From assembly GCF_012277275.1 (NCBI RefSeq), contig NZ_CP051155.1, positions 434,001-498,000 on the forward strand: DNA of 64,000 nucleotides, read 5' to 3'. The translations under genes were made by a program, and so were the position numbers. The first letter of the stretch is position 1. Each line of letters opens with the position of its first letter. Of the stretch, positions 1-64,000 are shown one piece after another. The notes under the pieces are model-generated. The model ran no database searches. It saw only the letters and a list, made by a program, of their open reading frames with translations, and was not told where the DNA came from. This DNA comes from Gephyromycinifex aptenodytis. GTDB taxonomy: Bacteria > Actinomycetota > Actinomycetes > Actinomycetales > Dermatophilaceae.

Positions 1-659
1 ATGCGACGGAAGGCCCGACGCGGCAGGGCGCGATCGAGAACGGCAACCTCCAGCTGTTCGGCTCCCAACTCCCGTGCCGCCCCGCCTGCGGGGTCGGTGG
101 CCAAGGCGTCCACGGCCAGGTGTAACGCTTCAGCCAGTGTCAGCCCGGGGCGCCACCGCGGGGACAACGTCGCGCTGACCGGTTGCGCGGCCCCGCCCAT
201 CGCCACGAATCCGTACTCGTCGGCGACCGACCCGTCGTAGGTCAGCCGGTAGATCTGGTCCTGTTCATCGGTACTGCCGACCTCTGCCACCACGATCTCC
301 ACCTCATAAGGTTTCGATTCCTGGGTGAAGACGGTGCCGAGGGTTTGGGCGTACGCATTGGCCAGACCCCTGGCGGTGACGTCGGCACGGTCGTAGGAGT
401 AGCCGCGAAGGTCGGCATAACGGACGCCGGCCACCCGCAGGTTCTCGAATTCGTTGTATTTGCCCACGGCCGCGAAGCCGATGCGGTCATAGATCTCACT
501 GATCTTGTGCAGCGCGCGCGAGGGGTTCTCCGCCACGAAGGCGATGCCGCCGCTATAGGCCAGCACCACCACCGAACGCCCCCGGGCGATCCCCTTGCGG
601 GCGTAGTCAGCACGGTCCTTCATGAGCTGCTCGGGTGAAACGTAGAAGGGCATGCTCAT
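1..659 (-). CDS. prcA: proteasome subunit alpha (3' end cut by window edge)
   Basis: Forms the outer heptameric rings of the 20S proteasome, which gate the chamber and dock the Arc ATPase. The protein begins [20 protein letters not shown], the usual actinobacterial alpha-subunit start, and continues with [23 protein letters not shown] and a [20 protein letters not shown]-type segment. About 219 of roughly 250 residues are visible; the C-terminus runs off the left edge. The ATG at 659 overlaps the prcB stop in an ATGA junction and has GGAGG 7 nt upstream, so prcB and prcA are translationally coupled. No catalytic threonine is expected in this subunit. Confidence 0.96.
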
Positions 660-1483
660 CGGGCACCTCCGGGGTTACCGTCACGGGCCGCAACGATCTG
701 CTGAACCACCTCGGCAAGCCGCTGATCGGGTACCAGGTAGGCGCCGTCAGCCTGCACGACCGCGCAGGTCGGCCACAGCCGCCGGCCCAGGTCGGGCCCG
801 CCGGTGGCCGAGTCGTCGTCGGCTGCGTCGTAGAGGGCCTCCACCACGATCCGCAAGGCATCCTCCAGCTCCAGGTCAGGGCGCCACAGCTTCTTCAACG
901 ACCCCCGGGCGAAGATGGCCCCGGAGCCCACCCCGTGGTGGTCGTGCTGCTCGTAACACCCGCCCGCGACGTCGTAACTGAAGATACGGCCCAGGCCCGC
1001 GTGGGCGTCATAGCCGGCGAACAGCGGCACAACCGGCAGCCCCTGCAACGCCAGGGCGAGGTTGCCGCGGATCATCGTGGCCAGCCGGTTGGCTTTACCT
1101 TCCAGGGAGAGCCGGACGCCTTCGATCTTCTCGAAGTGCTCCAGTTCGACCTGGAACAGCTTGACCAGTTCCACGGCGATCCCGGCTGTACCAGCGATAC
1201 CAACGGCCGAGTGCTCGTCGGTGACGAACACTTTGTCGATGTCGCGGTTGGCGATGATGTTGCCCAGCGTGGCGCGCCGGTCCCCCGCCATGACCACACC
1301 GCCTTGGTAGCTGGCGGCGACGATGGTTGTGCCATGCGGTGCCAGCGCCTCGGGAACCGCGCCTGGAAGCACCCGGCGCCCGGGGAGCAGCTCTGGGCTG
1401 AGGTCGGCCACGAAGTCCGTGAAGGAAGAGGTCCCCGACTGGAGATATGCCGCGGGTAGACCGGCGTGCCCGGACGGGGTCAC
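656..1483 (-). CDS. prcB: proteasome subunit beta
   Basis: Catalytic subunit of the 20S proteasome. The 275-residue precursor has a 51-residue propeptide ending in His-Gly, followed by TTIVA. Thr52 becomes the N-terminal nucleophile after autocleavage. The segment GDRRATLGN, with the usual acidic and basic active-site residues, lies just behind it. The start is a GTG at 1483 that overlaps the pup stop as GTGA, and the 3' end overlaps prcA as ATGA. pup, prcB and prcA are therefore one tightly coupled unit with no spacing. Length and propeptide are normal for actinobacteria. Confidence 0.97.
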
Positions 1484-1674
1484 TGGCCGCCCTTCTGCAC
1501 AAAGCCGCGGACGAACTCTTCGGCATCCGATTCCAGGACCGAATCGATCTCGTCCAGCACGCTGTCGATGTCCGCGTTCACTGCGGCCACCCGCTCACCT
1601 GTGGGGGCAGGCGGAGGCGTCGGTGCTTCATCCCCATCGCGTCGCTGCGCACGGATCTGCTCCTGACCGGCCAT
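1480..1674 (-). CDS. pup: prokaryotic ubiquitin-like protein Pup
   Basis: 64-residue intrinsically disordered protein modifier. The second half ([20 protein letters not shown] then [11 protein letters not shown]) is the conserved Arc-binding helix and the C-terminal Gly-Gly-Gln. Because the last residue is Gln, Dop must deamidate it to Glu before PafA can ligate it to substrate lysines. The start is the ATG at 1674 with GAGGAG about 5 nt upstream; an in-frame extension upstream of this is not Pup-like. The stop overlaps the prcB GTG. A separate promoter and a small leader hairpin lie upstream, after a terminator that isolates pup from bioB. Confidence 0.97.
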
Positions 1675-1697
1675 GACCACTCCTCGTCTGAGATTTT

Positions 1698-1713
1698 CCC
1701 GCCAACAGGCGGG
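1698..1713 (-). promoter_or_regulatory. short hairpin in the pup leader
   Basis: A perfect 6-bp stem (CCCGCC/GGCGGG, tetraloop) lies between the putative pup -10 box and the ribosome binding site. On the transcript it is followed by AAAATC, not a U-run, so it is more likely a 5' stabilising structure than a terminator. This role is inference. Confidence 0.4.
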
Positions 1714-1723
1714 GGCACGCTCA

Positions 1724-1729
1724 ACCCTA
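1724..1729 (-). promoter_or_regulatory. putative -10 box for pup-prcB-prcA
   Basis: TAGGGT on the minus strand. A start about 7 nt downstream would give a leader of about 43 nt before the pup ATG. No clear -35 is visible. It lies downstream of the bioB terminator, so pup-prcBA can be expressed on its own. Confidence 0.45.
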
Positions 1730-1785
1730 CGAGACGAGCGATCCTGCCCGGCCCGCCAAACCCCGTGTCGCCGCACACCCCTGCG

Positions 1786-1832
1786 CAGCGGCCGCGTCGC
1801 ACCCGCCCGCAGGAGCGTGGACGCGGCCGCTG
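1786..1832 (-). terminator. strong hairpin after bioB
   Basis: Perfect 13-bp inverted repeat (CAGCGGCCGCGTC at 1786-1798 and its complement at 1820-1832) with a 21-nt loop, directly behind the bioB stop. There is no U-tract, as is usual in GC-rich actinobacteria. Confidence 0.6.
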
Positions 1833-1839
1833 GGTAGGT

Positions 1840-3087
1840 TCAGGCGTTCGGTGAGACGTCCGTACCGATACCGCGCTGGCGGATCCGGACCTCTTCGGAA
1901 CCGACCCCGGAAAGCATCCCGGCAAGAACTCGATCGGCGGCATCTTCGTCGATCCCGGTCTGCGCCACCGTCCCGGGCTCGCCTGCGCAGGAACCCTGGC
2001 TACCGCAGCCGCTGTCTGCGCCGCACCCGCTCTGCCCGCCGCAGCCGGCTTCCACAGTCTCTACTTCGATGCCGCCGCCCGCGTGCGCCAGAAGTTGGCC
2101 GGGCTCGCTCTCCTTGTCCTCGACGATGAAGCCCGCGTCTCGAATCATCTCCAGGTCGGCGATGGCCGCCTGTCCTTCGCTGGTGAGGTAGTCACCCAGG
2201 AAGATCGAGTTGGCGATGTGCAACCCCAGCGGCTGCAGGGTGCGCAGGTGAATCTCACGCCCACCGGCGATCCGCACCTCGGAGTCGGGGCAGACGAAGC
2301 GAACCATGGCCAGAATGCGCAGACACTGCTGCGGTGTGAGGTTCCAGGTCTCACCCAGCGGCGTCCCGTCGAAGGGGATGAGGAAGTTGACCGGGATCGA
2401 GTCGGCGCCGAGCTCCTTGAGGCTGAACACGACCGAGACCAGATCCGCATCGCTTTCGCCGGTGCCGGCGATGAGCCCCGAGCAGGCGGACATCCCTGCG
2501 GCGTGGGCCTTGACGACCGTGTCGACGCGGTCCTCGAAGGTGTGCGTGGAGCAGATGTCGTCATAGCGCTCGGAGGCGGTGTTGAGGTTGTGGTTGTAGG
2601 CATCGGCGCCGGCCTCGGCGAGCCGCGCGGCCTGACCTTCCTTCAGCAGCCCGAGGCAGGCGCACACCTCGACGTCCGGATGCTCCCCCTTGAGTGCCTC
2701 AATGGCGTCGGTGACCTTGGTGATGTCGCGGTCGCTGGGCCCGCGTCCGCTGGAGACCAGGCAAACCCGTTTGGCGCCGCCGTTGACGCCGGCTTTGGCC
2801 ATGGTGAGCACTGCGTCCGGCTTGGCCAGGGAGTACTTGAGAATCTCGGCTTGGCTGCCGAGACGTTGGCTGCAGTAAGAGCAGTCCTCGGGGCACAGAC
2901 CCGACTTGATGTTGACCAGGTAGTTCAGCTTGACCCGCCGCCCGAAGAACTCACGTCGCACCCGGTAGGCACCGGCAACGACGTCGAGGATGTCGGCGTC
3001 GTGCGTGCGCAACACGGCGAGCGCCTCCTCACGGGTGATCGGCTGCCGTTGCAGAGCCTTCTCAACGAGACTGTCGATGAATTCCAT
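1840..3087 (-). CDS. bioB: biotin synthase with C-terminal cysteine-repeat tail
   Basis: Radical SAM enzyme that inserts sulfur into dethiobiotin. The [4Fe-4S] motif is C65-P-E-D-C69-S-Y-C72. The usual ligands of the second, sacrificial cluster are present (C109, C142 or C144, C202, and R272 in RIAGGRE), as is YNHNLNT at 164-170. The catalytic part ends near residue 335. The remaining roughly 75 residues are an extension: C349, C355, C361 and C367 sit exactly six residues apart in a Gly/Ser-rich stretch, followed by an acidic segment. Common BioB proteins are about 320-350 residues; this one is 415. Its position between dop and pup is also unusual. The ATG at 3087 has GAGAGG upstream. Confidence 0.93.
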
Positions 3088-3191
3088 GCCTGGTGTACCT
3101 CTCGTGGGCGGATCGGTTGGCTCCCAACATAGACGCCGCAGGTAGCGCTTAGTGCCTGGTCGCCGTGCAATGAGGCGAGGGCGACAGTGCC

Positions 3192-4724
3192 TCAGATGTC
3201 GTCGCTGAGTTCACGCAACAAATCGGCGGCCTCGCTGTGTCGTTCGAACAGCTCCCGGGTGAGGGCAGCGCTGCCCCGGAAGGGCTCCCCCATCGACAAC
3301 CGCTGCAGTGCTCGCTGACCGGGTAGATCGAACAGGACGGTCTCCCATGAGGCTGCCACGACGTTGCCCGGGTACCGGCGCACACACTGCCCGCGGAAGT
3401 AGGCCCGGGTGCTCTCAGGTGGATGGGTCACGGCGTGTTCAATCTCGTCGTCGCTGACCAGACGCTGCATTCGCCCGCGCGCCTCGAGCCTGCGCGCGAG
3501 CCCTTTGCCTGCTCGCAGGTCCGACCATTGAATGTCGATGAGGGATAGCCGCGAGTCCTGCCAGGTAAGCCCGTCCCGGGCCCGGTAGCCCTCCAACAGT
3601 TGCCGTTTGGCGATCCAGTCCACGCGGTCGGCGCAGGTTGCGGGATCGGTGCCCAGGTCGCTGAGCAGCGTTTCCCAGATATCCAGCACCTCCCGGGTGT
3701 CGGCGTCGGCGTCTTCGAGGCGGCCACCGGCAAGCTCACTGCAGTGCTCGGCCGCCAGTTCGTAGTAGGACCACATCAGGTCCACAGCGGTGAGGCGACG
3801 CCCGTCGCGGGTTTCCACGGTGGCGCCCAGGTCGGGATCGTGAGAGATCGTCCGCAGCGCCCGCAACGGGTCTGCCAGTTGCAGTTCGCTGGGCACCCTG
3901 CCGGCTTCGATAAGGCCCAGGACCAGGCTCGTGGTGCCAATCTTGAGCAGGTTGGCGACGTCGCACAGGTTGGCATCGCCGATGATCACGTGCAGGCGCC
4001 GGTATTTATCCCGGTAGGCGTGCGGCTCGTCGCGGGTGTTGACGATGGGACGGCGGTAGGTCGTCTCCAGGCCCACCTCGGCCTCGAAGAAGTCCGCCCG
4101 CGAGGAGATTTGATAACCGGGCTCTTCGGAGTTCTGCCCGATTCCCACCCGGCCCGCGCCACACATGATCTGGCGGGCCACAAAGAACGGGGTGATCCCG
4201 GCAACGATGTCCTCGAACGGGGTGTGCCGGGAGACCAGGTAGTTCTCGTGAGTGCCGTAGGAGGCACCCTTGCCGTCGGTGTTGTTCTTGTACAGGTCGA
4301 TCGGCGGTTCGATGTCGGAGGCGGCCAGGCGGGCGGCCTCGGCCATCACTACTTCGCCGGCACGGTCCCAGATCAGCGCCTCCCGCGGGGTGGCCACCTC
4401 CGGGGAGGAATATTCGGGGTGGGCGTGATCGACGTACAAGCGTGCCCCGTTGGGTAGGCACACGTTCGCCACGGCCGGGTCATCGGCCCATTCGTCGGTG
4501 AGCTGGCTACTGTGCGCCACCGCTCGGCTCATCGTGAAGCCGCGCGCGTCGGCCAGCGGTGATTCCCCGGCGTAATCCCACTTCGTGCGATGTGCCTGCC
4601 CGTGCCCGGCGTCGGCATAGCTCGTCACGACCCGACCGGACAGCAGGATGGGGTTCAGCGCCGGCCGGCCAGGGACGCTGATGCCGTATTCGGTCTCGAT
4701 ACCCATCGCCCGTCGCACCGTCAT
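3192..4724 (-). CDS. dop: Pup deamidase/depupylase
   Basis: Converts the C-terminal Gln of Pup to Glu and can remove Pup from substrates; a homologue of the PafA ligase. The N-terminal [24 protein letters not shown] and [13 protein letters not shown] (putative catalytic Asp99) distinguish Dop from PafA. Length is 510 residues, normal for Dop. The reading frame stays open for another 323 codons upstream, but that part has no family similarity and overlaps the esterase on the other strand. A -10 box (TAGGCT) 7 nt before the ATG at 4724 supports this start. bioB follows 104 nt downstream. Confidence 0.95.
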
Positions 4725-4731
4725 GCGCACC

Positions 4732-4737
4732 AGCCTA
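4732..4737 (-). promoter_or_regulatory. -10 box of dop (leaderless)
   Basis: TAGGCT, 7 nt upstream of the dop ATG. It fixes the start codon and implies a leaderless transcript. Confidence 0.55.
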
Positions 4738-4799
4738 CGGGCGGGCACCGACTCGGCGGGGCACTCTCGAGTGGACCGAGCGGATTGGTGCGAGCAAAG

Positions 4800-5798
4800 A
4801 TGCTGCTCATGAATCCCCTGCCGTGGCGACTGCGCATTGCCGATTTCGTGGTCCGCCTCGGCGGTCCGGGGGTTACCGACCTGGATTCTGCGGGTATCGC
4901 GCGGCGCCGCAGCGCGGCCGCCCATCCGGTGCAGTCGGCGTTGTGGCGGCTGATGAGCGGGCCGGTGGTGCCCCGGGTACGGATTGAGCCGCTGCAGATC
5001 CCCGGTCGGCACGGGACCATCGCCGCGCGGGTCTATCGCCCGGCCGCGGCCGATGGGCGCGCGCCGGTGGCAACGGTCATCTTCTTCCACGGCGGCGGTT
5101 GGGTCTTTGGTGCACCCAGCGAATACGACCCGTTCTGCTCGTGGCTGGCCGATGCGGCGGAGGTTCTCATCGTCAGCATCGACTACCGGCTGGCACCCGA
5201 ACACGTCGCCCCGGCCGGGCTGCAGGATGCGTTGGACGCGACCCGCTGGATCGGTGAGCACGTGGCCAGACTGGGCGGGGATCCTGAGCGGCTGGGCGTG
5301 ATGGGCGACAGCGCGGGCGGGAACCTGGCTGCCGTGGTGACCCAGCAGGTCCGGGATGAGGGCGGTCCCACCCTGCGCCACCAGGTGCTCATCTACCCCA
5401 GCGTGGATTCCACGTGTCTGCGGCGTAGCAAGATTGAGCATGCCCGCGGGCCGCTCATCACGCGCCGCGACACCGACACCTTCTTCCGCCTCTACCGTGG
5501 CAGCGGCGCCGACGCTCTCGACCCGGCTGACCCACGCATCTCTCCCCTGCAGGGCGACCTGCGCGGCCTGCCGCCTGCCCTCATTCAGACCGCTGCGCTG
5601 GATCCGCTGCGTGATGAGGGCCGGGCGTACGCCGACAAACTGCGCCGAAGCGGGGTTCAGGTGCTCGCCACGGACTATCCCAACGCGGCGCACGGATTCG
5701 CCAGCATGCCCGCCCTAGCGCCCTCGACCTGGGCCCATCGCAGCGAAATCCGGGACGAGATCCGCCGCCACCTGGCCGGGGGGCAGGTCATTTCCTGA
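4800..5798 (+). CDS. alpha/beta hydrolase, HSL-family esterase/lipase
   Basis: Predicted carboxylesterase of the hormone-sensitive-lipase type. It shows the oxyanion-hole motif HGGG (FFHGGGWVFG), the nucleophile elbow GDSAGGN, an acidic residue in AALDPLRDEG and a catalytic His in NAAHGFASM, in the correct order. From the ATG at 4800 it is 332 residues; a second ATG three codons on is an alternative. The frame is open further upstream, but that sequence lies opposite dop and has no family features. It diverges from dop, with 75 nt between start codons. The natural substrate cannot be inferred. Confidence 0.85.
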   Translation: MLLMNPLPWRLRIADFVVRLGGPGVTDLDSAGIARRRSAAAHPVQSALWRLMSGPVVPRVRIEPLQIPGRHGTIAARVYRPAAADGRAPVATVIFFHGGGWVFGAPSEYDPFCSWLADAAEVLIVSIDYRLAPEHVAPAGLQDALDATRWIGEHVARLGGDPERLGVMGDSAGGNLAAVVTQQVRDEGGPTLRHQVLIYPSVDSTCLRRSKIEHARGPLITRRDTDTFFRLYRGSGADALDPADPRISPLQGDLRGLPPALIQTAALDPLRDEGRAYADKLRRSGVQVLATDYPNAAHGFASMPALAPSTWAHRSEIRDEIRRHLAGGQVIS

Positions 5799-6121
5799 TC
5801 GAAACGGGGCTGGACCAATCCGAGTTCGGCGGCCATCTCCGCAGTGCTGCAGTCCACGCGCCCGCGACTGCAGCAACGCCTCATCTGCCTGGGACAGCTC
5901 CGGGACCTGCAGCGCGGGACCGGTCGATGCGCGGTGGGTTCTCAGCGCAACCATTCCGTTAACCCCGGAGACGCCGCGCGCCCCAGGTTCGCTTGAGTGA
6001 GCCTCAGCTGCGGCCTTGCCCGTCGGATTCGAGCTTGCCGAACCAGCACCCGCCGGTGCCGGCCCCGCAGGGGGTTAGGCTGCAAATGCCCCACTCGTTC
6101 TGCCCTGCGAGGAATCTCCAC
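5799..6121. other. intergenic stretch without a convincing gene
   Basis: Minus-strand frames here (for example 5715-5954) run into the 3' end of the esterase and show no recognisable domain. On the plus strand, TAGGCT at 6076-6081 is a plausible -10 box for the PRPP synthetase gene. Confidence 0.5.
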
Positions 6122-7108
6122 GTGCGTGACGTCATCGTCTTCTCCGGATCGGCCCACGAACCCCTCGCCCGGCGAATCTGCGAGCATCTCGGAGTTCCGC
6201 TGTCGCCGGTGGATATCGCCCGGTTCAGCAACGACTGTCTGCAAGCGCAGTTGCTCGTCAACTGTCGCCAACGCGACGTTTTCATCGTGCAGCCGCTGGT
6301 ACCCCCGACACAGGAGCACCTCATGGAGCTGCTCATGATGATCGACGCCGCCCGGGGCGCCTCAGCGGCGCATGTCACCGCCGTCATGCCGCATTACTCG
6401 TATGCCCGCTCGGACAAAAAGGACGCCTCCCGGATCTCTCTGGGCGGGCGTCTGGTCGCCGACATGCTCGTCACCGCAGGCGCAGATCGGGTCATCACGA
6501 TGGCGCTGCATGCCCCGCAGGTACACGGTTTCTTCTCCTGCCCGGTGGACCATCTGACGGCTATCGGCGCGCTCGCTGCGCATTTCCAAGACAACGAGCG
6601 CGACCTGAGCGAACACATCGTCGTCTCCCCCGACCTGGGCAACGCCAAGACCGCCACTCTCTTCGCTCGCCTGTTGGGGCTTCCGGTGGCTGCCGGCAAC
6701 AAGCAACGGCTGGCTGACGACCGGGTCGTCATCGACTCCATCGTCGGTGACGTCAGCGGCAAACGCGCCATCGTCCTGGACGACGAGATCGCTACCGGCG
6801 GCTCCATGATCGAACTTCTGGACAAGCTCGCTGAGGAGGGCTGCCCCGGCGCTTCGGTGGTGTGCACGCACGGTTTGTTCGCCGGCAAAGCCGTGGAGCG
6901 GCTGAACGCCCACGAACTCATCACCGAGATCGTCACCACCGACACCGTTCCGGCCCCCGAGGGACTCGACAAACTCATCGTGCGCTCGGTGGCCGACCTC
7001 TTCGCGGAGGCGATCGCCCGTATCCACATCGGTGAATCGGTCAGCAGCCTCTTCGACGGGGTCGATCCGCGACACGGTTCACCGCAGCTGTCTTTGAACT
7101 TTGGCTGA
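6122..7108 (+). CDS. ribose-phosphate diphosphokinase (PRPP synthetase), divergent
   Basis: Predicted to make PRPP from ribose 5-phosphate and ATP. The N-terminal VIVFSGSAHEPLARRI, MPHYSYARSDKKD, VVSPDLGNAKTA and the PRPP loop LDDEIATGGS are all present. The ordinary enzyme has DKRRP and VDDM(I/V)DTAG at the matching sites; here they read NKQRL and LDDEIATGG. I infer a second, divergent paralogue rather than the housekeeping prs. Start choice: GTG 6122 with GAGGA upstream gives 328 residues. The -10 box TAGGCT ends only 4 nt before an in-frame ATG at 6086, so transcription probably begins after that ATG. DUF3054 follows 32 nt downstream. Confidence 0.8.
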   Translation: MRDVIVFSGSAHEPLARRICEHLGVPLSPVDIARFSNDCLQAQLLVNCRQRDVFIVQPLVPPTQEHLMELLMMIDAARGASAAHVTAVMPHYSYARSDKKDASRISLGGRLVADMLVTAGADRVITMALHAPQVHGFFSCPVDHLTAIGALAAHFQDNERDLSEHIVVSPDLGNAKTATLFARLLGLPVAAGNKQRLADDRVVIDSIVGDVSGKRAIVLDDEIATGGSMIELLDKLAEEGCPGASVVCTHGLFAGKAVERLNAHELITEIVTTDTVPAPEGLDKLIVRSVADLFAEAIARIHIGESVSSLFDGVDPRHGSPQLSLNFG

Positions 7109-7140
7109 AGCTCACCGCAGACAGATCGGAGCGCTACCTG

Positions 7141-7539
7141 ATGACTGACCGGATCACAGGACGAATCTCGGCACCTGTTGCCGCCCTTGTGGACGCTTTG
7201 GGTGTGCTGGTTTTCGCAGCGATCGGGCGTCGGTCGCACGCCGAATCGGGTGGCCTGGTCGGTGTGCTCACAACGGCCTGGCCCTTTCTCGCCGGCGCCG
7301 GGCTCGGCTGGGTGATCGTGTGGCTGTGGCGACGCCACGCCCCCACGGATCTGGCCGGCGGGGTGGTGGTGTGGCTCGCCACGGTCGCGGGCGGGATGTT
7401 GTTGCGGGCGCTGAGCGGGGCCGGCACCGCCGTGTCCTTCATCCTGGTCACCACAGCGGTCACAGCGCTCATCCTGCTCGGCTGGCGCGCGGTGGCCAGG
7501 GCGATCCTGGCCCGGCGCAGCGCGGCGCCGCACGCCTGA
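7141..7539 (+). CDS. DUF3054 family membrane protein
   Basis: 132-residue integral membrane protein with about four hydrophobic segments (residues 10-28, 42-62, 70-92, 95-120) and a positively charged C-terminal tail. The N-terminal ALVDALGVLVFAAIGRRSH is typical of the DUF3054 family, which is common in actinobacteria. Function is unknown. It follows the PRPP synthetase by 32 nt and is probably co-transcribed. A strong bidirectional hairpin separates it from the convergent thiolase. Confidence 0.8.
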   Translation: MTDRITGRISAPVAALVDALGVLVFAAIGRRSHAESGGLVGVLTTAWPFLAGAGLGWVIVWLWRRHAPTDLAGGVVVWLATVAGGMLLRALSGAGTAVSFILVTTAVTALILLGWRAVARAILARRSAAPHA

Positions 7540-7601
7540 GACCGGCGATCAATCAGCGCCGAGAGGCGCTCGATCACCCGGCAACCTCAAGTCAACGCAG
7601 C

Positions 7602-7633
7602 GGGGCCGCCGACCCGAGTGGGTCGGCGGCCCC
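7602..7633. terminator. bidirectional terminator hairpin
   Basis: Perfect 14-bp stem (GGGGCCGCCGACCC and its complement) with a GAGT loop between the convergent DUF3054 and thiolase genes. There is no U-tract on either side. Confidence 0.7.
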
Positions 7634-7652
7634 TGCTGTGCGCGTGCGGTTC

Positions 7653-8831
7653 TCAGACGCGGGTGAACAGGGCGGCAAGGGCTTGGCCGCCCCCGATGCA
7701 CATCGTCACGATGCCGGTCTCCAGGTCGCGGCGCACCAGGTGCTTGGCAACGCGCAGGGTTAGGATTGCGCCGGTGGCCCCGACCGGGTGGCCCAGCGCG
7801 ATGGCCCCTCCGTACGGGTTTGTCTTCTCCTCATCCAGCCCCGCGTCGCGGATGACCGCTACCGCCTGGGAGGCGAAGGCCTCGTTGAGTTCCACCACGT
7901 CGACGCTGCTCGGGCTGGTTCCGGTCATGGCGAACAGCTTCTTCAGCGCAGGCGTGGGTGCGTACCCCATGTATTCAGGCTCCATCGCGGCCGTGGCGAC
8001 GGCGGTGAGTTCCACCATCGGGGTCAGGCCCCGCTCACGGGCAGCCTGCTCGCGGGCAAGCACCACGGCTGCGCCCCCGTCGTTGATGCCGGAGGAGTTC
8101 CCGGCGGTGACGGTGCCGTCCTTGGCGAAGGCGGGGCGTAACCCCGCCAGGACTTCCCTCGTGGTGTCGGGCTTGGGGTGTTCGTCCTGCGACACGGTCA
8201 CCGGCTTACGCCCACCGGTCTGCACCGCCACGATCTCTTCAGCGAACGCCGCTTGGGCCGCCGCGCTGGCGCAGCGCTGCTGGGAACGAAGCGCGAACTC
8301 GTCCTGCTGTTCCCGGGAGACCCCGTACCGCGTGGCGACGTTCTCGGCCGTGACGCCCATCCCGATGCCGTGGAAGGGGTCGGTCAGCATCAGCATGGTG
8401 CCATCGACCAGTGCCCGATCCCCCAACCGGTAGCCGTTGCGGGCTCCGAAGTCGTAGAACGGCATCCGGGTCATGCTCTCGTCACCACCGGCCAGGGTGA
8501 AGTCCAGGCCGTTCCAGCGCATCTCCTGGGCCGCTGACCAGACCGCCTGCAAGCCGCTGCCACAGAGCCGGTTGACGGTGAACGCCGGCACGCTCTCGGG
8601 CAGTCCGGCTTCGATACCGACCCGGCGCGCGTTGTACGCATCCGGCCCGACCTGGCCGATACACCCCATGACGACCTCGGCGATGTCCTGTCCGGGGACA
8701 CCGCTGCGGCGGAGGGCTTCGCGGGCGGCGTGCGCGCCCAACACGTGCGCCGGCACATCTTTGAAGACCCCACCGAAACTACCGATCGGGGTCCGTGCTC
8801 CATCGAGCACGACGATCCTGTCCGCCTGCAT
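7653..8831 (-). CDS. acetyl-CoA C-acyltransferase (thiolase)
   Basis: Condenses or cleaves 3-ketoacyl-CoA. All thiolase signatures are present: the acyl-accepting Cys in NRLCGSGLQA (about residue 90), NEAF, GGAIALGHPVGATG with the catalytic His, and the C-terminal CIGGGQ Cys. At 392 residues it has normal length for the acetyl-CoA acetyltransferase group. The ATG at 8831 has an AGGAAGG ribosome site. It is monocistronic, with the terminator hairpin directly downstream. Whether it works in degradation or in acetoacetyl-CoA synthesis cannot be told from the sequence. Confidence 0.93.
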   Translation of the reverse strand: MQADRIVVLDGARTPIGSFGGVFKDVPAHVLGAHAAREALRRSGVPGQDIAEVVMGCIGQVGPDAYNARRVGIEAGLPESVPAFTVNRLCGSGLQAVWSAAQEMRWNGLDFTLAGGDESMTRMPFYDFGARNGYRLGDRALVDGTMLMLTDPFHGIGMGVTAENVATRYGVSREQQDEFALRSQQRCASAAAQAAFAEEIVAVQTGGRKPVTVSQDEHPKPDTTREVLAGLRPAFAKDGTVTAGNSSGINDGGAAVVLAREQAARERGLTPMVELTAVATAAMEPEYMGYAPTPALKKLFAMTGTSPSSVDVVELNEAFASQAVAVIRDAGLDEEKTNPYGGAIALGHPVGATGAILTLRVAKHLVRRDLETGIVTMCIGGGQALAALFTRV

Positions 8832-8952
8832 GATCGAACCTTCCTGTCCACGAAGTTACCTTCCGGTCAGGCTAGGCCGTATCGCCGTGCTGATCGAGCC
8901 CCACGTCGCGCTGCACCGACGTGCTTTCGCGCACGTTGCCGGCGATGTCGAG

Positions 8953-10599
8953 CTACAGGTATTGCCCTGGGGTCTTAACGCCTTCAACAGCTCGGACTGG
9001 TTCGGGCTCTGCCTGAACGGGTTGGGCGGCCAGGCGCCGCATCTCGATGACGCGTTCACCCTTGCGTCCCGAAACCCGTGCCCAGTCGTCAGGGTTGCTG
9101 GTGTTGGGCAGGTCTTCGTTCTCGGTGAACTCATCCAAGCAGGCCTGCACCAGATGAGCCGTGGTCAGGCCTCGACCGCCGCCGCTCAGCAGGTCCTTGA
9201 TGGCGCTGCGTTTGGCGCGGTCGACGACGTTCTGGATCATCGCCCCGGAGGTGAAGTCGGCGAAGTACAGCACCTCGCTGTGCCCATTGGCGTACACCAA
9301 CTCCAGGTAGCGGTTGCGCGTTGTGCGGGCATACATCTGCTGGACCACAGCGTCGATCATCGCCGCGATCGTGGCTTGGGCGTCGCCACCGTGTGCAGCC
9401 AGTTCCTCATCGTGCAGCGGCAGGTCAGCGGTGAGGTACTTGCCGAAGATGTCGCGCGCGGATTCCTCGTCGGGGCGGTCGATGCGGATCTTGGCGTCAA
9501 GGCGCCCCGGGCGCAGAATGGCCGGGTCGATCATGTCCTCGCGGTTGCTGGCGCCGATGATGATGACATTGTCCAGGCGTTCCACGCCGTCGATCTCGGC
9601 CAACAGCTGCGGCACGATCGTGGTCTCCACATCGGAGGACAAACCCGAACCGCGGGTGCGGAACAGCGAGTCCATCTCGTCGAAGAACACGACCACCGGC
9701 GCTCCCCCGCTGGCGTGCTCACGGGCGCGTTGGAAGATCAACCGGATCTGGCGCTCGGTCTCGCCGACGTACTTGTTCAACAGCTCTGGGCCCTTGACGT
9801 TCAGGAAGTAGCTCTTAGTGCCGGCCTCCCCCTTCAGCTGGGAGCTCTGGCGGGCCAACGAAGCCGCGACCGCCTTGGCGATGAGTGTCTTCCCGCAGCC
9901 GGGAGGGCCGTACAGCAGCAGACCCTTGGGCGGGCGCAAGTGGTGCTCCCGGAAGAGCTCGGGGTGCAGATACGGCAGCTCGATGGCGTCCCGGATCGCT
10001 TCGATCTGCCCGGAGAGCCCGCCGATGTCGGAATAGGAGATGTCGGGGACCTCCTCCAGTACGAGATCTTCGACCTCGGCTTTGGGGACGACCTCGTAGA
10101 CGAAGTTGCTGCGGGTATCGAGCAGAACCAGGTCCCCACCACGCAGCGGCGTCTGTGCCATCGGCGCAGCCCGGCGGGCAATGCGTTGGTCCTCACCGTG
10201 GATGACCACGACCACCCGGTCGTCGTCGAGGGTCTCATGCACGGTGACAACCTGCCCGAGGTCCTCGAACTGTCCGACGTCCACCACGGCCAGGGTGTCG
10301 TTGAGGCGCACCTCACGGCCCAGGACGAGGCTGCCCTGATCCACATCGGGTGAGATCTGGACCCGCATCCTGCGCCCGCCGGTCAACACATCGACCGTGT
10401 CCTGGGCGGGTGGGGCGAGCACCTGGCCGTAGGTGGAGGGCGGGCCCCCCAGGGCCGCGACCTGCGCCTTGAGCCCCGACAGTTGATCGCGGGCGTAGGA
10501 CAGCGTCCGGGTGAGTTCCTCGTTGCGGCGCCGAAGGGTGCTCAGGCCGGCTTCCAAACGAGCGATCTGCACCTGCGGGTCAGTAGCCTCGGAGCTCAT
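8953..10599 (-). CDS. arc: proteasomal AAA ATPase Arc/Mpa
   Basis: Hexameric unfoldase that binds Pup and feeds pupylated proteins to the 20S core. Order: N-terminal coiled coil (about residues 8-50, heptad-rich), OB-type domains (about 60-170), then the AAA domain with Walker A GPPGCGKT at 231-238, Walker [11 protein letters not shown] and a downstream arginine-finger region. The protein ends in GQYL; the C-terminal Gln-Tyr-Leu is the proteasome-docking tail of Arc/Mpa. Length is 548 residues. The ATG overlaps the trmI stop as ATGA, so the two genes are coupled. The dop/pup/prcBA genes lie about 4 kb away, separated by metabolic genes. Confidence 0.97.
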
Positions 10600-11726
10600 G
10601 TCACCTCACCTTGCTCAACGATCTCATCGGCGCTGCAGACGGGCCTGCCCTCAGCGGTGTCGGTAACGTCGACGGCCTCGGCAGCCTGCTCGGCGCGGTT
10701 CTCTCGTTCCTGCGTGCTGCCGGCCTCAGCTGCCGCGTCAGCCGCTCGGCGCAGTCTGCGGACCTTCTTGTCCGAGATCTGCCGCTCGCCGATCGCTTCG
10801 GTGCTCCAGTCGTTCTCGCGGGAGGGCATGTCGGCTGCGTCTTCGCCGTAGGCACCCTTCGCCGGGCGCCGTTTACGCAGCGGGGGCGTCACCCCGGGGG
10901 CCAACCGCCGGGTGGTGATGAGGAAACCGGTGTGACCGTGCATCCGATGCTCCGGCCGGACTGCCAGGCCCTCCAGGTGCCACCCGCGCACCAGGGACTC
11001 CCACGCCGAGGGTTCGGTGAACCCGCCGTGTTCGCGGATGTCCTCTGCGACCCGAGACAACTGGGTCGCGGTGGCGACATAACAGATGAGGACACCGCCG
11101 GGAGTCAGCGCGTCCCCCACCACGTCCAGGCACTCCCAGGGGGCCAGCATGTCCAGGACGACCCGGTCTACGCTGCCCGGCTCCACGGCTGCCGGCAAGG
11201 ACTCCACCAGGTCCCCGACCGTCACCTGCCAGGCGGGATGCGGTGCGCCGAAGAAGGCGGCAACGTTGGATTTGGCGATCTCGGCGAAGTCTTCGCGGCG
11301 CTCGAAGGAATGCAGGGATCCGGCATCCCCGACGGCCCGCAGCAGTGACATCGACAATGCACCCGAACCCACCCCCGCTTCCACGACGCGGGCTCCGGGG
11401 AAGATGTCAGCCATGGCCACGATCTGACCGGCGTCCTTGGGGTACACCACGGCTGCGCCGCGCGGCATGGACATGACGTAGTCCGACAGCAGGGGCCGCA
11501 GCGCAAGGTACTCAACACCCGAGGTGTTCGTCGTGGTCGAGCCGTCGGGGGCGCCGATGATGTCGTCGTGGGCCAGGCTGCCGCGGTGGGTGAAGAACTG
11601 TCCGCCGGCCTGCAGAGTGATGGTGTGTAGGCGACCCTTGGGGTCGGTGAGTTGGACCCTGTCTCCAACCTGGAAGGGGCCGCGACGCAAGGTGACGCCG
11701 GTGGGTTCGGGGAGGGAGGAGTCCAT
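10596..11726 (-). CDS. trmI: tRNA (adenine(58)-N1)-methyltransferase
   Basis: SAM-dependent enzyme that makes m1A58 in the T-loop of tRNAs. The N-terminal [15 protein letters not shown] domain is followed by the SAM motif [12 protein letters not shown] and by [10 protein letters not shown] with the catalytic Asp. The C-terminal 100 residues (Arg/Glu/Ala-rich) are low complexity and probably disordered. The ATG at 11726 is preferred to an in-frame TTG at 11735, because the -10 box TAGACT overlaps that TTG. Length is then 376 residues. The pairing with arc is conserved in actinobacteria, as I recall it. Confidence 0.94.
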
Positions 11727-11734
11727 GGGCGCCA

Positions 11735-11740
11735 AGTCTA
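11735..11740 (-). promoter_or_regulatory. -10 box of trmI-arc
   Basis: TAGACT, 8 nt upstream of the trmI ATG. It implies a leaderless transcript for trmI-arc. Confidence 0.5.
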
Positions 11741-11759
11741 GGGCGCTGCACGCTGCCAG

Positions 11760-12926
11760 CTACCCCCGCCTCGCCCGAGTCGTCTGCACCCCGCTCTGCT
11801 CCAGGTCGTGAGCCTGCTGCAGGTCGCTGGCCAGCACCACCGAATCTCCGTGTTCGCCGCGCAGCAGAACCATGGGCGTCTGGGCGCTGCGCATCGCTTC
11901 GAGGATCCTGGCCGGGCCCCAGGCACGCTCCCCCGCCTCCAGCACCCAGCCTGGCGGCTGGCGCAGGCAGAAGGCGGATACGGGTGCGCTGAGCAGATCG
12001 TGGCGGCCCTCCGCCGGCAATTCGTCCAGCTCGAGCGGGGCGAGCACACCCTGCGGGCTGCCGTTCGTGGACAAGACGACCACGGTGCGCGCGCCAGTTT
12101 CGGCGTGCGCCAGCGCCTCGGCTAGCGGCATCCGGCCCGGAACGCAGATCGCGGGGTGTAGCAGCGGCTCCAGCAGCACTCGCTCCAGCGCTTGCACAGT
12201 GCGCGCCCTGTCGATTGCCGAGGAAGCCCCGGACCACAACACAGCCCCGATCAGACCAGCCCAGGCGATGACGAAAAACGACGGCGTACGCCCACTGCTC
12301 AAGGGCAACACGATTGCCCACACCAGCAGCAGGGCCACCAGCACTCGCCCGGCCCAGCCCGCGAATCGAAGCCCCAAGTGACGCTTACCGGTGAGTTTCC
12401 AGATGAGCGCGTCCAGGACGAAGCCGCCGTCCAACGGCAACCCCGGCAGCAGATTGAACGCGCCGATCAGCGCGTTGGTGGCCACCGCAGCAGCAAGCAG
12501 CCACCACGAAACCTGCCCGTGAGCCAGGTTGAGCAACCCGAAGCTGACGGCAGCGAGCGCGCCATTGGCCAACGGGCCCACCGCGGAGACGATTGCCAGC
12601 CGTCCCGGGGAGACATCGCAGGTCTTGTATGCGGTGTGGCCCCCGAAGAGGTTCACCACGATTCGTTCCACCGGATAGCCGAAGGCGCTGGCCGCCAAGG
12701 CATGCGCGGCCTCGTGGACCAGCACCGACAGCAGCAGCAGCACCGCATAGGCGAACGCGACGAGGTAGGCCTGCGGCCCCGGCAGGGACAGCCTCAGTTG
12801 CGGGCCGAAGTACATGACGATGAGTACAGCCAAGACCAGCCAGCTGGGTGTGATGATGACCGGAACCCCGCCGGGCCCCGTGATCCGCCAGCCGGTCACG
12901 GTGCGCTCCGGGAAGGTGGGGTTCAT
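11760..12926 (-). CDS. site-2 protease (M50) family membrane metalloprotease
   Basis: Intramembrane zinc protease. It has about six transmembrane segments in residues 1-240. The zinc motif HEAAH lies in LLLSVLVHEAAHALAA near residue 71, and the second metal motif appears as LLPGLPLDGG near residue 160. The C-terminal 140 residues resemble a CBS-type regulatory pair (two ILEAM/ALA-type repeats). Length is 388 residues. Such a protease next to trmI is common in actinobacteria. A -10 box (TACCCT) lies 7 nt before the ATG. Its substrate is unknown; anti-sigma factors are typical for the family. Confidence 0.88.
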   Translation of the reverse strand: MNPTFPERTVTGWRITGPGGVPVIITPSWLVLAVLIVMYFGPQLRLSLPGPQAYLVAFAYAVLLLLSVLVHEAAHALAASAFGYPVERIVVNLFGGHTAYKTCDVSPGRLAIVSAVGPLANGALAAVSFGLLNLAHGQVSWWLLAAAVATNALIGAFNLLPGLPLDGGFVLDALIWKLTGKRHLGLRFAGWAGRVLVALLLVWAIVLPLSSGRTPSFFVIAWAGLIGAVLWSGASSAIDRARTVQALERVLLEPLLHPAICVPGRMPLAEALAHAETGARTVVVLSTNGSPQGVLAPLELDELPAEGRHDLLSAPVSAFCLRQPPGWVLEAGERAWGPARILEAMRSAQTPMVLLRGEHGDSVVLASDLQQAHDLEQSGVQTTRARRG

Positions 12927-12933
12927 GCAGTCG

Positions 12934-12939
12934 AGGGTA
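12934..12939 (-). promoter_or_regulatory. -10 box of the site-2 protease gene (leaderless)
   Basis: TACCCT, 7 nt upstream of the ATG at 12926. Confidence 0.5.
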
Positions 12940-13001
12940 CGGGGCCGCCGGCGGCGGCGCCGGTGGGCGCGAGCGCCATCCTCAACCCCGAGCGGTTCCG
13001 T

Positions 13002-13991
13002 TCACCGCGCTAGGCAGCGGTAGTGCACCTGGTGATGGAGCGTGAAGCCCGCAGCCGCGCCGAGTCCAAGCGCCGCCGAATCGGTTTCCGGCACCTGTAC
13101 GACGGCGAACCGTGCCCCCAGCGAAGCGGCCTGGGCGAGCATCTGGGCGCTGGCCTGCCGCCCGAGTCCGCGACGACGCAATCGCGGGGTCACGCTTATC
13201 TGGGACAACCCAGCCCAACCGCGTGAGAGGGCCAGCCTCCCGATCGCGACCGGGGCGGCCGCTTGCCGCAGCGTCAGATAGTAGGCCGGCCCCGTGCGGA
13301 TCTCCTCGCGGGCCGCCGCGGGGGCTCGGCCCGCGAGCCAGAGTGAGTACCAGTCGGCATCCGGCTCGCGGGCCCACCCGATCACCGTCTCTGCAGACGC
13401 GGTGGCCTCCGAGCGCGGCTCGCCGCCGCTGCGGCTCGCGCGCAGGTCGGCCACCAACACGTTCGTGCTCGCCAAGCTCGTCCAACCGAGTTCGTCCAGC
13501 AGCGGTACCAGCGCCGAGGCATCGCCGTCCGGCCGGGCGCGGTGACTGTCGGCGCTCGCCGCTCGCAGCGGCACCTGAACCCGGGGCGTCAACCCGCGGC
13601 GACGGTAGAAGTCCTCGACCGAGGCCAGCGCGATACGTGGGTCCGTTCCGGGGTCACCCACTACCAGCGCCGCGTTGGCCTCCCAGGACCAGCCATGGGC
13701 CGCCTGCAGCAACCATCCTCCCAGCCGCATCCGTTCCGGTGCGGGCAGATGTCCCGCCATCACTCGGTGCAGGTCGGCCGGGGATGAGCTGGGGCGCACC
13801 GCGCGAGGCGGTGCCACCCGCGAGGCGGTGATATGCGCGCGGGGGATGCGCACCGGGCCGCCTGCCTCCGGGAGCAAGGTCAGCGCTTCTTCGTCCTGGC
13901 TGAGTACCACGCCGACGACATCACGTAGACCGTCGGGGACGGCCCGACGCACACTCAGCCGGTCCGCCTCCGGATCAGGCGCCGGGATCAT
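13002..13991 (-). CDS. GNAT family N-acetyltransferase
   Basis: 329-residue protein. An N-terminal region of about 60 residues (DVVGVVLSQDEEALTLLPEAG, beta-rich) precedes an acetyltransferase fold. The acetyl-CoA loop is seen as ISVTPRLRRRGLGRQASAQML near residue 290, which matches the (Q/R)xxGxG/A pattern, and the fold ends in GFTLHHQVHYRCL. The ATG overlaps the stop of the HAD gene (ATGA), so it is coupled to HAD and probably to metH upstream. The acceptor substrate is unknown. Confidence 0.8.
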   Translation of the reverse strand: MIPAPDPEADRLSVRRAVPDGLRDVVGVVLSQDEEALTLLPEAGGPVRIPRAHITASRVAPPRAVRPSSSPADLHRVMAGHLPAPERMRLGGWLLQAAHGWSWEANAALVVGDPGTDPRIALASVEDFYRRRGLTPRVQVPLRAASADSHRARPDGDASALVPLLDELGWTSLASTNVLVADLRASRSGGEPRSEATASAETVIGWAREPDADWYSLWLAGRAPAAAREEIRTGPAYYLTLRQAAAPVAIGRLALSRGWAGLSQISVTPRLRRRGLGRQASAQMLAQAASLGARFAVVQVPETDSAALGLGAAAGFTLHHQVHYRCLAR

Positions 13992-14647
13992 GCCGTGGTC
14001 AGGGCCAGTAGGTCACCGGGTTGCACCCGCTCCAGCGAGTCCACCCGGAACAGGCCTGCCAGCTCGGGCAACTCGACCATGTGGGGAATGCCCAGGGTGC
14101 GCGCGCCAGAGGCCAGCGCCGAACGCACCCCCGAAGGTGAATCCTCGATGGCCACACAGTCACCGATAGCCACCCCCAGCTGGGCCGCGCCGGTGAGGTA
14201 GGCCTCCGGGTCCGGTTTACCTACCGTGACCTCATCACCGGTGACAACCGCGCCGAAGGTGTCGCGCGGCAACGCAGCCAGCAGCACCTGCGCCATCGGC
14301 CGCCACGACATGGTCACCAGCGCACACGGAACATCCGCCTCCCGCAGCGCCAGCAGCAGTTCGCGCGCGCCGGGGCGCCAGGGCATCTCCTTTCGCATGG
14401 CTTCGATCACCCCCGACTGGAGTTCCTCCACGATCGCCCGGATCGGCAGATCCACCGGGGTGCGTTCGCGCAGGATCTGCGCCGAAACATCCAAGGGGTT
14501 GCCGACCATGGCCAGGCCGTCCTGGTGGGACCACGTCCCGCCGAAGCGTTCGACCAGCTCAGTTTCGGCGGCCATCCAGTACGGCTCGGTGTCGATGAGG
14601 GTGCCGTCCATGTCCCATAGGACCGCCGCGGGAAGCTGCATGTTCAT
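13988..14647 (-). CDS. HAD-superfamily phosphatase (IA type)
   Basis: 219-residue hydrolase. Motif I is LWDMDGTLIDTE near residue 10 (nucleophile and acid/base Asp), motif II is a Thr in CALVTMS, motif III a Lys in VTVGKPDPEAY and motif IV AIEDSPSGVRSA. The architecture fits phosphoglycolate-phosphatase or beta-phosphoglucomutase-like enzymes; the exact substrate is open. It starts 2 nt after the metH stop and overlaps the GNAT gene at its 3' end, so metH, HAD and GNAT form one unit. Confidence 0.88.
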   Translation of the reverse strand: MNMQLPAAVLWDMDGTLIDTEPYWMAAETELVERFGGTWSHQDGLAMVGNPLDVSAQILRERTPVDLPIRAIVEELQSGVIEAMRKEMPWRPGARELLLALREADVPCALVTMSWRPMAQVLLAALPRDTFGAVVTGDEVTVGKPDPEAYLTGAAQLGVAIGDCVAIEDSPSGVRSALASGARTLGIPHMVELPELAGLFRVDSLERVQPGDLLALTTA

Positions 14648-14649
14648 GC

Positions 14650-17600
14650 TCAGACCTTGAAGTAGGAGGCGTCGGGGTGGTGCACGACGAGTGCGTCGGT
14701 GGACTGCTCAGGGTGCAACTGCAGTTCCTCGGACAATTCGACGCCGATCCGTTCAGGTTCCAACAGCTTCACCAAGGTGACCCGGTCTTCCATCTGCGGG
14801 CAGGCCGGGTAGCCGAAGGAATACCGGCAACCGCGGAACTTCACGTCCAGGATGTCCGAGAGCGGTAGTGCCTCGTCGATCCCCAGCTCCTCGCGCACCC
14901 GGGCGTGCCACAGTTCGGCCAACGCCTCGGTGAGCTGCACCGAGAGCCCGTGCAGCTCCAGGTAATCGCGGTACTTGTTCTCGGCGTAGATCTGCGCCGT
15001 CACATCGCTGACGTGAGCGCCCATCGTCACCAACTGGAAGGGGATGACATCGGGGCGCCCATCGGCCTCGTAGGCCTGCTTGGTGCGGAAGAAGTCGGCC
15101 AGGCACTGCCGCCGGTCGCGACGCTGCCGCGGGAAGGTGAATCGCGCCCGAACGTCGCCGGTGGTGTGCGAGCCGTCCTCGTCCTGACCGTCTTCGTGCC
15201 ACAGCACGACCAGGTCGTTGCCTTCGGAGTAGCACGGGAAGTAGCCGTAGACGACGGCCGGGTTCATGATCTCCTCGGTGGCGATCCGGTCCAGCCACAT
15301 CCGCAGCCGGGGGCGCCCTTCGGTCTCGACCAGGTCTTCATAGCTGGGGCCGTCCTGCCCGCGGGTCGGACGCAGACCCCATTGGCCCAGGAACGTCGCA
15401 CGTTCATCGAGGTAGGCCGCGTACTCGGCCAGCGCGATGCCCTTGACCACGCGCGTCCCCCAGAACGGCGGGGTCGGGATGCTGTGGTCGCGGCTGATGT
15501 CCGCAGGCGTCGTGTCATTGACATCGGGCAGGTCGTCCTTGGCGGCGGCGTTGGGCCGGACTCGACGCTTGCGCAGCTCCGGCAAGACTTCTGCGAGATC
15601 CACCGAGGGGTCGTCCTTGGCCTTGGCGACAGCGTCCATCAGGCGCAGGCCCTCGAACGCGTCCCGGGCGTAACGCACATGGCCCTGGTACACCTCGGCG
15701 AGATCCTGCTCCACGTAGGCGCGGGTCAGCGCGGCGCCGCCGAGCATCACCGGGAAACGTTGAGCGAGGTCCCGGGTGTTGAGCTCCTCGAGGTTCTCCT
15801 TCATCACCACCGTGGACTTCACGAGCAGTCCGCTCATGCCGATGGCGTCGACGCCGTGGGTGGTCGCGGCCTCGATGATTTCGTTGGCAGTCTTCTTGAT
15901 GCCGAGGTTGACGACCTCATAACCGTTGTTCGACAGGATGATGTCGACCAGGTTCTTGCCGATGTCGTGAACGTCGCCTTTGACCGTGGCCAACAGCACC
16001 TTCGCCTTGGCCTGGCGGGTGCCGCCACCGGCCGCGACCTGCTCTTCGATGATGGGTTCCAGGTAGGCCACCGCGGCCTTCATCGTCTCGGCGCTCTGCA
16101 ACACGAACGGGAGCTGCATCGTGCCCGCGCCGAACCGCTCACCGACGATCTTCATACCTTCGAGCAGGTGGTCGTTGATGATTGCCAGGGCGGGCTTGCC
16201 GGAGTCGACGGCTTCCTGCAGGTCCGGCTCCAGCCCTTGGCGTTCCCCGTCGATGATGCGCTGGGCGAGGCGCTCATCCAGCGGCATCGCCGCGAGCTCC
16301 TCTGCCCGGGAGGCTTTCAGTGATGCTGAGTCGACGCCCTCGAACAGTTCCAGCATCAACGACAGCGGGTCGTAGGTGCACTCGCTGGTACCCGGCTCCC
16401 CCGCCCACTCCCGGCGGTCGTGCACCAGGTCGAAGGCGACCTTGTACTGGTCTTCGGGGATGCGCGCGATCGGCAGGATCTTCGCCGAGTTGACGATGGC
16501 GCTGCTCAGACCGGCCTTGACACACTCATCCAGGAAAACCGAGTTCAGGACCACTCGCGCAGCCGGTTTCAATCCGAAGCTGACATTGGAGACACCCAAC
16601 GTGGTCTGCACACCGGGGTAGCGCCGAGTGATCTCCCGGATCGCCTCGATGGTTTCGATGCCGTCGCGGCGGGTCTCCTCCTGCCCGGTGGCGATCGGGA
16701 AGGTCAGGGTGTCGACGATGATGTCCTCGACGCGCATCCCCCACTGCCCAGTGAGCGCCTCGATCAGGCGGGTGGCCACGGCGACCTTGTGTTCGCGGGT
16801 GCGTGCCTGACCCTGCTCGTCGATCGTGAGTGCCACCACGGCGGCACCGTGCTCGGAGACCATCCGCATGACCCGCTCAAAACGTGAACCGGGCCCCTCG
16901 CCGTCTTCGTAGTTCACCGAGTTGATGACGGCCCGACCACCGACGCGTTCCAGACCGGCCTGGACCACATCGGGTTCGGTGGAGTCCAGAACAAGCGGCA
17001 GCGTGCTGGAGGTGTTGAAGCGCGAGACGATCTCGGCCATGTCGCCGGCGCCGTTGCGGCCCACATAGTCCGCGCACACGTCTAGCAGGTGCGCCCCGTC
17101 GCGGGTTTGATTCTTGGCGATCTCGACGCAGTCGTCCCACTTCTCGGCAAGCATCGCCTCACGGAAGGCCTTGGAACCGTTGGCGTTGGTCCGCTCCCCG
17201 ATGGACAGGAAGCTGGCGTCCTGCCGGAAGGGCACGGCGGTGTACAACGAGGCGACCCCGGGTTCCGGATTGGGCTCGCGGGCCGGGATGGGCATCCCCC
17301 CGACGGCTTGCACAACCGCGGCCAGGTGCTCGGGGGTGGTGCCGCAGCAGCCGCCGACGAGGCTGACGCCGTACTCGCGAACGAAGCCGGCATGCGCCTG
17401 GGCGAGTTCCTGCGGGGACAACGGGTAGACCGCGCCGTGCTTGCCCAGCTGCGGCAGCCCCGCGTTGGGCATGACCGAGATGGCCACGCGCGCGTTCTTG
17501 GACAGGTGGCGCAGGTGTTCGCTCATCTCGGCCGGGCCGGTGGCGCAGTTCAGACCGATCACATCGATGCCCAGCGGCTCCAGCGTCGTCAACGCCGCAC

Positions 17601-18222
17601 CGATCTCGCTACCCATGAGCATCGTGCCTGTGGTCTCCACGGTGACCTGGGCGATGATCGGTACGTTCTCCTCCAGCTCGCCCATCGCCCGCTTGCAGCC
17701 GATGATCGCCGCCTTGGCCTGCAACAGGTCCTGGCTGGTTTCGATGAGCAGAGCGTCCGCGCCGCCGCGGATCAGACCCCGCGCGCACTGCTGGTAGGCA
17801 TCCCGCAAGGTCGCGAACGGTGCGTGCAGCAACGAGGGCAATTTGGTGCCCGGCCCCATCGAACCCAGCACGAAGCGCGGCTTGTCATCGCTGGACCAGG
17901 CATCCGCCGCCTCGCGGGCCACGGCGGCTCCGGCGTGGGCCAGCTCTTCCACGCGTTCGGGAATGTCGTACTCGGCCAGGTTGGCGAAGTTCGCACCGAA
18001 AGTGTTGGTCTCGATCGCATCGACCCCGACCTGCAGATAGGCCTCGTGGACGCTGCGCACGATGTCGGGGCGCGTCACGTTGAGAATCTCGTTGCAGCCC
18101 TCGAGCTGATCGAAGTCCTCCATCGAGGGGTTCGCGTCCTGCAGCATCGTGCCCATCGCGCCGTCGGCGATGATCACACGTTCGGACAGCAGGGCGCGGA
18201 AACGATCGGAGCGGCTGCTCAC
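14650..18222 (-). CDS. metH: cobalamin-dependent methionine synthase
   Basis: Transfers methyl from 5-methyl-THF to homocysteine. All four modules are present. The homocysteine domain (1 to about 320) has zinc ligands C226 and C292/C293 in GGCCGTTPEH. The pterin domain spans about 335-600. The B12 cap and Rossmann domain span about 640-870, with DVHDIG at 750-755 and His752 as the cobalt ligand. The AdoMet reactivation domain runs from about 910 to 1190. Length is 1,190 residues, normal. The GTG at 18222 has GAGG 9 nt upstream. The leader is only about 35 nt, too short for a cobalamin riboswitch. Confidence 0.97.
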   Translation of the reverse strand: MSSRSDRFRALLSERVIIADGAMGTMLQDANPSMEDFDQLEGCNEILNVTRPDIVRSVHEAYLQVGVDAIETNTFGANFANLAEYDIPERVEELAHAGAAVAREAADAWSSDDKPRFVLGSMGPGTKLPSLLHAPFATLRDAYQQCARGLIRGGADALLIETSQDLLQAKAAIIGCKRAMGELEENVPIIAQVTVETTGTMLMGSEIGAALTTLEPLGIDVIGLNCATGPAEMSEHLRHLSKNARVAISVMPNAGLPQLGKHGAVYPLSPQELAQAHAGFVREYGVSLVGGCCGTTPEHLAAVVQAVGGMPIPAREPNPEPGVASLYTAVPFRQDASFLSIGERTNANGSKAFREAMLAEKWDDCVEIAKNQTRDGAHLLDVCADYVGRNGAGDMAEIVSRFNTSSTLPLVLDSTEPDVVQAGLERVGGRAVINSVNYEDGEGPGSRFERVMRMVSEHGAAVVALTIDEQGQARTREHKVAVATRLIEALTGQWGMRVEDIIVDTLTFPIATGQEETRRDGIETIEAIREITRRYPGVQTTLGVSNVSFGLKPAARVVLNSVFLDECVKAGLSSAIVNSAKILPIARIPEDQYKVAFDLVHDRREWAGEPGTSECTYDPLSLMLELFEGVDSASLKASRAEELAAMPLDERLAQRIIDGERQGLEPDLQEAVDSGKPALAIINDHLLEGMKIVGERFGAGTMQLPFVLQSAETMKAAVAYLEPIIEEQVAAGGGTRQAKAKVLLATVKGDVHDIGKNLVDIILSNNGYEVVNLGIKKTANEIIEAATTHGVDAIGMSGLLVKSTVVMKENLEELNTRDLAQRFPVMLGGAALTRAYVEQDLAEVYQGHVRYARDAFEGLRLMDAVAKAKDDPSVDLAEVLPELRKRRVRPNAAAKDDLPDVNDTTPADISRDHSIPTPPFWGTRVVKGIALAEYAAYLDERATFLGQWGLRPTRGQDGPSYEDLVETEGRPRLRMWLDRIATEEIMNPAVVYGYFPCYSEGNDLVVLWHEDGQDEDGSHTTGDVRARFTFPRQRRDRRQCLADFFRTKQAYEADGRPDVIPFQLVTMGAHVSDVTAQIYAENKYRDYLELHGLSVQLTEALAELWHARVREELGIDEALPLSDILDVKFRGCRYSFGYPACPQMEDRVTLVKLLEPERIGVELSEELQLHPEQSTDALVVHHPDASYFKV

Positions 18223-18261
18223 AGAATTAACCTCATTACTGGCAGAGAACTTTTCGTATTC

Positions 18262-18267
18262 ATCTTA
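18262..18267 (-). promoter_or_regulatory. putative -10 box of metH
   Basis: TAAGAT on the minus strand. Initiation about 7 nt downstream leaves a leader of about 35 nt containing the GAGG ribosome site. Confidence 0.45.
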
Positions 18268-18381
18268 GAGCTGCCCGCTGACGGCCTTTGTTGGCGTCCG
18301 CGGATGCCCCGAGCCGCCACCTACCAGCCCCGATTTGTCGGCAAGGGCTGCCTGAGCAGCCAATGCCTCCCCCCGGGTACG

Positions 18382-18387
18382 TAGGCT
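18382..18387 (+). promoter_or_regulatory. -10 box upstream of the leader ORF and PAC2 gene
   Basis: TAGGCT exactly 6 nt upstream of an ATG at 18394. The spacing is the same as at many leaderless genes in this window, so the mRNA probably begins at the leader ORF's ATG. Confidence 0.55.
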
Positions 18388-18393
18388 GGGGGG

Positions 18394-18456
18394 ATGAGTG
18401 AGTTCCGTGTGCGCCCCAGTGGGATGGCCCCTACCAGCGCGAAGGTCACTTCATGA
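18394..18456 (+). CDS. 20-codon leader ORF upstream of the PAC2 gene
   Basis: Small ORF of 20 codons beginning MSEFRVRPSG. Its ATG lies 6 nt after a TAGGCT -10 box, and its TGA overlaps the ATG of the PAC2 gene (ATGA). This fits a leaderless leader peptide that couples translation into the downstream gene. Ser, Thr, Arg and Pro codons dominate; there is no run of one amino acid that would suggest classical attenuation. An alternative is that it is the true, slightly frameshifted N-terminus of the next gene. Confidence 0.5.
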   Translation: MSEFRVRPSGMAPTSAKVTS

Positions 18457-19301
18457 TCGAGGCCGAGGAACTACCCGAACTGAACCGGCCGATCGTCATC
18501 GCCGCGTTCGAGGGCTGGAACGACGCCGGGGAAGCTGCCACGACCGTCATCTCGCACCTGGCGCAGGTTTGGGGCGCTGAGCCGGTCGCTGCGATCGACC
18601 CCGATGACTACTACGACTTCCAGGTGAACCGGCCACGGATCTCTACCGTCGAGGGCGAGCGTCGAGTCACCTGGCCCACCACCCGGATTCTGTTGGCGCG
18701 CCAGACCGGTCTGGGCCACGACGTGCTGCTCATCCAGGGCATCGAACCCTCGATGCGTTGGCGCTCCTTCGTCATTGAACTGCTCGGCCTCGCCCATGAG
18801 GTCGACGCCGAGATCCTCGTCCTGCTCGGAGCGCTGCTGGCGGACGTCCCGCACACCCGCCCCTGCCCGGTGATGGTCACCTCTGAGGACCGCCGTCTGG
18901 CGCACCGCTACGACCTCGAACCGAGCACCTACGACGGGCACGTGGGCATCGTCGGCGTGGTGGCCGACGCGGCGCATCAGTCCGACCTGCCGACCCTTTC
19001 GTGTTGGGTTTCGGTGCCGCACTATGCCGGTGGCCACACCTCCCCCAAGGCGGCCCTGGCCCTGCTCAGCCGCGTCGAGGAATTGCTCGATCTGGCTCTG
19101 CCGCACGGTGAACTGGAGGAGTTGGCCAGAGCGTGGGAACGCGGAGTGGACGAACTCTCCGGTTCTGACGAAGAGATCGCCGAGTATGTCCAGGCGTTGG
19201 AAGAGGCTCAGGACACCGCTGAGCACCCGCAGGCCAGCGGCGATGCCATTGCCAAGGAGTTCGAGCGTTACCTGCGCCGACGCGAAGACGACAACCGCTA
19301 G
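18453..19301 (+). CDS. PAC2 (proteasome assembly chaperone) family protein
   Basis: 282-residue protein of the PAC2/DUF75 fold. The N-terminal PELNRPIVIAAFEGWNDAGEAATTVISHL is the family signature, followed by LLIQGIEPSMRWRSF and VPHYAGGHTSPKAALALLSRVEELLDL. Its C-terminal 50 residues are strongly acidic and helical. Mycobacteria carry a homologue near their proteasome and mshC genes, as I recall; a direct role in proteasome assembly is not established. It is divergent from metH and convergent with mshC. The start codon overlaps the leader ORF stop. Confidence 0.9.
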   Translation: MIEAEELPELNRPIVIAAFEGWNDAGEAATTVISHLAQVWGAEPVAAIDPDDYYDFQVNRPRISTVEGERRVTWPTTRILLARQTGLGHDVLLIQGIEPSMRWRSFVIELLGLAHEVDAEILVLLGALLADVPHTRPCPVMVTSEDRRLAHRYDLEPSTYDGHVGIVGVVADAAHQSDLPTLSCWVSVPHYAGGHTSPKAALALLSRVEELLDLALPHGELEELARAWERGVDELSGSDEEIAEYVQALEEAQDTAEHPQASGDAIAKEFERYLRRREDDNR

Positions 19302-19313
19302 GCGCGCAGTTAC

Positions 19314-20579
19314 CTAAAGCTGCACCCCGAGGAGCGCGTCCAGGACTGCCGCGACCGGCATCTCGTTGCTCGGTTGCGCTGCTGCGGTCTCGGCAGCACC
19401 GACAGCGGCTGCCCAATCGTCGAGAACAGCGAGCGCGCCGGGGGTGTCCAGGTCATCAGCCAACCTGTTGCGCACCGCGTCCACCAGGCGCTGGTCGGCA
19501 CGCGGGCAATTGGCTGCGGCCGCCCGCCAGGTCTGCAAGCGGTGCCGTGCTTGGTCCAGAACCTCATCGGTCCAGTCCCACGGGGTTCGGTAGTGGTGAG
19601 CCAGCAGCCCCAACCGGATGGCCATCGGGTCGACGCCCGCACGCCGCAGCACCGAGACCAGCACCAGGTTGCCCTTGGACTTGCTCATCTTCTCGCCGTC
19701 CAAACCGACCATGGCTTGATGCAGGTACACCGAGGCGAAAGCGTCGGGGCCGTGCGCGGCCTTGGCCTGGACGGCGCTCATCTCGTGGTGCGGGAAGACC
19801 AGGTCGCTGCCGCCGCCTTGAACATCGAAGCTCGTGCCCAGCGCTCGGGTGGCGATACTCGTACATTCGATGTGCCAACCGGGTCGGCCCGGAACCAGCC
19901 CGGCCACCTGCCAAGACGGCTCCCCCGCTCGCGCAGCTCGCCACAACAACGGGTCGAAGACGCCACGTTTGCCGGCGCGTTCCGGGTCGCCGCCGCGATC
20001 AGCGAAGACGGCGAGCATTTCGTCCTCGCTCCAGCCGCTGACCTTCCCGAACTGCGGCTGCTTGGCAAGATCAAGGTAGATGTCCTCGACGCCCTCACCG
20101 CCCGCCTCGGGTTGTCCGATGCGGTAAGCGGCTCCGCTGGCCAGCAGCTCCAGCACAGAGCGGCCGATCTCCGCAACGCTCTCCACGACGCCGACGTAGT
20201 GCTGGGGAGGGATGACGGCCAATGCGCTCATGTCGTCGCGGAAGAGCTGGATCTCCCGGGTTGCCAGGTCACGCCAGTCCATCCCGTCGCGCTTGGCGCG
20301 TTCCAGGAGCGGGTCGTCGACGTCGGTGACGTTCTGGGCGTACAACACCTGATGACCCGCGTCGCGAAGCACCCGATTGAGCACGTCGAAAGTCACGTAG
20401 GTCGCCGCGTGGCCCAGGTGCGTGGCGTCGTAGGGGGTGATGCCGCAGACATAGACGGTGGCCACCGGGCCGGGCTGCAGTAGCACCTTCTCCCCGCGAG
20501 CGTCGTCGTGGACGCAGGGCAGCGGCCCCCGACCGTAGGAGGCGAGTTCGGGAACATGCGGGCTGGGCCAGGCAATCAC
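19314..20579 (-). CDS. mshC: L-cysteine:1D-myo-inosityl 2-amino-2-deoxy-alpha-D-glucopyranoside ligase (mycothiol)
   Basis: Ligates Cys to GlcN-Ins in mycothiol synthesis. It is a class I aminoacyl-tRNA-synthetase-like enzyme related to CysRS. The zinc Cys45 lies in VYVCGITPYD, the HIGH motif reads HLGH at 54-57, and the KMSKS loop is GEKMSKSKGN. At 421 residues with no anticodon-binding extension it fits MshC rather than CysS. The PGRPGWHIECT and FPHHE segments bind substrate and zinc. The start is a GTG at 20579 with a -10 box (TAAGAT) 6 nt upstream, so the transcript is probably leaderless. Confidence 0.95.
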   Translation of the reverse strand: MIAWPSPHVPELASYGRGPLPCVHDDARGEKVLLQPGPVATVYVCGITPYDATHLGHAATYVTFDVLNRVLRDAGHQVLYAQNVTDVDDPLLERAKRDGMDWRDLATREIQLFRDDMSALAVIPPQHYVGVVESVAEIGRSVLELLASGAAYRIGQPEAGGEGVEDIYLDLAKQPQFGKVSGWSEDEMLAVFADRGGDPERAGKRGVFDPLLWRAARAGEPSWQVAGLVPGRPGWHIECTSIATRALGTSFDVQGGGSDLVFPHHEMSAVQAKAAHGPDAFASVYLHQAMVGLDGEKMSKSKGNLVLVSVLRRAGVDPMAIRLGLLAHHYRTPWDWTDEVLDQARHRLQTWRAAAANCPRADQRLVDAVRNRLADDLDTPGALAVLDDWAAAVGAAETAAAQPSNEMPVAAVLDALLGVQL

Positions 20580-20585
20580 GGCGTG

Positions 20586-20591
20586 ATCTTA
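20586..20591 (-). promoter_or_regulatory. -10 box of mshC (leaderless)
   Basis: TAAGAT, 6 nt upstream of the mshC GTG. Confidence 0.55.
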
Positions 20592-20643
20592 GACGCGTTC
20601 ACCGGCAACCCTTGAGTCGGTTCCGCTGACGGCCGTGTTTGGG

Positions 20644-21657
20644 TCACAGCGGCGGCCAGGGCAGCGCCGGCCACCCGGGTGCAGGCAGGGGGTGGCGTCG
20701 GGTGCGACGAAGGTGCGCGACCCGCCCTCGCAGCGCGGTGATCTCTTCGGCGGTGAGTAACTGCGCGAGTCGGTGCGGCAGTTCACCGCCCGTCAGCGCT
20801 GCGGCCAGCTGCTCCAAACGATGCAGGTCCTGCTCGGGCAGGGGCTCCCCGGCCCACCCCCACAAGACGGTGCGCAGCTTGGCTTGGGAGTGCAGGGTCA
20901 CCCCGTGGTCGATCCCCCACAACTGGGCGTCGCTGCCCCGCAGCACATGCGAAGCCTTGCGGTCGCTGTTGTTCACGACCGCATCCAGCACCGCCAGGGA
21001 ACGCAACCTGGGGTTGTCTGCGTGGGCGACGAGGACCTGCCCGCCGTTGGGGAGTTCTCCGGTGAACACCGGAAGCCAGCCGGGCAGGTCGGTGCCCGGC
21101 TGCAGGAGGCGCACGATGTCGGCCTCAGCTCCGGCCTCTTGCCCACCGGCCTCGAGGTCTGCGGTGTCGATGCCGGTGGGCCTGACCGCCCCAGCCTCAG
21201 GCTCGCGGGCTGCCGAGGTGGGATCACCGGCCTGTTCCAGCACGCGCTTTGCGTCGGTGACCCAGCGCTGCAGTGATCCCGGTCCCAGCGGCCCGGTGAT
21301 GAGCGCGGTGGGGGGCACCAACCCCCAACCGCCGGCCTCGTCGATGAGGAAGCAAGCCACCTCTCGATGCGCCAGATGGCCGGTCGGGAAGTCCCACAGT
21401 GGTTCTTCGCCACGGATGGGCTTGTAGACCCCGTACAGCTCAGGGCCGGGCGCGCTGGCGGGATCGGCCTCGGCTCGTGGGAGCACTTCGACCAGGAATG
21501 CCGCGTTGGAGGCGTCGAGCAGCTGGGCACGCACCCGCAGTGAGCCGTTCTCGAGCACATCGATGATGTCCTGAGACTTCACCCGCGACTCCCGCAGACG
21601 GCTCGCGTGCAGATGAACAGCCTCACCGTTTGTAGCCGTTGGCCCGGGGACAGACAT
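20644..21657 (-). CDS. SCO1664-like, PI3/PI4-kinase-related conserved protein
   Basis: 337-residue conserved actinobacterial protein with a weak PI3/4-kinase fold. Seen: GVYKPIRGEEPLWDFPTGHLAHREVACFLIDEA (a phosphate-binding Lys and a helix Glu), LRSLAVLDAVVNNSDRKASHVL and WGIDHGVTLH. The last two match the catalytic HxD/N and the metal-binding DHG of this kinase group. Order next to DUF3090 and mshC is conserved in several actinobacteria from memory. The ATG at 21657 overlaps the DUF3090 3' end by 35 nt. The substrate is unknown. Confidence 0.82.
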   Translation of the reverse strand: MSVPGPTATNGEAVHLHASRLRESRVKSQDIIDVLENGSLRVRAQLLDASNAAFLVEVLPRAEADPASAPGPELYGVYKPIRGEEPLWDFPTGHLAHREVACFLIDEAGGWGLVPPTALITGPLGPGSLQRWVTDAKRVLEQAGDPTSAAREPEAGAVRPTGIDTADLEAGGQEAGAEADIVRLLQPGTDLPGWLPVFTGELPNGGQVLVAHADNPRLRSLAVLDAVVNNSDRKASHVLRGSDAQLWGIDHGVTLHSQAKLRTVLWGWAGEPLPEQDLHRLEQLAAALTGGELPHRLAQLLTAEEITALRGRVAHLRRTRRHPLPAPGWPALPWPPL

Positions 21658-22180
21658 GTCCGGCAGGGTCCAGCGGAGCGGCGCAGAACGGGCACGGCGG
21701 ACGCCCGGCGGCCACGACCTTGACGCTGCGGCGAGCGAAGGCCCGGGCGCCGGCCGGTGACATGGCCACTCGAAGCACGATTTGGCTGGGGTCCAGCGCC
21801 GGGTCGGCCAGGGTCTCGGCGAGGGCTTCGTCTGCCTCGTCGAAGGCGTCGCCGGCGGCGTGACATTCCACGATCAGACGCCGTGAGGCTGGTTCCCAGT
21901 CCAGGCGCATCGTCCCTACCCGGAACTCCTCCTCGATGGGGGTGTCCAGGGGTGCGTTGTCCAGCAACGCCTCGGCTGCCTGTTCGCTGGCCTCACCGGC
22001 GGCGAACTCGTCCAACATGTCGTTGATCCGGTCCGCTAGCGCGTTCACCTGCAGCTTCTCCAGCGACACAGTAGTGGTGCGACCGCCGCCGGTGGCTTGC
22101 AGGAAGAATTGGCGCTGCCCCGCCGGGCCGACGGTGCCCGCGACAAAGCGCTCGGGCGGGTCGTATTCGAAGAGGGCCAT
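21623..22180 (-). CDS. DUF3090 family protein
   Basis: 185-residue conserved actinobacterial protein of unknown function. It opens with FEYDPPERFVAGTVGPAGQRQFFLQA and carries GRPPCPFCAAPLDPAGHVCPRANGY at the C-terminus, a likely zinc knuckle (two Cys pairs plus His). It is always next to the kinase-like gene and a histidine phosphatase in relatives as far as I recall; here a heparinase-like gene interrupts the second link. The -10 box TATCGT lies 7 nt before the ATG. Confidence 0.87.
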   Translation of the reverse strand: MALFEYDPPERFVAGTVGPAGQRQFFLQATGGGRTTTVSLEKLQVNALADRINDMLDEFAAGEASEQAAEALLDNAPLDTPIEEEFRVGTMRLDWEPASRRLIVECHAAGDAFDEADEALAETLADPALDPSQIVLRVAMSPAGARAFARRSVKVVAAGRPPCPFCAAPLDPAGHVCPRANGYKR

Positions 22181-22187
22181 GCTTCCG

Positions 22188-22193
22188 ACGATA
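22188..22193 (-). promoter_or_regulatory. -10 box of the DUF3090 gene (leaderless)
   Basis: TATCGT, 7 nt upstream of the ATG at 22180. Confidence 0.45.
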
Positions 22194-22209
22194 ACCGGCC
22201 GGTGCCTGC

Positions 22210-24024
22210 TTAGCGCACCCGGATGAGTGTCCCGTCTGCGCGGTGTCCAACGATGGCGGTGTTACCGCCGACGCGGATGGTCCAGGTCGTGGTGCCACCG
22301 GCTGAGACCGTGGTGCGCACCCGCACCGCGTCCTTAGCCCCGGCCGGCACCACGAGCGCACCGACGCGCACCGAGCGGGCCTTGATCTGCCCGCTGACCG
22401 TCGGGGCAGGCTTCTTCTCGAAAATGGTGTGCCAGTGCCAGCCCTGGATGGGGTTGGTCGATCCGGTGACGGTGCGCAGCCGAGGGATATCGCCCTTAGC
22501 CCCCACCACCAGCGGGATGACCATGGTCTTCTCGGTGCGTTTGGAACCCACCAACGCGGTTGCGGCGTTGCGAGCGATTCGCACGGAGGCGTCGGTGGGC
22601 AGATGCCAGTGTTGGGAGAAGGTGGTCACCTTCGGTGCGGTTGCGGCGTCCACGACCAGGAGTGCCTCCGGGCCGCGCAGGAACATTGCGGTGCGGGATC
22701 GCTGGAATCCCTTTCCGGGGGTGTCTGTGACCACGAAAGTGTCGGCCTTGGGGCTGAGTGAACTGGAGGTCAGCGCGGCGGGTGCCCGCGACATCCCGGG
22801 GGCGACGAGAGCGTTGTGGGCGGCGAAGCCGGTCTGATATTCACGCCAGGCGTCGCGGTTCAATTCGCCGAGACCGGGGTCGATGAGCACGTCTCGGCGC
22901 CGCGCCTGGTAGGTGATCGAGGTTTTGTCATCGTGACCGTGGGCCCGCTTGGCGCGTCCGAAACGCAGCGAATACGAGGACTCGTCGATGAGCGGGGTGC
23001 TTGCGGTCCCCCACCCGGAACGACCGAAGACGTATCCAGCTCGATAGATCGCCACCCGGTTCGACAACGGTTTACCCGAGCGGCCGCCGGTGGCGATGTA
23101 TTCGTGCGGCGTCCCGACCAGGGGGCGCAGCCGGCGACGCTCACTGTCACCGATCTGATGGTGATAGCCCAGGGAGTTGGTGGCGTGGGCGAAGAAGGTG
23201 GCCAGGCGCGCCAGCGAGACGTCGATCTGTCGCTGCAGGTCTGCGGCGACCTGCGCCTCACGCAAGGTGTCCCGGGCGCGCATCCACAGGTCGTAGTTGA
23301 GCAGGACATACCCGGTGGACTGTTCGTCGGTGGCGCCTTGGGCGTCGATCGTCAGCGGCAGCGCTTCTCGCAGGCGACGAACACCCAGATCAGTGAACTC
23401 GCGCCGGTGCAGTGTCACTCCGACGCCGACCAGGGTGATCGATTCGTTGGTTCCGTGGTTGCCGACACCCGAGTAGTGCGCGGTGAGCCACTTACCGTGC
23501 CGCTCGATGGCGGCATCTATCCAGGCCAGGTCCGGGCTGAGTTTGCCGTTGGGGGAAGCCACGGCTTGGCGCAGGCACAGCAGCATGTTGGTGCGGTGCA
23601 TGGCACCCTCGGTGACGGTGTCGTCGCCGGTCCAATCCTTCTGGTGATCGTTCATCCAGTCACGGGTGATGGCCAGGGCGTGTGCCCGGGCTTGGGCGTT
23701 GCCCTTGCCCGCCGCGTCCACGGCTTTGCCCAGCCAGCGCAGTGCGTTCAACCACATGCGCCAGCTCACCTGTTTGTGCGGATCGAGGTTCCAGTCGATG
23801 TCTCCGCGACCGTTGCCGACCTTGTCGGCGTAGATTCCCCAGCGGTACACGTCCTTGAGCACGTCCTCGGTCGGGTTTCCGAATTCGAGGTTGCTACACA
23901 GATAGCGGGGCTGTTTACGTGCCGCGTCCGAGGTTATCGGCCGTGCGGTCGCAACCGAACCGGCGCCAGCCATGGTCGCGACCAGCGCGCCGACCGTGAT
24001 GGTACGTAAAGCTGCGCAATGCAT
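22210..24024 (-). CDS. secreted heparinase II/III-like polysaccharide lyase
   Basis: 604 residues. A probable signal peptide spans residues 1-28 (hydrophobic TVGALVATMAGAGSVATA, then a likely Ala-x-Ala cut). An alpha/alpha toroid follows with HYSGVGNHGTNESI near residue 190, then the heparinase II/III beta domain with FGRAKRAHGHDDKTSITYQARRRDVLIDPG, containing the conserved HxHxD-like site, and a closing beta-sandwich. The family cleaves acidic polysaccharides by beta-elimination; the actual substrate is unknown. It sits inside an otherwise conserved block (DUF3090, histidine phosphatase) and is probably a lineage-specific insertion. Confidence 0.85.
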   Translation of the reverse strand: MHCAALRTITVGALVATMAGAGSVATARPITSDAARKQPRYLCSNLEFGNPTEDVLKDVYRWGIYADKVGNGRGDIDWNLDPHKQVSWRMWLNALRWLGKAVDAAGKGNAQARAHALAITRDWMNDHQKDWTGDDTVTEGAMHRTNMLLCLRQAVASPNGKLSPDLAWIDAAIERHGKWLTAHYSGVGNHGTNESITLVGVGVTLHRREFTDLGVRRLREALPLTIDAQGATDEQSTGYVLLNYDLWMRARDTLREAQVAADLQRQIDVSLARLATFFAHATNSLGYHHQIGDSERRRLRPLVGTPHEYIATGGRSGKPLSNRVAIYRAGYVFGRSGWGTASTPLIDESSYSLRFGRAKRAHGHDDKTSITYQARRRDVLIDPGLGELNRDAWREYQTGFAAHNALVAPGMSRAPAALTSSSLSPKADTFVVTDTPGKGFQRSRTAMFLRGPEALLVVDAATAPKVTTFSQHWHLPTDASVRIARNAATALVGSKRTEKTMVIPLVVGAKGDIPRLRTVTGSTNPIQGWHWHTIFEKKPAPTVSGQIKARSVRVGALVVPAGAKDAVRVRTTVSAGGTTTWTIRVGGNTAIVGHRADGTLIRVR

Positions 24025-24353
24025 GGAAAACCCCTCACGTCCCCGAAAGTGTCTTGCTCAGTTGGTCCCCGGTGGTAAGCATTGCCCGCCGGGACCTGGG
24101 CCAGGCGCGACGGCGCGCAAGAGGGACTGGCTGTTGGGGAAGTCAGAAGCAGTTCTTTGCCGGCGCTTGACTGCGATCTCGATGATGAGTGAGATCGCAG
24201 GCTGGGGCAGGCGCCAGCAGAGTGGGCGGTGGTATCGCTTTTGTGCGGCTACTGCTCGCCTGATCGCGCCAGACGCAGGGTGCTCAGGACGGACTTCAGG
24301 GCAGGAATGCGCGGGCGCCGAGATCCTCGATCCAGGCGCTGGTTGGAACCCGC
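24025..24353. other. upstream region of the lyase gene
   Basis: 329 nt with no plausible gene. It contains the inverted repeat at 24171-24200. It also holds the 3' flank of the histidine phosphatase gene; no clear terminator is visible. Confidence 0.5.
24171..24200. repeat. 10-bp perfect inverted repeat upstream of the lyase gene
   Basis: CTGCGATCTC and its exact complement, separated by GATGATGAGT. It lies about 150 nt upstream of the lyase start. It could be an operator or the terminator of the histidine phosphatase gene; there is no U-tract. Confidence 0.5.
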
Positions 24354-25055
24354 TCAGGCGCCTCCCCCGACGGCGGCGTCCGCGTTAGCGGCCGTTTCCG
24401 CAGGCGGCATGAGTGCAGATAGATCCGCCCCGGTGTCTCCCAGCCGAAGCAGGAACGGGCGGCGTTGGGTGTAACGCACGACCTGTAGCGAGGCGGGTGC
24501 GACCATGAAACGCTGGAATTGGTCGAGGTGAGATCCGGCGGCATCGGCGAGGATCGCTTTGATGACGTCGCCGTGCGAGACCGCCAGCCACAGCGCGTTC
24601 GGGCCGTGCTCGGCCTCGACCTCGGCGTCGATGGCCCGGACCCCAGCAACAGCCCGGGCCGACATCTCAGCGATCGACTCGCCACGGTGCTTCGGGTCCT
24701 CGGGGAAGCGAGCCGCGCTGGGGTGGTCTTGCACGGTGCGCCAGAGGGGTTCCTGGGCGAGTTCGCTCAAGGCGCGACCGGTCCATGCCCCGTACCAACA
24801 CTCCCCCAACGCGTCCAGCTCCTGGACCTGGATCTGTGGAAAGGCCTGCGAACGCAAGATGTCGGCGGTCTGCAGGCAGCGGGTGAGGGGGCTGCTGACG
24901 ATGCGGGCGATCGGCAGCCCCGACAAGCGACGACTCAGATCGCCGACGGCGGCGCGTCCGGTTTCGTCGAGCTCGACACCTGGGGTCCAGCCGGCGAGGA
25001 CGCCGGAGCTGTTGGCAGTTGTTCGTCCGTGGCGGACGAGGAGACAGGTCGACAC
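24354..25055 (-). CDS. histidine phosphatase family protein (phosphoglycerate mutase-like)
   Basis: 233-residue phosphatase. The RHG motif LLVRHGRTTANSSG lies at the N-terminus with the nucleophilic His. The second Arg is in SSPLTRCLQTA, the acid Glu is in LDALGECWYGAWTG, and the second His is in LAVSHGDVIK. It is predicted cytoplasmic. A homologue next to uppP and the DUF3090/mshC block is conserved, from memory. The GTG at 25055 is chosen because the frame upstream is not conserved and a -10 box (TACAGT) lies 7 nt before it. The substrate is unknown. Confidence 0.88.
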   Translation of the reverse strand: MSTCLLVRHGRTTANSSGVLAGWTPGVELDETGRAAVGDLSRRLSGLPIARIVSSPLTRCLQTADILRSQAFPQIQVQELDALGECWYGAWTGRALSELAQEPLWRTVQDHPSAARFPEDPKHRGESIAEMSARAVAGVRAIDAEVEAEHGPNALWLAVSHGDVIKAILADAAGSHLDQFQRFMVAPASLQVVRYTQRRPFLLRLGDTGADLSALMPPAETAANADAAVGGGA

Positions 25056-25062
25056 CCGGCCC

Positions 25063-25068
25063 ACTGTA
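25063..25068 (-). promoter_or_regulatory. -10 box of the histidine phosphatase gene (leaderless)
   Basis: TACAGT, 7 nt upstream of the GTG at 25055. Confidence 0.5.
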
Positions 25069-25083
25069 GGCGCCCGGTGGGCA

Positions 25084-25116
25084 GCTTCGCGGGGGACTCC
25101 GTGGTTCCCGCGAAGC
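25084..25116. repeat. inverted repeat between divergent histidine phosphatase and corA genes
   Basis: GCTTCGCGGG at 25084-25093 and CCCGCGAAGC at 25107-25116, a perfect 10-bp dyad with a 13-nt spacer. It is placed in the -35 region of both divergent genes, a typical operator position. Confidence 0.55.
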
Positions 25117-25134
25117 GGATGCACACTATGGACC

Positions 25135-26106
25135 GTGATTGTTGACAAGGCTGTGTACCGCGACGGGGTACGTCAGGACTGTGGGGATCCCTCCAGCGAA
25201 CTCGAACGGTGCCGTACCGAGGGCACGGGATTCTTGTGGATCGGTCTGAAAGACCCTGAGCCGGAGGAGTTCGCTGCGATCAATGCCGAGCTGGCGCTGC
25301 ACCCGCTGGCGGTGGAGGACGCGGTCACCGGTAACCAACGCGCAAAGATCGAGGTCTACGAAAACCTCGTGTTCATCGTGGTGAAGACCCTCCGCTATGT
25401 GGATGCGACGTCCGACGTGGAGACCGGCGAAGTGATGCTGTTCGCCGGCGATCGGTTCGTGCTCACGGTGCGTGGCGGCGAAGCCAATCCGTTGGCCGGG
25501 GTCCGACGGCAACTGGAGACGAAGCCGGCGCATCTGCGACGAGGCCCGGTTGCTGTGGTGCACGCAGTACTCGACCTCGTCGTCGACACCTACAGCAGCA
25601 TCGACGTGGAGATCGCCTCAGACCTGTCCGAGATCGAAGATCTGGTTTTTCGAGACGACCGGTCCGTACAAGGCACCGACATCTACCGGCTCAAGCGGGA
25701 GGTGCTGGAGTTCAAACGGGCGGCGGTACCCATGGTGGCGCCGCTGCGGCGACTCATCCAGGGGGAAGCAGCCTTCGTGGATAAGAAGATGCGGCCCTTC
25801 TTCCGGGACGTGCTCGACCACCTGTTGCAGGTCACCGACCATCTGGAGTCCTATGACCGGCTGCTGTCCGACATCCTCAACGCTCACCTGTCCCAGGTGT
25901 CGCTGCGGCAGAATGACGACATGCGCCGAATCTCCGCCTGGGTCGCTATTGCTGCCGTGCCGACGATGATCGCCGGCGTGTACGGCATGAACTTCGACAA
26001 CATGCCCGAGCTGCACTGGGAATACAGCTACTTCGTCGTTCTGGCGCTGATGGTTGCGGTCTGTCTCGCCATGTATGCCGCGTTCCGCAGGAGTGGCTGG
26101 TTGTAG
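25135..26106 (+). CDS. corA: CorA-type magnesium/cobalt transporter
   Basis: 323-residue divalent cation channel. A cytoplasmic alpha/beta N-terminal domain (1 to about 240) is followed by a long stalk helix and two C-terminal transmembrane segments. The first ends with the diagnostic GMN motif (YGMNFDNMPE) near residue 283 and the second is YFVVLALMVAVCLAMYAAF. The GTG at 25135 is the first plausible start and follows CACTAT, a possible -10 box. It diverges from the histidine phosphatase gene across an inverted repeat. Its stop is 3 nt from the stop of the convergent uppP. It carries Mg2+ by family; Co2+ transport is possible. Confidence 0.93.
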   Translation: MIVDKAVYRDGVRQDCGDPSSELERCRTEGTGFLWIGLKDPEPEEFAAINAELALHPLAVEDAVTGNQRAKIEVYENLVFIVVKTLRYVDATSDVETGEVMLFAGDRFVLTVRGGEANPLAGVRRQLETKPAHLRRGPVAVVHAVLDLVVDTYSSIDVEIASDLSEIEDLVFRDDRSVQGTDIYRLKREVLEFKRAAVPMVAPLRRLIQGEAAFVDKKMRPFFRDVLDHLLQVTDHLESYDRLLSDILNAHLSQVSLRQNDDMRRISAWVAIAAVPTMIAGVYGMNFDNMPELHWEYSYFVVLALMVAVCLAMYAAFRRSGWL

Positions 26107-26109
26107 AAC

Positions 26110-26958
26110 TCAGACGTGGGTCATCAGGCCTGCGGAGAGCAGACCCATGAGCAGCACTCCGAGGGCGACGCGGTAGTACACGAAAGCACGCAGGGAGTTG
26201 GACGCCACGAACTTCAGCAACCAGGCAATGGAGGCGTAGGCGACGACGAACGAGACGAGCACTCCTACGATCATCGGCCCGATGGGCAGGATCGCGGTGT
26301 CCACGTCCTTGAGGCCGAACAACCCAGCCGCGGTCAATGCCGGAATCGCCATGAAGAACGAGAGCCGAGTTGCGACCACTCGGTTGATGCCCGAGATGAG
26401 ACCGGCCGAGATGGTCGCTCCAGAGCGGGAGACGCCGGGGATGAGAGAGAAGCACTGAACCAGACCCAGGACCAGCCCATCCTTGATCGTCACATCGGTT
26501 TCACTTCGCTGCGTGCCGGCTTTTACCGAACTGGCGAACTTGGCCTCGGCGAACCACATGACCGCACTCCACAGGATCAGCGCGGCGGCGACCACCCAGA
26601 GGCTGCGCAACGGGCCGGTGATGATGTGGCGTCCGAAGAACCCGACGAAACCCACCGGGAGCGAACCGACGATGACGGCCCACGCCAGGGTGTAGTCGTG
26701 GTCGCGGGCCGCTGAATCGCGAAGCCCCCGCACCCAGGCCAGGAACAGCCGCGTGATGTCTTTCCAGAAGTAGACCAGCGTCGCCGCAATGGCACCGATC
26801 TGGATTGTCGCCGTGTAGCCGGTGACCGCGGGGTTGTCGATGGGCAGCCCGAGCAACTGTTCGGTGATGGTCAGGTGCCCCGTGGAGGACACCGGCAGAT
26901 ACTCGGTCACCCCCTCGACGATTCCGAGGATGAGGGCATGCAGATAGGTGAGCTCCAC
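26110..26958 (-). CDS. uppP: undecaprenyl-diphosphatase (UppP/BacA)
   Basis: Integral membrane enzyme that recycles undecaprenyl diphosphate to the monophosphate for cell-wall synthesis. About eight transmembrane segments are visible. The two catalytic re-entrant motifs are present: EGVTEYLPVSSTGHL at residues 15-29 and PGVSRSGATI near residue 175. At 282 residues it has normal length. Start GTG at 26958, preceded by AAAGG. The position next to the histidine phosphatase block is as in mycobacteria from memory. Confidence 0.96.
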   Translation of the reverse strand: MELTYLHALILGIVEGVTEYLPVSSTGHLTITEQLLGLPIDNPAVTGYTATIQIGAIAATLVYFWKDITRLFLAWVRGLRDSAARDHDYTLAWAVIVGSLPVGFVGFFGRHIITGPLRSLWVVAAALILWSAVMWFAEAKFASSVKAGTQRSETDVTIKDGLVLGLVQCFSLIPGVSRSGATISAGLISGINRVVATRLSFFMAIPALTAAGLFGLKDVDTAILPIGPMIVGVLVSFVVAYASIAWLLKFVASNSLRAFVYYRVALGVLLMGLLSAGLMTHV

Positions 26959-27152
26959 GCGAGGCCTTTCAGAGTGAACAAGCGACAGTGCAGAGCGCCC
27001 AGGGGGTGCCCCACGCTCTCAGCGTAGGACGTGAGCGATCCCCGCCCGGCACGCCTGGGCGACAGTCCGCAGAATCGGCGGGAATCCGCAGCCGCTTCTC
27101 GGCGTGTGCGCTGGTTCTCGGTCAGGCCGCGACTGCCCGGGAACGGCGATGA

Positions 27153-27181
27153 GGCCCCGCACGCTGTCTGCGTGTGGGGCC
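27153..27181 (-). terminator. hairpin 1 after the poly-Asp gene
   Basis: 12-bp stem with one G-U pair (GGCCCCGCACGC/GCGTGTGGGGCC) and a 5-nt loop, downstream of the acidic-tail gene on the minus strand. Confidence 0.55.
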
Positions 27182-27188
27182 CCATCGG

Positions 27189-27210
27189 GCTCACTCATGG
27201 CTGAGTGAGC
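27189..27210 (-). terminator. hairpin 2 after the poly-Asp gene
   Basis: Perfect 9-bp stem (GCTCACTCA/TGAGTGAGC) with a TGGC loop, 7 nt from hairpin 1. The two probably act as a tandem terminator. Confidence 0.5.
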
Positions 27211-27263
27211 TGGCGGGCGGTGAGTTCTGCTGGGGCGGCGCGAACGGAAGCCGCTACCGTGAC

Positions 27264-27608
27264 TCAGTCGTCGGAGTCGTCATCCGAGTCATCGTCATCG
27301 TCGTCATCCGATTCGTCATCCGAGTCATCGTCATCGTCGTCATCCGAGTCATCGTCGTCGGAGTCGTCGTCATCGTCGAAGCCGTCGATGTCGTCATCGA
27401 AGTCGTCGTCGCTGAAGATCTCCAGCGGGGTGACCTCCTCGAAGGCGTCCATGAGCGCATCTTCGTAGCGATCGAAGGCCTCAGCGACGTCCTGATAGGC
27501 CGCCACGACGGCGGGATCGTTCTCCCCGTGCCGGGAGGATGCGGCTTCCAAGTGCCGTTCCAGGGCGGTAACGAAGGTGGCCAGGGCGGCCCGTGGGTCT
27601 GCGCTCAT
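27264..27608 (-). CDS. small protein with poly-Asp/Ser acidic tail
   Basis: 114 residues. Residues 1-66 are a helical domain (ALATFVTALERHLEAA, AYQDVAEAFDRYEDALMDAFEEV) resembling conserved actinobacterial proteins encoded beside uppP. The last 45 residues are almost only Asp and Ser. The tail is encoded by a 36-bp tandem repeat, so its length may vary between strains. The -10 box TAGCGT lies 6 nt before the ATG (leaderless). Function is unknown; an Asp/Ser tail of this kind could bind divalent cations or basic proteins. The uppP gene lies downstream on the same strand, beyond two hairpins. Confidence 0.75.
   Translation of the reverse strand: MSADPRAALATFVTALERHLEAASSRHGENDPAVVAAYQDVAEAFDRYEDALMDAFEEVTPLEIFSDDDFDDDIDGFDDDDDSDDDDSDDDDDDDSDDESDDDDDDDSDDDSDD
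27279..27350. repeat. 36-bp tandem repeat, two copies
   Basis: Copies start at 27279 and 27315 and differ only near the last bases. Both are built of GTC/ATC-type triplets that encode the Asp/Ser tail of the minus-strand gene. Confidence 0.75.
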
Positions 27609-27614
27609 GCCATG

Positions 27615-27620
27615 ACGCTA
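27615..27620 (-). promoter_or_regulatory. -10 box of the poly-Asp gene (leaderless)
   Basis: TAGCGT, 6 nt upstream of the ATG at 27608. Confidence 0.5.
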
Positions 27621-27723
27621 CCGCGTCCAGCCCCCACCTGACACCTAGAGACATTTTCCGGTTGCGCGCCGCCTCAGTTCGGGTTGTCGGCCAACACAAA
27701 GACGCCGTGCACAATGGGTATCG

Positions 27724-27927
27724 ATGGTCGAATACGAGTACCGCGAGCTGACGATCCCCCCATGGATGGGGACCAACGAGACCCGTCGGATGTTGACCGA
27801 CGAGGCCGAGTACGGACAGTGGGAACTGGCCCGCGTCCGGTACTCCTTCAACGGGCGGCGGCGGGTCTGGCTCCGGCGCAAAATCATCCGGGTTCCACGC
27901 CGATCTGCCGCCTCGTCTGGATGCTGA
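27724..27927 (+). CDS. DUF5703 family small protein
   Basis: 67 residues. VEYEYRELTIPPWMGTNE, then RRMLTDEAEYGQWELARVR and GRRRVWLRRKIIR follow the DUF5703 pattern: aromatic N-terminus, an EYGxWEL core and a basic C-terminal strand. Function is unknown; the family is restricted to actinobacteria as far as I know. The ATG at 27724 is preceded by CACAAT about 8 nt upstream, a weak -10. It stands alone between the poly-Asp gene and tRNA-Leu. Confidence 0.8.
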   Translation: MVEYEYRELTIPPWMGTNETRRMLTDEAEYGQWELARVRYSFNGRRRVWLRRKIIRVPRRSAASSGC

Positions 27928-28007
27928 GTCACGGTTTCGCGCAGGCCAACGCGCCGTGCTAATGTTCCGTGTCGTTGCGGTCGCGATGCGTCGGCGGCGA
28001 AACACCT

Positions 28008-28095
28008 GTCCGGGTGGCGGAATGGCAGACGCGCTAGCTTGAGGTGCTAGTGCCCTTTATCGGGCGTGGGGGTTCAAGTCCCCCTCCGGACACCA
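28008..28095 (+). tRNA. tRNA-Leu(GAG)
   Basis: Class II tRNA. Acceptor GTCCGGG pairs with TCCGGAC (one G-U). The D-arm contains GGAATGGCAGAC. The anticodon stem CTAGC/GCTAG encloses loop TTGAGGT, with anticodon GAG at 28041-28043. A long variable arm (GCCC/GGGC stem) and the T-loop GTTCAAGTC follow. CCA is encoded (28093-28095). The anticodon reads CUC/CUU leucine codons. Confidence 0.95.
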
Positions 28096-28115
28096 CACAC
28101 GAACGAACCGAAGCT

Positions 28116-28150
28116 GACCGGGCCTGTCGAAGGCCTGGTCATCTTTTTTC
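28116..28150 (+). terminator. intrinsic terminator after tRNA-Leu
   Basis: 9-bp stem (GACCGGGCC/GGCCTGGTC, one G-U pair) followed by ATCTTTTTT. It is one of the few canonical U-tract terminators in this window. Confidence 0.85.
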
Positions 28151-28265
28151 ACCGTCCTGACTTTCCGGCGGAAACGCGCAAGCACCACCCTGCCGGGGGC
28201 GGCTGCCGCGGCTTGCCGACCCAGGATGCGGCGCCCACCGGCCCGGCAGGGCAATCCGCAGGGCC

Positions 28266-28529
28266 TCAGCAGCGTTGGCTACCGCCACGTCGTTGGTCGC
28301 GCGTGGCCCGAAGCTGGGCGACGGTGTGCGGATCGTGAGCGAAGGCGGCCGGGTCGTCGATCAGTCCGTTGACCACCAAGGCGTACCCGCGTGCGTCCAG
28401 GCCGAGCTCGCGGTCGGCGTCGATCAGCTTCTGCTCCAGCGCCGTAGGTGCAGTCCCCCAGGTCCGTTCGATTGCCAGGACGCCCAGATCTCGTCTGCTC
28501 AACGCGGAACTTCGTGGCGGCCGACGCAT
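28266..28529 (-). CDS. DUF3263 family protein
   Basis: 87 residues. LSRRDLGVLAIERTW, a middle helix and YALVVNGLIDDPAAFAHDPHTVAQLRATRDQRR match the DUF3263 helix-turn-helix-like domain. Most members have a longer ERxWW core; here it reads ERTWG. The ATG at 28529 has a perfect AGGAGG 5 nt upstream and is preferred to an in-frame start eight codons earlier. The family is thought to be a small DNA-binding protein group; function is not established. Confidence 0.8.
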   Translation of the reverse strand: MRRPPRSSALSRRDLGVLAIERTWGTAPTALEQKLIDADRELGLDARGYALVVNGLIDDPAAFAHDPHTVAQLRATRDQRRGGSQRC

Positions 28530-28622
28530 GCGAACCTCCTGGCTGGGTGGCACTGACGGATGCTCATCGGCTGGTCATGACCAGGGTTGAGGTCCGCTGC
28601 CACCGGGTGTGCAGCTGAGGCC

Positions 28623-28628
28623 TAGAGT
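28623..28628 (+). promoter_or_regulatory. putative -10 box of galE
   Basis: TAGAGT, giving a leader of about 45 nt that includes the GGAGG ribosome site. Confidence 0.4.
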
Positions 28629-28680
28629 TACGTCGGGGAGTCCCGACATACGGGGCACACACACGTTGGGGAGGTCAGCT

Positions 28681-29628
28681 ATGAAGCTCGTTGTCACCGG
28701 CGGCGCCGGCTATATCGGATCGGTCGTCACCTCGCAGTTGCTCGATGCCGGTCATGAGGTGACCGTGGTTGATGATCTGTCGACAGGGCACGCAGACGCG
28801 GTGCCGCAGGCTGCAAACCTCATCGAGTGCAGGGTGCACGACATCGCCCCCGTCCTGAAGGGCGGCGGATTCGACGGGGTGTTGCACTTCGCCGCCAAAT
28901 CCCTTGTCGGGGAGTCCGTAGAGAAGCCGCAGCTGTACTGGGAAAACAATGTCGTCGGCTCCTACCGCCTCTTCGAGGCGGTACGGGACGCGCAGATCCC
29001 GCGGGTGGTCTTTTCCTCGACCGCGGCCACCTACGGAGAGCCTGACGTCTCCCCCATCACCGAGGACGTACCGCCTCGCCCCATCAACCCCTACGGGCAC
29101 TCCAAGCTGGCGATCGACATGCTGCTGAGTGACTACGCAAAGGCCTACGGCTTCGGCGCCACCTCGCTGCGCTACTTCAACGTGGGTGGAGCCCGAGACC
29201 ACTTCGGCGAGCGGCACGCGGTCGAGACGCACCTCATCCCAAACGTGCTCGCGGTTCCAGCCGGTACCCGGGAGAAGATCTTCGTCTTCGGCGACGACTA
29301 CGACACCCCGGACGGCACTTGCATCCGCGATTACCTGCACGTGCTGGATCTGGGGGAAGCGCACCTGCTCGCTCTGGACTCATCCGAGCCCGGTCAGCAC
29401 CGCATCTTCAACTTGGGCAGCGGACAGGGATATTCGGTGATGGAGGTGCTGGACAGCGCGCGCGCCGTCACCGGCCACCCCATCCCGGCTCAGGTGAAGC
29501 CTCGCCGGGCAGGTGACCCGACGACCCTGGTCGCTTCGTCGGAGAAGGCGAAGTCGCAGCTGGGTTGGGCGCCACAGCGCAAACTGAACGACATCGTCGC
29601 CGATGCCTGGGCCTTCATGAACCTCTGA
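28681..29628 (+). CDS. galE: UDP-glucose 4-epimerase
   Basis: Interconverts UDP-glucose and UDP-galactose for surface glycans. Extended SDR: the N-terminal NAD motif is TGGAGYIGS, the catalytic Ser/Thr lies in [16 protein letters not shown] holds the catalytic Tyr and Lys, and [10 protein letters not shown] follows. Length is 315 residues. The ATG at 28681 has GGAGG 6 nt upstream; a start further upstream would ignore this site. It ends before a hairpin terminator. No other galactose gene lies nearby. Confidence 0.93.
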
Positions 29629-29675
29629 TCAGACATCCGCGCCCTTGGCGCTGCCTCTGACTCGTTGCGACACGC

Positions 29676-29718
29676 GTGGGCCTGTACCGGTCGGCTCCGG
29701 CCAGGCCCACATGTTTTG
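29676..29718 (+). terminator. terminator after galE
   Basis: 8-bp outer stem (GTGGGCCT/AGGCCCAC) with an inner CCGG/CCGG stem, followed by ATGTTTTG. Confidence 0.6.
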
Positions 29719-29730
29719 TTGCTTGGGGGC

Positions 29731-30045
29731 TCAGCCTCGACGAGCCCAAGTGGCAACACCGATCCCGGCGGCGGCCACCAAGCCGGTGAGGCAGCCCAAG
29801 GGCAGAGGCAGGCAGCATCCACCCACGGAGACCTGCATGCCGCTGCGCGTGCGCGTCGTGTAGTGCGGGAATGGAAAGGTGCTGAAGCCGCCTCGGGAAG
29901 GCTGCTGTGCCGAGGGAACTTCGTCTTGCGGGCCGAAGGGGTCGGGGCGACCGATCGGTTCGATGGGCTCAGGGCGCGGAGCGTCTTGTGGGCCGTCGAA
30001 GGGCCCCTGAGGTGGATAGGAAGACATGACCGCATCAATACCCAT
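29731..30045 (-). CDS. small actinobacterial membrane protein
   Basis: 104 residues. A proline-rich, probably disordered N-terminal half (PPQGPFDGPQD, PEPIEPIGRPDPFGP) precedes SVGGCCLPLPLGCLTGLVAAAGIGVA, one transmembrane segment with a Cys pair. The GCCLPLPLG signature occurs in small actinobacterial membrane proteins of unknown function. The ATG at 30045 is chosen because GGGAG lies 8 nt upstream; an ATG six codons later and a TTG five codons earlier are alternatives. Confidence 0.65.
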   Translation of the reverse strand: MGIDAVMSSYPPQGPFDGPQDAPRPEPIEPIGRPDPFGPQDEVPSAQQPSRGGFSTFPFPHYTTRTRSGMQVSVGGCCLPLPLGCLTGLVAAAGIGVATWARRG

Positions 30046-30359
30046 CCCGATTGCTCCCAACCCGGCCAGAGATGCAACTCCCCCACATCACCCAGGGTGT
30101 CAGCCATATTGAGCGCATGGGCCGTGGACTCGATCAGAAACCCGCAGTACGGAGCGTGGGTCAGGCCGGTGACAGACCGTAAGGCATGCTGACTCCAAGA
30201 CTGGGGAACCCGCATCGGAAAGGGTCTACCCGTAACTGGGCCGCGGCGCGGCCAACGGCGGAGCCTGCGGCCCCGCTGATTCCCTCGGCCGGACACCCCG
30301 ATGCGACGGGGGTGACAGGTGTCATCGCCCTTGCGCTTGCAGTGGAGTCCGGCAGGTGA

Positions 30360-30686
30360 GGGAGTTTCAGAGGTTTCATACGATTTCGCCTGTGGTCCGA
30401 GTCCGCGAAACCCAACCTCAGACAAAATCGTGGCACGCATTCAGATCCAGATTCCCAGTATGCGAACGTCAGATCACTTGCATACATCCCCATTCGGGAG
30501 AATCTCTATTCCTGGGACGTGGACCTAGAAAGGCAAAAACAACCGGACGTAATCCGTCTAGATGCGCTTTCCACACCAGGATTCACGGAACTTCTCCCTC
30601 GCTCCCGGTTGGCGTTCGCTGACCGCCTCCGACGATGGGCGACCTTTGGGGAGTTCAGCACGGGCAGCCGGCCAACGACGTGTTGA
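30360..30686 (+). pseudogene. possible gene remnant (108-codon open frame without start)
   Basis: The frame between stops at 30357 and 30684 is open for 108 codons and reads like real protein: YIPIRENLYSWDVDLE, RLDALSTPGFTELL, FADRLRRWATFGEFSTG. It has no start codon at its 5' end; the first candidate is a GTG midway. The codons include several AT-rich ones (AAA, ACA, ATC) unlike neighbouring genes. I cannot assign a family. It may be a decayed gene of foreign origin or chance. Confidence 0.35.
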
Positions 30687-30896
30687 CAGCAGTCGGACGG
30701 ATAGCCTCACACCTCGGCTTCCTGTCCAGGCGTATGACCCGCCAGACGGTGCTCATCAGCTCCAGGACACAGGGGGGCGGTAGGAGATTGGTGTGTCCCT
30801 TTGGAGTCGCTCAGTCCGTGGGGTGGGGGCTGGGGATCTCCACGGGGACGGCGGGAGGAGTGGCGGGCCAGCCGAGAAGCAGTCAGGGCATGCAAA

Positions 30897-30930
30897 CGGG
30901 CGGCGCACGACTTTCGTCATGCGCCGCCCG
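30897..30930 (-). terminator. terminator after the DUF2382 gene
   Basis: 11-bp stem (CGGGCGGCGCA/TGCGCCGCCCG) extended by CGA/TCG, followed on the minus strand by TTTGC. Confidence 0.65.
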
Positions 30931-30972
30931 GCGCTATGTGGTGGGCCTCAGCTCACCGCGAGCAAAAGATGC

Positions 30973-31803
30973 TCAGTGACCCTTGGGGTCGACCTTGCCA
31001 TCGCGCTCCACGTCGACCTGCTCCTTGCGGACGGTCTCCGTGAACTCCTTGTTCTCGCTCACGACGTCCTTGTCAAGGCCGACGCGCTCCTTGGCAACGG
31101 TCTCCTTGCCGATGACGGCGCGCTCGGCGTGCAGGGTGACGCTGACATCCGCGTCGTCACCGATACGGCCACCGGTGTCGCCATCGCGGATCGGCTCACG
31201 CGTCACGTGGACCTCTTCGCGGTCGAGGGGGACGCTGACCGTCTCCTGCTCGCTCACGACGTGCTTGCGGAGGCGGACGCGGCCGGTCTCGACACTCTCC
31301 TTGCCAACCGTGAGCTCTTCCTCGTGGCGCACCACGGAGCCCTCGTCGTCGCGGTTCACGCCGGCGTCGCCACGACGCTCGGTGTCGACGCGAACGTCCT
31401 TGTCCACACCAGCGGTGTTGGCCACACCAGCGGTGTTGGCCACGCCAGCGGTCTGGTCCACATCGGTGGCTACGCCAGACGCGGAGAGGTTGTAGTAGCG
31501 GTAGAGGTCTTCCTCTTCCTGCTCAGAGATGTGGTGGTCCGCGTCCATGTTCGGCGCGTCCTTGATGAAGTCCTTGGTGTAGGGAACCCGGATCTCGTCG
31601 TTGCTCATCGTCGCCTCAGCGAGCGGGACGAAGGTCTCCTTGGAACCGAGGAGGCCCGTCTTGACCGTGGCCCACGTGGGACGGTTGGTCTGGTCGTCGA
31701 GGTAGATCTGGCCGACGGAGCCGACCTTGTCACCGTTCTGGTCTACGACATTGCTGTCGTGCAGGCGGGTGATCTCATCGTTCGTCATGTCGTTCCCGAA
31801 CAT
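30973..31803 (-). CDS. PRC-barrel and DUF2382 (YsnF-like) stress protein
   Basis: 276 residues. An N-terminal PRC-barrel (DSNVVDQNGDKVGSVGQIYLDD, residues 13-80) precedes a linker containing the six-residue repeat TAGVAN (about residues 116-135). A charged DUF2382 domain follows (EEELTVGKESVETGRVRLRKHVVSE, repeated VxxxREEVHVTREPI strands) to the end. Proteins of this build are common in actinobacteria and are linked with stress responses; mechanism unknown. No other stress gene adjoins. The ATG has GAGAGG upstream, within an 18-nt sequence shared with the alr start. Confidence 0.85.
   Translation of the reverse strand: MFGNDMTNDEITRLHDSNVVDQNGDKVGSVGQIYLDDQTNRPTWATVKTGLLGSKETFVPLAEATMSNDEIRVPYTKDFIKDAPNMDADHHISEQEEEDLYRYYNLSASGVATDVDQTAGVANTAGVANTAGVDKDVRVDTERRGDAGVNRDDEGSVVRHEEELTVGKESVETGRVRLRKHVVSEQETVSVPLDREEVHVTREPIRDGDTGGRIGDDADVSVTLHAERAVIGKETVAKERVGLDKDVVSENKEFTETVRKEQVDVERDGKVDPKGH
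31404..31457. repeat. 18-bp tandem repeat, three copies (last degenerate)
   Basis: Unit CCACACCAGCGGTGTTGG, with perfect copies at 31404 and 31422 and a degenerate copy at 31440. It encodes the repeated TAGVAN linker in the DUF2382 protein. Confidence 0.8.
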
Positions 31804-31934
31804 CCTGTGTTCCTCTCAAATGTTTGTCGAGGGAGCCGGCGGGGATCAAACCCCACCGGAGAGCGCGTAGCACTCGGTCCCTTCGGCTGTGTCGACTGTA
31901 GCTGAGACCCTGGTGGATCCCGCCACAACGTCAT

Positions 31935-31960
31935 ACGTCCTCCCTATGCCCCCCAGTTCC
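31935..31960 (-). promoter_or_regulatory. possible ECF-sigma promoter of the DUF2382 gene
   Basis: On the minus strand GGAACT at 31960-31955, a 17-nt spacer, then CGT at 31937-31935. This resembles ECF sigma promoters of actinobacteria. It lies 130-155 nt upstream of the DUF2382 start. Speculative. Confidence 0.25.
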
Positions 31961-32033
31961 CGTTCCTAAACACCGAAATTAAATGAACGCCGGATGAACG
32001 ACGTTTATGCAGGTCAGGGGGGTGGCTTGGCGG

Positions 32034-34118
32034 TCAGGCCCGACGGTGCACCAGCAGCGGAAGGACGTGGGTGGCCCCTGCCGAGCGCAACATGGAGGCA
32101 GCCACGGTCACGACCCAGCCGGTGGAGGTGGCATCCACCACCAGCAGCACACAGCGGTCGGCCACAACTGCGGGCTCGACCGGCATGCATCGGGCGGCCC
32201 AGTTGGCGGCCTCGGCTCCCCCACCCTCGTCCCCGGATCCGCTCACGCCGGACACCCTGATCGTGGCCCGTTGCAGTCTGCCCACCTCGGCCAGGTGGTC
32301 ACTGAGTGCGGCGAGCGCACCGGGGTGGCCCTCGGCGTCCAGGTCGATGACCAGTTCAGGACGACTGGGCCACTGCTCCTTCCACCTGGCCAGCACTCCG
32401 ACTGCATGCTGGCGCAGGTGCGGGTCCAGCTGGTCGGCGGCGAACAGCCGCAGCGCCTCCTCCCATTCAGGGGCGTCGGCGTGGATCAGCACTCGACCGG
32501 CCTCGGCGGACTCAGCCGCGGAAATGCGACCTTTACGGCCGAACGCCCCGCCCGGCCACATCCGGCGGGGCTCCAACTCGTGAAAGCCGCGCCGCAACAG
32601 AACCGAGACGTTGGTGACGGTGTCCGGCTGCGGCTCGGCCTGTAGCGGTGCGGGTAGCGCCCCCAGACACACCGAACACCTCCCGCACGGCGGTGCGTCC
32701 GGGTCATCCAGTGACCTACGCAGCAAACTCATCAGACACTCGCGACCGGCCAGGTAGTCGCGCATGATCGCGGCCTCACCCTCGCGCTGGGCCAGGATGG
32801 CAGCCACGTGCTCGGCATCGTGGTGCCATTCCCGGCCGGTGGCTACCCATCCGCCTTCTACTCGCTCCACGACGTTGTCCACCGCCAGCTGTTTCAGCTG
32901 CAGTTCGACCCGTCCCCGGCGCACTCCCGTGGCTGCTTCAATCGCCGGTACCGATCTGGGCTCGCCGCCCAGGACGTCGAGGATCGCCCGAATCTGTGCC
33001 GGGTCGGGCAAGGTGGCGGTGGCGAAGTAGCGCCAGACCCCCTCATCGGAGGCAGAGGGCAGGAGCGCAACAAGAGCGTGGTCGATGCCTCGACCGGCAC
33101 GTCCGACCTGTTGGTAATAGGAAACAGGTGAGGGTGGAGAACCGACATGGACGACAAAACCCAGGTCCGGCTTGTCGAAGCCCATCCCGAGCGCGGAAGT
33201 GGCAATGAGCGCTTTCACCTCATTGCGGCGCAGCGCTGCTTCCAAGCGGGCCCGCTCGCTGGGCTCCAACCGGCCCGAATAGGCCGGCGCTATCGGCCCG
33301 TGCGCTGCAGTCACGGCCTCCGCGAGGCGCTGTGCATCAGCCACCGTCAAGGTGTAGATGATGCCGGAGCCCGGTAGCAGCGGCAGGTGGTCCACAACCC
33401 AGGCGTAGCGCTGCAGGGCCGAAAGTGGCGGCAAGACCGCAAGTTGCAGGCTGTCGCGGCCCAACGGGCCACGCAGGACGGTCGTGGCCTGTCCGAGCTG
33501 GTGGGCCACATCGCGGGTGACGCGGGCGTTGGCGGTTGCCGTTGTCGCCAGCACGGGGCAGCTGGGGTCGAGCTCCATGAGCGTGTCGGCCACGCGGCGG
33601 TAGTCGGGCCGAAAATCGTGTCCCCAGTCGGAGATCGAATGGGCTTCATCCACTACGAGCAGCCCCAGCCTGCCGCGCAAGCGTTCCAGAACTCGCCGCC
33701 CGAAACCGGGGTTGGCCAGACGTTCGGGCGAGACGAGCAGCACATCCAACTCGTCGGAGGCCAGCTGGGCCTCGATCTGTCCCCAGTCCTCGAGGTTCCC
33801 GGAGTTGATCGTGGCCGCCGCCAGCCCGGCGCGTTGCGCGGCCACCACCTGATCCCCCATCAGCGATAGCAACGGCGAAACGACCAAGGTCACGCCCGCG
33901 CCCTCCGCTCGCCGGATAGCAGTCGCCGCCCAGTACACGGCCGACTTTCCCCACCCAGTGGCCTGCACCACGAGCACCTTCGCCTGCGGCTCCAGCAAGG
34001 CGCATACCGCGGCGAGCTGATCCTCGCGCAGCCTCGCCTCCGGTCCGGCCAGGGCGGTGATGACGTTCTGGGCAACAGCGAGCCGTTGCTGCGAGAGAGG
34101 AGTCACAGGGGAGGTCAC
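32034..34118 (-). CDS. rqlH: RqlH-type RecQ-like DNA helicase with C-terminal PRTase-like domain
   Basis: 694 residues. The SF2 helicase core has Walker A ATGWGKSAVYW, motif II VVDEAHSISDWGHDFRPDY, TATAN, and motif VI YYQQVGRAGRG (helicase span about residues 25-380). A winged-helix segment follows, then a zinc module with CGRCSVCLG. The last 60 residues (CVLLVVDATSTGWVVTVAASMLRSAGA) look like a phosphoribosyltransferase-type domain. This matches the mycobacterial RqlH clade (about 690 residues), not classical RecQ with HRDC. The GTG at 34118 is chosen from the -10 box TACGGT 6 nt upstream; the longer frame overlaps plsC. It acts as a 3'-5' duplex-unwinding ATPase in that clade. Confidence 0.82.
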   Translation of the reverse strand: MTSPVTPLSQQRLAVAQNVITALAGPEARLREDQLAAVCALLEPQAKVLVVQATGWGKSAVYWAATAIRRAEGAGVTLVVSPLLSLMGDQVVAAQRAGLAAATINSGNLEDWGQIEAQLASDELDVLLVSPERLANPGFGRRVLERLRGRLGLLVVDEAHSISDWGHDFRPDYRRVADTLMELDPSCPVLATTATANARVTRDVAHQLGQATTVLRGPLGRDSLQLAVLPPLSALQRYAWVVDHLPLLPGSGIIYTLTVADAQRLAEAVTAAHGPIAPAYSGRLEPSERARLEAALRRNEVKALIATSALGMGFDKPDLGFVVHVGSPPSPVSYYQQVGRAGRGIDHALVALLPSASDEGVWRYFATATLPDPAQIRAILDVLGGEPRSVPAIEAATGVRRGRVELQLKQLAVDNVVERVEGGWVATGREWHHDAEHVAAILAQREGEAAIMRDYLAGRECLMSLLRRSLDDPDAPPCGRCSVCLGALPAPLQAEPQPDTVTNVSVLLRRGFHELEPRRMWPGGAFGRKGRISAAESAEAGRVLIHADAPEWEEALRLFAADQLDPHLRQHAVGVLARWKEQWPSRPELVIDLDAEGHPGALAALSDHLAEVGRLQRATIRVSGVSGSGDEGGGAEAANWAARCMPVEPAVVADRCVLLVVDATSTGWVVTVAASMLRSAGATHVLPLLVHRRA

Positions 34119-34124
34119 GTTTGA

Positions 34125-34130
34125 ACCGTA
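34125..34130 (-). promoter_or_regulatory. -10 box of the helicase gene (leaderless)
   Basis: TACGGT, 6 nt upstream of the GTG at 34118. Confidence 0.5.
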
Positions 34131-34215
34131 CTGGTCGCCGCTGACAACCCTGCGCCACGTGCAGCCGGCTGAAGCCGGTTTCTGGCTCGGCCCAGCTGCC
34201 TGCGCTTCGGTGTGC

Positions 34216-35034
34216 TCAGGCCGGGGCGATCGGATCCGAGGGGTCGTGCGCGACCGGCTCGGCGGGGGCAGTGCGACCGGCCCGCGCCGCCCGCTCGAGT
34301 CGACGTCGCCGAGCATCTTCGACGTCCATCGCGTTCGCTGCCTCCAATGTGGGTGCCAGCCCGCCCATGCGAGCCGGGACGTAGATCAGGTCCTCCCCGC
34401 TCATCGGCGGATAGGCCTCTTGGGCCGCTCGCACCATGGCCGTCATCTGCTCACGCAGTCGCAACGTCTCCTGCTCGATGTCCGCGCGGCGCTCGACCTG
34501 GTGAGGTTCACCCACGTCCAAGGAGATCGGGGTGCGGGTCCGCCCCAGGTGCTTGGGCTGACCCTTGGTCCACACCCGCTGGGAACCCCACAGCACCAAC
34601 GGGATCAGGGGCACCCGCGCAGCCTGCGCCATCCGAATGGCGCCCGATTTCAAGGCCTTGACCTCGAAGCTGCGCGAGATGGTTGCTTCGGGGAATACCC
34701 CGACAAGCTCACCGGACTTCAATGCGCGTAGGGCATCGCGGAATGACTGCGAGCCGTTATCCCGGTCCACCGAGATGTGTTTCATTCCGCGCATCAAGGG
34801 CCCGGCCACCGGGTGCTCGAAGATCGAGTCCTTGCACATGAACCGGATGACCCGCCCGGAGGGGCGAGCAGCCAACCCCGCGTAAGCGAAGTCGAAGTAA
34901 GACAAATGGTTCATGACGATCACGGCGCCCCCGGTGGTCGGGATGTGCTCGGCACCGGTCACTTTGAAGTTCAGGCCTTGGGCCGCGAACACGATGCGGG
35001 CGAACCCGATGACGGGGGTATAGACCGGCTCCAT
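34216..35034 (-). CDS. 1-acyl-sn-glycerol-3-phosphate acyltransferase (PlsC family)
   Basis: 272-residue membrane-associated acyltransferase of phospholipid synthesis. The N-terminal hydrophobic stretch VIGFARIVFAAQGL is followed by motif I NHLSYFD (NHxxxxD), motif III FPEATIS (FPEGT-like, with Ala for Gly) and motif IV in VPLIPLVLWG. The C-terminal 60 residues are Arg/Ala-rich. The ATG at 35034 is preferred because TAAAGT, a -10 box, lies 7 nt upstream, and the frame upstream lacks family features. The acyl donor is not predictable. Confidence 0.88.
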   Translation of the reverse strand: MEPVYTPVIGFARIVFAAQGLNFKVTGAEHIPTTGGAVIVMNHLSYFDFAYAGLAARPSGRVIRFMCKDSIFEHPVAGPLMRGMKHISVDRDNGSQSFRDALRALKSGELVGVFPEATISRSFEVKALKSGAIRMAQAARVPLIPLVLWGSQRVWTKGQPKHLGRTRTPISLDVGEPHQVERRADIEQETLRLREQMTAMVRAAQEAYPPMSGEDLIYVPARMGGLAPTLEAANAMDVEDARRRRLERAARAGRTAPAEPVAHDPSDPIAPA

Positions 35035-35041
35035 GGGCCTG

Positions 35042-35047
35042 ACTTTA
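35042..35047 (-). promoter_or_regulatory. -10 box of the plsC-like gene (leaderless)
   Basis: TAAAGT, 7 nt upstream of the ATG at 35034. Confidence 0.45.
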
Positions 35048-35238
35048 ACCACGAAACATGGGTGCCGCGAACATGCCGCAGCGTGGTCCGGGTGACCACG
35101 AAGGCCCCGCAGGCCCGCAACAGTGCTGCCACCTGCTCGACCCTGACGACTCGATTCGTGTTTCCGACTCGCCTGCACCTGTCGGCCCGGAACCGCCATA
35201 GCGCCCGGTAGGGGCTCGCTTAGGCGCTGCTGGCTCAC

Positions 35239-35244
35239 TAGGAT
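35239..35244 (+). promoter_or_regulatory. -10 box of the PEBP gene (leaderless)
   Basis: TAGGAT, 7 nt upstream of the ATG at 35252. Confidence 0.55.
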
Positions 35245-35251
35245 CGGCCAC

Positions 35252-35788
35252 ATGAACCTGCAACGACCGATCGCCCCCGATCCCTACGAGCTGCTGCCGT
35301 CAACCGGATCGTTCGAGCTGACCAGTCCGGGGTTCTCCGACGGTGAGGACCTGCCGGAGAAGCACTCCTTCGGCGCAGAGAACCTCTCCCCCGCGCTGGC
35401 GTGGTCAGGTGCGCCGGCCGGCACCAAGCAGTATGTGCTCTCCTGCTACGACCCCGACGCCCCCACCCCCTCCGGCTTCTGGCACTGGTTCGTGGCGGGA
35501 ATCCCCGCGGAGGCCACCAGCGTCGAAGAGGGCGCTGGGCATATCGGCGGAGGTTCGCTACCGCGCCCCGCGCTGCAGTTGAAGAACGACTTCGGTACCC
35601 GCGACTTCGGTGGTGCCGCTCCCCCGCCCGGGGACCGCGCGCATCGGTACATGTTCGCGGTGCACGCCCTGGACGTAGCCGACCTCGGCCTGGACGCAGA
35701 CACCAGCCCCGCCAAGGCATCGTTCGCCATGCTGGAGCACGTGATCGCCCGTGCCACCCTGACCGGCATGTTTGCCGTGCAGGACTGA
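35252..35788 (+). CDS. YbhB/YbcL (PEBP) family protein
   Basis: 178-residue phosphatidylethanolamine-binding-protein-like fold, cytoplasmic. The signature DPDAPTPSGFWHWFVAGIP and the strand RYMFAVHALD are present, as is HSFGAENLSPALAW near the N-terminus. Bacterial members are of uncertain function; ligand-binding residues (the Asp/His pair in the CR1 motif) are retained. A strong terminator follows. It diverges from the plsC gene, with 217 nt between starts. Confidence 0.9.
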   Translation: MNLQRPIAPDPYELLPSTGSFELTSPGFSDGEDLPEKHSFGAENLSPALAWSGAPAGTKQYVLSCYDPDAPTPSGFWHWFVAGIPAEATSVEEGAGHIGGGSLPRPALQLKNDFGTRDFGGAAPPPGDRAHRYMFAVHALDVADLGLDADTSPAKASFAMLEHVIARATLTGMFAVQD

Positions 35789-35808
35789 GCATCCGCCACG
35801 CCAGTATT

Positions 35809-35842
35809 GAAGGGCCCCCGAGCTGTGATGCGGGGGCCCTTC
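35809..35842 (+). terminator. terminator after the PEBP gene
   Basis: Perfect 12-bp stem (GAAGGGCCCCCG and its complement) with a 10-nt loop. Confidence 0.75.
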
Positions 35843-36041
35843 GCGTTCGCGTGGTGCTGACAGCTCGCCGGCGCACCCGCACTGGATCACCACGGGTGCG
35901 CCGTTCCAGCGCACATCGGCTGCATCCTGCGGGCAGGTGGCGGCAGCCTTCCACCTCCCAGCTGGCGAGCCGCGGGTAAGGCTGTTTCCGGCCGGATCTT
36001 CATGTGGGCGGCACTGTTTCCCGGCGTGACTGCTGAGCTGG

Positions 36042-36848
36042 TCAGCGCCGCAGCGCCCACATCGCAACCGCCGAAGCGGCAGCCACGTTCAGCGAGTCCA
36101 CATCTCCTGCCATCGGGATCCGCACCACAATGTCTGCGCCATCGACGGTCGAATGCGACAGCCCATCCCCCTCAGCCCCCATCACCAGCGCAAGCCGATC
36201 TGGAGGGTCGTCAGCCAGCGCATCCAAGCTGATGGCGTCCTCGCGCAACGCGAAGGCCGCCACGCTGAACCCGAGCGAGCCCAAATACTCCACCCCCTGC
36301 GGCCACGGACCGATCCGGGTCCACGGAACCTGGAACACGGTGCCCATCGAGACGCGAATGCTGCGTCGGTACAACGGATCCGCACAGCGCGGCGTCACCA
36401 GAACCGCATCCACTCCCAACGCTGCCGCAGAGCGGAAGATAGCCCCGACGTTCGTGTGGTCGACGATGTCCTCCAACACCACCACTCGCCGCGCCCGGTC
36501 CAGGACGGCATCCACGGGCGGCAATTCCGGGCGTTGCATTGCCGCGATGGCACCCCGGTGCAGGTGAAAGCCCGTCATCGACTCGATCACCTCATGCTCG
36601 GCGACATAGACCGGAACCCCATCATGCTCGGCATGAGCGACGACCTCGGCCATGTCCTCCAGCCAGCGCGGTGCCATAAGGAAGGACAGCGGCCGATGGC
36701 CGGCCGCCAGCGCGCGCCGGATCACCTTCTCGCTCTCGGCCAGGTAGATCCCGCGCTCGGGTTCTAGGCGGCGCCTAAGCGAGACGTCGGTGAGGCTGAA
36801 ATAGTCGCGGACGCGCTCGTCGTCGGAGTCGGTGATCTGGATGGGCAT
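36042..36848 (-). CDS. SpoU/TrmH family rRNA or tRNA methyltransferase
   Basis: 268 residues. An N-terminal substrate-binding domain (ERGIYLAESEKVIRRAL) precedes the knotted SPOUT domain with all three motifs: VVLEDIVDHTNVGAIFRSAAALG (motif 1), MGAEGDGLS (motif 2), and IPMAGDVDSLNVAAASAVAMW (motif 3, where SAM binds in the trefoil knot). It makes a 2'-O-ribose methylation by family; the target RNA cannot be told. The ATG at 36848 is chosen because CAGAAT lies 6 nt upstream and the frame before it is not conserved. Confidence 0.88.
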   Translation of the reverse strand: MPIQITDSDDERVRDYFSLTDVSLRRRLEPERGIYLAESEKVIRRALAAGHRPLSFLMAPRWLEDMAEVVAHAEHDGVPVYVAEHEVIESMTGFHLHRGAIAAMQRPELPPVDAVLDRARRVVVLEDIVDHTNVGAIFRSAAALGVDAVLVTPRCADPLYRRSIRVSMGTVFQVPWTRIGPWPQGVEYLGSLGFSVAAFALREDAISLDALADDPPDRLALVMGAEGDGLSHSTVDGADIVVRIPMAGDVDSLNVAAASAVAMWALRR

Positions 36849-36854
36849 GCCGAC

Positions 36855-36860
36855 ATTCTG
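36855..36860 (-). promoter_or_regulatory. -10 box of the TrmH-like gene (leaderless)
   Basis: CAGAAT, 6 nt upstream of the ATG at 36848; imperfect but with the usual spacing. Confidence 0.4.
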
Positions 36861-36975
36861 CGCTGCGCGCCGGGCCGCTCCTGCGCAGGGCCGGTCGAAC
36901 CTCGCCGAGGTCCCTCGAGGAGCAGCCATCAGGCCGCGCCAACCCTGCCCGGGGCCGGTTCGGTGGGGCTGGTCC

Positions 36976-37743
36976 TCAGGCGAAGAGGGTCATCCGGATG
37001 ATGGCCGTAACGCCGATCAAGACGATGATCGCCCGCAGGATGGGCCGCGGCAGCCTGCGCCCTACCCGCGCCCCGATGACACCGCCGATGAGAGTGCCCA
37101 CCCCGATGACGGCGGCGACCAGCCAGTCGATGTCGCGCCCGGCGACGGTGATGAAGACGAGCGCGGCGATGGTGTTCACGCACAAACCAAGAACATTCTT
37201 GATGCCGTTGACGACCTGGAGGTCCTGGGCCATGAGCACACTCATGATGCCCACGAGGATCACACCTTGCGCGGCGCCGAAATAGCCGCCATAGACGCCC
37301 GCAAGGAAGATTCCTACGGGCAGGGCGGCGGCCCGGGCGGGATGGACGACGTCGTCGTGAGCCGCGGCCGCGCGCTTCTGTAATGCCGGGCCGAACGCGA
37401 CCAGGGCGACGCCGATCCCGATCAGCAGCGGAACTACGACCTCGAATACCTGCGGTGGCAGAACGAGAAGTAGCAGCGCGCCGGTGATACCACCCAGTGC
37501 CGAGGCCGGTAACAGTCGGCGCAAGACGCGCCCTTGTCCAGCCAATTCGCGTCGGTAACCGTGTACCCCGGTGAGGCCTCTAGGCAAAAGGCCGACGTTG
37601 TTCGACATATTCGCCACAACCGGCGGATAACCAAAGAAAAGTAGGGTCGGGAACGTGATGAGAGATCCCGAACCAACAATCGTGTTAATCGTGCCGGCCG
37701 CCACGCCAGCCAGCAGCACGATAATCAATTCCCACAAAGGCAC
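36976..37743 (-). CDS. TauE/SafE (TSUP) family sulfite/anion exporter
   Basis: 255-residue membrane protein with seven to eight hydrophobic segments. The TSUP motif appears twice: GTINTIVGSGSLITFPTLLFFG near the N-terminus and FLAGVYGGYFGAAQGVILVG in the middle. It transports sulfite, sulfoacetate or other organosulfur anions by family; the substrate here is unknown. The GTG at 37743 lies inside the 3' arm of a strong hairpin. Its codon use near the start is less GC-rich than in its neighbours. It probably follows the SPFH gene, 69 nt upstream. Confidence 0.88.
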   Translation of the reverse strand: MPLWELIIVLLAGVAAGTINTIVGSGSLITFPTLLFFGYPPVVANMSNNVGLLPRGLTGVHGYRRELAGQGRVLRRLLPASALGGITGALLLLVLPPQVFEVVVPLLIGIGVALVAFGPALQKRAAAAHDDVVHPARAAALPVGIFLAGVYGGYFGAAQGVILVGIMSVLMAQDLQVVNGIKNVLGLCVNTIAALVFITVAGRDIDWLVAAVIGVGTLIGGVIGARVGRRLPRPILRAIIVLIGVTAIIRMTLFA

Positions 37744-37771
37744 CCCGCCACTTTACGCAGCGGGGTGCCTT
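37737..37771 (-). terminator. hairpin overlapping the TSUP start codon
   Basis: 12-bp perfect stem (AAGGCACCCCGC, loop TGCGTAAAGTG, then its complement; minus strand), followed by TGTGGG. The GTG start of the TSUP gene sits in the 3' arm. It may terminate the SPFH transcript, or it may control TSUP translation. Confidence 0.6.
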
Positions 37772-37812
37772 CGTCGCCCCCAGCTCGGGGGCCAGTTCAC
37801 GTCGGGTCGCGT

Positions 37813-39012
37813 TCAGTCCTGGGGCGGGGCCACCGTCGAACCACCGGTCGCGGGGTCCTGTGTCGCAGCCGGGACCTCACCGGGGGTCATCCCACCGATG
37901 GCGGGCATGGCTGCGGTGGAGGGGGCGATCGCCGGGTTGTTGGGTCCGCCGACGCCGCGGTTGCGTCCCTGCGCGCGCGCCGATGCGCCTTCGGCCTCGG
38001 CGGAGGTACGGGCAGCTTCTTCCCGCGCTCGGGCCAACGCCTCCATCGGGTCCTCCAGCGTGGTGTCCTCGAAAGCATCGCGGCTGTCGAAGTCGCTGTC
38101 CACTTCGGCATCCGGGCCCTGGGGGAAGGGGCTCTCGTCGGCACTGGCGCCGAAGGCCTTCCCGAAGCCCTTCATCGCTTCGGTGAGTTCGCTGGGCACG
38201 ATCCACATCTTGTTGGAATCGCCACGGGCCAGTTCCGGTAGGACCTGCAGGTACTGGTAAGCGAGGAGCTTTTGATCGGGCTTGCCCTTGTGGATGGCCT
38301 CGAAGACCTGCTTGATCGCGCGCGCTTGACCCTGAGCTTCTAGGATGCTCGCCTGCGCGGAACCCTCCGCGCGCAGAATCTGGCTCTGCTTCTCACCTTC
38401 TGCGGTGAGGATGGCGGACTGCTTGACGCCTTCTGCGGTCAGGATCGCGGCGCGGCGGTCTCGCTCGGCGCGCATCTGCTTCTCCATCGAGTCCTGCACG
38501 CTGTGCGGTGGGTCGATAGCCTTCAGCTCCACCCGCGATACCCGGATGCCCCACTTACCGGTGGCCTCGTCCAGCACTCCACGAAGCTGGCCGTTGATCT
38601 GGTCGCGGCTGGTCAGTGTTTGTTCCAGGTCGAGCGAACCGATGACGTTACGCAAGGTGGTGACCGTCAGCTGCTCGATGCCTTGGATGAAGTTGGCGAT
38701 CCCATAGACGGCGCCCTTGGGGTCGGTCACCGCGTAGTAGATGACGGTGTCGATGCTGACGACGAGGTTGTCGCTGGTGATGACCGGCTGCGGCGGGAAA
38801 GAAACAACTTGTTCGCGCTGATCGATGTTCGCGCGGACCTTGTCTACGAACGGAACGATGACGTGGATGCCCGCGTCCAGGGTCCGAGAGTACTTACCGA
38901 GTCGCTCGATGATGAGCGAGGTCTGCTGCGGGACGATTCGCACGGATCGCACGACGACGATCACCACGAACACCACAAGCAGAAGCATGAGCAGGGTTGC
39001 GATCGACGGCAT
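37813..39012 (-). CDS. SPFH/Band 7 membrane protein (stomatin/QmcA-like)
   Basis: 399 residues. An N-terminal transmembrane helix (SIATLLMLLLVVFVVIVVVRS) precedes the SPFH domain (about 30-200; SLIIERLGKYSRTLDAGIHVIVPFVD). A coiled-coil region (QMRAERDRRAAILTAEGVKQSAILTAEGEKQ) contains near-identical tandem segments, and an acidic, Ala/Pro-rich disordered tail begins near residue 300. It forms membrane scaffolds, probably in partnership with the NfeD protein encoded just upstream (53 nt). The ATG at 39012 is preferred over the TTG two codons earlier, because AGGGG lies 8 nt upstream. Confidence 0.93.
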   Translation of the reverse strand: MPSIATLLMLLLVVFVVIVVVRSVRIVPQQTSLIIERLGKYSRTLDAGIHVIVPFVDKVRANIDQREQVVSFPPQPVITSDNLVVSIDTVIYYAVTDPKGAVYGIANFIQGIEQLTVTTLRNVIGSLDLEQTLTSRDQINGQLRGVLDEATGKWGIRVSRVELKAIDPPHSVQDSMEKQMRAERDRRAAILTAEGVKQSAILTAEGEKQSQILRAEGSAQASILEAQGQARAIKQVFEAIHKGKPDQKLLAYQYLQVLPELARGDSNKMWIVPSELTEAMKGFGKAFGASADESPFPQGPDAEVDSDFDSRDAFEDTTLEDPMEALARAREEAARTSAEAEGASARAQGRNRGVGGPNNPAIAPSTAAMPAIGGMTPGEVPAATQDPATGGSTVAPPQD

Positions 39013-39065
39013 AGTCAAGCCCCTAACAATGAAGGCGGGCGGCCTGGAACACCCTTTGCGGATGC

Positions 39066-39557
39066 TCAGGCTGGATTTGTGTTCTCGCGGGTCACATCTT
39101 GGATAGGAGGCGTGGGAAGCACGATGAGTGTTGCACCGTCAACGCGCACCACGCGGACACGGCTGTGGACGGGCAATGGGGCAAGGTGAGACTCCTCGGT
39201 GCGGGCTGACCACTCCTCGCCTTCGAAGTACACCCGGCCGTCGGTTTGATCGACCGGGGCAGTGACCCGGGCGACCTTTCCCTCGTAGGCGGCAACGCCC
39301 AGACCGGCGTCCGGAAGGTTGTCCAACATTTTGCGTTTGACCACTGGTCGTACCCCCACCAGCAGTAACACCGCCACCACCGAGGCGAGGATCAACTGCA
39401 CCTCGACCGGGGCATGCAGCCCACCGGCGACAGCGCCGGCGAGAGCACCCCCTGCCAGCATGAGGAAGACGAAGTCGACAGTGGCCGCCTCGACCGCGCC
39501 CAGCGTGAGGGCGAGAGCTAGCCAGATTGCCCAACTGTTATCGATGAACCAGTCCAT
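39066..39557 (-). CDS. NfeD family protein
   Basis: 163-residue short-type NfeD. Three to four N-terminal transmembrane segments (AIWLALALTLGAVEAATVDFVFLML, LAGAVAGG, VQLILASVVAVLLLVGV) are followed by a C-terminal OB-fold (YEGKVARVTAPVDQTDGRVYFEGEEW). Genes of this kind pair with SPFH genes and the proteins interact in membrane domains. A purine-rich AGGAAAGG lies upstream of the ATG. The SPFH gene follows 53 nt after the stop. It has no protease domain, so it is the short type. Confidence 0.9.
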   Translation of the reverse strand: MDWFIDNSWAIWLALALTLGAVEAATVDFVFLMLAGGALAGAVAGGLHAPVEVQLILASVVAVLLLVGVRPVVKRKMLDNLPDAGLGVAAYEGKVARVTAPVDQTDGRVYFEGEEWSARTEESHLAPLPVHSRVRVVRVDGATLIVLPTPPIQDVTRENTNPA

Positions 39558-39612
39558 GGGCTGGGCCTTTCCTGCTCATTCGTCGGTTGGCCAAGAACGA
39601 GGCTTGCCTCGT

Positions 39613-40407
39613 TCAGGGTTCAACCTGGGCTGCACGTGCGCTATACCGCCGCCCGTGACGCTCAAGGACCAACGGCATTCCGAAAGTGGCCTCTAGATTG
39701 GCCTGGGTCAGCGTGATCTCGATCGGTCCGGCCGCAACAACCCTGCCCTCGCGCAGCAGGATGACATCGGTGAAGCCGGGCGGGATTTCTTCCACGTGGT
39801 GAGTGACCAAGACCAGAGCGGGAGCCTCTACGTCCTCGGCCAGCGTCGTCAGCCGCGCCAAAAGGTCTTCTCGACCGCCCAGATCCAGACCGGCTGCTGG
39901 TTCGTCTAAGAGCATCAGTTCCGGGTCGGTCATCAGCGCGCGGGCGATCTGGACCCGCTTGCGCTCGCCCTCGCTGAGGGTGCCGTAGCGTCGGTCGGCC
40001 AGGTGGCGAACTCCCAGCGCAGAAAGCAGACTCATCGCCCGGGACTCATCCATCCGGTCGTATTCCTCGCGCCAACGCCCCACGATGCCGTACGAGGCGG
40101 TCACGACGACGTCTCGGACACGTTCCCCTTCGGGGATGCGTTCCGCGATGGAGGCGCTGGCAAGACCGATCCGAGGACGAAGCTCGAACACATCGACGGT
40201 GCCAAGGACCTCACCGAGGACCCCGGCGACCCCGCTGGTGGGGTGCATCCGGGCCGCAGCCAACTGCAGCAGAGTCGTCTTGCCGGCGCCGTTGGGCCCC
40301 AGTACGACCCACCGTTGACCCTCCTCGATCTCCCAATCGACGCCGTCCAGGAGCGTGGTGTCACCCCGGACGACGCTGACCCCGGCGAATTCCAGCACGT
40401 CGCTCAT
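39613..40407 (-). CDS. ABC transporter ATP-binding protein
   Basis: 264-residue nucleotide-binding domain. Walker A GPNGAGKTTLLQL near residue 40, Q-loop region, signature LSEGERKRVQIARAL, Walker B LMLLDEPAAGLDL and the switch His in VTHHVEE. It resembles ModF/YjjK-type or iron/molybdate ATPases (SASIAERIPEGERVRDVV is a typical insertion). No permease lies next to it, so the partner is unknown. The ATG at 40407 is chosen from TAGGGT 7 nt upstream; the frame is open further upstream without similarity. Confidence 0.88.
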   Translation of the reverse strand: MSDVLEFAGVSVVRGDTTLLDGVDWEIEEGQRWVVLGPNGAGKTTLLQLAAARMHPTSGVAGVLGEVLGTVDVFELRPRIGLASASIAERIPEGERVRDVVVTASYGIVGRWREEYDRMDESRAMSLLSALGVRHLADRRYGTLSEGERKRVQIARALMTDPELMLLDEPAAGLDLGGREDLLARLTTLAEDVEAPALVLVTHHVEEIPPGFTDVILLREGRVVAAGPIEITLTQANLEATFGMPLVLERHGRRYSARAAQVEP

Positions 40408-40414
40408 GACTCCG

Positions 40415-40420
40415 ACCCTA
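40415..40420 (-). promoter_or_regulatory. -10 box of the ABC ATPase gene (leaderless)
   Basis: TAGGGT, 7 nt upstream of the ATG at 40407. Confidence 0.5.
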
Positions 40421-40478
40421 GGGCACGTGTGGACCTGGCGGATGCCCGACACCTCGTAAGCCTCCAGATGGAAGTCTT

Positions 40479-40484
40479 TAGCAT
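40479..40484 (+). promoter_or_regulatory. -10 box of the hypothetical gene at 40491 (leaderless)
   Basis: TAGCAT, 6 nt upstream of the ATG. Confidence 0.55.
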
Positions 40485-40490
40485 GGAGCG

Positions 40491-41273
40491 ATGCCGGAGT
40501 TACCCGCCTCTGTGCGCCTGTCCTTGTGGGGCACGCGCTACCTTCTCGCGCCCCACGTGGCCCACGGCGACGCCCAGGCCGCACTTGGCCGGGCGGTACC
40601 GGATGCCGATGAGGTGTGCGGCGGGGTGCGGCAGCTGTCCTTGTGGCGTGAACTCGGTGAGCGAAGTCTGCTGGTGGCGCTTCCTGCTCCCGGAGATCTG
40701 ACAGGGCTGCCGAGGGGCGCGGCGGATTTCACGGCGGCAGCACTGGAGGCCGGTGAATGCGTCTACGCGCCCGGGCTCGGCGGCGCACTCGTCCCGAGGG
40801 TAGAAACCTTTGGTCCGCCTGGGGACGAGGGGTTGAGCGTGACCTGGGAGCCGTTCGAGTGCGCTCCCCCAGATCCGCACATGGTGCAGGCCATCGCGGC
40901 GCGGGACGCCCGTCGTCAGCTGCGGATTGCGCTGGTCGAAGCGGCAGAGGCGGCCGAGGCCCTGGATCTGGCGCCGATGAACGATGCTCCGCGCCAGCTC
41001 ATCGACGCACGGCTGGAAGACGGAAGGTGGGGGCTGCCGGACGATGTCGATCCGGATGCTGCCGAGGTGCTGCGCCAGGCAGCCGTGCTGGAGACGATCG
41101 CCGCGACCGCCATCGAGCATCTGCACGATGCCGACACCGCGGCCAGGGCACAACGCCGTAGCCAGGTCTTGCGTGAGATCCGGCGCGCCGCGCGCTCGGC
41201 GCTGGCGACAGCGACCTGCGCTGCCGCTCTGTCGAGCGCGCGACGAGCAGGTCAGTCCAAGACGTCCTGGTAG
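40491..41273 (+). CDS. conserved actinobacterial hypothetical protein
   Basis: 260 residues, not recognised as a named family. Order: an N-terminal alpha/beta part (LSLWGTRYLLAPHVAHGDAQAALGRAV; VRQLSLWRELGERSLLVALP), then an acidic middle with PDPHMVQAIAARDARRQLRIALVEAAEAAEAL helices, and an Arg/Ala-rich helical C-terminus. Its -10 box is TAGCAT. It ends convergently with glgA, with a 22-bp overlap of the 3' ends. It lies near glycogen genes but may not be related to them. No signal peptide or membrane segment. Confidence 0.7.
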   Translation: MPELPASVRLSLWGTRYLLAPHVAHGDAQAALGRAVPDADEVCGGVRQLSLWRELGERSLLVALPAPGDLTGLPRGAADFTAAALEAGECVYAPGLGGALVPRVETFGPPGDEGLSVTWEPFECAPPDPHMVQAIAARDARRQLRIALVEAAEAAEALDLAPMNDAPRQLIDARLEDGRWGLPDDVDPDAAEVLRQAAVLETIAATAIEHLHDADTAARAQRRSQVLREIRRAARSALATATCAAALSSARRAGQSKTSW

Positions 41274-42451
41274 ACCTCCATGGTGCGGTCCCCGATCGTG
41301 TGCCACGAGAACTCCTGGACCGCCCGTTGCCGACCGGCGCGACCGAAGCGTTGGGCCCGCTCCGGATCGCTGACCGCCTCGTTCATGGCCGCAGCCAGAT
41401 CGGAGACCCAGCGCTGAACGTCTAGAGGGGTTCCGGTGCCGTCCTGCACCTGTTCGATCGGAACCAACCAGCCGGTCTCGCCGTCCACGACGACCTCAGG
41501 AATGCCGCCGGTAGCGGTGGCTACCACTGCCGCCTCGCAGGCCATCGCTTCGAGGTTGACGATCCCGAGCGGTTCGTAGATCGAGGGGCAGGCGAAGACG
41601 GTTGCGTTGCTCTCCAACGCAATGACTTCCTCGCGCGGCAACATCTCGGGGATGTAGACCACGCCGTTCCTGGTCTGCTTGAGCTCATCGATGAGAGCGG
41701 CGATCTCCGCTCCGATCTGCGGGGTGTCGGGTGCACCTGCGCACAGGACGAGTTGCACATCCGGTGGCAGCTCGCGAGCCGCGCGCAGCATGTACGGCAG
41801 GCCCTTCTGGCGGGTCTGGCGCCCAACGAAGATCACCGAGCGGGCATCAGGGTCCACCCCGTGTCGGCGGCAGATGTCCTTGCCGTTGTCCGAGCGATCC
41901 GGCATCCACTCCTGGGAGTCGATCCCGTTGTGCACCACCCGCACCTTGTCGGGGTCGATATCGGGGTAACAGGACAGGATGTCTGCCCGCATCCCGTGGC
42001 TGACCGCAATGACTGCCGCAGCTGCCTCGTAGGCGGTCTTCTCCACCCAGCTGGAGACCCGATAGCCGCCACCGAGCTGCTCGGCCTTCCACGGACGCAA
42101 CGGCTCCAGGCTGTGCGCCGAAATCACATGCGGCACGTCGGCCAACAGCGAGGCGACATGGCCTGCCATGTTGGCGTACCAGGTATGGGAGTGCACCAGG
42201 TCGGCACCCAGGCAATCGGAGGCCATCGCCAGGTCGACACCGAGGGTCTGCACCGTGGCATTGGCCTGGGCGAGTTCGGCGATGTCGGCATACCCCGTGG
42301 TGCCCTGCTCATCCCGCGGGCCGCCGAAGCAACGCACCCGGGCATCGACATCACCTCGGCCTCGCAGAGCCTTGACGAGCTCGGCCACATGGACTCCGGC
42401 TCCGCCGTAGATATGAGGTGGATATTCCTTGGACAAGATGTCGACGCGCAC
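41252..42451 (-). CDS. glgA: glycogen synthase (actinobacterial GT4 type)
   Basis: 399-residue retaining glycosyltransferase. The N-terminal MRVDILSKEYPPHIYGGAGVHVAELVKAL is characteristic, and the donor-binding domain has FVGRQTRQKGLPYMLRAA and a CPSIYEPLGIVNLEAMACE segment with the conserved Glu-x7-Glu. It elongates glycogen using ADP- or UDP-glucose; in actinobacteria it can also belong to the GlgM maltose-1-phosphate route. It diverges from glgC (118 nt between starts). The start is a GTG; the -10 box TAGGGT lies 6 nt upstream. The 3' end overlaps the convergent gene. Confidence 0.92.
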   Translation of the reverse strand: MRVDILSKEYPPHIYGGAGVHVAELVKALRGRGDVDARVRCFGGPRDEQGTTGYADIAELAQANATVQTLGVDLAMASDCLGADLVHSHTWYANMAGHVASLLADVPHVISAHSLEPLRPWKAEQLGGGYRVSSWVEKTAYEAAAAVIAVSHGMRADILSCYPDIDPDKVRVVHNGIDSQEWMPDRSDNGKDICRRHGVDPDARSVIFVGRQTRQKGLPYMLRAARELPPDVQLVLCAGAPDTPQIGAEIAALIDELKQTRNGVVYIPEMLPREEVIALESNATVFACPSIYEPLGIVNLEAMACEAAVVATATGGIPEVVVDGETGWLVPIEQVQDGTGTPLDVQRWVSDLAAAMNEAVSDPERAQRFGRAGRQRAVQEFSWHTIGDRTMEVYQDVLD

Positions 42452-42457
42452 GTCGCC

Positions 42458-42463
42458 ACCCTA
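42458..42463 (-). promoter_or_regulatory. -10 box of glgA (leaderless)
   Basis: TAGGGT, 6 nt upstream of the glgA GTG. Confidence 0.5.
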
Positions 42464-42556
42464 GCCCGCACGGCGCGACCAGGGCGCTTGAAGCACAGGA
42501 TTAAAGGCCGTCTAAATCACGTAGCCGACCGGGCTCCGCCAGGGCTGGCAGCAGGG

Positions 42557-42562
42557 TAAGTT
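42557..42562 (+). promoter_or_regulatory. -10 box of glgC (leaderless)
   Basis: TAAGTT, 7 nt upstream of the glgC ATG. Confidence 0.5.
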
Positions 42563-42569
42563 GCCGAGC

Positions 42570-43823
42570 ATGAGGCGTCACTCTCGCAACCCCAAAGTGC
42601 TGGCTATCGTCCTGGCAGGTGGTGAGGGTAAACGGCTCATGCCGCTTACCGCTGACCGAGCCAAGCCAGCGGTCCCGTTCGGTGGTATCTACCGGTTGAT
42701 CGACTTTGCGTTGAGCAACGTCGTCAACTCCGGCTACCTCAAGGTCGTCGTCCTCACCCAGTACAAGTCCCACAGCCTGGACCGCCACATCACCCGTACC
42801 TGGCGGATGTCCACGTTGCTTGGCAACTACATCGCACCCATCCCGGCCCAGCAGCGCATGGGCAAGCAGTGGTACATGGGCAGTGCTGACGCGATCTACC
42901 AAAGCCTGAACACCATGGACGACGAACGTCCCGACATCGTCGTCGTGGTGGGCGCTGACCACGTGTACCGCATGGACTTCTCACAGATGGTCGATCAGCA
43001 CATCGAGACCGAGGCTGGGATCACCGTCGCGGCGATCCGCCAGCCGATCTCCTTGTCCGACCAGTTCGGCGTGATCGAGGTCGATGAGAGCGACGTGCGC
43101 CGTATCGGGCGCTGGCGTGAGAAGCCCACGGATGCCAAGGGGCTGCCGGACTCCCCCAACGAAGTGCTCGCCTCCATGGGCAACTACGTCTTCAACGCCG
43201 ATGTCCTGCGTGAAATCGTCACCCAGGACGCCGACAACCCCGACAGCAAGCACGACATGGGCGGCGACATCGTTCCGTTCTTCGTCAACCGCGGCGACGG
43301 CTATGTCTACGACTTCAAGAACAACGTCATCCCCGGCGCCAGCGATCGGGACCGTGCCTACTGGCGGGACGTAGGAACGATCGATTCCTACTACGACGCC
43401 AACATGGACCTCATCGCCATCCACCCGATCTTCAACCTGTACAACTACGACTGGCCGATCTACACCAGCGAGGGCGGGCACCCGCCGGCCAAGTTCGTGC
43501 ACAACGAGACCGGGCGTCTCGGCGAGGCCATCAACTCGGCCGTCTCCGCCGGGGCGGTCATCAGCGGGGCCCGACTCGAAGGTTGCGTGGTCTCGCCGCA
43601 GGTGCGCGTGAACAGCTACGCCCAGGTCAACGACAGTGTCCTGCTGGACAACGTGACCATCGGTCGTAAATGCGTCGTCGACAAGGCGATCCTCGACAAG
43701 AACGTCGTGCTCCATGACGGAGCAGAGGTCGGGGTCGACCTGGACATGGACCGGGCCCGCGGATTCCACATCAGCGAGGGCGGCATCGTCGTCGTGCCCA
43801 AGGGCACTGTCGTCACCGCCTGA
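42570..43823 (+). CDS. glgC: glucose-1-phosphate adenylyltransferase
   Basis: Makes ADP-glucose for glycogen synthesis. The 417-residue protein has the nucleotidyl-transferase domain: [28 protein letters not shown] (residues 14-41, catalytic), [22 protein letters not shown], and [10 protein letters not shown]-terminal left-handed beta-helix of hexapeptide repeats follows ([32 protein letters not shown]). The ATG at 42570 is chosen over a TTG three codons earlier because the -10 box TAAGTT lies 7 nt before it. A terminator separates it from serB. Confidence 0.96.
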
Positions 43824-43859
43824 TCGGTAAGGCGTCCCCGAACACACCCGCGTCTCGCC

Positions 43860-43904
43860 AACGGCCCGCCCGCTAAGACGATGACCGTCTTGGGGCGGGC
43901 CGTT
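43860..43904 (+). terminator. terminator between glgC and serB
   Basis: 12-bp outer stem (AACGGCCCGCCC/GGGCGGGCCGTT) with an inner AAGACG/CGTCTT stem. The serB -10 box lies 3 nt beyond it. Confidence 0.75.
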
Positions 43905-43907
43905 CGC

Positions 43908-43913
43908 TAGCGT
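43908..43913 (+). promoter_or_regulatory. -10 box of serB (leaderless)
   Basis: TAGCGT, 6 nt upstream of the serB GTG at 43920. Confidence 0.55.
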
Positions 43914-43919
43914 TGAGGC

Positions 43920-45116
43920 GTGACCACCGATGCCATGCCGACCCTGCTTGCCACCTTCACCGGACCCGACTCCCCCGGGGTCTCTGTGACGGTCTTCGAT
44001 GTTCTCGCTGCGGCGGAGGCCACCGTCTTGGACGTGGAACAGCAAGTACTGCGAGGCCAACTCAAGCTCGACGTGCTCATTGCCTGCCCGGGCGAGGCCC
44101 CGGAGGCGGGGACCGAAGGTGTGGCTGCGCAGCTTCAGCGGGCGGGTGCGCGACTGGGGATGAGCACCAGCGTGACCCTCGGTCAGGGCGACAATGTCCA
44201 GCGGCCCAGCGGCAGGGTGGTCGTCGTTGTCGTAGGGGCGCCGCTGACGGCTCGCTCGCTGGGAGCGGTCTTCCACGAGATCGCCGCGCAGGGAGCGAAC
44301 GTGGATCGGATGCGCCGTCTCGCACGTCGCCCGGTCACCGCGATCGAGCTGGATGTCTCTGGAGCGCAAGTGGATTCGCTGCGGCCGGCGCTGTCGGGGG
44401 CCGCCGCAGAACACGGAGTTGATGTCGCGGTTGCCCCCGCCGGGTTGGCCCGCCACGGGCGTCTCCTGGTGGTGATGGACGTAGATTCCACGCTCATCCA
44501 GGACGAAGTCATCGAGTTGCTAGCCGCGCATGCCGGGCGCGAGGAGGAAGTGGCCGCGGTCACGCAGCGGGCGATGCGCGGTGAGCTGGACTTCGCAGAA
44601 AGCCTGCGGGAGCGGGTGGCCACCCTGGCTGGACTCGAGGTTTCGGTGCTCGCTGACGTCCGCCACGCGGTACGGCTCACTCCGGGCGCGCGCACCCTGG
44701 TGCGCACACTGCGCCGCTTCGGGCACAGCGTCGCGCTGGTCTCTGGCGGTTTCGCCGAGATCGTCGAGCCGCTGGCGGCCGAGCTGGGGATCGAGCACGT
44801 GCATGCCAACCGGTTGGCGGTGGCCGACGGGCGCCTCACCGGTGAGGTGGCCGGGCCGATCGTGGACCGGGCCGGCAAAGCGGCGGCGCTGCGCCGCTTC
44901 GCCGAGCTGGAAGGGGTGCCGCTGGAGCGCACGGTGGCCGTCGGTGACGGCGCCAACGACCTGGACATGTTGGCCACCGCGGGGCTGGGCGTGGCGTTCA
45001 ACGCCAAACCGTTGGTGCAGCAGCAGGCAGACGCCGCGGTGAATGTCCCCTACCTCGATGCCGTGTTGGCCCTCATCGGCATTGACAGCGACGCCGTGGA
45101 TGCGGCCCGGGCGTAG
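43920..45116 (+). CDS. serB: phosphoserine phosphatase with N-terminal ACT-like domain
   Basis: Last step of serine synthesis. 398 residues. The N-terminal 175 residues hold two ACT-like repeats (LLATFTGPDSPGVSVTVFDVLA and VVVVVGAPLTARSLGAVFHEIAAQGANVDR), presumably for serine feedback. The HAD domain follows: nucleophile in VMDVDSTLIQDE (D187, D189), VSGGF, and GDGANDLDML near residue 345. The start is GTG 43920, set by the -10 box. Its stop is 3 nt from that of the convergent GNAT-like gene. Confidence 0.93.
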   Translation: MTTDAMPTLLATFTGPDSPGVSVTVFDVLAAAEATVLDVEQQVLRGQLKLDVLIACPGEAPEAGTEGVAAQLQRAGARLGMSTSVTLGQGDNVQRPSGRVVVVVVGAPLTARSLGAVFHEIAAQGANVDRMRRLARRPVTAIELDVSGAQVDSLRPALSGAAAEHGVDVAVAPAGLARHGRLLVVMDVDSTLIQDEVIELLAAHAGREEEVAAVTQRAMRGELDFAESLRERVATLAGLEVSVLADVRHAVRLTPGARTLVRTLRRFGHSVALVSGGFAEIVEPLAAELGIEHVHANRLAVADGRLTGEVAGPIVDRAGKAAALRRFAELEGVPLERTVAVGDGANDLDMLATAGLGVAFNAKPLVQQQADAAVNVPYLDAVLALIGIDSDAVDAARA

Positions 45117-45119
45117 CGG

Positions 45120-45812
45120 CTAACTGCGCCGCTCGGGGCGGTCACTGAACAGTTGCACCGAGCCCACAGGAGCTAGTCCGGCGCGCTCCAGGGTGAGAAC
45201 CGCAGGTCGGTTCGCCGGTGCGCTGCAGGCGACGACGAGTTCGTTCTCTGGCACGGCCCGTAGCGCGGCACGCACCAGCTCGACGCCGTGGCCGTGGCCG
45301 CGCCGCTGCGGCGCCAGGTGGAAGAACAGCTCGCGCAACCCGCCGATGCCGCGCGAGAGCACGACCACGTCTTCACTGCCCGGATCGGGTCGGCCGAAGA
45401 CCTGGACCTCGCTGCATACCCGGCGGGCGTGCTCCACGAGTGGGATGCGTGCCAGATCATGTCGGGTGACCAGGGGTTCAGTGCCTGGTTGCTCCCCGAG
45501 CCCAGCCCCCAGGAACAACAGATCCAGGGAGTCGATCCAACCGTCCTTGGCCAGCGCGGTCACCACCCGAGGATGGTGGGCGCCGCCGCACCCGTCGACA
45601 CCGAGGTCGCTCAGCTCGACCTCGGTGTGATCGTAGGAGACAGCTAACACCGCATGGCCCGGGAAACTCAGGATGCCCTGCACATGCGGCGCCCACGGGG
45701 TCACCCGTAGCCACCCGCCGTCGGTCGGGGGCCGGTTGCCGGTGGCCAGCTCGCGCAGGAATCTCGCCAGCGGGTGCCTGGCGGGGGTCCAGATCGGCGA
45801 ATCGGTAGTCAT
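45120..45812 (-). CDS. GNAT-like acetyltransferase domain protein
   Basis: 230 residues. An N-terminal beta-rich domain of about 115 residues (APHVQGILSFPGHAVLAVSYDHTEVELSDLGVDG) precedes a degenerate acetyltransferase fold, in which LRELFFHLAPQRRGHGHGVELVRAAL keeps the Q/RxxGxG acetyl-CoA loop, and ANRPAVLTLERAGLAPVG ends the fold. The acceptor is unknown. The start ATG at 45812 has no strong ribosome site. It is convergent with serB. No catalytic residue can be named with confidence. Confidence 0.7.
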   Translation of the reverse strand: MTTDSPIWTPARHPLARFLRELATGNRPPTDGGWLRVTPWAPHVQGILSFPGHAVLAVSYDHTEVELSDLGVDGCGGAHHPRVVTALAKDGWIDSLDLLFLGAGLGEQPGTEPLVTRHDLARIPLVEHARRVCSEVQVFGRPDPGSEDVVVLSRGIGGLRELFFHLAPQRRGHGHGVELVRAALRAVPENELVVACSAPANRPAVLTLERAGLAPVGSVQLFSDRPERRS

Positions 45813-45942
45813 CGGCGGGTCCTAAGCTGCTGTTTCGAGGCGGGGTTCTGCCCGTCTCATCGGCGAACCGCGCTGCCTATGTAGTCAATCCGTGCAGGCA
45901 ACGACTCGCCCAGCGCCCCGTGCTGTCAACCAGAGCAGCAGC

Positions 45943-46701
45943 TCAGTCGCCGACGGCGTGAAAGCCCCCGTCGACGTGCACGATTTCTCCGGTGGTGGCC
46001 GGGAACCAGTCCGACATCAAGGCCACGCATGCCTTGGCGGCCGGAGACGGGTCGCTGATGTCCCAGCCGAGTGGGGAGTGCTCTCCCCACTGGGCGAACC
46101 TGTCGAAGGCCGGGATGCTCTTGGCCGCGGTGGTACGAATCGGACCGGCCGCTACCAGGTTGCAGCGAATCCCCTTGGGGCCCAGGTCGCGAGCGCAGTA
46201 CCGGTTCGTCGATTCGAAGGCCGCCTTGGCCACGCCCATCCAGTCATAACCGGGCCAGGCGATGCTGGCATCGAGGGTGAGCCCGACGAGCGCTCCGCCC
46301 GGCTTCATCAGCGGTTCAGCGCCCTTGGCCAGCGCTTTGAGGGAGTAGGCCGAGATCTGCAAGGCCGGGGCTACGTCTTCCCAACTGGCGTTCATGAAGT
46401 CGAACGCACCCCGGGGGGCGAACCCGATCGAGTGCAGCACCCCGTCGAGCTGGTCGGTGTGTTCGCCCACGCGGGTCGACAAGGCGTCGAAGTCCTCCTG
46501 GTTGGAGGCATCCAGTTCGATGACCGGGGCGGCCTGCGGGAGACGACGCGCGATGGCGCTGGTGATCTTGGCTGCGCGCCCGAAGGCTGTCAGCACCACC
46601 GAGGCGCCCTGCTCCTGCGCGAGGCGGGCCACGTGAAAGGCGATCGAGGACTCGGTAAGGACGCCGGTGACGAGGATCGTCTTTCCATCGAGCAAGGCCA
46701 T
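45943..46701 (-). CDS. fabI: enoyl-[acyl-carrier-protein] reductase (InhA/FabI type)
   Basis: Final reduction step of fatty acid elongation. SDR protein of 252 residues. LDGKTILVTGVLTESSIAFHVARLAQEQGA is the N-terminal NADH site, and the active-site Tyr-x6-Lys lies in PGYDWMGVAKAAFES. The segment ending HVDGGFHAVGD is standard. The ATG at 46701 has AGGAG 9 nt upstream; a longer frame adds no homology. It lies 55 nt downstream of fabG, the same fabG-inhA pair as in mycobacteria. Confidence 0.95.
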   Translation of the reverse strand: MALLDGKTILVTGVLTESSIAFHVARLAQEQGASVVLTAFGRAAKITSAIARRLPQAAPVIELDASNQEDFDALSTRVGEHTDQLDGVLHSIGFAPRGAFDFMNASWEDVAPALQISAYSLKALAKGAEPLMKPGGALVGLTLDASIAWPGYDWMGVAKAAFESTNRYCARDLGPKGIRCNLVAAGPIRTTAAKSIPAFDRFAQWGEHSPLGWDISDPSPAAKACVALMSDWFPATTGEIVHVDGGFHAVGD

Positions 46702-46756
46702 GTCGGTTGTCTCCTGTGGGTGGCGAGGTGGTGAAGGGTGAGTGCAGCCAGCGGTG

Positions 46757-47491
46757 TCAGTGGCCCATGCCCAGACCGCCATCGACGGGCAGGACAGCCC
46801 CGTTGATGTAGGAGGCCGCGTCCGAGGCGAGGAAGGCAACGGCCTTGGCGACCTCTTCCGGGGCACCGAAACGAGCGGCTGGGATGAGCTTGGTATAGGT
46901 GGCTGCCAGGTCTGCGGGGAGCGCCTGGGTCATCTCGGTGTCGATATACCCCGGTGCGACCACGTTGGCGGTGATCGCTCGAGACCCCAACTCCCGAGCC
47001 AGCGAACGTGCCACGCCGACCAGGCCGGCTTTGCTCGCGGCGTAGTTGACCTGCCCGGGGGCACCGTAGAGGCCTACCACGCTGGAGATGAGGATGATGC
47101 GCCCGCCTTTGAGTCGCAGCATGCCCTTGCTGGCCCGTCGGGCGCAGCGAATGGCCCCGACGAGGTTGGTCTGCAAGACCGTGTCGATGTCTTCGTCGGA
47201 CATCCGCATGAGCAGTTGGTCGCGGGTGATGCCGGCATTGGCGACGAGCACCCCGATGGGGCCGCCGACGATCTTCTCCGCAGCGCTGAAACCGGCGTCG
47301 ACGCTGTCCGTGTCGGTGACATCCAGCCGCACGGCGGCCAGGTCCTCCGGAGCGTCCCCGGATCGTGATCCGACCACCACCTGATGTCCGGCCTCGCGCA
47401 GCGCCAGGGCTGTGGCCAGACCGATCCCCCGGTTGCCGCCGGTGACCAGGACCGGGCGCGGGGTGCCGGCGCCGGACGTCGGTGTGCTCAT
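46757..47491 (-). CDS. fabG: 3-oxoacyl-[acyl-carrier-protein] reductase
   Basis: NADPH-dependent reductase of fatty acid synthesis, MabA-like. 244 residues. Glycine motif TGGNRGIGLATAL near residue 17, NAG (VLVANAGITRD), Ser in ISSVVGLYG and the YxxxK pair in VNYAASKAGLVG. The C-terminus GGLGMGH is typical. The ATG at 47491 has AAGGAGAGAG upstream. It is the first gene of the fabG-fabI unit; the promoter must be in 47492-47637. Confidence 0.94.
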   Translation of the reverse strand: MSTPTSGAGTPRPVLVTGGNRGIGLATALALREAGHQVVVGSRSGDAPEDLAAVRLDVTDTDSVDAGFSAAEKIVGGPIGVLVANAGITRDQLLMRMSDEDIDTVLQTNLVGAIRCARRASKGMLRLKGGRIILISSVVGLYGAPGQVNYAASKAGLVGVARSLARELGSRAITANVVAPGYIDTEMTQALPADLAATYTKLIPAARFGAPEEVAKAVAFLASDAASYINGAVLPVDGGLGMGH

Positions 47492-47624
47492 GTGCTCTCT
47501 CCTTGGCAGGTGGGATCGGGCTTGTGCGAAAGTAACCCACTACCGACCGGTAGCGGTCATCCCGGGTCGTGAGGTATCCCGCTGGGCCGCGGTGGCTGGC
47601 CGCGCCGAGTCCGTGGAAGGTGCG

Positions 47625-47630
47625 TAAGCT
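47625..47630 (+). promoter_or_regulatory. -10 box of the DUF3099 gene (leaderless)
   Basis: TAAGCT, 7 nt upstream of the ATG at 47638. Confidence 0.5.
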
Positions 47631-47637
47631 GGCAATC

Positions 47638-47961
47638 ATGAGACGGTCCGAGGAGCTGGAGACGCGGGTGTACTCGGTCTCTGCGGCGCCCCCGTCGGCG
47701 AAAGCCGATCGCGACCACCGGATGCGTTCGTACCTGATCTCGATGACGATCCGTACCGTGAGCTTCGCTCTGGTCGGGGTGTTCGTCACGATCCTGCCCT
47801 GGCCGCCGGGCGCCTGGATCTGCGCCATTGCCGCCGTGGTTCTTCCCTACCCCGCAGTGGTGTTCGCCAACGCCACCAACAAGCGCACCCAGGACATCGA
47901 ATTCGAGGCTGTCACCCCGCAGATGCTGATGCCGCCGCCACCGCCGCCGAGCACTGACTGA
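47638..47961 (+). CDS. DUF3099 family membrane protein
   Basis: 107 residues. A basic cytoplasmic N-terminus (DRDHRMRSYLISMTIRTVSF) leads into two transmembrane segments (FALVGVFVTILPWPPG and AWICAIAAVVLPYPAVVFANA) and a proline-rich end. It matches the DUF3099 pattern seen beside fabG/fabI in actinobacteria. Function is unknown. The ATG is set by the -10 box. Its stop lies 3 nt from the moaA stop. Confidence 0.85.
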   Translation: MRRSEELETRVYSVSAAPPSAKADRDHRMRSYLISMTIRTVSFALVGVFVTILPWPPGAWICAIAAVVLPYPAVVFANATNKRTQDIEFEAVTPQMLMPPPPPPSTD

Positions 47962-47964
47962 GGA

Positions 47965-49023
47965 TCATCCGCCGATTGCCGACATCGGTCGGGCCGGTTG
48001 AGTGAAATCGGGCAGTCCGATTCCGTGCCCGCTGGCCTTGCGCCACATCTCTCCCCGAATGAGACGCACCAGATCCTTATCGTCGGCGCCCTCTCGAAGC
48101 GGCCCGCGCAGATCGACCTCTCCGCGCGAGAAGAGACAGTTGCGCACCATCCCATCGGCTGTCAGCCGCACCCGGTCGCAGGCGCCGCAGAAGGGTGCGG
48201 ACACGCTGGCGATGATGCCCACCGTGCCAGGGCCGCCATCGACGAGGAAGCGCTCGGCCGGGGCGCTACCGCGCTGGCCCACCGGTGTGAGCGTGAACCG
48301 TTCTTCAAGTTTCTCTTTGAGCTCGGTGGCGCTGACCATGGCACCCCGCTGCCACTGGTGCTGAGCATCCAGCGGCATCTGCTCGATGAAGCGCAGCTCA
48401 TAACCGCGCTCCAGGCACCACCCGAGGAGGTCGGCGACTCCGGAGTCATTCACATCCCGCATGGCGACCGCGTTGACCTTCACCGGGGTGAGCCCCGCCT
48501 CGGCGGCCGCGGCTAGCCCCGCGATGACGTCATCAAGGCGGTCCCGTCTGGACAGCGTCTTGAAGGTCTCACGCTCGATCGTGTCCAGGCTGATGTTGAC
48601 CCGGTCCAAACCGGCCTCCGCCAGCGCCTGAGCCGACCGTGCCAGGCCGATCCCGTTGCTCGTCATCGCGATCCGGGGCCGCGGCCGCAACTGGGCGATA
48701 CCGGCCACCAGATCGGGCAGGCTGCGACGCAGCAGCGGTTCGCCGCCGGTGAGGCGAACCTGTTCGATCCCGAGGTCAACAAAGATGCCGACGAGACGGA
48801 GCAACTCTTCATCGGTCAGCATTTGCGGCTTGGCCATCCAAGGCAGGCCCTCGGCAGGCATGCAGTAGGTGCAGCGCAGATTGCAGTGATCGGTCAGAGA
48901 GACTCGCAAGTCCTTGGCCACGCGCCCAAAGGTGTCTTGTAGACCGCGTCGGGTCTCATCCGCAACCGCGGGTTCGTCGCGGTCTGCGGGTTCCTGTACA
49001 GGTGACTCCGATGCTGGGTGCAT
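47965..49023 (-). CDS. moaA: GTP 3',8-cyclase (molybdenum cofactor)
   Basis: First step of molybdopterin synthesis. Radical SAM enzyme of 352 residues. N-terminal cluster motif C47-x3-C51-x2-C54 in DHCNLRCTYCMP, GGEPLLR, and the C-terminal cluster in CGACDRVRLTADGMVRNCLF. It ends in SAIGG, the conserved Gly-Gly tail. The -10 box TAGGCT lies 6 nt before the ATG. It diverges from the SURF1 gene with only 32 nt between start codons. The other moa genes are not in this window. Confidence 0.95.
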   Translation of the reverse strand: MHPASESPVQEPADRDEPAVADETRRGLQDTFGRVAKDLRVSLTDHCNLRCTYCMPAEGLPWMAKPQMLTDEELLRLVGIFVDLGIEQVRLTGGEPLLRRSLPDLVAGIAQLRPRPRIAMTSNGIGLARSAQALAEAGLDRVNISLDTIERETFKTLSRRDRLDDVIAGLAAAAEAGLTPVKVNAVAMRDVNDSGVADLLGWCLERGYELRFIEQMPLDAQHQWQRGAMVSATELKEKLEERFTLTPVGQRGSAPAERFLVDGGPGTVGIIASVSAPFCGACDRVRLTADGMVRNCLFSRGEVDLRGPLREGADDKDLVRLIRGEMWRKASGHGIGLPDFTQPARPMSAIGG

Positions 49024-49029
49024 CGTGCC

Positions 49030-49035
49030 AGCCTA
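49030..49035 (-). promoter_or_regulatory. -10 box of moaA (leaderless)
   Basis: TAGGCT, 6 nt upstream of the moaA ATG and only 7 nt from the opposing SURF1 -10 box. Confidence 0.5.
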
Positions 49036-49042
49036 GGCCGAG

Positions 49043-49048
49043 TACCGT
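49043..49048 (+). promoter_or_regulatory. -10 box of the SURF1 gene (leaderless)
   Basis: TACCGT, 7 nt upstream of the GTG at 49056. Confidence 0.5.
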
Positions 49049-49055
49049 CGGGGGC

Positions 49056-49874
49056 GTGCTCCGGGTCTTGCTGTCGCCGCGCTGGCTGGGTGCCCTTGTG
49101 CTCGCCGCGTTCTTCGCTGCTGCCTGTGTCGCCCTCGGTTTTTGGCAGTGGGGGCGATATGAGGACAAGTCGTTGCGCGCTGAACTCGTGCGCACCTCCT
49201 ACGCCGCCGACCCTGTCCCGCTGGACTCGGCACTGCCGGCCGGGGCGCCGCCGCTGAATGAACGCCAGGTGTGGACCCGGGTCGTGGTCGATGGTCGATA
49301 CGACCCCGCCAAACAGCAACTCGTTCGCAACCGGCCACAGAAGGTCACCTACGGGTATGAAGTGCTCGTACCCCTGGTCCTGCAGGACGGCAGCGCGCTG
49401 CTGGTCGATCGCGGCTGGGTGCCCAACGCCGAACGCGCCGATGTCACTCCAGAGGTGCCGCCTGCGCCCCAAGGCTCGGTGCGGGTGACCGGCTGGCTGC
49501 GTCAGGGCGAGGAGTCCTTGGACCGCGACATGCCGACCGGCCAGTTGGCATCCATCGATCTGGCAGCTGCCGAACGCGCCACCGGTTACCGATTGCGCCC
49601 CGCCTACCTGGTGCTGGGCCAGGAACAGGTGCCCTCCGGGGCTACTCCGCCGCGTCCGCAGGCCCTGATCGAGCCGGACACCGACCTGGGGCCGCACTTC
49701 GCCTACGCCCTGCAGTGGTGGTTCGGCGCTCCCCTCGGCTTTGTGCTCGTCGGGGTGTACGCCCGACGGGAGTTCATCGATTCCCTGCCTGAGGAGGATC
49801 CGCGTCGGTTGGAGCGCGCCCGCCGAGAACAGGCGCCGAAGAAGAAGCGGATCTGGGACGAGGAAGACGAATAG
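49056..49874 (+). CDS. SURF1 family cytochrome oxidase assembly protein
   Basis: 272 residues. Two transmembrane helices bracket a periplasmic domain: [30 protein letters not shown] near the N-terminus and [26 protein letters not shown] near the C-terminus. [14 protein letters not shown] and VRVTGWLR are family hallmarks. It helps haem aa3 oxidase assembly. The C-terminal [11 protein letters not shown] is a charged cytoplasmic tail. The start is a GTG at 49056, decided by the -10 box; starts upstream overlap moaA. Confidence 0.88.
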
Positions 49875-49911
49875 GCAAGCCTTAGCTACTGCGCTTTCAG
49901 GGCTGGCTGGA

Positions 49912-49917
49912 TACGGT
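49912..49917 (+). promoter_or_regulatory. -10 box of fumC (leaderless)
   Basis: TACGGT, 6 nt upstream of the ATG at 49924. Confidence 0.5.
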
Positions 49918-49923
49918 GGCGGT

Positions 49924-51330
49924 ATGTGCTCATACCGGAACGAGACCGACAGCATGGGCGCCGTACAGGTGCCCACGGACCACTACTGGGGTGCCCAAAC
50001 GCAACGCAGCATCGGCAACTTCCCGATCGGACGCGACACCTTCGTCTGGGGCCGCTCGATGGTCCGGGCGCTGGGGTTGCTGAAGAAGGGTGCGGCCCTG
50101 GCCAACGCCGAGCTGGGACAATTGCCTCTGGCCGAGAACGAGATCGCAGCTATGGTGCAGGCCGCTGATGAGGTTGTGCGTGGTGACCTCGACAAGGAAT
50201 TTCCGTTGGTCGTCTTCCAAACGGGCAGTGGCACCCAATCCAACATGAACGCCAACGAGGTGATCTCTAACCGGGCGATCGAGATCCTCGGCGGCGAGTT
50301 GGGCAGCAAGACGCCGACCCACCCCAACGACCACGTCAACCGGGGCCAGAGCAGCAACGACACCTTCCCCACCGCGATGCACATCGCCGTCGTGCTGGAC
50401 CTGCATGAATTCCTGTACAACCAGGTGAGCCGGTTGCGCGAGACCTTGGCTGAGAAATCCGAAGCCTTCAGCGACGTGGTGAAGGTGGGTCGCACTCACC
50501 TGCAGGACGCCACCCCCATCACGCTGGGACAGGAGATCTCCGGCTGGGTCGCGCAACTGGACTTCGCCTTGGATGCGGTGCGGCACAGTGAGATCGGCCT
50601 GCTCGACCTGGCGATCGGTGGCACGGCAGTGGGAACGGGCTTGAACGCCCATCCCGAGTTCGGGAAGACCGCTGCAGCCAAGATCGCCGCCGAGACCGGC
50701 CATGACTTCCGCCAGGCAGAGAACACCTTTGCGGCGCTCGCCGCCCACGACGCATTGGTGGCCGTCAGCGGCTCGCTACGGGTGCTGGCGATGGCGCTGA
50801 TGAAGATCGCCAACGACGTGCGTTGGTTGGCTTCGGGGCCGCGTAACGGCATCGGCGAGATCACCATCCCGGAGAATGAGCCGGGCTCCAGCATCATGCC
50901 GGGCAAGGTCAACCCGACCCAGTGCGAAGCGCTGACGATGGTGACGACCCGGGTCTTCGGTAACGACGCCACCGTCGGATTCGCCGGCAGCCAGGGCAAC
51001 TTCGAGCTCAACGTCTACAAACCGGTGATGGCGCACGCGGTTCTGGAGTCCATCCGCCTGCTCGGGGACGCCTGTGCAGCGTTCACCGAACACTGCGCCG
51101 TCGGCATCGAGCCGAACCACGAACGCATCACGGCCAACCTCGAGTCGAACCTCATGCAGGTGACGGCCCTCAACCGGCACATCGGCTACGACAAGGCCGC
51201 CAAGATCGCCAAGACGGCGCACGCCGACGGGAGCTCGTTGCGGGAGGCCGCACTCGCGCTTGAGTACGTGACGCCGGAAGAGTTCGATGCCTGGGTGGTG
51301 CCGATCGACATGACGCACCCGAGCGCCTGA
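49924..51330 (+). CDS. fumC: class II fumarate hydratase
   Basis: Interconverts fumarate and malate in the TCA cycle. 468 residues, normal for FumC. Motifs: [37 protein letters not shown], and the signature [11 protein letters not shown] near residue 320, with the catalytic Ser before it. The ATG at 49924 is decided by the -10 box TACGGT; the frame upstream is not homologous. A class I enzyme is not in this window. It is convergent with the ABC exporter gene, with 16 nt between stops. Confidence 0.96.
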
Positions 51331-51346
51331 GGGGTCTGCGCAGCCA

Positions 51347-53245
51347 TCAGTTTTCGCCGGGCAGGCTGGCGGCTTCAGACTGCCCGGCGAACTGTGTGGC
51401 GTGCAGGTCGGCGTAGAGCCCGCCCTGGGCGAGTAGCTGCTCATGCCGTCCGGCCTGCACGACGCGGCCCTCGTCCACGACGAGAATCTGTTCGGCATGG
51501 CGCACGGTGGAGAGCCGGTGCGCGATCACCAGTGCGGTACGCCCGGCCAGTGCGGTATCCAAAGCGCGCTGGACTGCAGCCTCAGATTCGCTGTCCAGGT
51601 GGGCGGTGGCCTCGTCCAGGACGACCACTCCGGGACTCTTCAGCAACAGCCGGGCGATAGCGAGCCGTTGCTTCTCCCCGCCGGAGAGGCGATGCCCTCG
51701 GTCGCCGACGACGGTGTCCAGGCCCGCGGGCAGTCTCTCGATGAGTTCCCAGATGTGAGCGGCCCGTAGCGCGTTGACGATCTCTTCATCGCTGGCGCCT
51801 GGGCGTGCGTAGCGCAGGTTGGCGCGGATCGTGTCGTGGAACAGGTGCGGATCCTGGGTGACAATGCCGACCCGATCACGCAGCGAGCTCGTGGAAACAT
51901 CGCGGACGTCAACTTCGCCGATGCGTACCGCGCCGGAGCTGACGTCGTACAGCCGAGCCACGAGACTGCTCACGGTGGTCTTTCCGGCCCCGCTGGGCCC
52001 CACCAGGGCAACCAGTTGGCCGGGTTCGGCCCGTAAGGACAGCTCGTGCAGGACGACCTCGCCGCGGCCCCGATCCCCTGATGCCGTTGATTCCAGCGAC
52101 GCCAACGAGATTTCATCGGCGCCGGGGTAGGCGAAGGTGACGTGATCCAGTTCCACCGACAGCGGCCCGGTCGGCAGGTCCACAGCCCCTGGCCGGTCGG
52201 TGATGAGCGGTCGTAGATCGAGAACCTCGAAGACCCGTTCGAAGGAGACCAGGGCGGTCATCACGTCGACGCGCACGTTCGACAGCGCCGTCAGCGGTCC
52301 GTAGAGCCGGGCCAGCAATGCGGTCAGCGCGAGGAGGGTGCCGACTGTCAATCCACCTTCGATGGCGAGCAACCCACCGACGCCGTAGACCAGAGCGGTG
52401 GCCAAGGCCGCGACCAGGGTCAGTGCCGTGAGGAAGATGGAACGGTTCAGCGCGATGTTGATTCCGACGTCGCGGACCCGCCCGGCGCGCTCGGCGTACT
52501 CCTGGGTCTCCTGAGCGGGGCGCCCGAAGAGCTTGACCAGTAGCGCCCCGGCAACGTTGAATCGCTCGGTCATTCGGCTGCCCAGGTCGGCATTGAGCAT
52601 CATCGACTCACGGGTCAGCGCCGACAGCCGGCGTCCCATGAACCGGGCCGGGATGAGGAAGAGCGGCACCAGCGCCAGAGCTGCCAAGGTCAATTGCCAG
52701 GACAGCAGCAGCATTGCGCCCAGCACGACCACCAGCGAGACGACGTTACTCAGCACTCCGGACAGCGTGGAGGTGAAGGCCTGCTGAGCTCCGATCACGT
52801 CGGTGTTCAGTCGGCTGACCAGTGCCCCGGTCTGGGTCCGGGTGAAGAAGGCGACTGGTTGGGCCATGACGTGCTCGAAGACGTGCGATCGCAGATCGAA
52901 GATAAGGCCCTCACCGATCGTGGCTGAGGTCCAACGCTGAACGACCCCGAGGACGGCGTCCAGCACCGCCAGCGCGGCCACGATGAGGGCCAGGTTGACG
53001 ACATGTCGCCGATCGCCTTCCAAGACACCCTGATCGACGATGCTGCGCAGCAGAAGAGGCGTAGCGACGACCAGCCCCGCCGAGGCGCAGACGATCACCA
53101 TGAACAGGGCGATCTTGCCCAGGTAGGGCCGCCCGTAGGAGGCGACTCGTCGCGCGGTGCCGGGGGCCAGTCGGGCGCCTTTGAGGTTGTCGCGAGAGTA
53201 GGACCTCATCGTGGTCCACCCGCCGCCCGCTGCGCCCATCGTCAT
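51347..53245 (-). CDS. ABC exporter, fused permease and ATPase
   Basis: 632-residue half-transporter. Six transmembrane segments lie in residues 40-330 (FMVIVCASAGLVVATPLLLRSIV; SLVVVLGAMLLLSWQLTLAALALVPLFLI). The ATPase follows: Walker A GPSGAGKTT, Q-loop TQDPHLFHD, signature LSGGEKQRLAIARLL, Walker B VVLDEATAHLD, and the His-loop AHRLSTV. It works as a homodimer or with a partner, exporting lipids or drugs; the substrate is unknown. The ATG has AGGAG 8 nt upstream, with an ATG two codons later as an alternative. Confidence 0.92.
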   Translation of the reverse strand: MTMGAAGGGWTTMRSYSRDNLKGARLAPGTARRVASYGRPYLGKIALFMVIVCASAGLVVATPLLLRSIVDQGVLEGDRRHVVNLALIVAALAVLDAVLGVVQRWTSATIGEGLIFDLRSHVFEHVMAQPVAFFTRTQTGALVSRLNTDVIGAQQAFTSTLSGVLSNVVSLVVVLGAMLLLSWQLTLAALALVPLFLIPARFMGRRLSALTRESMMLNADLGSRMTERFNVAGALLVKLFGRPAQETQEYAERAGRVRDVGINIALNRSIFLTALTLVAALATALVYGVGGLLAIEGGLTVGTLLALTALLARLYGPLTALSNVRVDVMTALVSFERVFEVLDLRPLITDRPGAVDLPTGPLSVELDHVTFAYPGADEISLASLESTASGDRGRGEVVLHELSLRAEPGQLVALVGPSGAGKTTVSSLVARLYDVSSGAVRIGEVDVRDVSTSSLRDRVGIVTQDPHLFHDTIRANLRYARPGASDEEIVNALRAAHIWELIERLPAGLDTVVGDRGHRLSGGEKQRLAIARLLLKSPGVVVLDEATAHLDSESEAAVQRALDTALAGRTALVIAHRLSTVRHAEQILVVDEGRVVQAGRHEQLLAQGGLYADLHATQFAGQSEAASLPGEN

Positions 53246-53336
53246 TCGCCGATCTCCTGTCCTGCTGCCGGTAACCAGATGGGCAACACTGGTTCACCCG
53301 GACTCCTTCCCTGCGGTCCCCGGGCATGACGACCCT

Positions 53337-53358
53337 GGGGGGCCGACGTCGCCCCCCC
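53337..53358. repeat. GC-rich palindrome between ABC exporter and enoyl-CoA hydratase genes
   Basis: G6, then a palindromic CGACGTCG core, then C-tract; one base breaks the symmetry. It may be the terminator of the enoyl-CoA hydratase gene or an operator for the exporter gene. Confidence 0.45.
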
Positions 53359-53450
53359 CGTAGTACGACAGAGGTCTGCTGGCGGTACCCGCCCGCGCGC
53401 CGAGCGACAGAGTTGAGCCGCGACAGCGACGACGCCGGCTCTGAACAGCG

Positions 53451-54245
53451 CTAGCGCGCCGACCTGCTGGCCTGGGCCAGGCCGACCAGCAGCCGTGACT
53501 GGGCTTGCCGTTCCGCAGCGAGCTGTTCATCTGCGCTGCGATCCAGAGCACCGCGCATCAGCGGCAGCAGTTCGCGCACCGTTGCGGCCGGGGCTTGCAG
53601 CACGGCGGCGGTGAGGTCCTGCACGGTCTCCTGCAGCCTGTCCGCGGGCACCGCCAGCGTGGCCAGGCCCATCGCCACGGCTTCCTGCGCCCCCACGGTG
53701 CGCCCGGTCACGCAGATCTCCATGGCGCGCTCCGGCCCGACGAGCCGGGTCAAGGCCCTCGTGCCGCCCAGGTCCGGGATGAGGCCGAGAGTGACCTCGG
53801 CCATCGCCAACTGCGCATCCTCGGCCAGGACCCGCAGGTCGGCGCCGAGGGCAAGCTGGAAGCCGGCACCTATCGCGTGGCCGTGGACTGCGGCCACAAC
53901 CAGGGCGCTGCACTCGCGCCATGCGGTGAAACCCCGCTGATAAGGGGCGATCTGGTCGGCGAGCCCGGCAGCATCCCCGGCAACGGCCGGCCCGAGCATG
54001 TCGGGTTCACCGGCTATCCCGCCCGGGCTCAACATCGCCCGATCCAACCCTGCCGAGAACGAGGGCCCCTCACCGGAGAGGATGACGACACGCACCTCGG
54101 GGTCAAGGTTCTCGGCGATCTGCGCCAGCGCCAACCACAAGGTCGGCGTCTGGGCGTTGCGGCGAGCCGGATTGTCCAGGCGGACCTGCAGGACCGCCCC
54201 TTCTCGGGTGAGGCACAGATGCGGATGCGGGCGCGTGGTGGGCAT
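53451..54245 (-). CDS. enoyl-CoA hydratase/isomerase family protein
   Basis: 264-residue crotonase-fold protein. The oxyanion-hole pieces SFSAGLDRAML and HGHAIGAGFQLALGADLRVL are present, with MAEVTLGLIPDLGGTRALTRLVG after them. The usual catalytic Glu pair is reduced to one Glu (MAEVTLG), so an isomerase or other crotonase activity is possible. Neighbour order (ech, ABC-F) recalls mycobacterial echA12. A -10 box (TAATCT) lies 6 nt before the ATG at 54245. Confidence 0.85.
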   Translation of the reverse strand: MPTTRPHPHLCLTREGAVLQVRLDNPARRNAQTPTLWLALAQIAENLDPEVRVVILSGEGPSFSAGLDRAMLSPGGIAGEPDMLGPAVAGDAAGLADQIAPYQRGFTAWRECSALVVAAVHGHAIGAGFQLALGADLRVLAEDAQLAMAEVTLGLIPDLGGTRALTRLVGPERAMEICVTGRTVGAQEAVAMGLATLAVPADRLQETVQDLTAAVLQAPAATVRELLPLMRGALDRSADEQLAAERQAQSRLLVGLAQASRSAR

Positions 54246-54251
54246 GCGGGC

Positions 54252-54257
54252 AGATTA
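54252..54257 (-). promoter_or_regulatory. -10 box of the enoyl-CoA hydratase gene (leaderless)
   Basis: TAATCT, 6 nt upstream of the ATG at 54245. Confidence 0.5.
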
Positions 54258-54326
54258 CGGTGGCCGGACCCCGGCCGCACGGAATCGGGTTGGTGAGCCC
54301 ACTCACTGCGGGCGCGACTCCCCCGC

Positions 54327-55925
<1,599 letters not shown>

Positions 55926-56119
55926 ACGCGGCTCCTTCGTAGATAGACGGTGGTTCGTGGTGATGGCGTCGGCGCCACCCTTGGGCGCAACAGAGCACCC
56001 GGACAGTAACGAAGAGGTGTCCGTGCGGGCACAACCACGTGGGTGACCTGCGCATGGGAGGCGGCATCGAGCCTGACCCAGCCCCTCTCGCGCGAGGTCG
56101 GGCACAAGAGCCCAGCAGG

Positions 56120-56125
56120 TAGTCT
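56120..56125 (+). promoter_or_regulatory. putative -10 box of the zinc metallopeptidase gene
   Basis: TAGTCT followed by AATTG; it would give a leader of about 49 nt before the ATG at 56181. Confidence 0.4.
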
Positions 56126-56180
56126 AATTGAGCAGTTCGTCGCGGGTGTCCGCGGCCACGATGGGGCGGGAGGCCAAGCG

Positions 56181-57098
56181 ATGGTGTTCAACAACGATGC
56201 GCAGCTCAACACGTCGAATGTGTCGCGAGGCGGCGGCGGTAGCGGACCGGGCCGCGGGGCCGTGCTCGGTGGTGGCGGCGGGATCCTCGGGGTGGTCGGT
56301 CTCATCATCTACATGCTGCTCGGCGGCAATCCGGCCGACCTGCAACAACAGCCGGTGGCTCAACAACCGGCCGGCGCCCAGGGGCAGGACGCGGGCGATC
56401 TGGTGCAGAAGTGCAAGACCGGTGCCGACGCCAACAAGTACGCCGAATGCCGCATCATCGGCACCCAGAACAGCGTCGAGGCGTTCTGGCGCGAGAAGCT
56501 GGCCGAGCAGTCCGGCGGGCAGCGCCAGTGGCAGGACACCCGTCTGGTGATCTACAACGAGCCGACGCAGTCACAGTGCGGCACCGCCTCCAACGATGTC
56601 GGTCCCTTCTACTGCCCTCTGGACAAGAGCGTCTACCTGGACGCCAGCTTCTTCGACATCCTGCACGACCAGTTCGGCTCCTCCAAGGGCGCCCTCGCGC
56701 AGGAGTACGTGGTGGCCCACGAGTACGGGCACGCGCTGCAGGATCAGCTCGGCCTGCTCGGCCGGGCCCAGCAGGACCCGAAAGGTGCCGAAAGCGGTGG
56801 TGTCCGGGTCGAGCTGATGGCCGACTGCTTCGCCGGAATGTGGGCGCGCCACGCCGCAACGACCAAAGATGACCGCGGCAACACCTTCCTCGAGCCGATA
56901 ACCCAGTCCCAGATCAACGACGCGCTCTCGGCGGCCGAGGCCGTCGGAGATGACCGCATCATGAAACGCACCCAGGGTCGGGTTAGCCCGGAGAACTTCA
57001 CGCACGGCTCGTCCGAACAGCGGCAGCGCTGGTTCATGACGGGGTATCAGAGCAGCGACATCAACGCCTGCAACACTTTCGACGCGCCGCGCCTGTAA
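56181..57098 (+). CDS. neutral zinc metallopeptidase (YpfJ family)
   Basis: 305 residues. A short N-terminus (NNDAQLNTSNVSRG, typical of the family) precedes one transmembrane helix (GILGVVGLIIYMLLG), then a Gln-rich linker and an extracellular catalytic domain with the zinc motif HEYGH (VVAHEYGHALQDQ) near residue 180 and a downstream Glu in VELMADCFAGMW. CNTFDAPRL at the C-terminus holds a conserved Cys. The ATG at 56181 has GGGAGG 7 nt upstream; an earlier frame start lacks homology. Physiological substrate unknown. Confidence 0.88.
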   Translation: MVFNNDAQLNTSNVSRGGGGSGPGRGAVLGGGGGILGVVGLIIYMLLGGNPADLQQQPVAQQPAGAQGQDAGDLVQKCKTGADANKYAECRIIGTQNSVEAFWREKLAEQSGGQRQWQDTRLVIYNEPTQSQCGTASNDVGPFYCPLDKSVYLDASFFDILHDQFGSSKGALAQEYVVAHEYGHALQDQLGLLGRAQQDPKGAESGGVRVELMADCFAGMWARHAATTKDDRGNTFLEPITQSQINDALSAAEAVGDDRIMKRTQGRVSPENFTHGSSEQRQRWFMTGYQSSDINACNTFDAPRL

Positions 57099-57110
57099 CG
57101 GCTCTGATCA

Positions 57111-57142
57111 GCGAAGATGCGCCTGATCGAGGCAATCTTCGC
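57111..57142 (+). terminator. terminator after the metallopeptidase gene
   Basis: 8-bp outer stem (GCGAAGAT/ATCTTCGC) with an inner GCCT/AGGC stem. Confidence 0.6.
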
Positions 57143-57228
57143 GGTGGGGTGCCGGCGTGCGTGGGTGGCGATGCCCTTCCGTGCACGGCTGGTGCGCGGT
57201 CGTCCTGAGGACGTTCAGCGGTGGCGGA

Positions 57229-57257
57229 TTGTTCCCCAACTCGACAAGCGGTAAATA
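57229..57257 (+). promoter_or_regulatory. putative promoter of the NlpC/P60 gene
   Basis: TTGTTC, 17-nt spacer, TAAATA: a housekeeping-type -35/-10 pair in an AT-rich patch, about 150 nt upstream of the riboswitch. Confidence 0.5.
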
Positions 57258-57409
57258 TGATCTATCTCACTTATATGCCGCTTGGTTTGCCTCGTCCGTT
57301 GCCAAGTCGTTATGTTCAACCCGGTGCCGGCCCCCTGTACGGCACTACCGACCTCGACGCTGAATCCTGCCACCGAGGGCGGTCAACGCACACAGATTCG
57401 TGATGGTGG

Positions 57410-57548
57410 CAGGAGCGGTGCACCCAGCAGTATGGGAGCGGAAAATTCGCCCCCTTGGGGTAAAGCTGACCAACGACGAAAGTCGAAGTTCAGCCGGGAA
57501 CGCCCAGGTTCCCGAACCCGACAGGTCATGCCTCGTAAGCGCCTCCTG
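57410..57548 (+). ncRNA. probable ydaO-yuaA (cyclic di-AMP) riboswitch
   Basis: The 3' part at about 57513-57542 reads GAACCCGACAGGTCATGCC, then TCGTAAGCGCC. This matches the strongly conserved 3' half of the c-di-AMP riboswitch (CCCGACAGC...CCTCGTAGGCG). The 5' half has GCACCCA, CCCCCTTGGGGTAAA and an internal CGACGAAAGTCG hairpin. CAGGAG at 57410-57415 pairs with CTCCTG at 57543-57548 to close helix P1. Such switches sit before cell-wall hydrolase genes in actinobacteria, where c-di-AMP turns expression off. The start codon lies 14 nt downstream, so P1 may also control ribosome access. Confidence 0.78.
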
Positions 57549-57562
57549 GACACTAACCACTC

Positions 57563-58027
57563 ATGTTGCGATCGTTCTCAGGCACTCGTACGCGTTTAGC
57601 TGCGGCTGGCACCCTCGCTCTCGTTCTCTCTGGTGGCCTCAATGTGGCCGCCGCACCCTCCTCCGACGCCGCCATCAGCGCGTCCAAAGGTCGCCAGGCG
57701 GTAAGCATCGCCAGCACCAAGCGGGGAACCCCCTACCGTTGGGGCGCCACAGGCCCCCGCTCTTTCGACTGCTCCGGGTTCACCAGCTGGACCTTCAAGC
57801 GTCTCGGCAAGAGCATCCCGCGCACTGCCCACCAGCAGTACCGCGCCAGCATGAAGATCAGCCGTCGCTCTGCCCGCCCGGGCGACCTCGTCTTCTACGG
57901 TGGCAAGCGCAAGTACCACGTCGGCATCTACGCCGGTAACGGTCGCATGTGGCACGCCCCCCGCACGGGTGACGTCGTCAAGCTCGCCAAGGTGCGCGGT
58001 AACGCCTCCTACGGCCGCGTGCGCTGA
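57563..58027 (+). CDS. secreted NlpC/P60 peptidoglycan hydrolase
   Basis: 154 residues. A signal peptide (residues 1-36, with TRLAAAGTLALVLSGGLNVAA as hydrophobic core) precedes one NlpC/P60 domain. The catalytic Cys70 is in RSFDCSGFTSW, with His119 in KYHVGIYAGNG and His131. It cleaves stem peptides (typically gamma-D-Glu-meso-DAP bonds) in the cell wall. There are no SH3 or LysM repeats, so it is a minimal form. The ATG at 57563 follows a riboswitch; no clear ribosome site is visible. A terminator follows. Confidence 0.92.
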   Translation: MLRSFSGTRTRLAAAGTLALVLSGGLNVAAAPSSDAAISASKGRQAVSIASTKRGTPYRWGATGPRSFDCSGFTSWTFKRLGKSIPRTAHQQYRASMKISRRSARPGDLVFYGGKRKYHVGIYAGNGRMWHAPRTGDVVKLAKVRGNASYGRVR

Positions 58028-58043
58028 GCAACCCAGCACATAC

Positions 58044-58089
58044 GTCGCGGGCCGACCCCGGTACTCCGGGATCGCCCCGCGACGCTTTT
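58044..58089 (+). terminator. terminator after the NlpC/P60 gene
   Basis: Outer stem GTCGCGGG/CCCGCGAC with an inner GACCCCGG/CCGGGATC stem, followed by GCTTTTA. Confidence 0.7.
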
Positions 58090-58108
58090 ATGTCCGTTGC
58101 GTGACCTC

Positions 58109-59587
58109 TCAGAGGTCGCGTGGCAACTCCCGCTTGAGGATCTTCCCGGTGGCGCCCTTGGGAAGCTCCGGGATCACCCGGATCTCACGCGGGTACTTGT
58201 ACGCAGCCACCCGCTCCTTCACGAACGCCGCGAGCTCCTCGGGGTCGATGCTCATCCCGGGCTTGGGGGCGACATAGGCCGCCACTTCCTCGCCGAAGTG
58301 GTCGTGCGGGATTCCCACGACAGCAGCCTCGGCAACGCCGGGGAACAAGTGCAGTACCTCTTCGACCTCGCGCGGGTAGACGTTGTACCCGCCGCGGATG
58401 ATGAGGTCCTTGGTGCGGTCGACGATGAAGTAGTAACCATCCTCGTCGACCCGCGCCAGGTCGCCGGTATAGAACCAGCCGTCGCGAATCGCCTCCGCGG
58501 TGGCTTCGGGGCGATTCCAGTACCCGCGCATGATGTTCTCGCCGCGGATCGCGATCTCGCCCACCCCGCCGGGTTCGACGTCGCCGGGCTGGCCATCAAC
58601 CCGCATGAGCTTCATCTCCACGCCGCGGATGGGCGTTCCGATGGAGCCGGGTTTGCGCTCGGCGTCGGGGTGGTTGAAGGAGGTCACCGGCGAGGTCTCC
58701 GACAGCCCATAGCCCTCCAGGATCACGCAGTGGAACTTCTCCTCGAAAGCACGCATGAGCTCCACCGGCATGGAGGCCCCACCGCTGATACACAATCGCA
58801 GCGAGGAGGTGTCGGCCTCGTGGTCGACATTGAGCAGGGCGCCGTACATCGTCGGCACGCCGAGGAAGATGGTGACCTTCTCGGAAGCGATGAGATCGAG
58901 CACCGCAGCCGGCTGGAAGCGGGGAATGAGCGCAAGGGTGACCCCGTTGGCGATCGCCACGTTCAGCCCGCAGGTCATCCCGAAGACGTGAAACAGCGGC
59001 AAAGCCCCCATAACGACGTCGTCGGGCTCCAGGGACAGCAAGGTCTCCCCGGTGGTGCGCTGGTTGGTGCGCAGGTTGCGGTGCCGCAGTTCAGCGCCCT
59101 TGGGCGAGCCGGTGGTGCCTGAGGTGTACAGCAGCACGGCAGTGTCCTCATCGTCACGCTCGACGATCTGTGCCAACGGCTGCACCGTGCCCAAGACCGC
59201 GGGCAAGTCTGTGACGGCGAGGAAGTCCACACCGGCCTCGGCTGCGCCGCGCATGGCATCAGAATCAGGCAGGCCGATCATCAGACGGGTGCCGCTGTCC
59301 GTGAGGTAGTAGCTCACCTCCCGGGGGCGCAGCAGCGGGTTCATCGGAACCACGATGACTCCGCCGTAGAGAGCCCCGTAGTAGGTGACCGCGAACGCCG
59401 GGATATTCGGCAAGCTCACCGCCACCCGATCACCAGGCTCGATGCCTTTGGAGTGGAGGTAGGCGCCAAAACGAGCAGCAGCGTCGTTGAGACGTGCGTA
59501 GGTCCAGCTCTCCTCCCCCTGTATGAGAGCGATGCTCTCCGGCCGTGAACGGGCTGATTCAGCGAGGTTGCAGGCGAGGTTCGTCAT
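58109..59587 (-). CDS. long-chain acyl-CoA synthetase (AMP-forming)
   Basis: 492-residue adenylate-forming enzyme. Motif A3 YTSGTTGSPKGAEL near residue 160, GYGLSETSPVTS, the A7 YTGDLARVDEDGYY, A8 DRTKDLIIRGGYNVYPREVE, and the catalytic Lys in TGKILKREL near the C-terminus. It is typical of fatty-acid CoA ligases of about 500 residues. The ATG has GGAGG 5 nt upstream. It lies 71 nt downstream of the alr stop on the same strand, but its role in ornithine use is unclear. Chain-length preference cannot be predicted. Confidence 0.9.
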   Translation of the reverse strand: MTNLACNLAESARSRPESIALIQGEESWTYARLNDAAARFGAYLHSKGIEPGDRVAVSLPNIPAFAVTYYGALYGGVIVVPMNPLLRPREVSYYLTDSGTRLMIGLPDSDAMRGAAEAGVDFLAVTDLPAVLGTVQPLAQIVERDDEDTAVLLYTSGTTGSPKGAELRHRNLRTNQRTTGETLLSLEPDDVVMGALPLFHVFGMTCGLNVAIANGVTLALIPRFQPAAVLDLIASEKVTIFLGVPTMYGALLNVDHEADTSSLRLCISGGASMPVELMRAFEEKFHCVILEGYGLSETSPVTSFNHPDAERKPGSIGTPIRGVEMKLMRVDGQPGDVEPGGVGEIAIRGENIMRGYWNRPEATAEAIRDGWFYTGDLARVDEDGYYFIVDRTKDLIIRGGYNVYPREVEEVLHLFPGVAEAAVVGIPHDHFGEEVAAYVAPKPGMSIDPEELAAFVKERVAAYKYPREIRVIPELPKGATGKILKRELPRDL

Positions 59588-59658
59588 CGATTCCTCCGCG
59601 TCGAGGGAACTGGGTTACTGCAGAGTACGGTGCTGTGGTCGCGATGCGGCGTTCCGCG

Positions 59659-60786
59659 TCAGATATAGAGACGTCTCACACGCGGAGCCAGCGAGCAGGT
59701 GATCTCGTAGGAGATGGTGCCCAGGTCCTGCGCCATGTCCTGAGCGGTGTAACGCTGCGAGCCGCTGACCCCCAGCAGTACAGCCTCATCCCCTACCTGC
59801 ACCTGCGGGTCGGCGCCGACATCGATCATCGTCTGGTCCATGCATACCCGCCCAACCACGGGGTAGGCCCGGCCGCCGATCAACACCTGACCGCGGTTGG
59901 ACAGGTGCCGGTCGAAGCCGTCTGCGTAACCGACGGGGATCGTGGCTATCCAGGTGGGTCTACGTGGTGCCCAGGTGCGCCCGTACCCGACGGAGGTTCC
60001 CGCCTCGACCCGCTTCAGGAAAGACACCTGGGTAGCCCAGGTCAGCGCAGGTTGCAGGTCGATGGTGCGCGGCGTGCTCTCATCGGGGTAATAGCCGTAG
60101 GCCATGATTCCGGGGCGCACCATGGTGAACCAGGACTCTTCGTGGGCCAGCACACCGCCGGAATTGGCGGCGTGCACCAACTCCACCTCGCGCCCGATCG
60201 CCGCCTGGACCTGTTCGAGGCTGGCGGCGAAACGCGCTATCTGATTGGCGGTGAACTCAGCCTGCTCCGGGGTGTCGCTGGCCGGGAAGTGCGTGAAGAT
60301 CCCCTGCAGGTGCAGGTGCGGACATTCGCTTTCGATCAGCCGCGCCACCGCTGCCGCGTCCTGGGGTGCCACCCCGATCCTGCCCATTCCGGTGTCGATC
60401 TTCAGGTGCACCGGGACGGGGGTGCCCCCCATCCGCGCAGCCGCAGCTTCCGCGGCCAGCGCGGTGGGCTCGCTGACGAGGCTCAACGTCACCTCAGCCG
60501 CGATGGCTGCATCGAGCTCGTCGTCGAAGGCATGCGACAACTTCAGGATCGGCGCGTGGATCCCACCCCGGCGCAACTCAATGGCTTCGGGCACGGTGGC
60601 CACCCCGAACCAGTCCGCAAGGCCGGCGGCTTCGACCGCCCGGCATACGGGTACTGCGCCGTGCCCGTAAGCGTTCGCTTTGACGGCCATCAGAACTTTG
60701 CGACTCGCGCCGACCGCAGCGCGGATGCCGCGTAGGTTGTGACGAATCGCTTCCAGATCGACGCGCGCATGGGTCTTGTACAGCAT
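59659..60786 (-). CDS. alr: alanine racemase-family PLP enzyme
   Basis: 375 residues. Fold-type III TIM barrel with the PLP Lys36 in VKANAYGHG, an Arg in HLKIDTGMGRIG, and the catalytic Tyr268 in SVGYGRTW, followed by IPVGYADGFDRHLSNRG and CMDQTMID. These residues are complete, so it should be an active racemase. Its place directly behind the ornithine-racemase-type gene suggests broad substrate use, or an alanine role after D/L-Ala release; this is inference. A ribosome site (GAGAGG) overlaps the end of the upstream gene, so the two are coupled. Confidence 0.88.
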   Translation of the reverse strand: MLYKTHARVDLEAIRHNLRGIRAAVGASRKVLMAVKANAYGHGAVPVCRAVEAAGLADWFGVATVPEAIELRRGGIHAPILKLSHAFDDELDAAIAAEVTLSLVSEPTALAAEAAAARMGGTPVPVHLKIDTGMGRIGVAPQDAAAVARLIESECPHLHLQGIFTHFPASDTPEQAEFTANQIARFAASLEQVQAAIGREVELVHAANSGGVLAHEESWFTMVRPGIMAYGYYPDESTPRTIDLQPALTWATQVSFLKRVEAGTSVGYGRTWAPRRPTWIATIPVGYADGFDRHLSNRGQVLIGGRAYPVVGRVCMDQTMIDVGADPQVQVGDEAVLLGVSGSQRYTAQDMAQDLGTISYEITCSLAPRVRRLYI

Positions 60787-60798
60787 CCTGTGTTCCTC

Positions 60799-61878
60799 TC
60801 AGCCGCGCCGGACGACCTTGTCGACATAGGCGGAGGTCGACAGGCCCAGCAACGCACCGTAGTTGGGGACGAAGGACACCTCCGCGCCCAGAGCCACCGG
60901 GTACACCGCATCCTCGACGTCCAGGATGAGGTGGTCGCTGCTGGCGCCGATCACCGAGATGCCGGGGTCTAGCGGAACGATTCCGTCCACATTCGTGTCC
61001 TGGCGCCCGAGGTTGCAGATCGCCCGCAGACGTCGTCCGCGATCGTCGAACTCCACCGTCTCACCGAAGGCATTCTGAGCGCGTAAGCCGATAGGAACCG
61101 AAGGTTTGCGTTCCAATTCGACAATCTCGGTCACCAGGGTGAAGGTGTCCTGCCGAGTGCCGGGCCAGGCGCTGCGGTCGAGGACGTTACGCCCCAGGGC
61201 GACCGTCTCGCCGATGCGGAAGTGGTTGATCTCCGCGGGCATCTGATCGTTGGCGATCATCGGCAGACTCGAACTATTGCCACCCGAAATGAGTTCCAGC
61301 GCCAATCCACTGGCATCGCGGGCTGCATCGCGCACGTCGATGAGCATCTGCATGTTCTCCGGTGAGGGAATGACTCCCCCGTAACACGCCAGGTTCGCCC
61401 CCACGCCGATGAGCTCCAGGTTCGGCAGTTTGGCCGCGGCCACGACGACATCGACCGCCATATCCGGCCACACGCCTTCGCGCAGGTCACCGATGTCGAT
61501 CATGAGAATCGCCTGGTGCGTCGTGCCCGCCATCTGCGCAGCCTGGGAGAGCACCTGCAGGCTCTGCAAACTCGAGTTCAAGGTGATGTCAGCCCAACGC
61601 ACCACATCGTGCGCCGCCGAGGGCGCCGGAATCCGCAGGAGCATCTGCGGCAACCCGGTGCCGAGGTGGCTGGACTCCATGAGGTTGGTGATCCGAGAGT
61701 CCGCGACCATGTCGGCTCCGGCCGAGGCCATCGCCGTGATGACAGCCGGGTGGGCGCAGGTGACCTTGCCGACCGCCGCAACCTGTGCGCCATGTCCATG
61801 GACCAGGGCGTAGACCGTGCGGGCGTTCTCGGCGATCCGATCTGGGTAGATCTCGAGCCGCGGCGTGCGGTGATGCAT
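60799..61878 (-). CDS. orr: ornithine racemase-type PLP protein (alanine racemase N-terminal family)
   Basis: 359 residues. PRLEIYPDRIAENARTVYALV opens the barrel; PLP Lys38 lies in VAAVGKVTCAHP, and ELISGGNSSSLPMI and NHFRIGETVALGRNVL are characteristic of ornithine racemases and YhfX-like proteins. It would interconvert L- and D-ornithine ahead of D-ornithine 4,5-aminomutase, as in clostridial ornithine clusters. It starts with a 1-nt stop/start overlap (TGATG) with the reactivase gene. The name is by similarity and context; lysine racemization is the main alternative. Confidence 0.8.
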   Translation of the reverse strand: MHHRTPRLEIYPDRIAENARTVYALVHGHGAQVAAVGKVTCAHPAVITAMASAGADMVADSRITNLMESSHLGTGLPQMLLRIPAPSAAHDVVRWADITLNSSLQSLQVLSQAAQMAGTTHQAILMIDIGDLREGVWPDMAVDVVVAAAKLPNLELIGVGANLACYGGVIPSPENMQMLIDVRDAARDASGLALELISGGNSSSLPMIANDQMPAEINHFRIGETVALGRNVLDRSAWPGTRQDTFTLVTEIVELERKPSVPIGLRAQNAFGETVEFDDRGRRLRAICNLGRQDTNVDGIVPLDPGISVIGASSDHLILDVEDAVYPVALGAEVSFVPNYGALLGLSTSAYVDKVVRRG

Positions 61879-63254
61879 CAGGGCTCCTCGTTCTGCGACT
61901 CTTGCACTCGACGTCGGAAGGTCTCACGAACCTCATCCGGGTAGGCGTGCGCCAGGGTGCCCAGCGCCGAGAACAGGTATTTGCGATCCATGAAGACCCT
62001 CGCCTCCGGGGGTGGGAGCAAGTGCGTCGGGCCGGTGCTGGGTTGCGCGCCCAGACAGATTGCCTGCAGCGCCTTCTCCCCACCGGCAACCTTCGTCAAC
62101 GCTCCCCCGGTAGCCACCACCCATTCGACCGCGGTGAGGTCCTTGCCACGCACGACCTGCTTTTTACCCGTGGGGGTGTAGATGTCGTCCAAGGTGCCTG
62201 CATGGCGCCGGACACCGATCTCCACCGCCTTCGTGCACAACCACTGAGTGAGCTCGATCTCGCGCTCGGCGCTCGGCATCGCACGCAGATCTGCCAACCG
62301 CGCACTCCACGTCTCGTCGCCGACCGCGCGGGCGATGTTCTCGGCATTGACGAAGACCCCGAGGTCACCCTCGACCGTGCGCTTCGACCTCGGCTCCGGC
62401 TCGAGCATCTTGGCCGACAACTCGATGCTGCCGTCGGTCACCGAGTGCACATCGGTGGTGGCTCCCCCGACATCGATGATGACGGCATCACCGACCGCCT
62501 CGCTGAACAGTTCCGCTGCCCGCAGAACAGCCCCGGGGGTCGGCAGGATCTCAGCGTGGGTCAGCCCAGCCAGGCGCGACATGCCGGGCGCGTGCACGAT
62601 GTGACGGCTGAAGACCTCATGAATGAGGTTGCGCAGCGGACCGACGTTGAGCACGTCCACATCCGGGAAGACATTGTCGGCCAGGAGAATCTCCACCCCG
62701 GCCTGCTCGAAGATACGGGTGATAGGGCGAACGATGGCCTTGTTCCCGGCGTACACGACCGGCACCATGCGGGCCTCCGCGCCCAGACCCTTGGACAGCA
62801 GTTCGGCCAGAAGCTCGGCGTTGCGCAGCACGATTCGCGTCTCACCGTGATCCACCCCGCCGGCGAGCAACACCATGTTCGGCGCGATCTCACGGACATC
62901 GTCAAGGTCGTAGGACTCCAGCGGACCCGCGGTGACCGCGGTGACGATAGCGCCGGCCCCCAGCGAGGCCTCCCGCGCCGCGCGAGCGGTCATGCTGGCC
63001 GTCAAGCCGTGCACCGTCATGCGCAGACCACCGGCGGCGGAAGAGTTGACGAAGGTCTCCAACCCGGTCGGGTCCTCCCCCAACGCCGTTCCGACCTCCC
63101 GCAGGGCGGCGTCGACCCCGATTCCGACGTCCCCCTGGGCGACCGAGGTCGGGGCGAACCCCTGGGCGACGTGGGTGAAGACCCCGCCGCCCAGGGAGAA
63201 CGCGTTGACCTTCGTGATCGTGCTGCCGATCTCGACGGTGAGGACGTCTGCCAT
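61878..63254 (-). CDS. GlmL/MutL-type ASKHA protein, putative aminomutase reactivase
   Basis: 458 residues. ASKHA-fold ATPase: phosphate-1 motif TVEIGSTITKVNAF at residues 5-18 and VIIDVGGATTDVHSV in the second lobe, with VVATGGALTKVAGG near the end. The family accompanies B12 mutases, such as glutamate mutase GlmL, and the ornithine aminomutase locus of clostridia, where it is thought to release damaged cobalamin. The ATG at 63254 starts 2 nt after the aminomutase stop. A longer frame upstream overlaps the mutase gene and is not used. Confidence 0.85.
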   Translation of the reverse strand: MADVLTVEIGSTITKVNAFSLGGGVFTHVAQGFAPTSVAQGDVGIGVDAALREVGTALGEDPTGLETFVNSSAAGGLRMTVHGLTASMTARAAREASLGAGAIVTAVTAGPLESYDLDDVREIAPNMVLLAGGVDHGETRIVLRNAELLAELLSKGLGAEARMVPVVYAGNKAIVRPITRIFEQAGVEILLADNVFPDVDVLNVGPLRNLIHEVFSRHIVHAPGMSRLAGLTHAEILPTPGAVLRAAELFSEAVGDAVIIDVGGATTDVHSVTDGSIELSAKMLEPEPRSKRTVEGDLGVFVNAENIARAVGDETWSARLADLRAMPSAEREIELTQWLCTKAVEIGVRRHAGTLDDIYTPTGKKQVVRGKDLTAVEWVVATGGALTKVAGGEKALQAICLGAQPSTGPTHLLPPPEARVFMDRKYLFSALGTLAHAYPDEVRETFRRRVQESQNEEP

Positions 63255-63256
63255 GC

Positions 63257-64000
63257 TCACGCCCGCGCTCGCAGCGTCTTCACCATCGCGTCCACAACCT
63301 GAATGCCCTTCGTACCGCGCCCGAAGGTGGCATCCAGGCCGGTCTCGGCGGCCATGTCCCGGTTGACCTGGGTGCCGCCGGCGATGAGGACGAACCGGTC
63401 TCGAACACCCTTTTCCACGCACAGCTCAGCCAAGCGCCGCATCATCGTGCGGTGGACGTCGTTGTGGCTGATGATCGTGGAGATGAGGATGGCGTGGGCG
63501 CCCGTTTCGATGGCTGCGTCCACCAGTTTGCCCAGCGGGACCGAGGTGCCGAGGTAGTCGTACTTGACCCCGTACTTTTCGATACCGCCGTGTTTGATGT
63601 CGAGGATCTCTCGCAGCCCGACGCTGTGCTCGTCCTCGCCCACGGTGCCGGCGACCACGCGCAGACCGCGCGCCTTGGCCTCTGCTCGGAGTTCCTCCTC
63701 GGGCAGGATGATCTCCTTCTCCGGGATGTGTAGCGTGTCCCGCTGGATGTCGAAGGCGACCTTGCCCTTGACCTCGACGAAGGTGCCCTCGGCCTCGTGC
63801 ATGACCTCGACGTTGACCACCACCGGATCGGCCAGCCCCATCCGCTTGGCCATCTCCTCGGCATAGACCGGAGCGATGTCGGCGTTCTCCGGCACGAACA
63901 GCTGCACCAGCACCGTTCCGTCGCCGGCCCACTCCGCTTCGGGCTTGATCTGGCCACCGGTGCGGTAGGGCCGGGTCTTCTCCAGCCGCGTCTCGACGCT
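63257..64000 (-). CDS. oraE: D-ornithine 4,5-aminomutase E subunit, cobalamin/PLP domain (5' end cut by window edge)
   Basis: The C-terminal 247 residues are visible and the frame is open to the right edge. RLEKTRPYRTGGQIKPEAEW leads in; the B12 site is DEHSVG (DxHxxG), and 11 residues after the His comes the PLP Lys in LDIKHGGIEKYG, the same spacing as in lysine 5,6-aminomutase beta. HNDVHRTMMRRLAEL and LIAGGTQVNRDMAAE then GRGTKGIQVVDAM match OraE (GGTQV, GRG-KGI) better than KamE (GGPRI). It would convert D-ornithine to 2,4-diaminopentanoate with OraS. Whether the full gene is the large OraE or a separate KamE-like subunit cannot be decided here. Confidence 0.78.
   Translation of the reverse strand, partial: SVETRLEKTRPYRTGGQIKPEAEWAGDGTVLVQLFVPENADIAPVYAEEMAKRMGLADPVVVNVEVMHEAEGTFVEVKGKVAFDIQRDTLHIPEKEIILPEEELRAEAKARGLRVVAGTVGEDEHSVGLREILDIKHGGIEKYGVKYDYLGTSVPLGKLVDAAIETGAHAILISTIISHNDVHRTMMRRLAELCVEKGVRDRFVLIAGGTQVNRDMAAETGLDATFGRGTKGIQVVDAMVKTLRARA

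Follow-up and report, generated by a model that had tools for sequence, protein, structure and literature searches.

The window, by which we mean the entire 64,000-nucleotide stretch of the Gephyromycinifex aptenodytis (Dermatophilaceae) chromosome analyzed here, ends within an array of four contiguous minus-strand genes separated by gaps of 2, -1 and 12 nt, just as the original prediction had it. These are the C-terminal 247 codons of oraE (63257-64000), which code for the dimerisation and B12 domains; or-4 (61878-63254), coding for a GlmL/MutL-family protein of 458 aa that is the presumed reactivating factor of the aminomutase; orr (60799-61878), coding for an ornithine racemase of 359 aa; and alr (59659-60786), coding for an operon-type alanine racemase of 375 aa that matches TIGR00492. 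The start of or-4 is an internal ATG, codon 57 of the 514-aa open reading frame as listed. The full oraE product has 746 aa, and the gene, cut by the window edge, extends to about window position 65497. Upstream of it and beyond the window (genome G000:C1, up to 502781) lie oraS, ortB, ortA and ord, all four of which had been expected in this direction. The order on the minus strand is ord, ortA, ortB, oraS, oraE, or-4, orr, alr, and the ornithine operon is complete once the sequence past the window edge is included.

Downstream, the conserved site is flanked by an acyl-CoA synthetase-like gene outside the pathway, called fadD by eye (58109-59587, minus strand), and has as its second marker an NlpC/P60-like gene, also named by eye (57563-58027, plus strand). 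The fadD flank recurs in two Mobilicoccus loci and in the pathway-less genome G073. A ThrE-like gene upstream of ord has no match beside the operon in other loci and was kept out of the system. The window also contains metH, which indicates B12 use only, as well as mshC and the genes for the proteasome alpha and beta subunits and the proteasome ATPase, as previously noted. Arginine deiminase, ornithine carbamoyltransferase and carbamate kinase are encoded elsewhere in the genome and could supply ornithine.

Assignment and origin of the ornithine genes

Full-length OraE scores 1272.6 bits against the NCBIfam OraE model (cut-off 800), as against 139.5 bits for lysine 5,6-aminomutase alpha (cut-off 600) and 122.9 bits for a second lysine aminomutase (KamDE) model (cut-off 280). 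OraS matches Pfam OAM_alpha with 125.2 bits (cut-off 29.7), and Ord, OrtA and OrtB reach 502.6 (cut-off 400), 113.5 (70) and 808.7 bits (550), respectively. Or-4 (NF040744, 498.2 bits; Pfam MutL, 465 bits) and Orr (NF040742, 387.9 bits) fall under the curated NCBIfam cut-offs of 600 and 480, though in each case this is the best-matching model. In OraE the predicted B12 motif DEHSVG is present, with the PLP lysine 11 residues past its histidine (in full-length numbering, Lys635 and His624). All six residues mappable to C. sticklandii OraE in one numbering register (the equivalents of His225, Arg297, Gln299, Glu338, His618 and Lys629) are identical, among them the B12 axial histidine (His618), the PLP lysine (Lys629) and the catalytic glutamate (Glu338), whereas one tyrosine is a phenylalanine in one of the two possible registers; the cofactor and substrate roles of these residues follow excerpts of PMC3958899 and PMC4413051. 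Because of the OraE scores and the ord, ortA and ortB neighbors, we assign the cluster, on sequence grounds, to the ornithine and not the lysine type. Lysine fermentation (kamDE with kdd and kce neighbors), which the earlier reading had named as the finding that would overturn it, is ruled out by the same scores and neighbors, and no lysine-pathway genes were found among the operon genes scanned.

The enzyme activities, like the expression of the genes, are predicted. Orr would convert ornithine to D-ornithine, and OraSE, using B12 and PLP and kept active by the GlmL-like Or-4, would move an amino group to yield 2,4-diaminopentanoate. This compound would be oxidatively deaminated by Ord, and OrtAB with CoA would split the product into acetyl-CoA and alanine, probably D-alanine.

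Within the Dermatophilaceae oraE is found in 12 of 186 genomes, and in a sample spanning the class it occurs in 2 of 394. By OraE identity the nearest non-actinobacterial loci belong to Acidobacteriota, Chloroflexota and Myxococcota and not to clostridia (74-80% to Acidobacteriota and Chloroflexota loci versus 61-64% to Bacillota and Mycoplasmatota loci). Because of this rarity and these affinities it is likely, as far as sequence comparison goes, that the operon was acquired by transfer. In the OraE tree, which left out exact duplicates and matches with <600 aligned residues or <45% identity, the sister group has a support of only 74/73. The best tree places Dermatophilaceae and Propionibacteriaceae in separate clades, and grouping them as one is not rejected (p-AU 0.199), so that a single actinobacterial origin of oraE is, on these sequences, neither shown nor rejected. 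The original prediction had offered transfer or an unrecognised actinobacterial route; transfer is borne out as likely, and "unrecognised" can hold at most for this family, because a D-ornithine aminomutase in Propionibacteriaceae is already noted in a passage of PMC9600381.

The operon-linked alanine racemase

The operon Alr scores 348 bits against TIGR00492, twice the cut-off of 168, and 177.5 bits against the DadX model (cut-off 600); its residues 5-374 match a solved alanine racemase, and it contains the segment VKANAYGHG, which we take to be the PLP site. Its gene comes immediately after orr in 33 of the 80 loci, including those of Acidobacteriota, Chloroflexota, Myxococcota, Spirochaetota, Bdellovibrionota, Riflebacteria and Methylomirabilota, and in none of the 11 Bacillota/Mycoplasmatota loci or the eight Propionibacteriaceae loci with orr. 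An alr behind orr is a recurrent extension of the operon outside clostridia. Racemases of the Alr fold can be promiscuous, and this recurrent proximity to an ornithine racemase gene could mean that the enzyme acts on ornithine or diaminopentanoate instead of alanine. We regard this as very improbable in view of the score against the curated alanine racemase model and of the retention of this protein as the sole Alr match in most family carriers, including six from which the ornithine pathway is gone (see below).

The ancestry of the protein accords with its genomic context. Its identity is 49-59% with operon-encoded Alr from other phyla and 33-46% with actinobacterial housekeeping Alr, and the operon-type sequences form a clade of 47 with support 100/100, apart from the actinobacterial housekeeping Alr. 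Forcing the actinobacterial operon-type sequences together with the latter is rejected (p-AU 0.008). The 19 actinobacterial operon-type sequences do not form one clade in the LG+G4 tree (2 changes), which has long branches among the outgroup sequences, and form one with support 96 under a mixture model; three exact duplicates were left out. That a clostridial-type operon merely landed beside an ordinary alanine racemase, of which the window alr, as a normal TIGR00492 member, might be an example, is hardly credible against this tree and these identities, and the recurrent adjacency speaks against a chance neighbor as well.

The housekeeping alr site and the fate of the operon

A TIGR00492 search at E 0.001 yields the operon Alr alone from the window genome, with no second alanine racemase at that threshold. 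The usual housekeeping locus (glmS-nnr-alr-hydrolase-tsaE-tsaB-rimI-tsaD) is present in this genome without alr. Across the family, operon-type Alr occurs in 18 of 186 genomes and is the sole match in 12 of these 18; six of the 18 lack oraE, and in all six it is the sole match. Here a sole match means one match at E 1e-30, with the looser TIGR00492 threshold of E 0.001 applied to the window genome, G013, G014 and the genomes of loci L014, L015 and L025; at E 1e-30 six of the 186 genomes have no Alr match at all. Genomes G079 and G144 are 89% complete. The housekeeping site is devoid of alr in all 11 sole-copy genomes examined, G087 (75% complete; nnr not found) standing outside this check. In two g15 genomes the hydrolase beside the site is also missing. 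Assuming no regain, the family has seen about 4-7 losses of the housekeeping alr; in the species tree G146 and G035 are represented without TsaB, RimI and TsaD. From these sequence patterns it appears that a presumably essential housekeeping alr was repeatedly displaced by the Alr of a spreading catabolic operon.

A broad-specificity racemase or a non-homologous source of D-alanine is possible, and if wall D-alanine had such an unrecognised source the lone Alr would not be essential. OrtAB may itself release D-alanine, going by a passage of PMC3091704, and the operon encodes another PLP racemase, Orr. Nevertheless, the genome encodes only two class IV aminotransferases, which best match ADC lyase and IlvE, and neither reaches the cut-off for a D-amino-acid transaminase. 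Together with the lack of a second TIGR00492 match and the six other family members that kept the operon Alr as sole match without oraE, this makes another source unlikely.

Pathway loss with retention of alr is shown for G078, because the last ~170 nt of orr precede alr there, the rest of the operon having been deleted (a scar relative to A. bolidensis). In G073 a SufT-Alr-FadD site lacks the pathway genes, and in G014 (genus g15) an operon-type alr lies at the suf site without them; relaxed searches of the intervals preceding alr in G079, G073 and G014 gave no convincing pathway remnants, and loss of the pathway in these three is presumed. The sites in G014 and G073 could also suggest that alr came first to the suf/fadD site, as an unrelated housekeeping replacement, and that the seven pathway genes were inserted later. 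This order of events seems quite improbable to us, as orr and alr are also adjacent in the other phyla named above, G078 documents the opposite course, and the Alr trees show no branching of pathway-less Dermatophilaceae outside all operon-linked Alr.

The gene content, the ancestry of the Alr, the absence of another Alr match, the empty housekeeping site and the one deletion scar are direct observations. We consider it very probable that this is a complete oxidative ornithine degradation operon with a built-in Alr, which displaced the housekeeping alr and in places outlived the pathway. Entry of the operon into the Dermatophilaceae would have brought a second Alr, rendering the housekeeping alr redundant and open to several losses. 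Later the seven pathway genes would have been deleted in places, the operon alr staying, as we propose, because the cell by then depended on it.

Possible role of the racemase and comparison with known systems

The ornithine pathway itself is already known, and the racemase is the most unusual part of the operon. Among the literature matches listed, the titles and beginnings of abstracts contain no report of alr in an ornithine operon or of Alr displacement; an earlier mention in J Bacteriol 191:3162 (2009) is possible. The racemase, absent from the clostridial clusters examined, is suggested to handle the D-alanine presumed to be released by the pathway. It would interconvert D- and L-alanine, draining D-alanine during ornithine use and supplying it for peptidoglycan otherwise. 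In passages of two papers, ornithine oxidation in C. sticklandii is said to yield D-alanine (PMC3091704), whereas L-alanine is the predicted end product in C. difficile (PMC8803604), a prediction that would make the presence of an Alr among these genes harder to explain.

This raises the more tentative idea, which we would not yet favor, that D-alanine supply is joined to catabolism, with the sole Alr cotranscribed with the ornithine genes and D-alanine from OrtAB able to feed peptidoglycan directly. If so, ornithine or arginine would ease the need for Alr, cell-wall synthesis, like the sensitivity to Alr inhibitors such as cycloserine, would vary with ornithine supply, and an essential gene would have entrenched a dispensable operon and outlived it in places. 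More generally, a presumably essential gene seems to have been replaced by a component of a mobile catabolic operon, apparently several times within one family. The steps can be read from genomes with both copies, with the operon copy only, and with the operon copy only and the pathway gone, including one deletion scar. They make up a natural series in which to study what makes a dispensable operon difficult to shed.

Like the clostridial ornithine pathway (C. sticklandii, C. difficile), the window operon has the seven genes orr, oraS, oraE, ord, ortA, ortB and or-4 in one block; the enzyme families agree, the OraE cofactor residues that could be mapped are identical, and the gene order is that of complete Bacillota loci. 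It differs in the alr after orr (0/11 in Bacillota/Mycoplasmatota). The Propionibacteriaceae loci (Cutibacterium, Arachnia, Acidipropionibacterium) also have the pathway operon, with operon-type Alr in the genomes checked, but Alr is not directly behind orr (0/8) and their OraE sequences branch as a clade of their own in the best tree, one origin not being rejected. The actinobacterial housekeeping alr codes for the same enzyme family, presumably with the same cell-wall role, but belongs to another Alr clade and another locus, from which it is absent in the window genome. Finally, DadX is likewise a racemase for amino-acid breakdown inside a catabolic operon, whereas the operon Alr is linked to ornithine genes and not to a D-amino-acid dehydrogenase.

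The ornithine operon of the window genome

The original prediction of four contiguous minus-strand genes (window 59659-64000), encoding OraE, a GlmL-type protein (Or-4), Orr and an alanine racemase (Alr), holds as stated, and oraS, ord, ortA and ortB, which it proposed to seek to the right of the window, are all found on the same strand as oraE. In the whole genome, a single contig of 3,449,783 bases, the oraE gene truncated by the window edge has 746 codons and is preceded, moving upstream, by oraS, ortB, ortA and ord on one strand. The junctions from ord to oraE are tight for the most part (ord-ortA, 9 nt gap; ortA-ortB, overlap of 4; ortB-oraS, 118 nt gap; oraS-oraE, overlap of 4), and the genes are presumably co-transcribed. 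Every operon part is named by NCBIfam and Pfam profiles: OraE, OrtA, OrtB and Ord surpass curated cut-offs and OraS that of Pfam OAM_alpha, while Or-4 and Orr have ornithine-pathway models as their best hits, with scores under the curated cut-off. Judged by the residue roles and names in the available parts of PMC3958899 and PMC4413051, the window OraE is identical at six residues in one numbering register (His225, Arg297, Gln299, Glu338, His618 and Lys629); His182 and Tyr187 fit a different register only, where they are conserved, and Tyr160 and Ser162 fit both, Tyr160 being replaced by Phe in one.

The genome also has clustered genes for arginine deiminase, ornithine carbamoyltransferase and carbamate kinase, and is thus predicted to encode its own ornithine supply. 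Its arginine deiminase scores 480 bits against a cut-off of 489 on one model and above the cut-off on another; this enzyme is not special to ora carriers, because an arginine deiminase model matches 17 of 19 genomes (none above cut-off). A cobalamin-dependent methionine synthase gene, metH (window 14653-18222), points to a probable use of B12 other than by OraE. Upstream of ord, at a distance of 159 nt, is a ThrE-type exporter gene (11942-13249 of locus L002, where window position equals L002 position + 56,999); it is unmatched next to the operon in the other loci compared and could serve alanine export or be unrelated to the operon. The available text of PMC8400323 and PMC8779670 describes strain NJES-13, named Gephyromycinifex aptenodytis, as a member of the Dermatophilaceae recovered from emperor penguin faeces.

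Ancestry of the pathway and its racemase

OraE occurs in 12 of 186 Dermatophilaceae genomes and 4 of 53 genera (the window genome, Mobilicoccus, Arsenicicoccus and Austwickia), and in 2 of 394 genomes drawn across the class. OrtB accompanies it in 12/12 family carriers, versus 0/5 searched genomes with operon-type Alr but no OraE. A bootstrapped OraE tree with 84 rows places ten Dermatophilaceae rows in one clade (100/99), united at 74/73 with eight Acidobacteriota, Myxococcota and Bdellovibrionota rows, and keeps 13 Bacillota and Mycoplasmatota rows separate (100/99); a single actinobacterial OraE clade is not rejected (p-AU 0.199). Because of this rarity and this tree, the transfer originally suggested for the operon is likely for the pathway in Dermatophilaceae, with clostridia not the favoured donor.

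Among the best 80 loci of a longer list, those nearest to the window OraE, alr lies directly 3' of orr in 33 (gaps of 6-84 nt as aligned), a few kb off in 3 and nowhere within the available sequence in 22; a further 19 are without orr in the available sequence and 3 lack room for alr. The adjacency is seen in 0/11 Bacillota/Mycoplasmatota and 0/8 Propionibacteriaceae loci with orr, and in 33 of the 39 remaining loci with orr and room. In the Alr tree, also built under a mixture model, the 47 operon-type rows (operon-linked Alr plus solo copies from Dermatophilaceae and Propionibacteriaceae) form one clade and 18 actinobacterial housekeeping rows another, both at 100/100, with non-operon Alr from other phyla thinly sampled (9 rows). 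Grouping of actinobacterial operon-type with housekeeping Alr is rejected (p-AU 0.008).

Three Austwickia loci (L020, L025, L121) have no ortA or ortB between ord and oraS, and their genomes carry a more divergent OrtB (62-63% identity) at another place. An Austwickia-like MAG listed at 5% contamination (G083) has two contigs of complementary gene content (L119/L120): one keeps orr-alr-fadD with the rest absent, and the other spans ord to or-4 without orr, its OraE grouping with Propionibacteriaceae. Six loci, mostly Riflebacteria (L057, L067, L068, L069, L073, L075), have oraS and oraE, with ord, ortA, ortB, or-4 and orr unmatched within the available, partly short, sequence. Riflebacteria L050 and L056 have two tandem ord paralogues ahead of ortA, which share 57-58% and 38-40% identity with the Ord of the window genome.

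Sole racemases, an empty site and a scar

The operon alr is the one TIGR00492 match (E 0.001) in the window genome, and is probably essential there. Queried with the window Alr, 180 of 186 family genomes give a match at E 1e-30. Operon-type Alr, defined by at least 52% identity (next value 46%), occurs in 18 of the 186, namely all 12 OraE carriers and 6 genomes without OraE. It is the only match in 12 of these 18: the window genome, four Mobilicoccus, one Austwickia, two Arsenicicoccus (G078, G079), G073 and three of genus g15. In the class draw, 4/394 genomes have a match at E 1e-85; one of the four belongs to another family than Dermatophilaceae and has no OraE.

The housekeeping locus reads glmS-nnr-alr-hydrolase-tsaE-tsaB-rimI-tsaD. 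It retains alr in five reference stretches (three from genomes also having the operon type, two without) and in three further operon-type carriers. From this locus alr is absent in 11/11 sole-copy genomes examined, two of which, both of g15, lack the hydrolase too. In the window genome the nnr and hydrolase matches are 221 nt apart, too short to leave room for alr.

The window genome and Mobilicoccus L014 and L015 share one site, sufS-sufU-sufT, operon, alr, fadD, nlpC; a third Mobilicoccus locus (L013/L122) has suf genes, operon and nlpC, with fadD unmatched. Family genome G073 reads sufT-alr-fadD, the sufT and alr matches 74 nt apart, and G014 of g15 reads sufT-alr-nlpC. In three Arsenicicoccus loci the operon lies 3' of ispH. 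The DNA alignment of G078 with A. bolidensis, its sister in the species tree, matches ispH at 95.5%, skips 8,968 A. bolidensis bases, and restarts (87.5%) inside the last ~170 nt of orr, continuing through alr. This junction is a direct scar of pathway loss with alr kept. A five-protein tree covering 19 genomes, 17 of them operon-type carriers, implies 6 losses of housekeeping alr (4-7 across 500 bootstrap trees) and 4 of the pathway (3-5), if both were present ancestrally and never regained; with that assumption dropped, 5 changes are needed for housekeeping alr.

Beyond the family, a Holophagaceae MAG and Chloroflexi bacterium 44-23 each have a single full Alr match, located behind orr, with MAG caveats. 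In three searched genomes, those of Cutibacterium porci, Pseudopropionibacterium massiliense and Arachnia propionica (L058, L070, L077), the sole full match is of operon type and lies outside the ornithine operon; the Propionibacteriaceae loci L107, L108 and L063 are noted alongside. This suggests Propionibacteriaceae as a second family where operon-type Alr became the housekeeping enzyme.

A model for displacement and its relation to known systems

If the pathway yields D-alanine, the predicted activity of the operon Alr would let the cell turn it into L-alanine. For C. sticklandii, PMC3091704 is reported to name D-alanine as a product of ornithine oxidation; for C. difficile, the available part of PMC8803604 gives L-alanine as the predicted product. 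In the reverse direction the same enzyme could feed D-alanine to the cell wall. With two enzymes making wall D-alanine, the older housekeeping copy may have become dispensable and been lost, after which the operon alr could no longer be lost. Prior loss of the housekeeping copy would explain why the operon alr outlives the operon.

Among the literature matches listed, so far as their available text goes, there is no mention of an alr extension of the ornithine operon or of housekeeping displacement. The ornithine pathway itself is well known, and D-ornithine aminomutase was earlier assigned to Propionibacteriaceae in the available part of PMC9600381.
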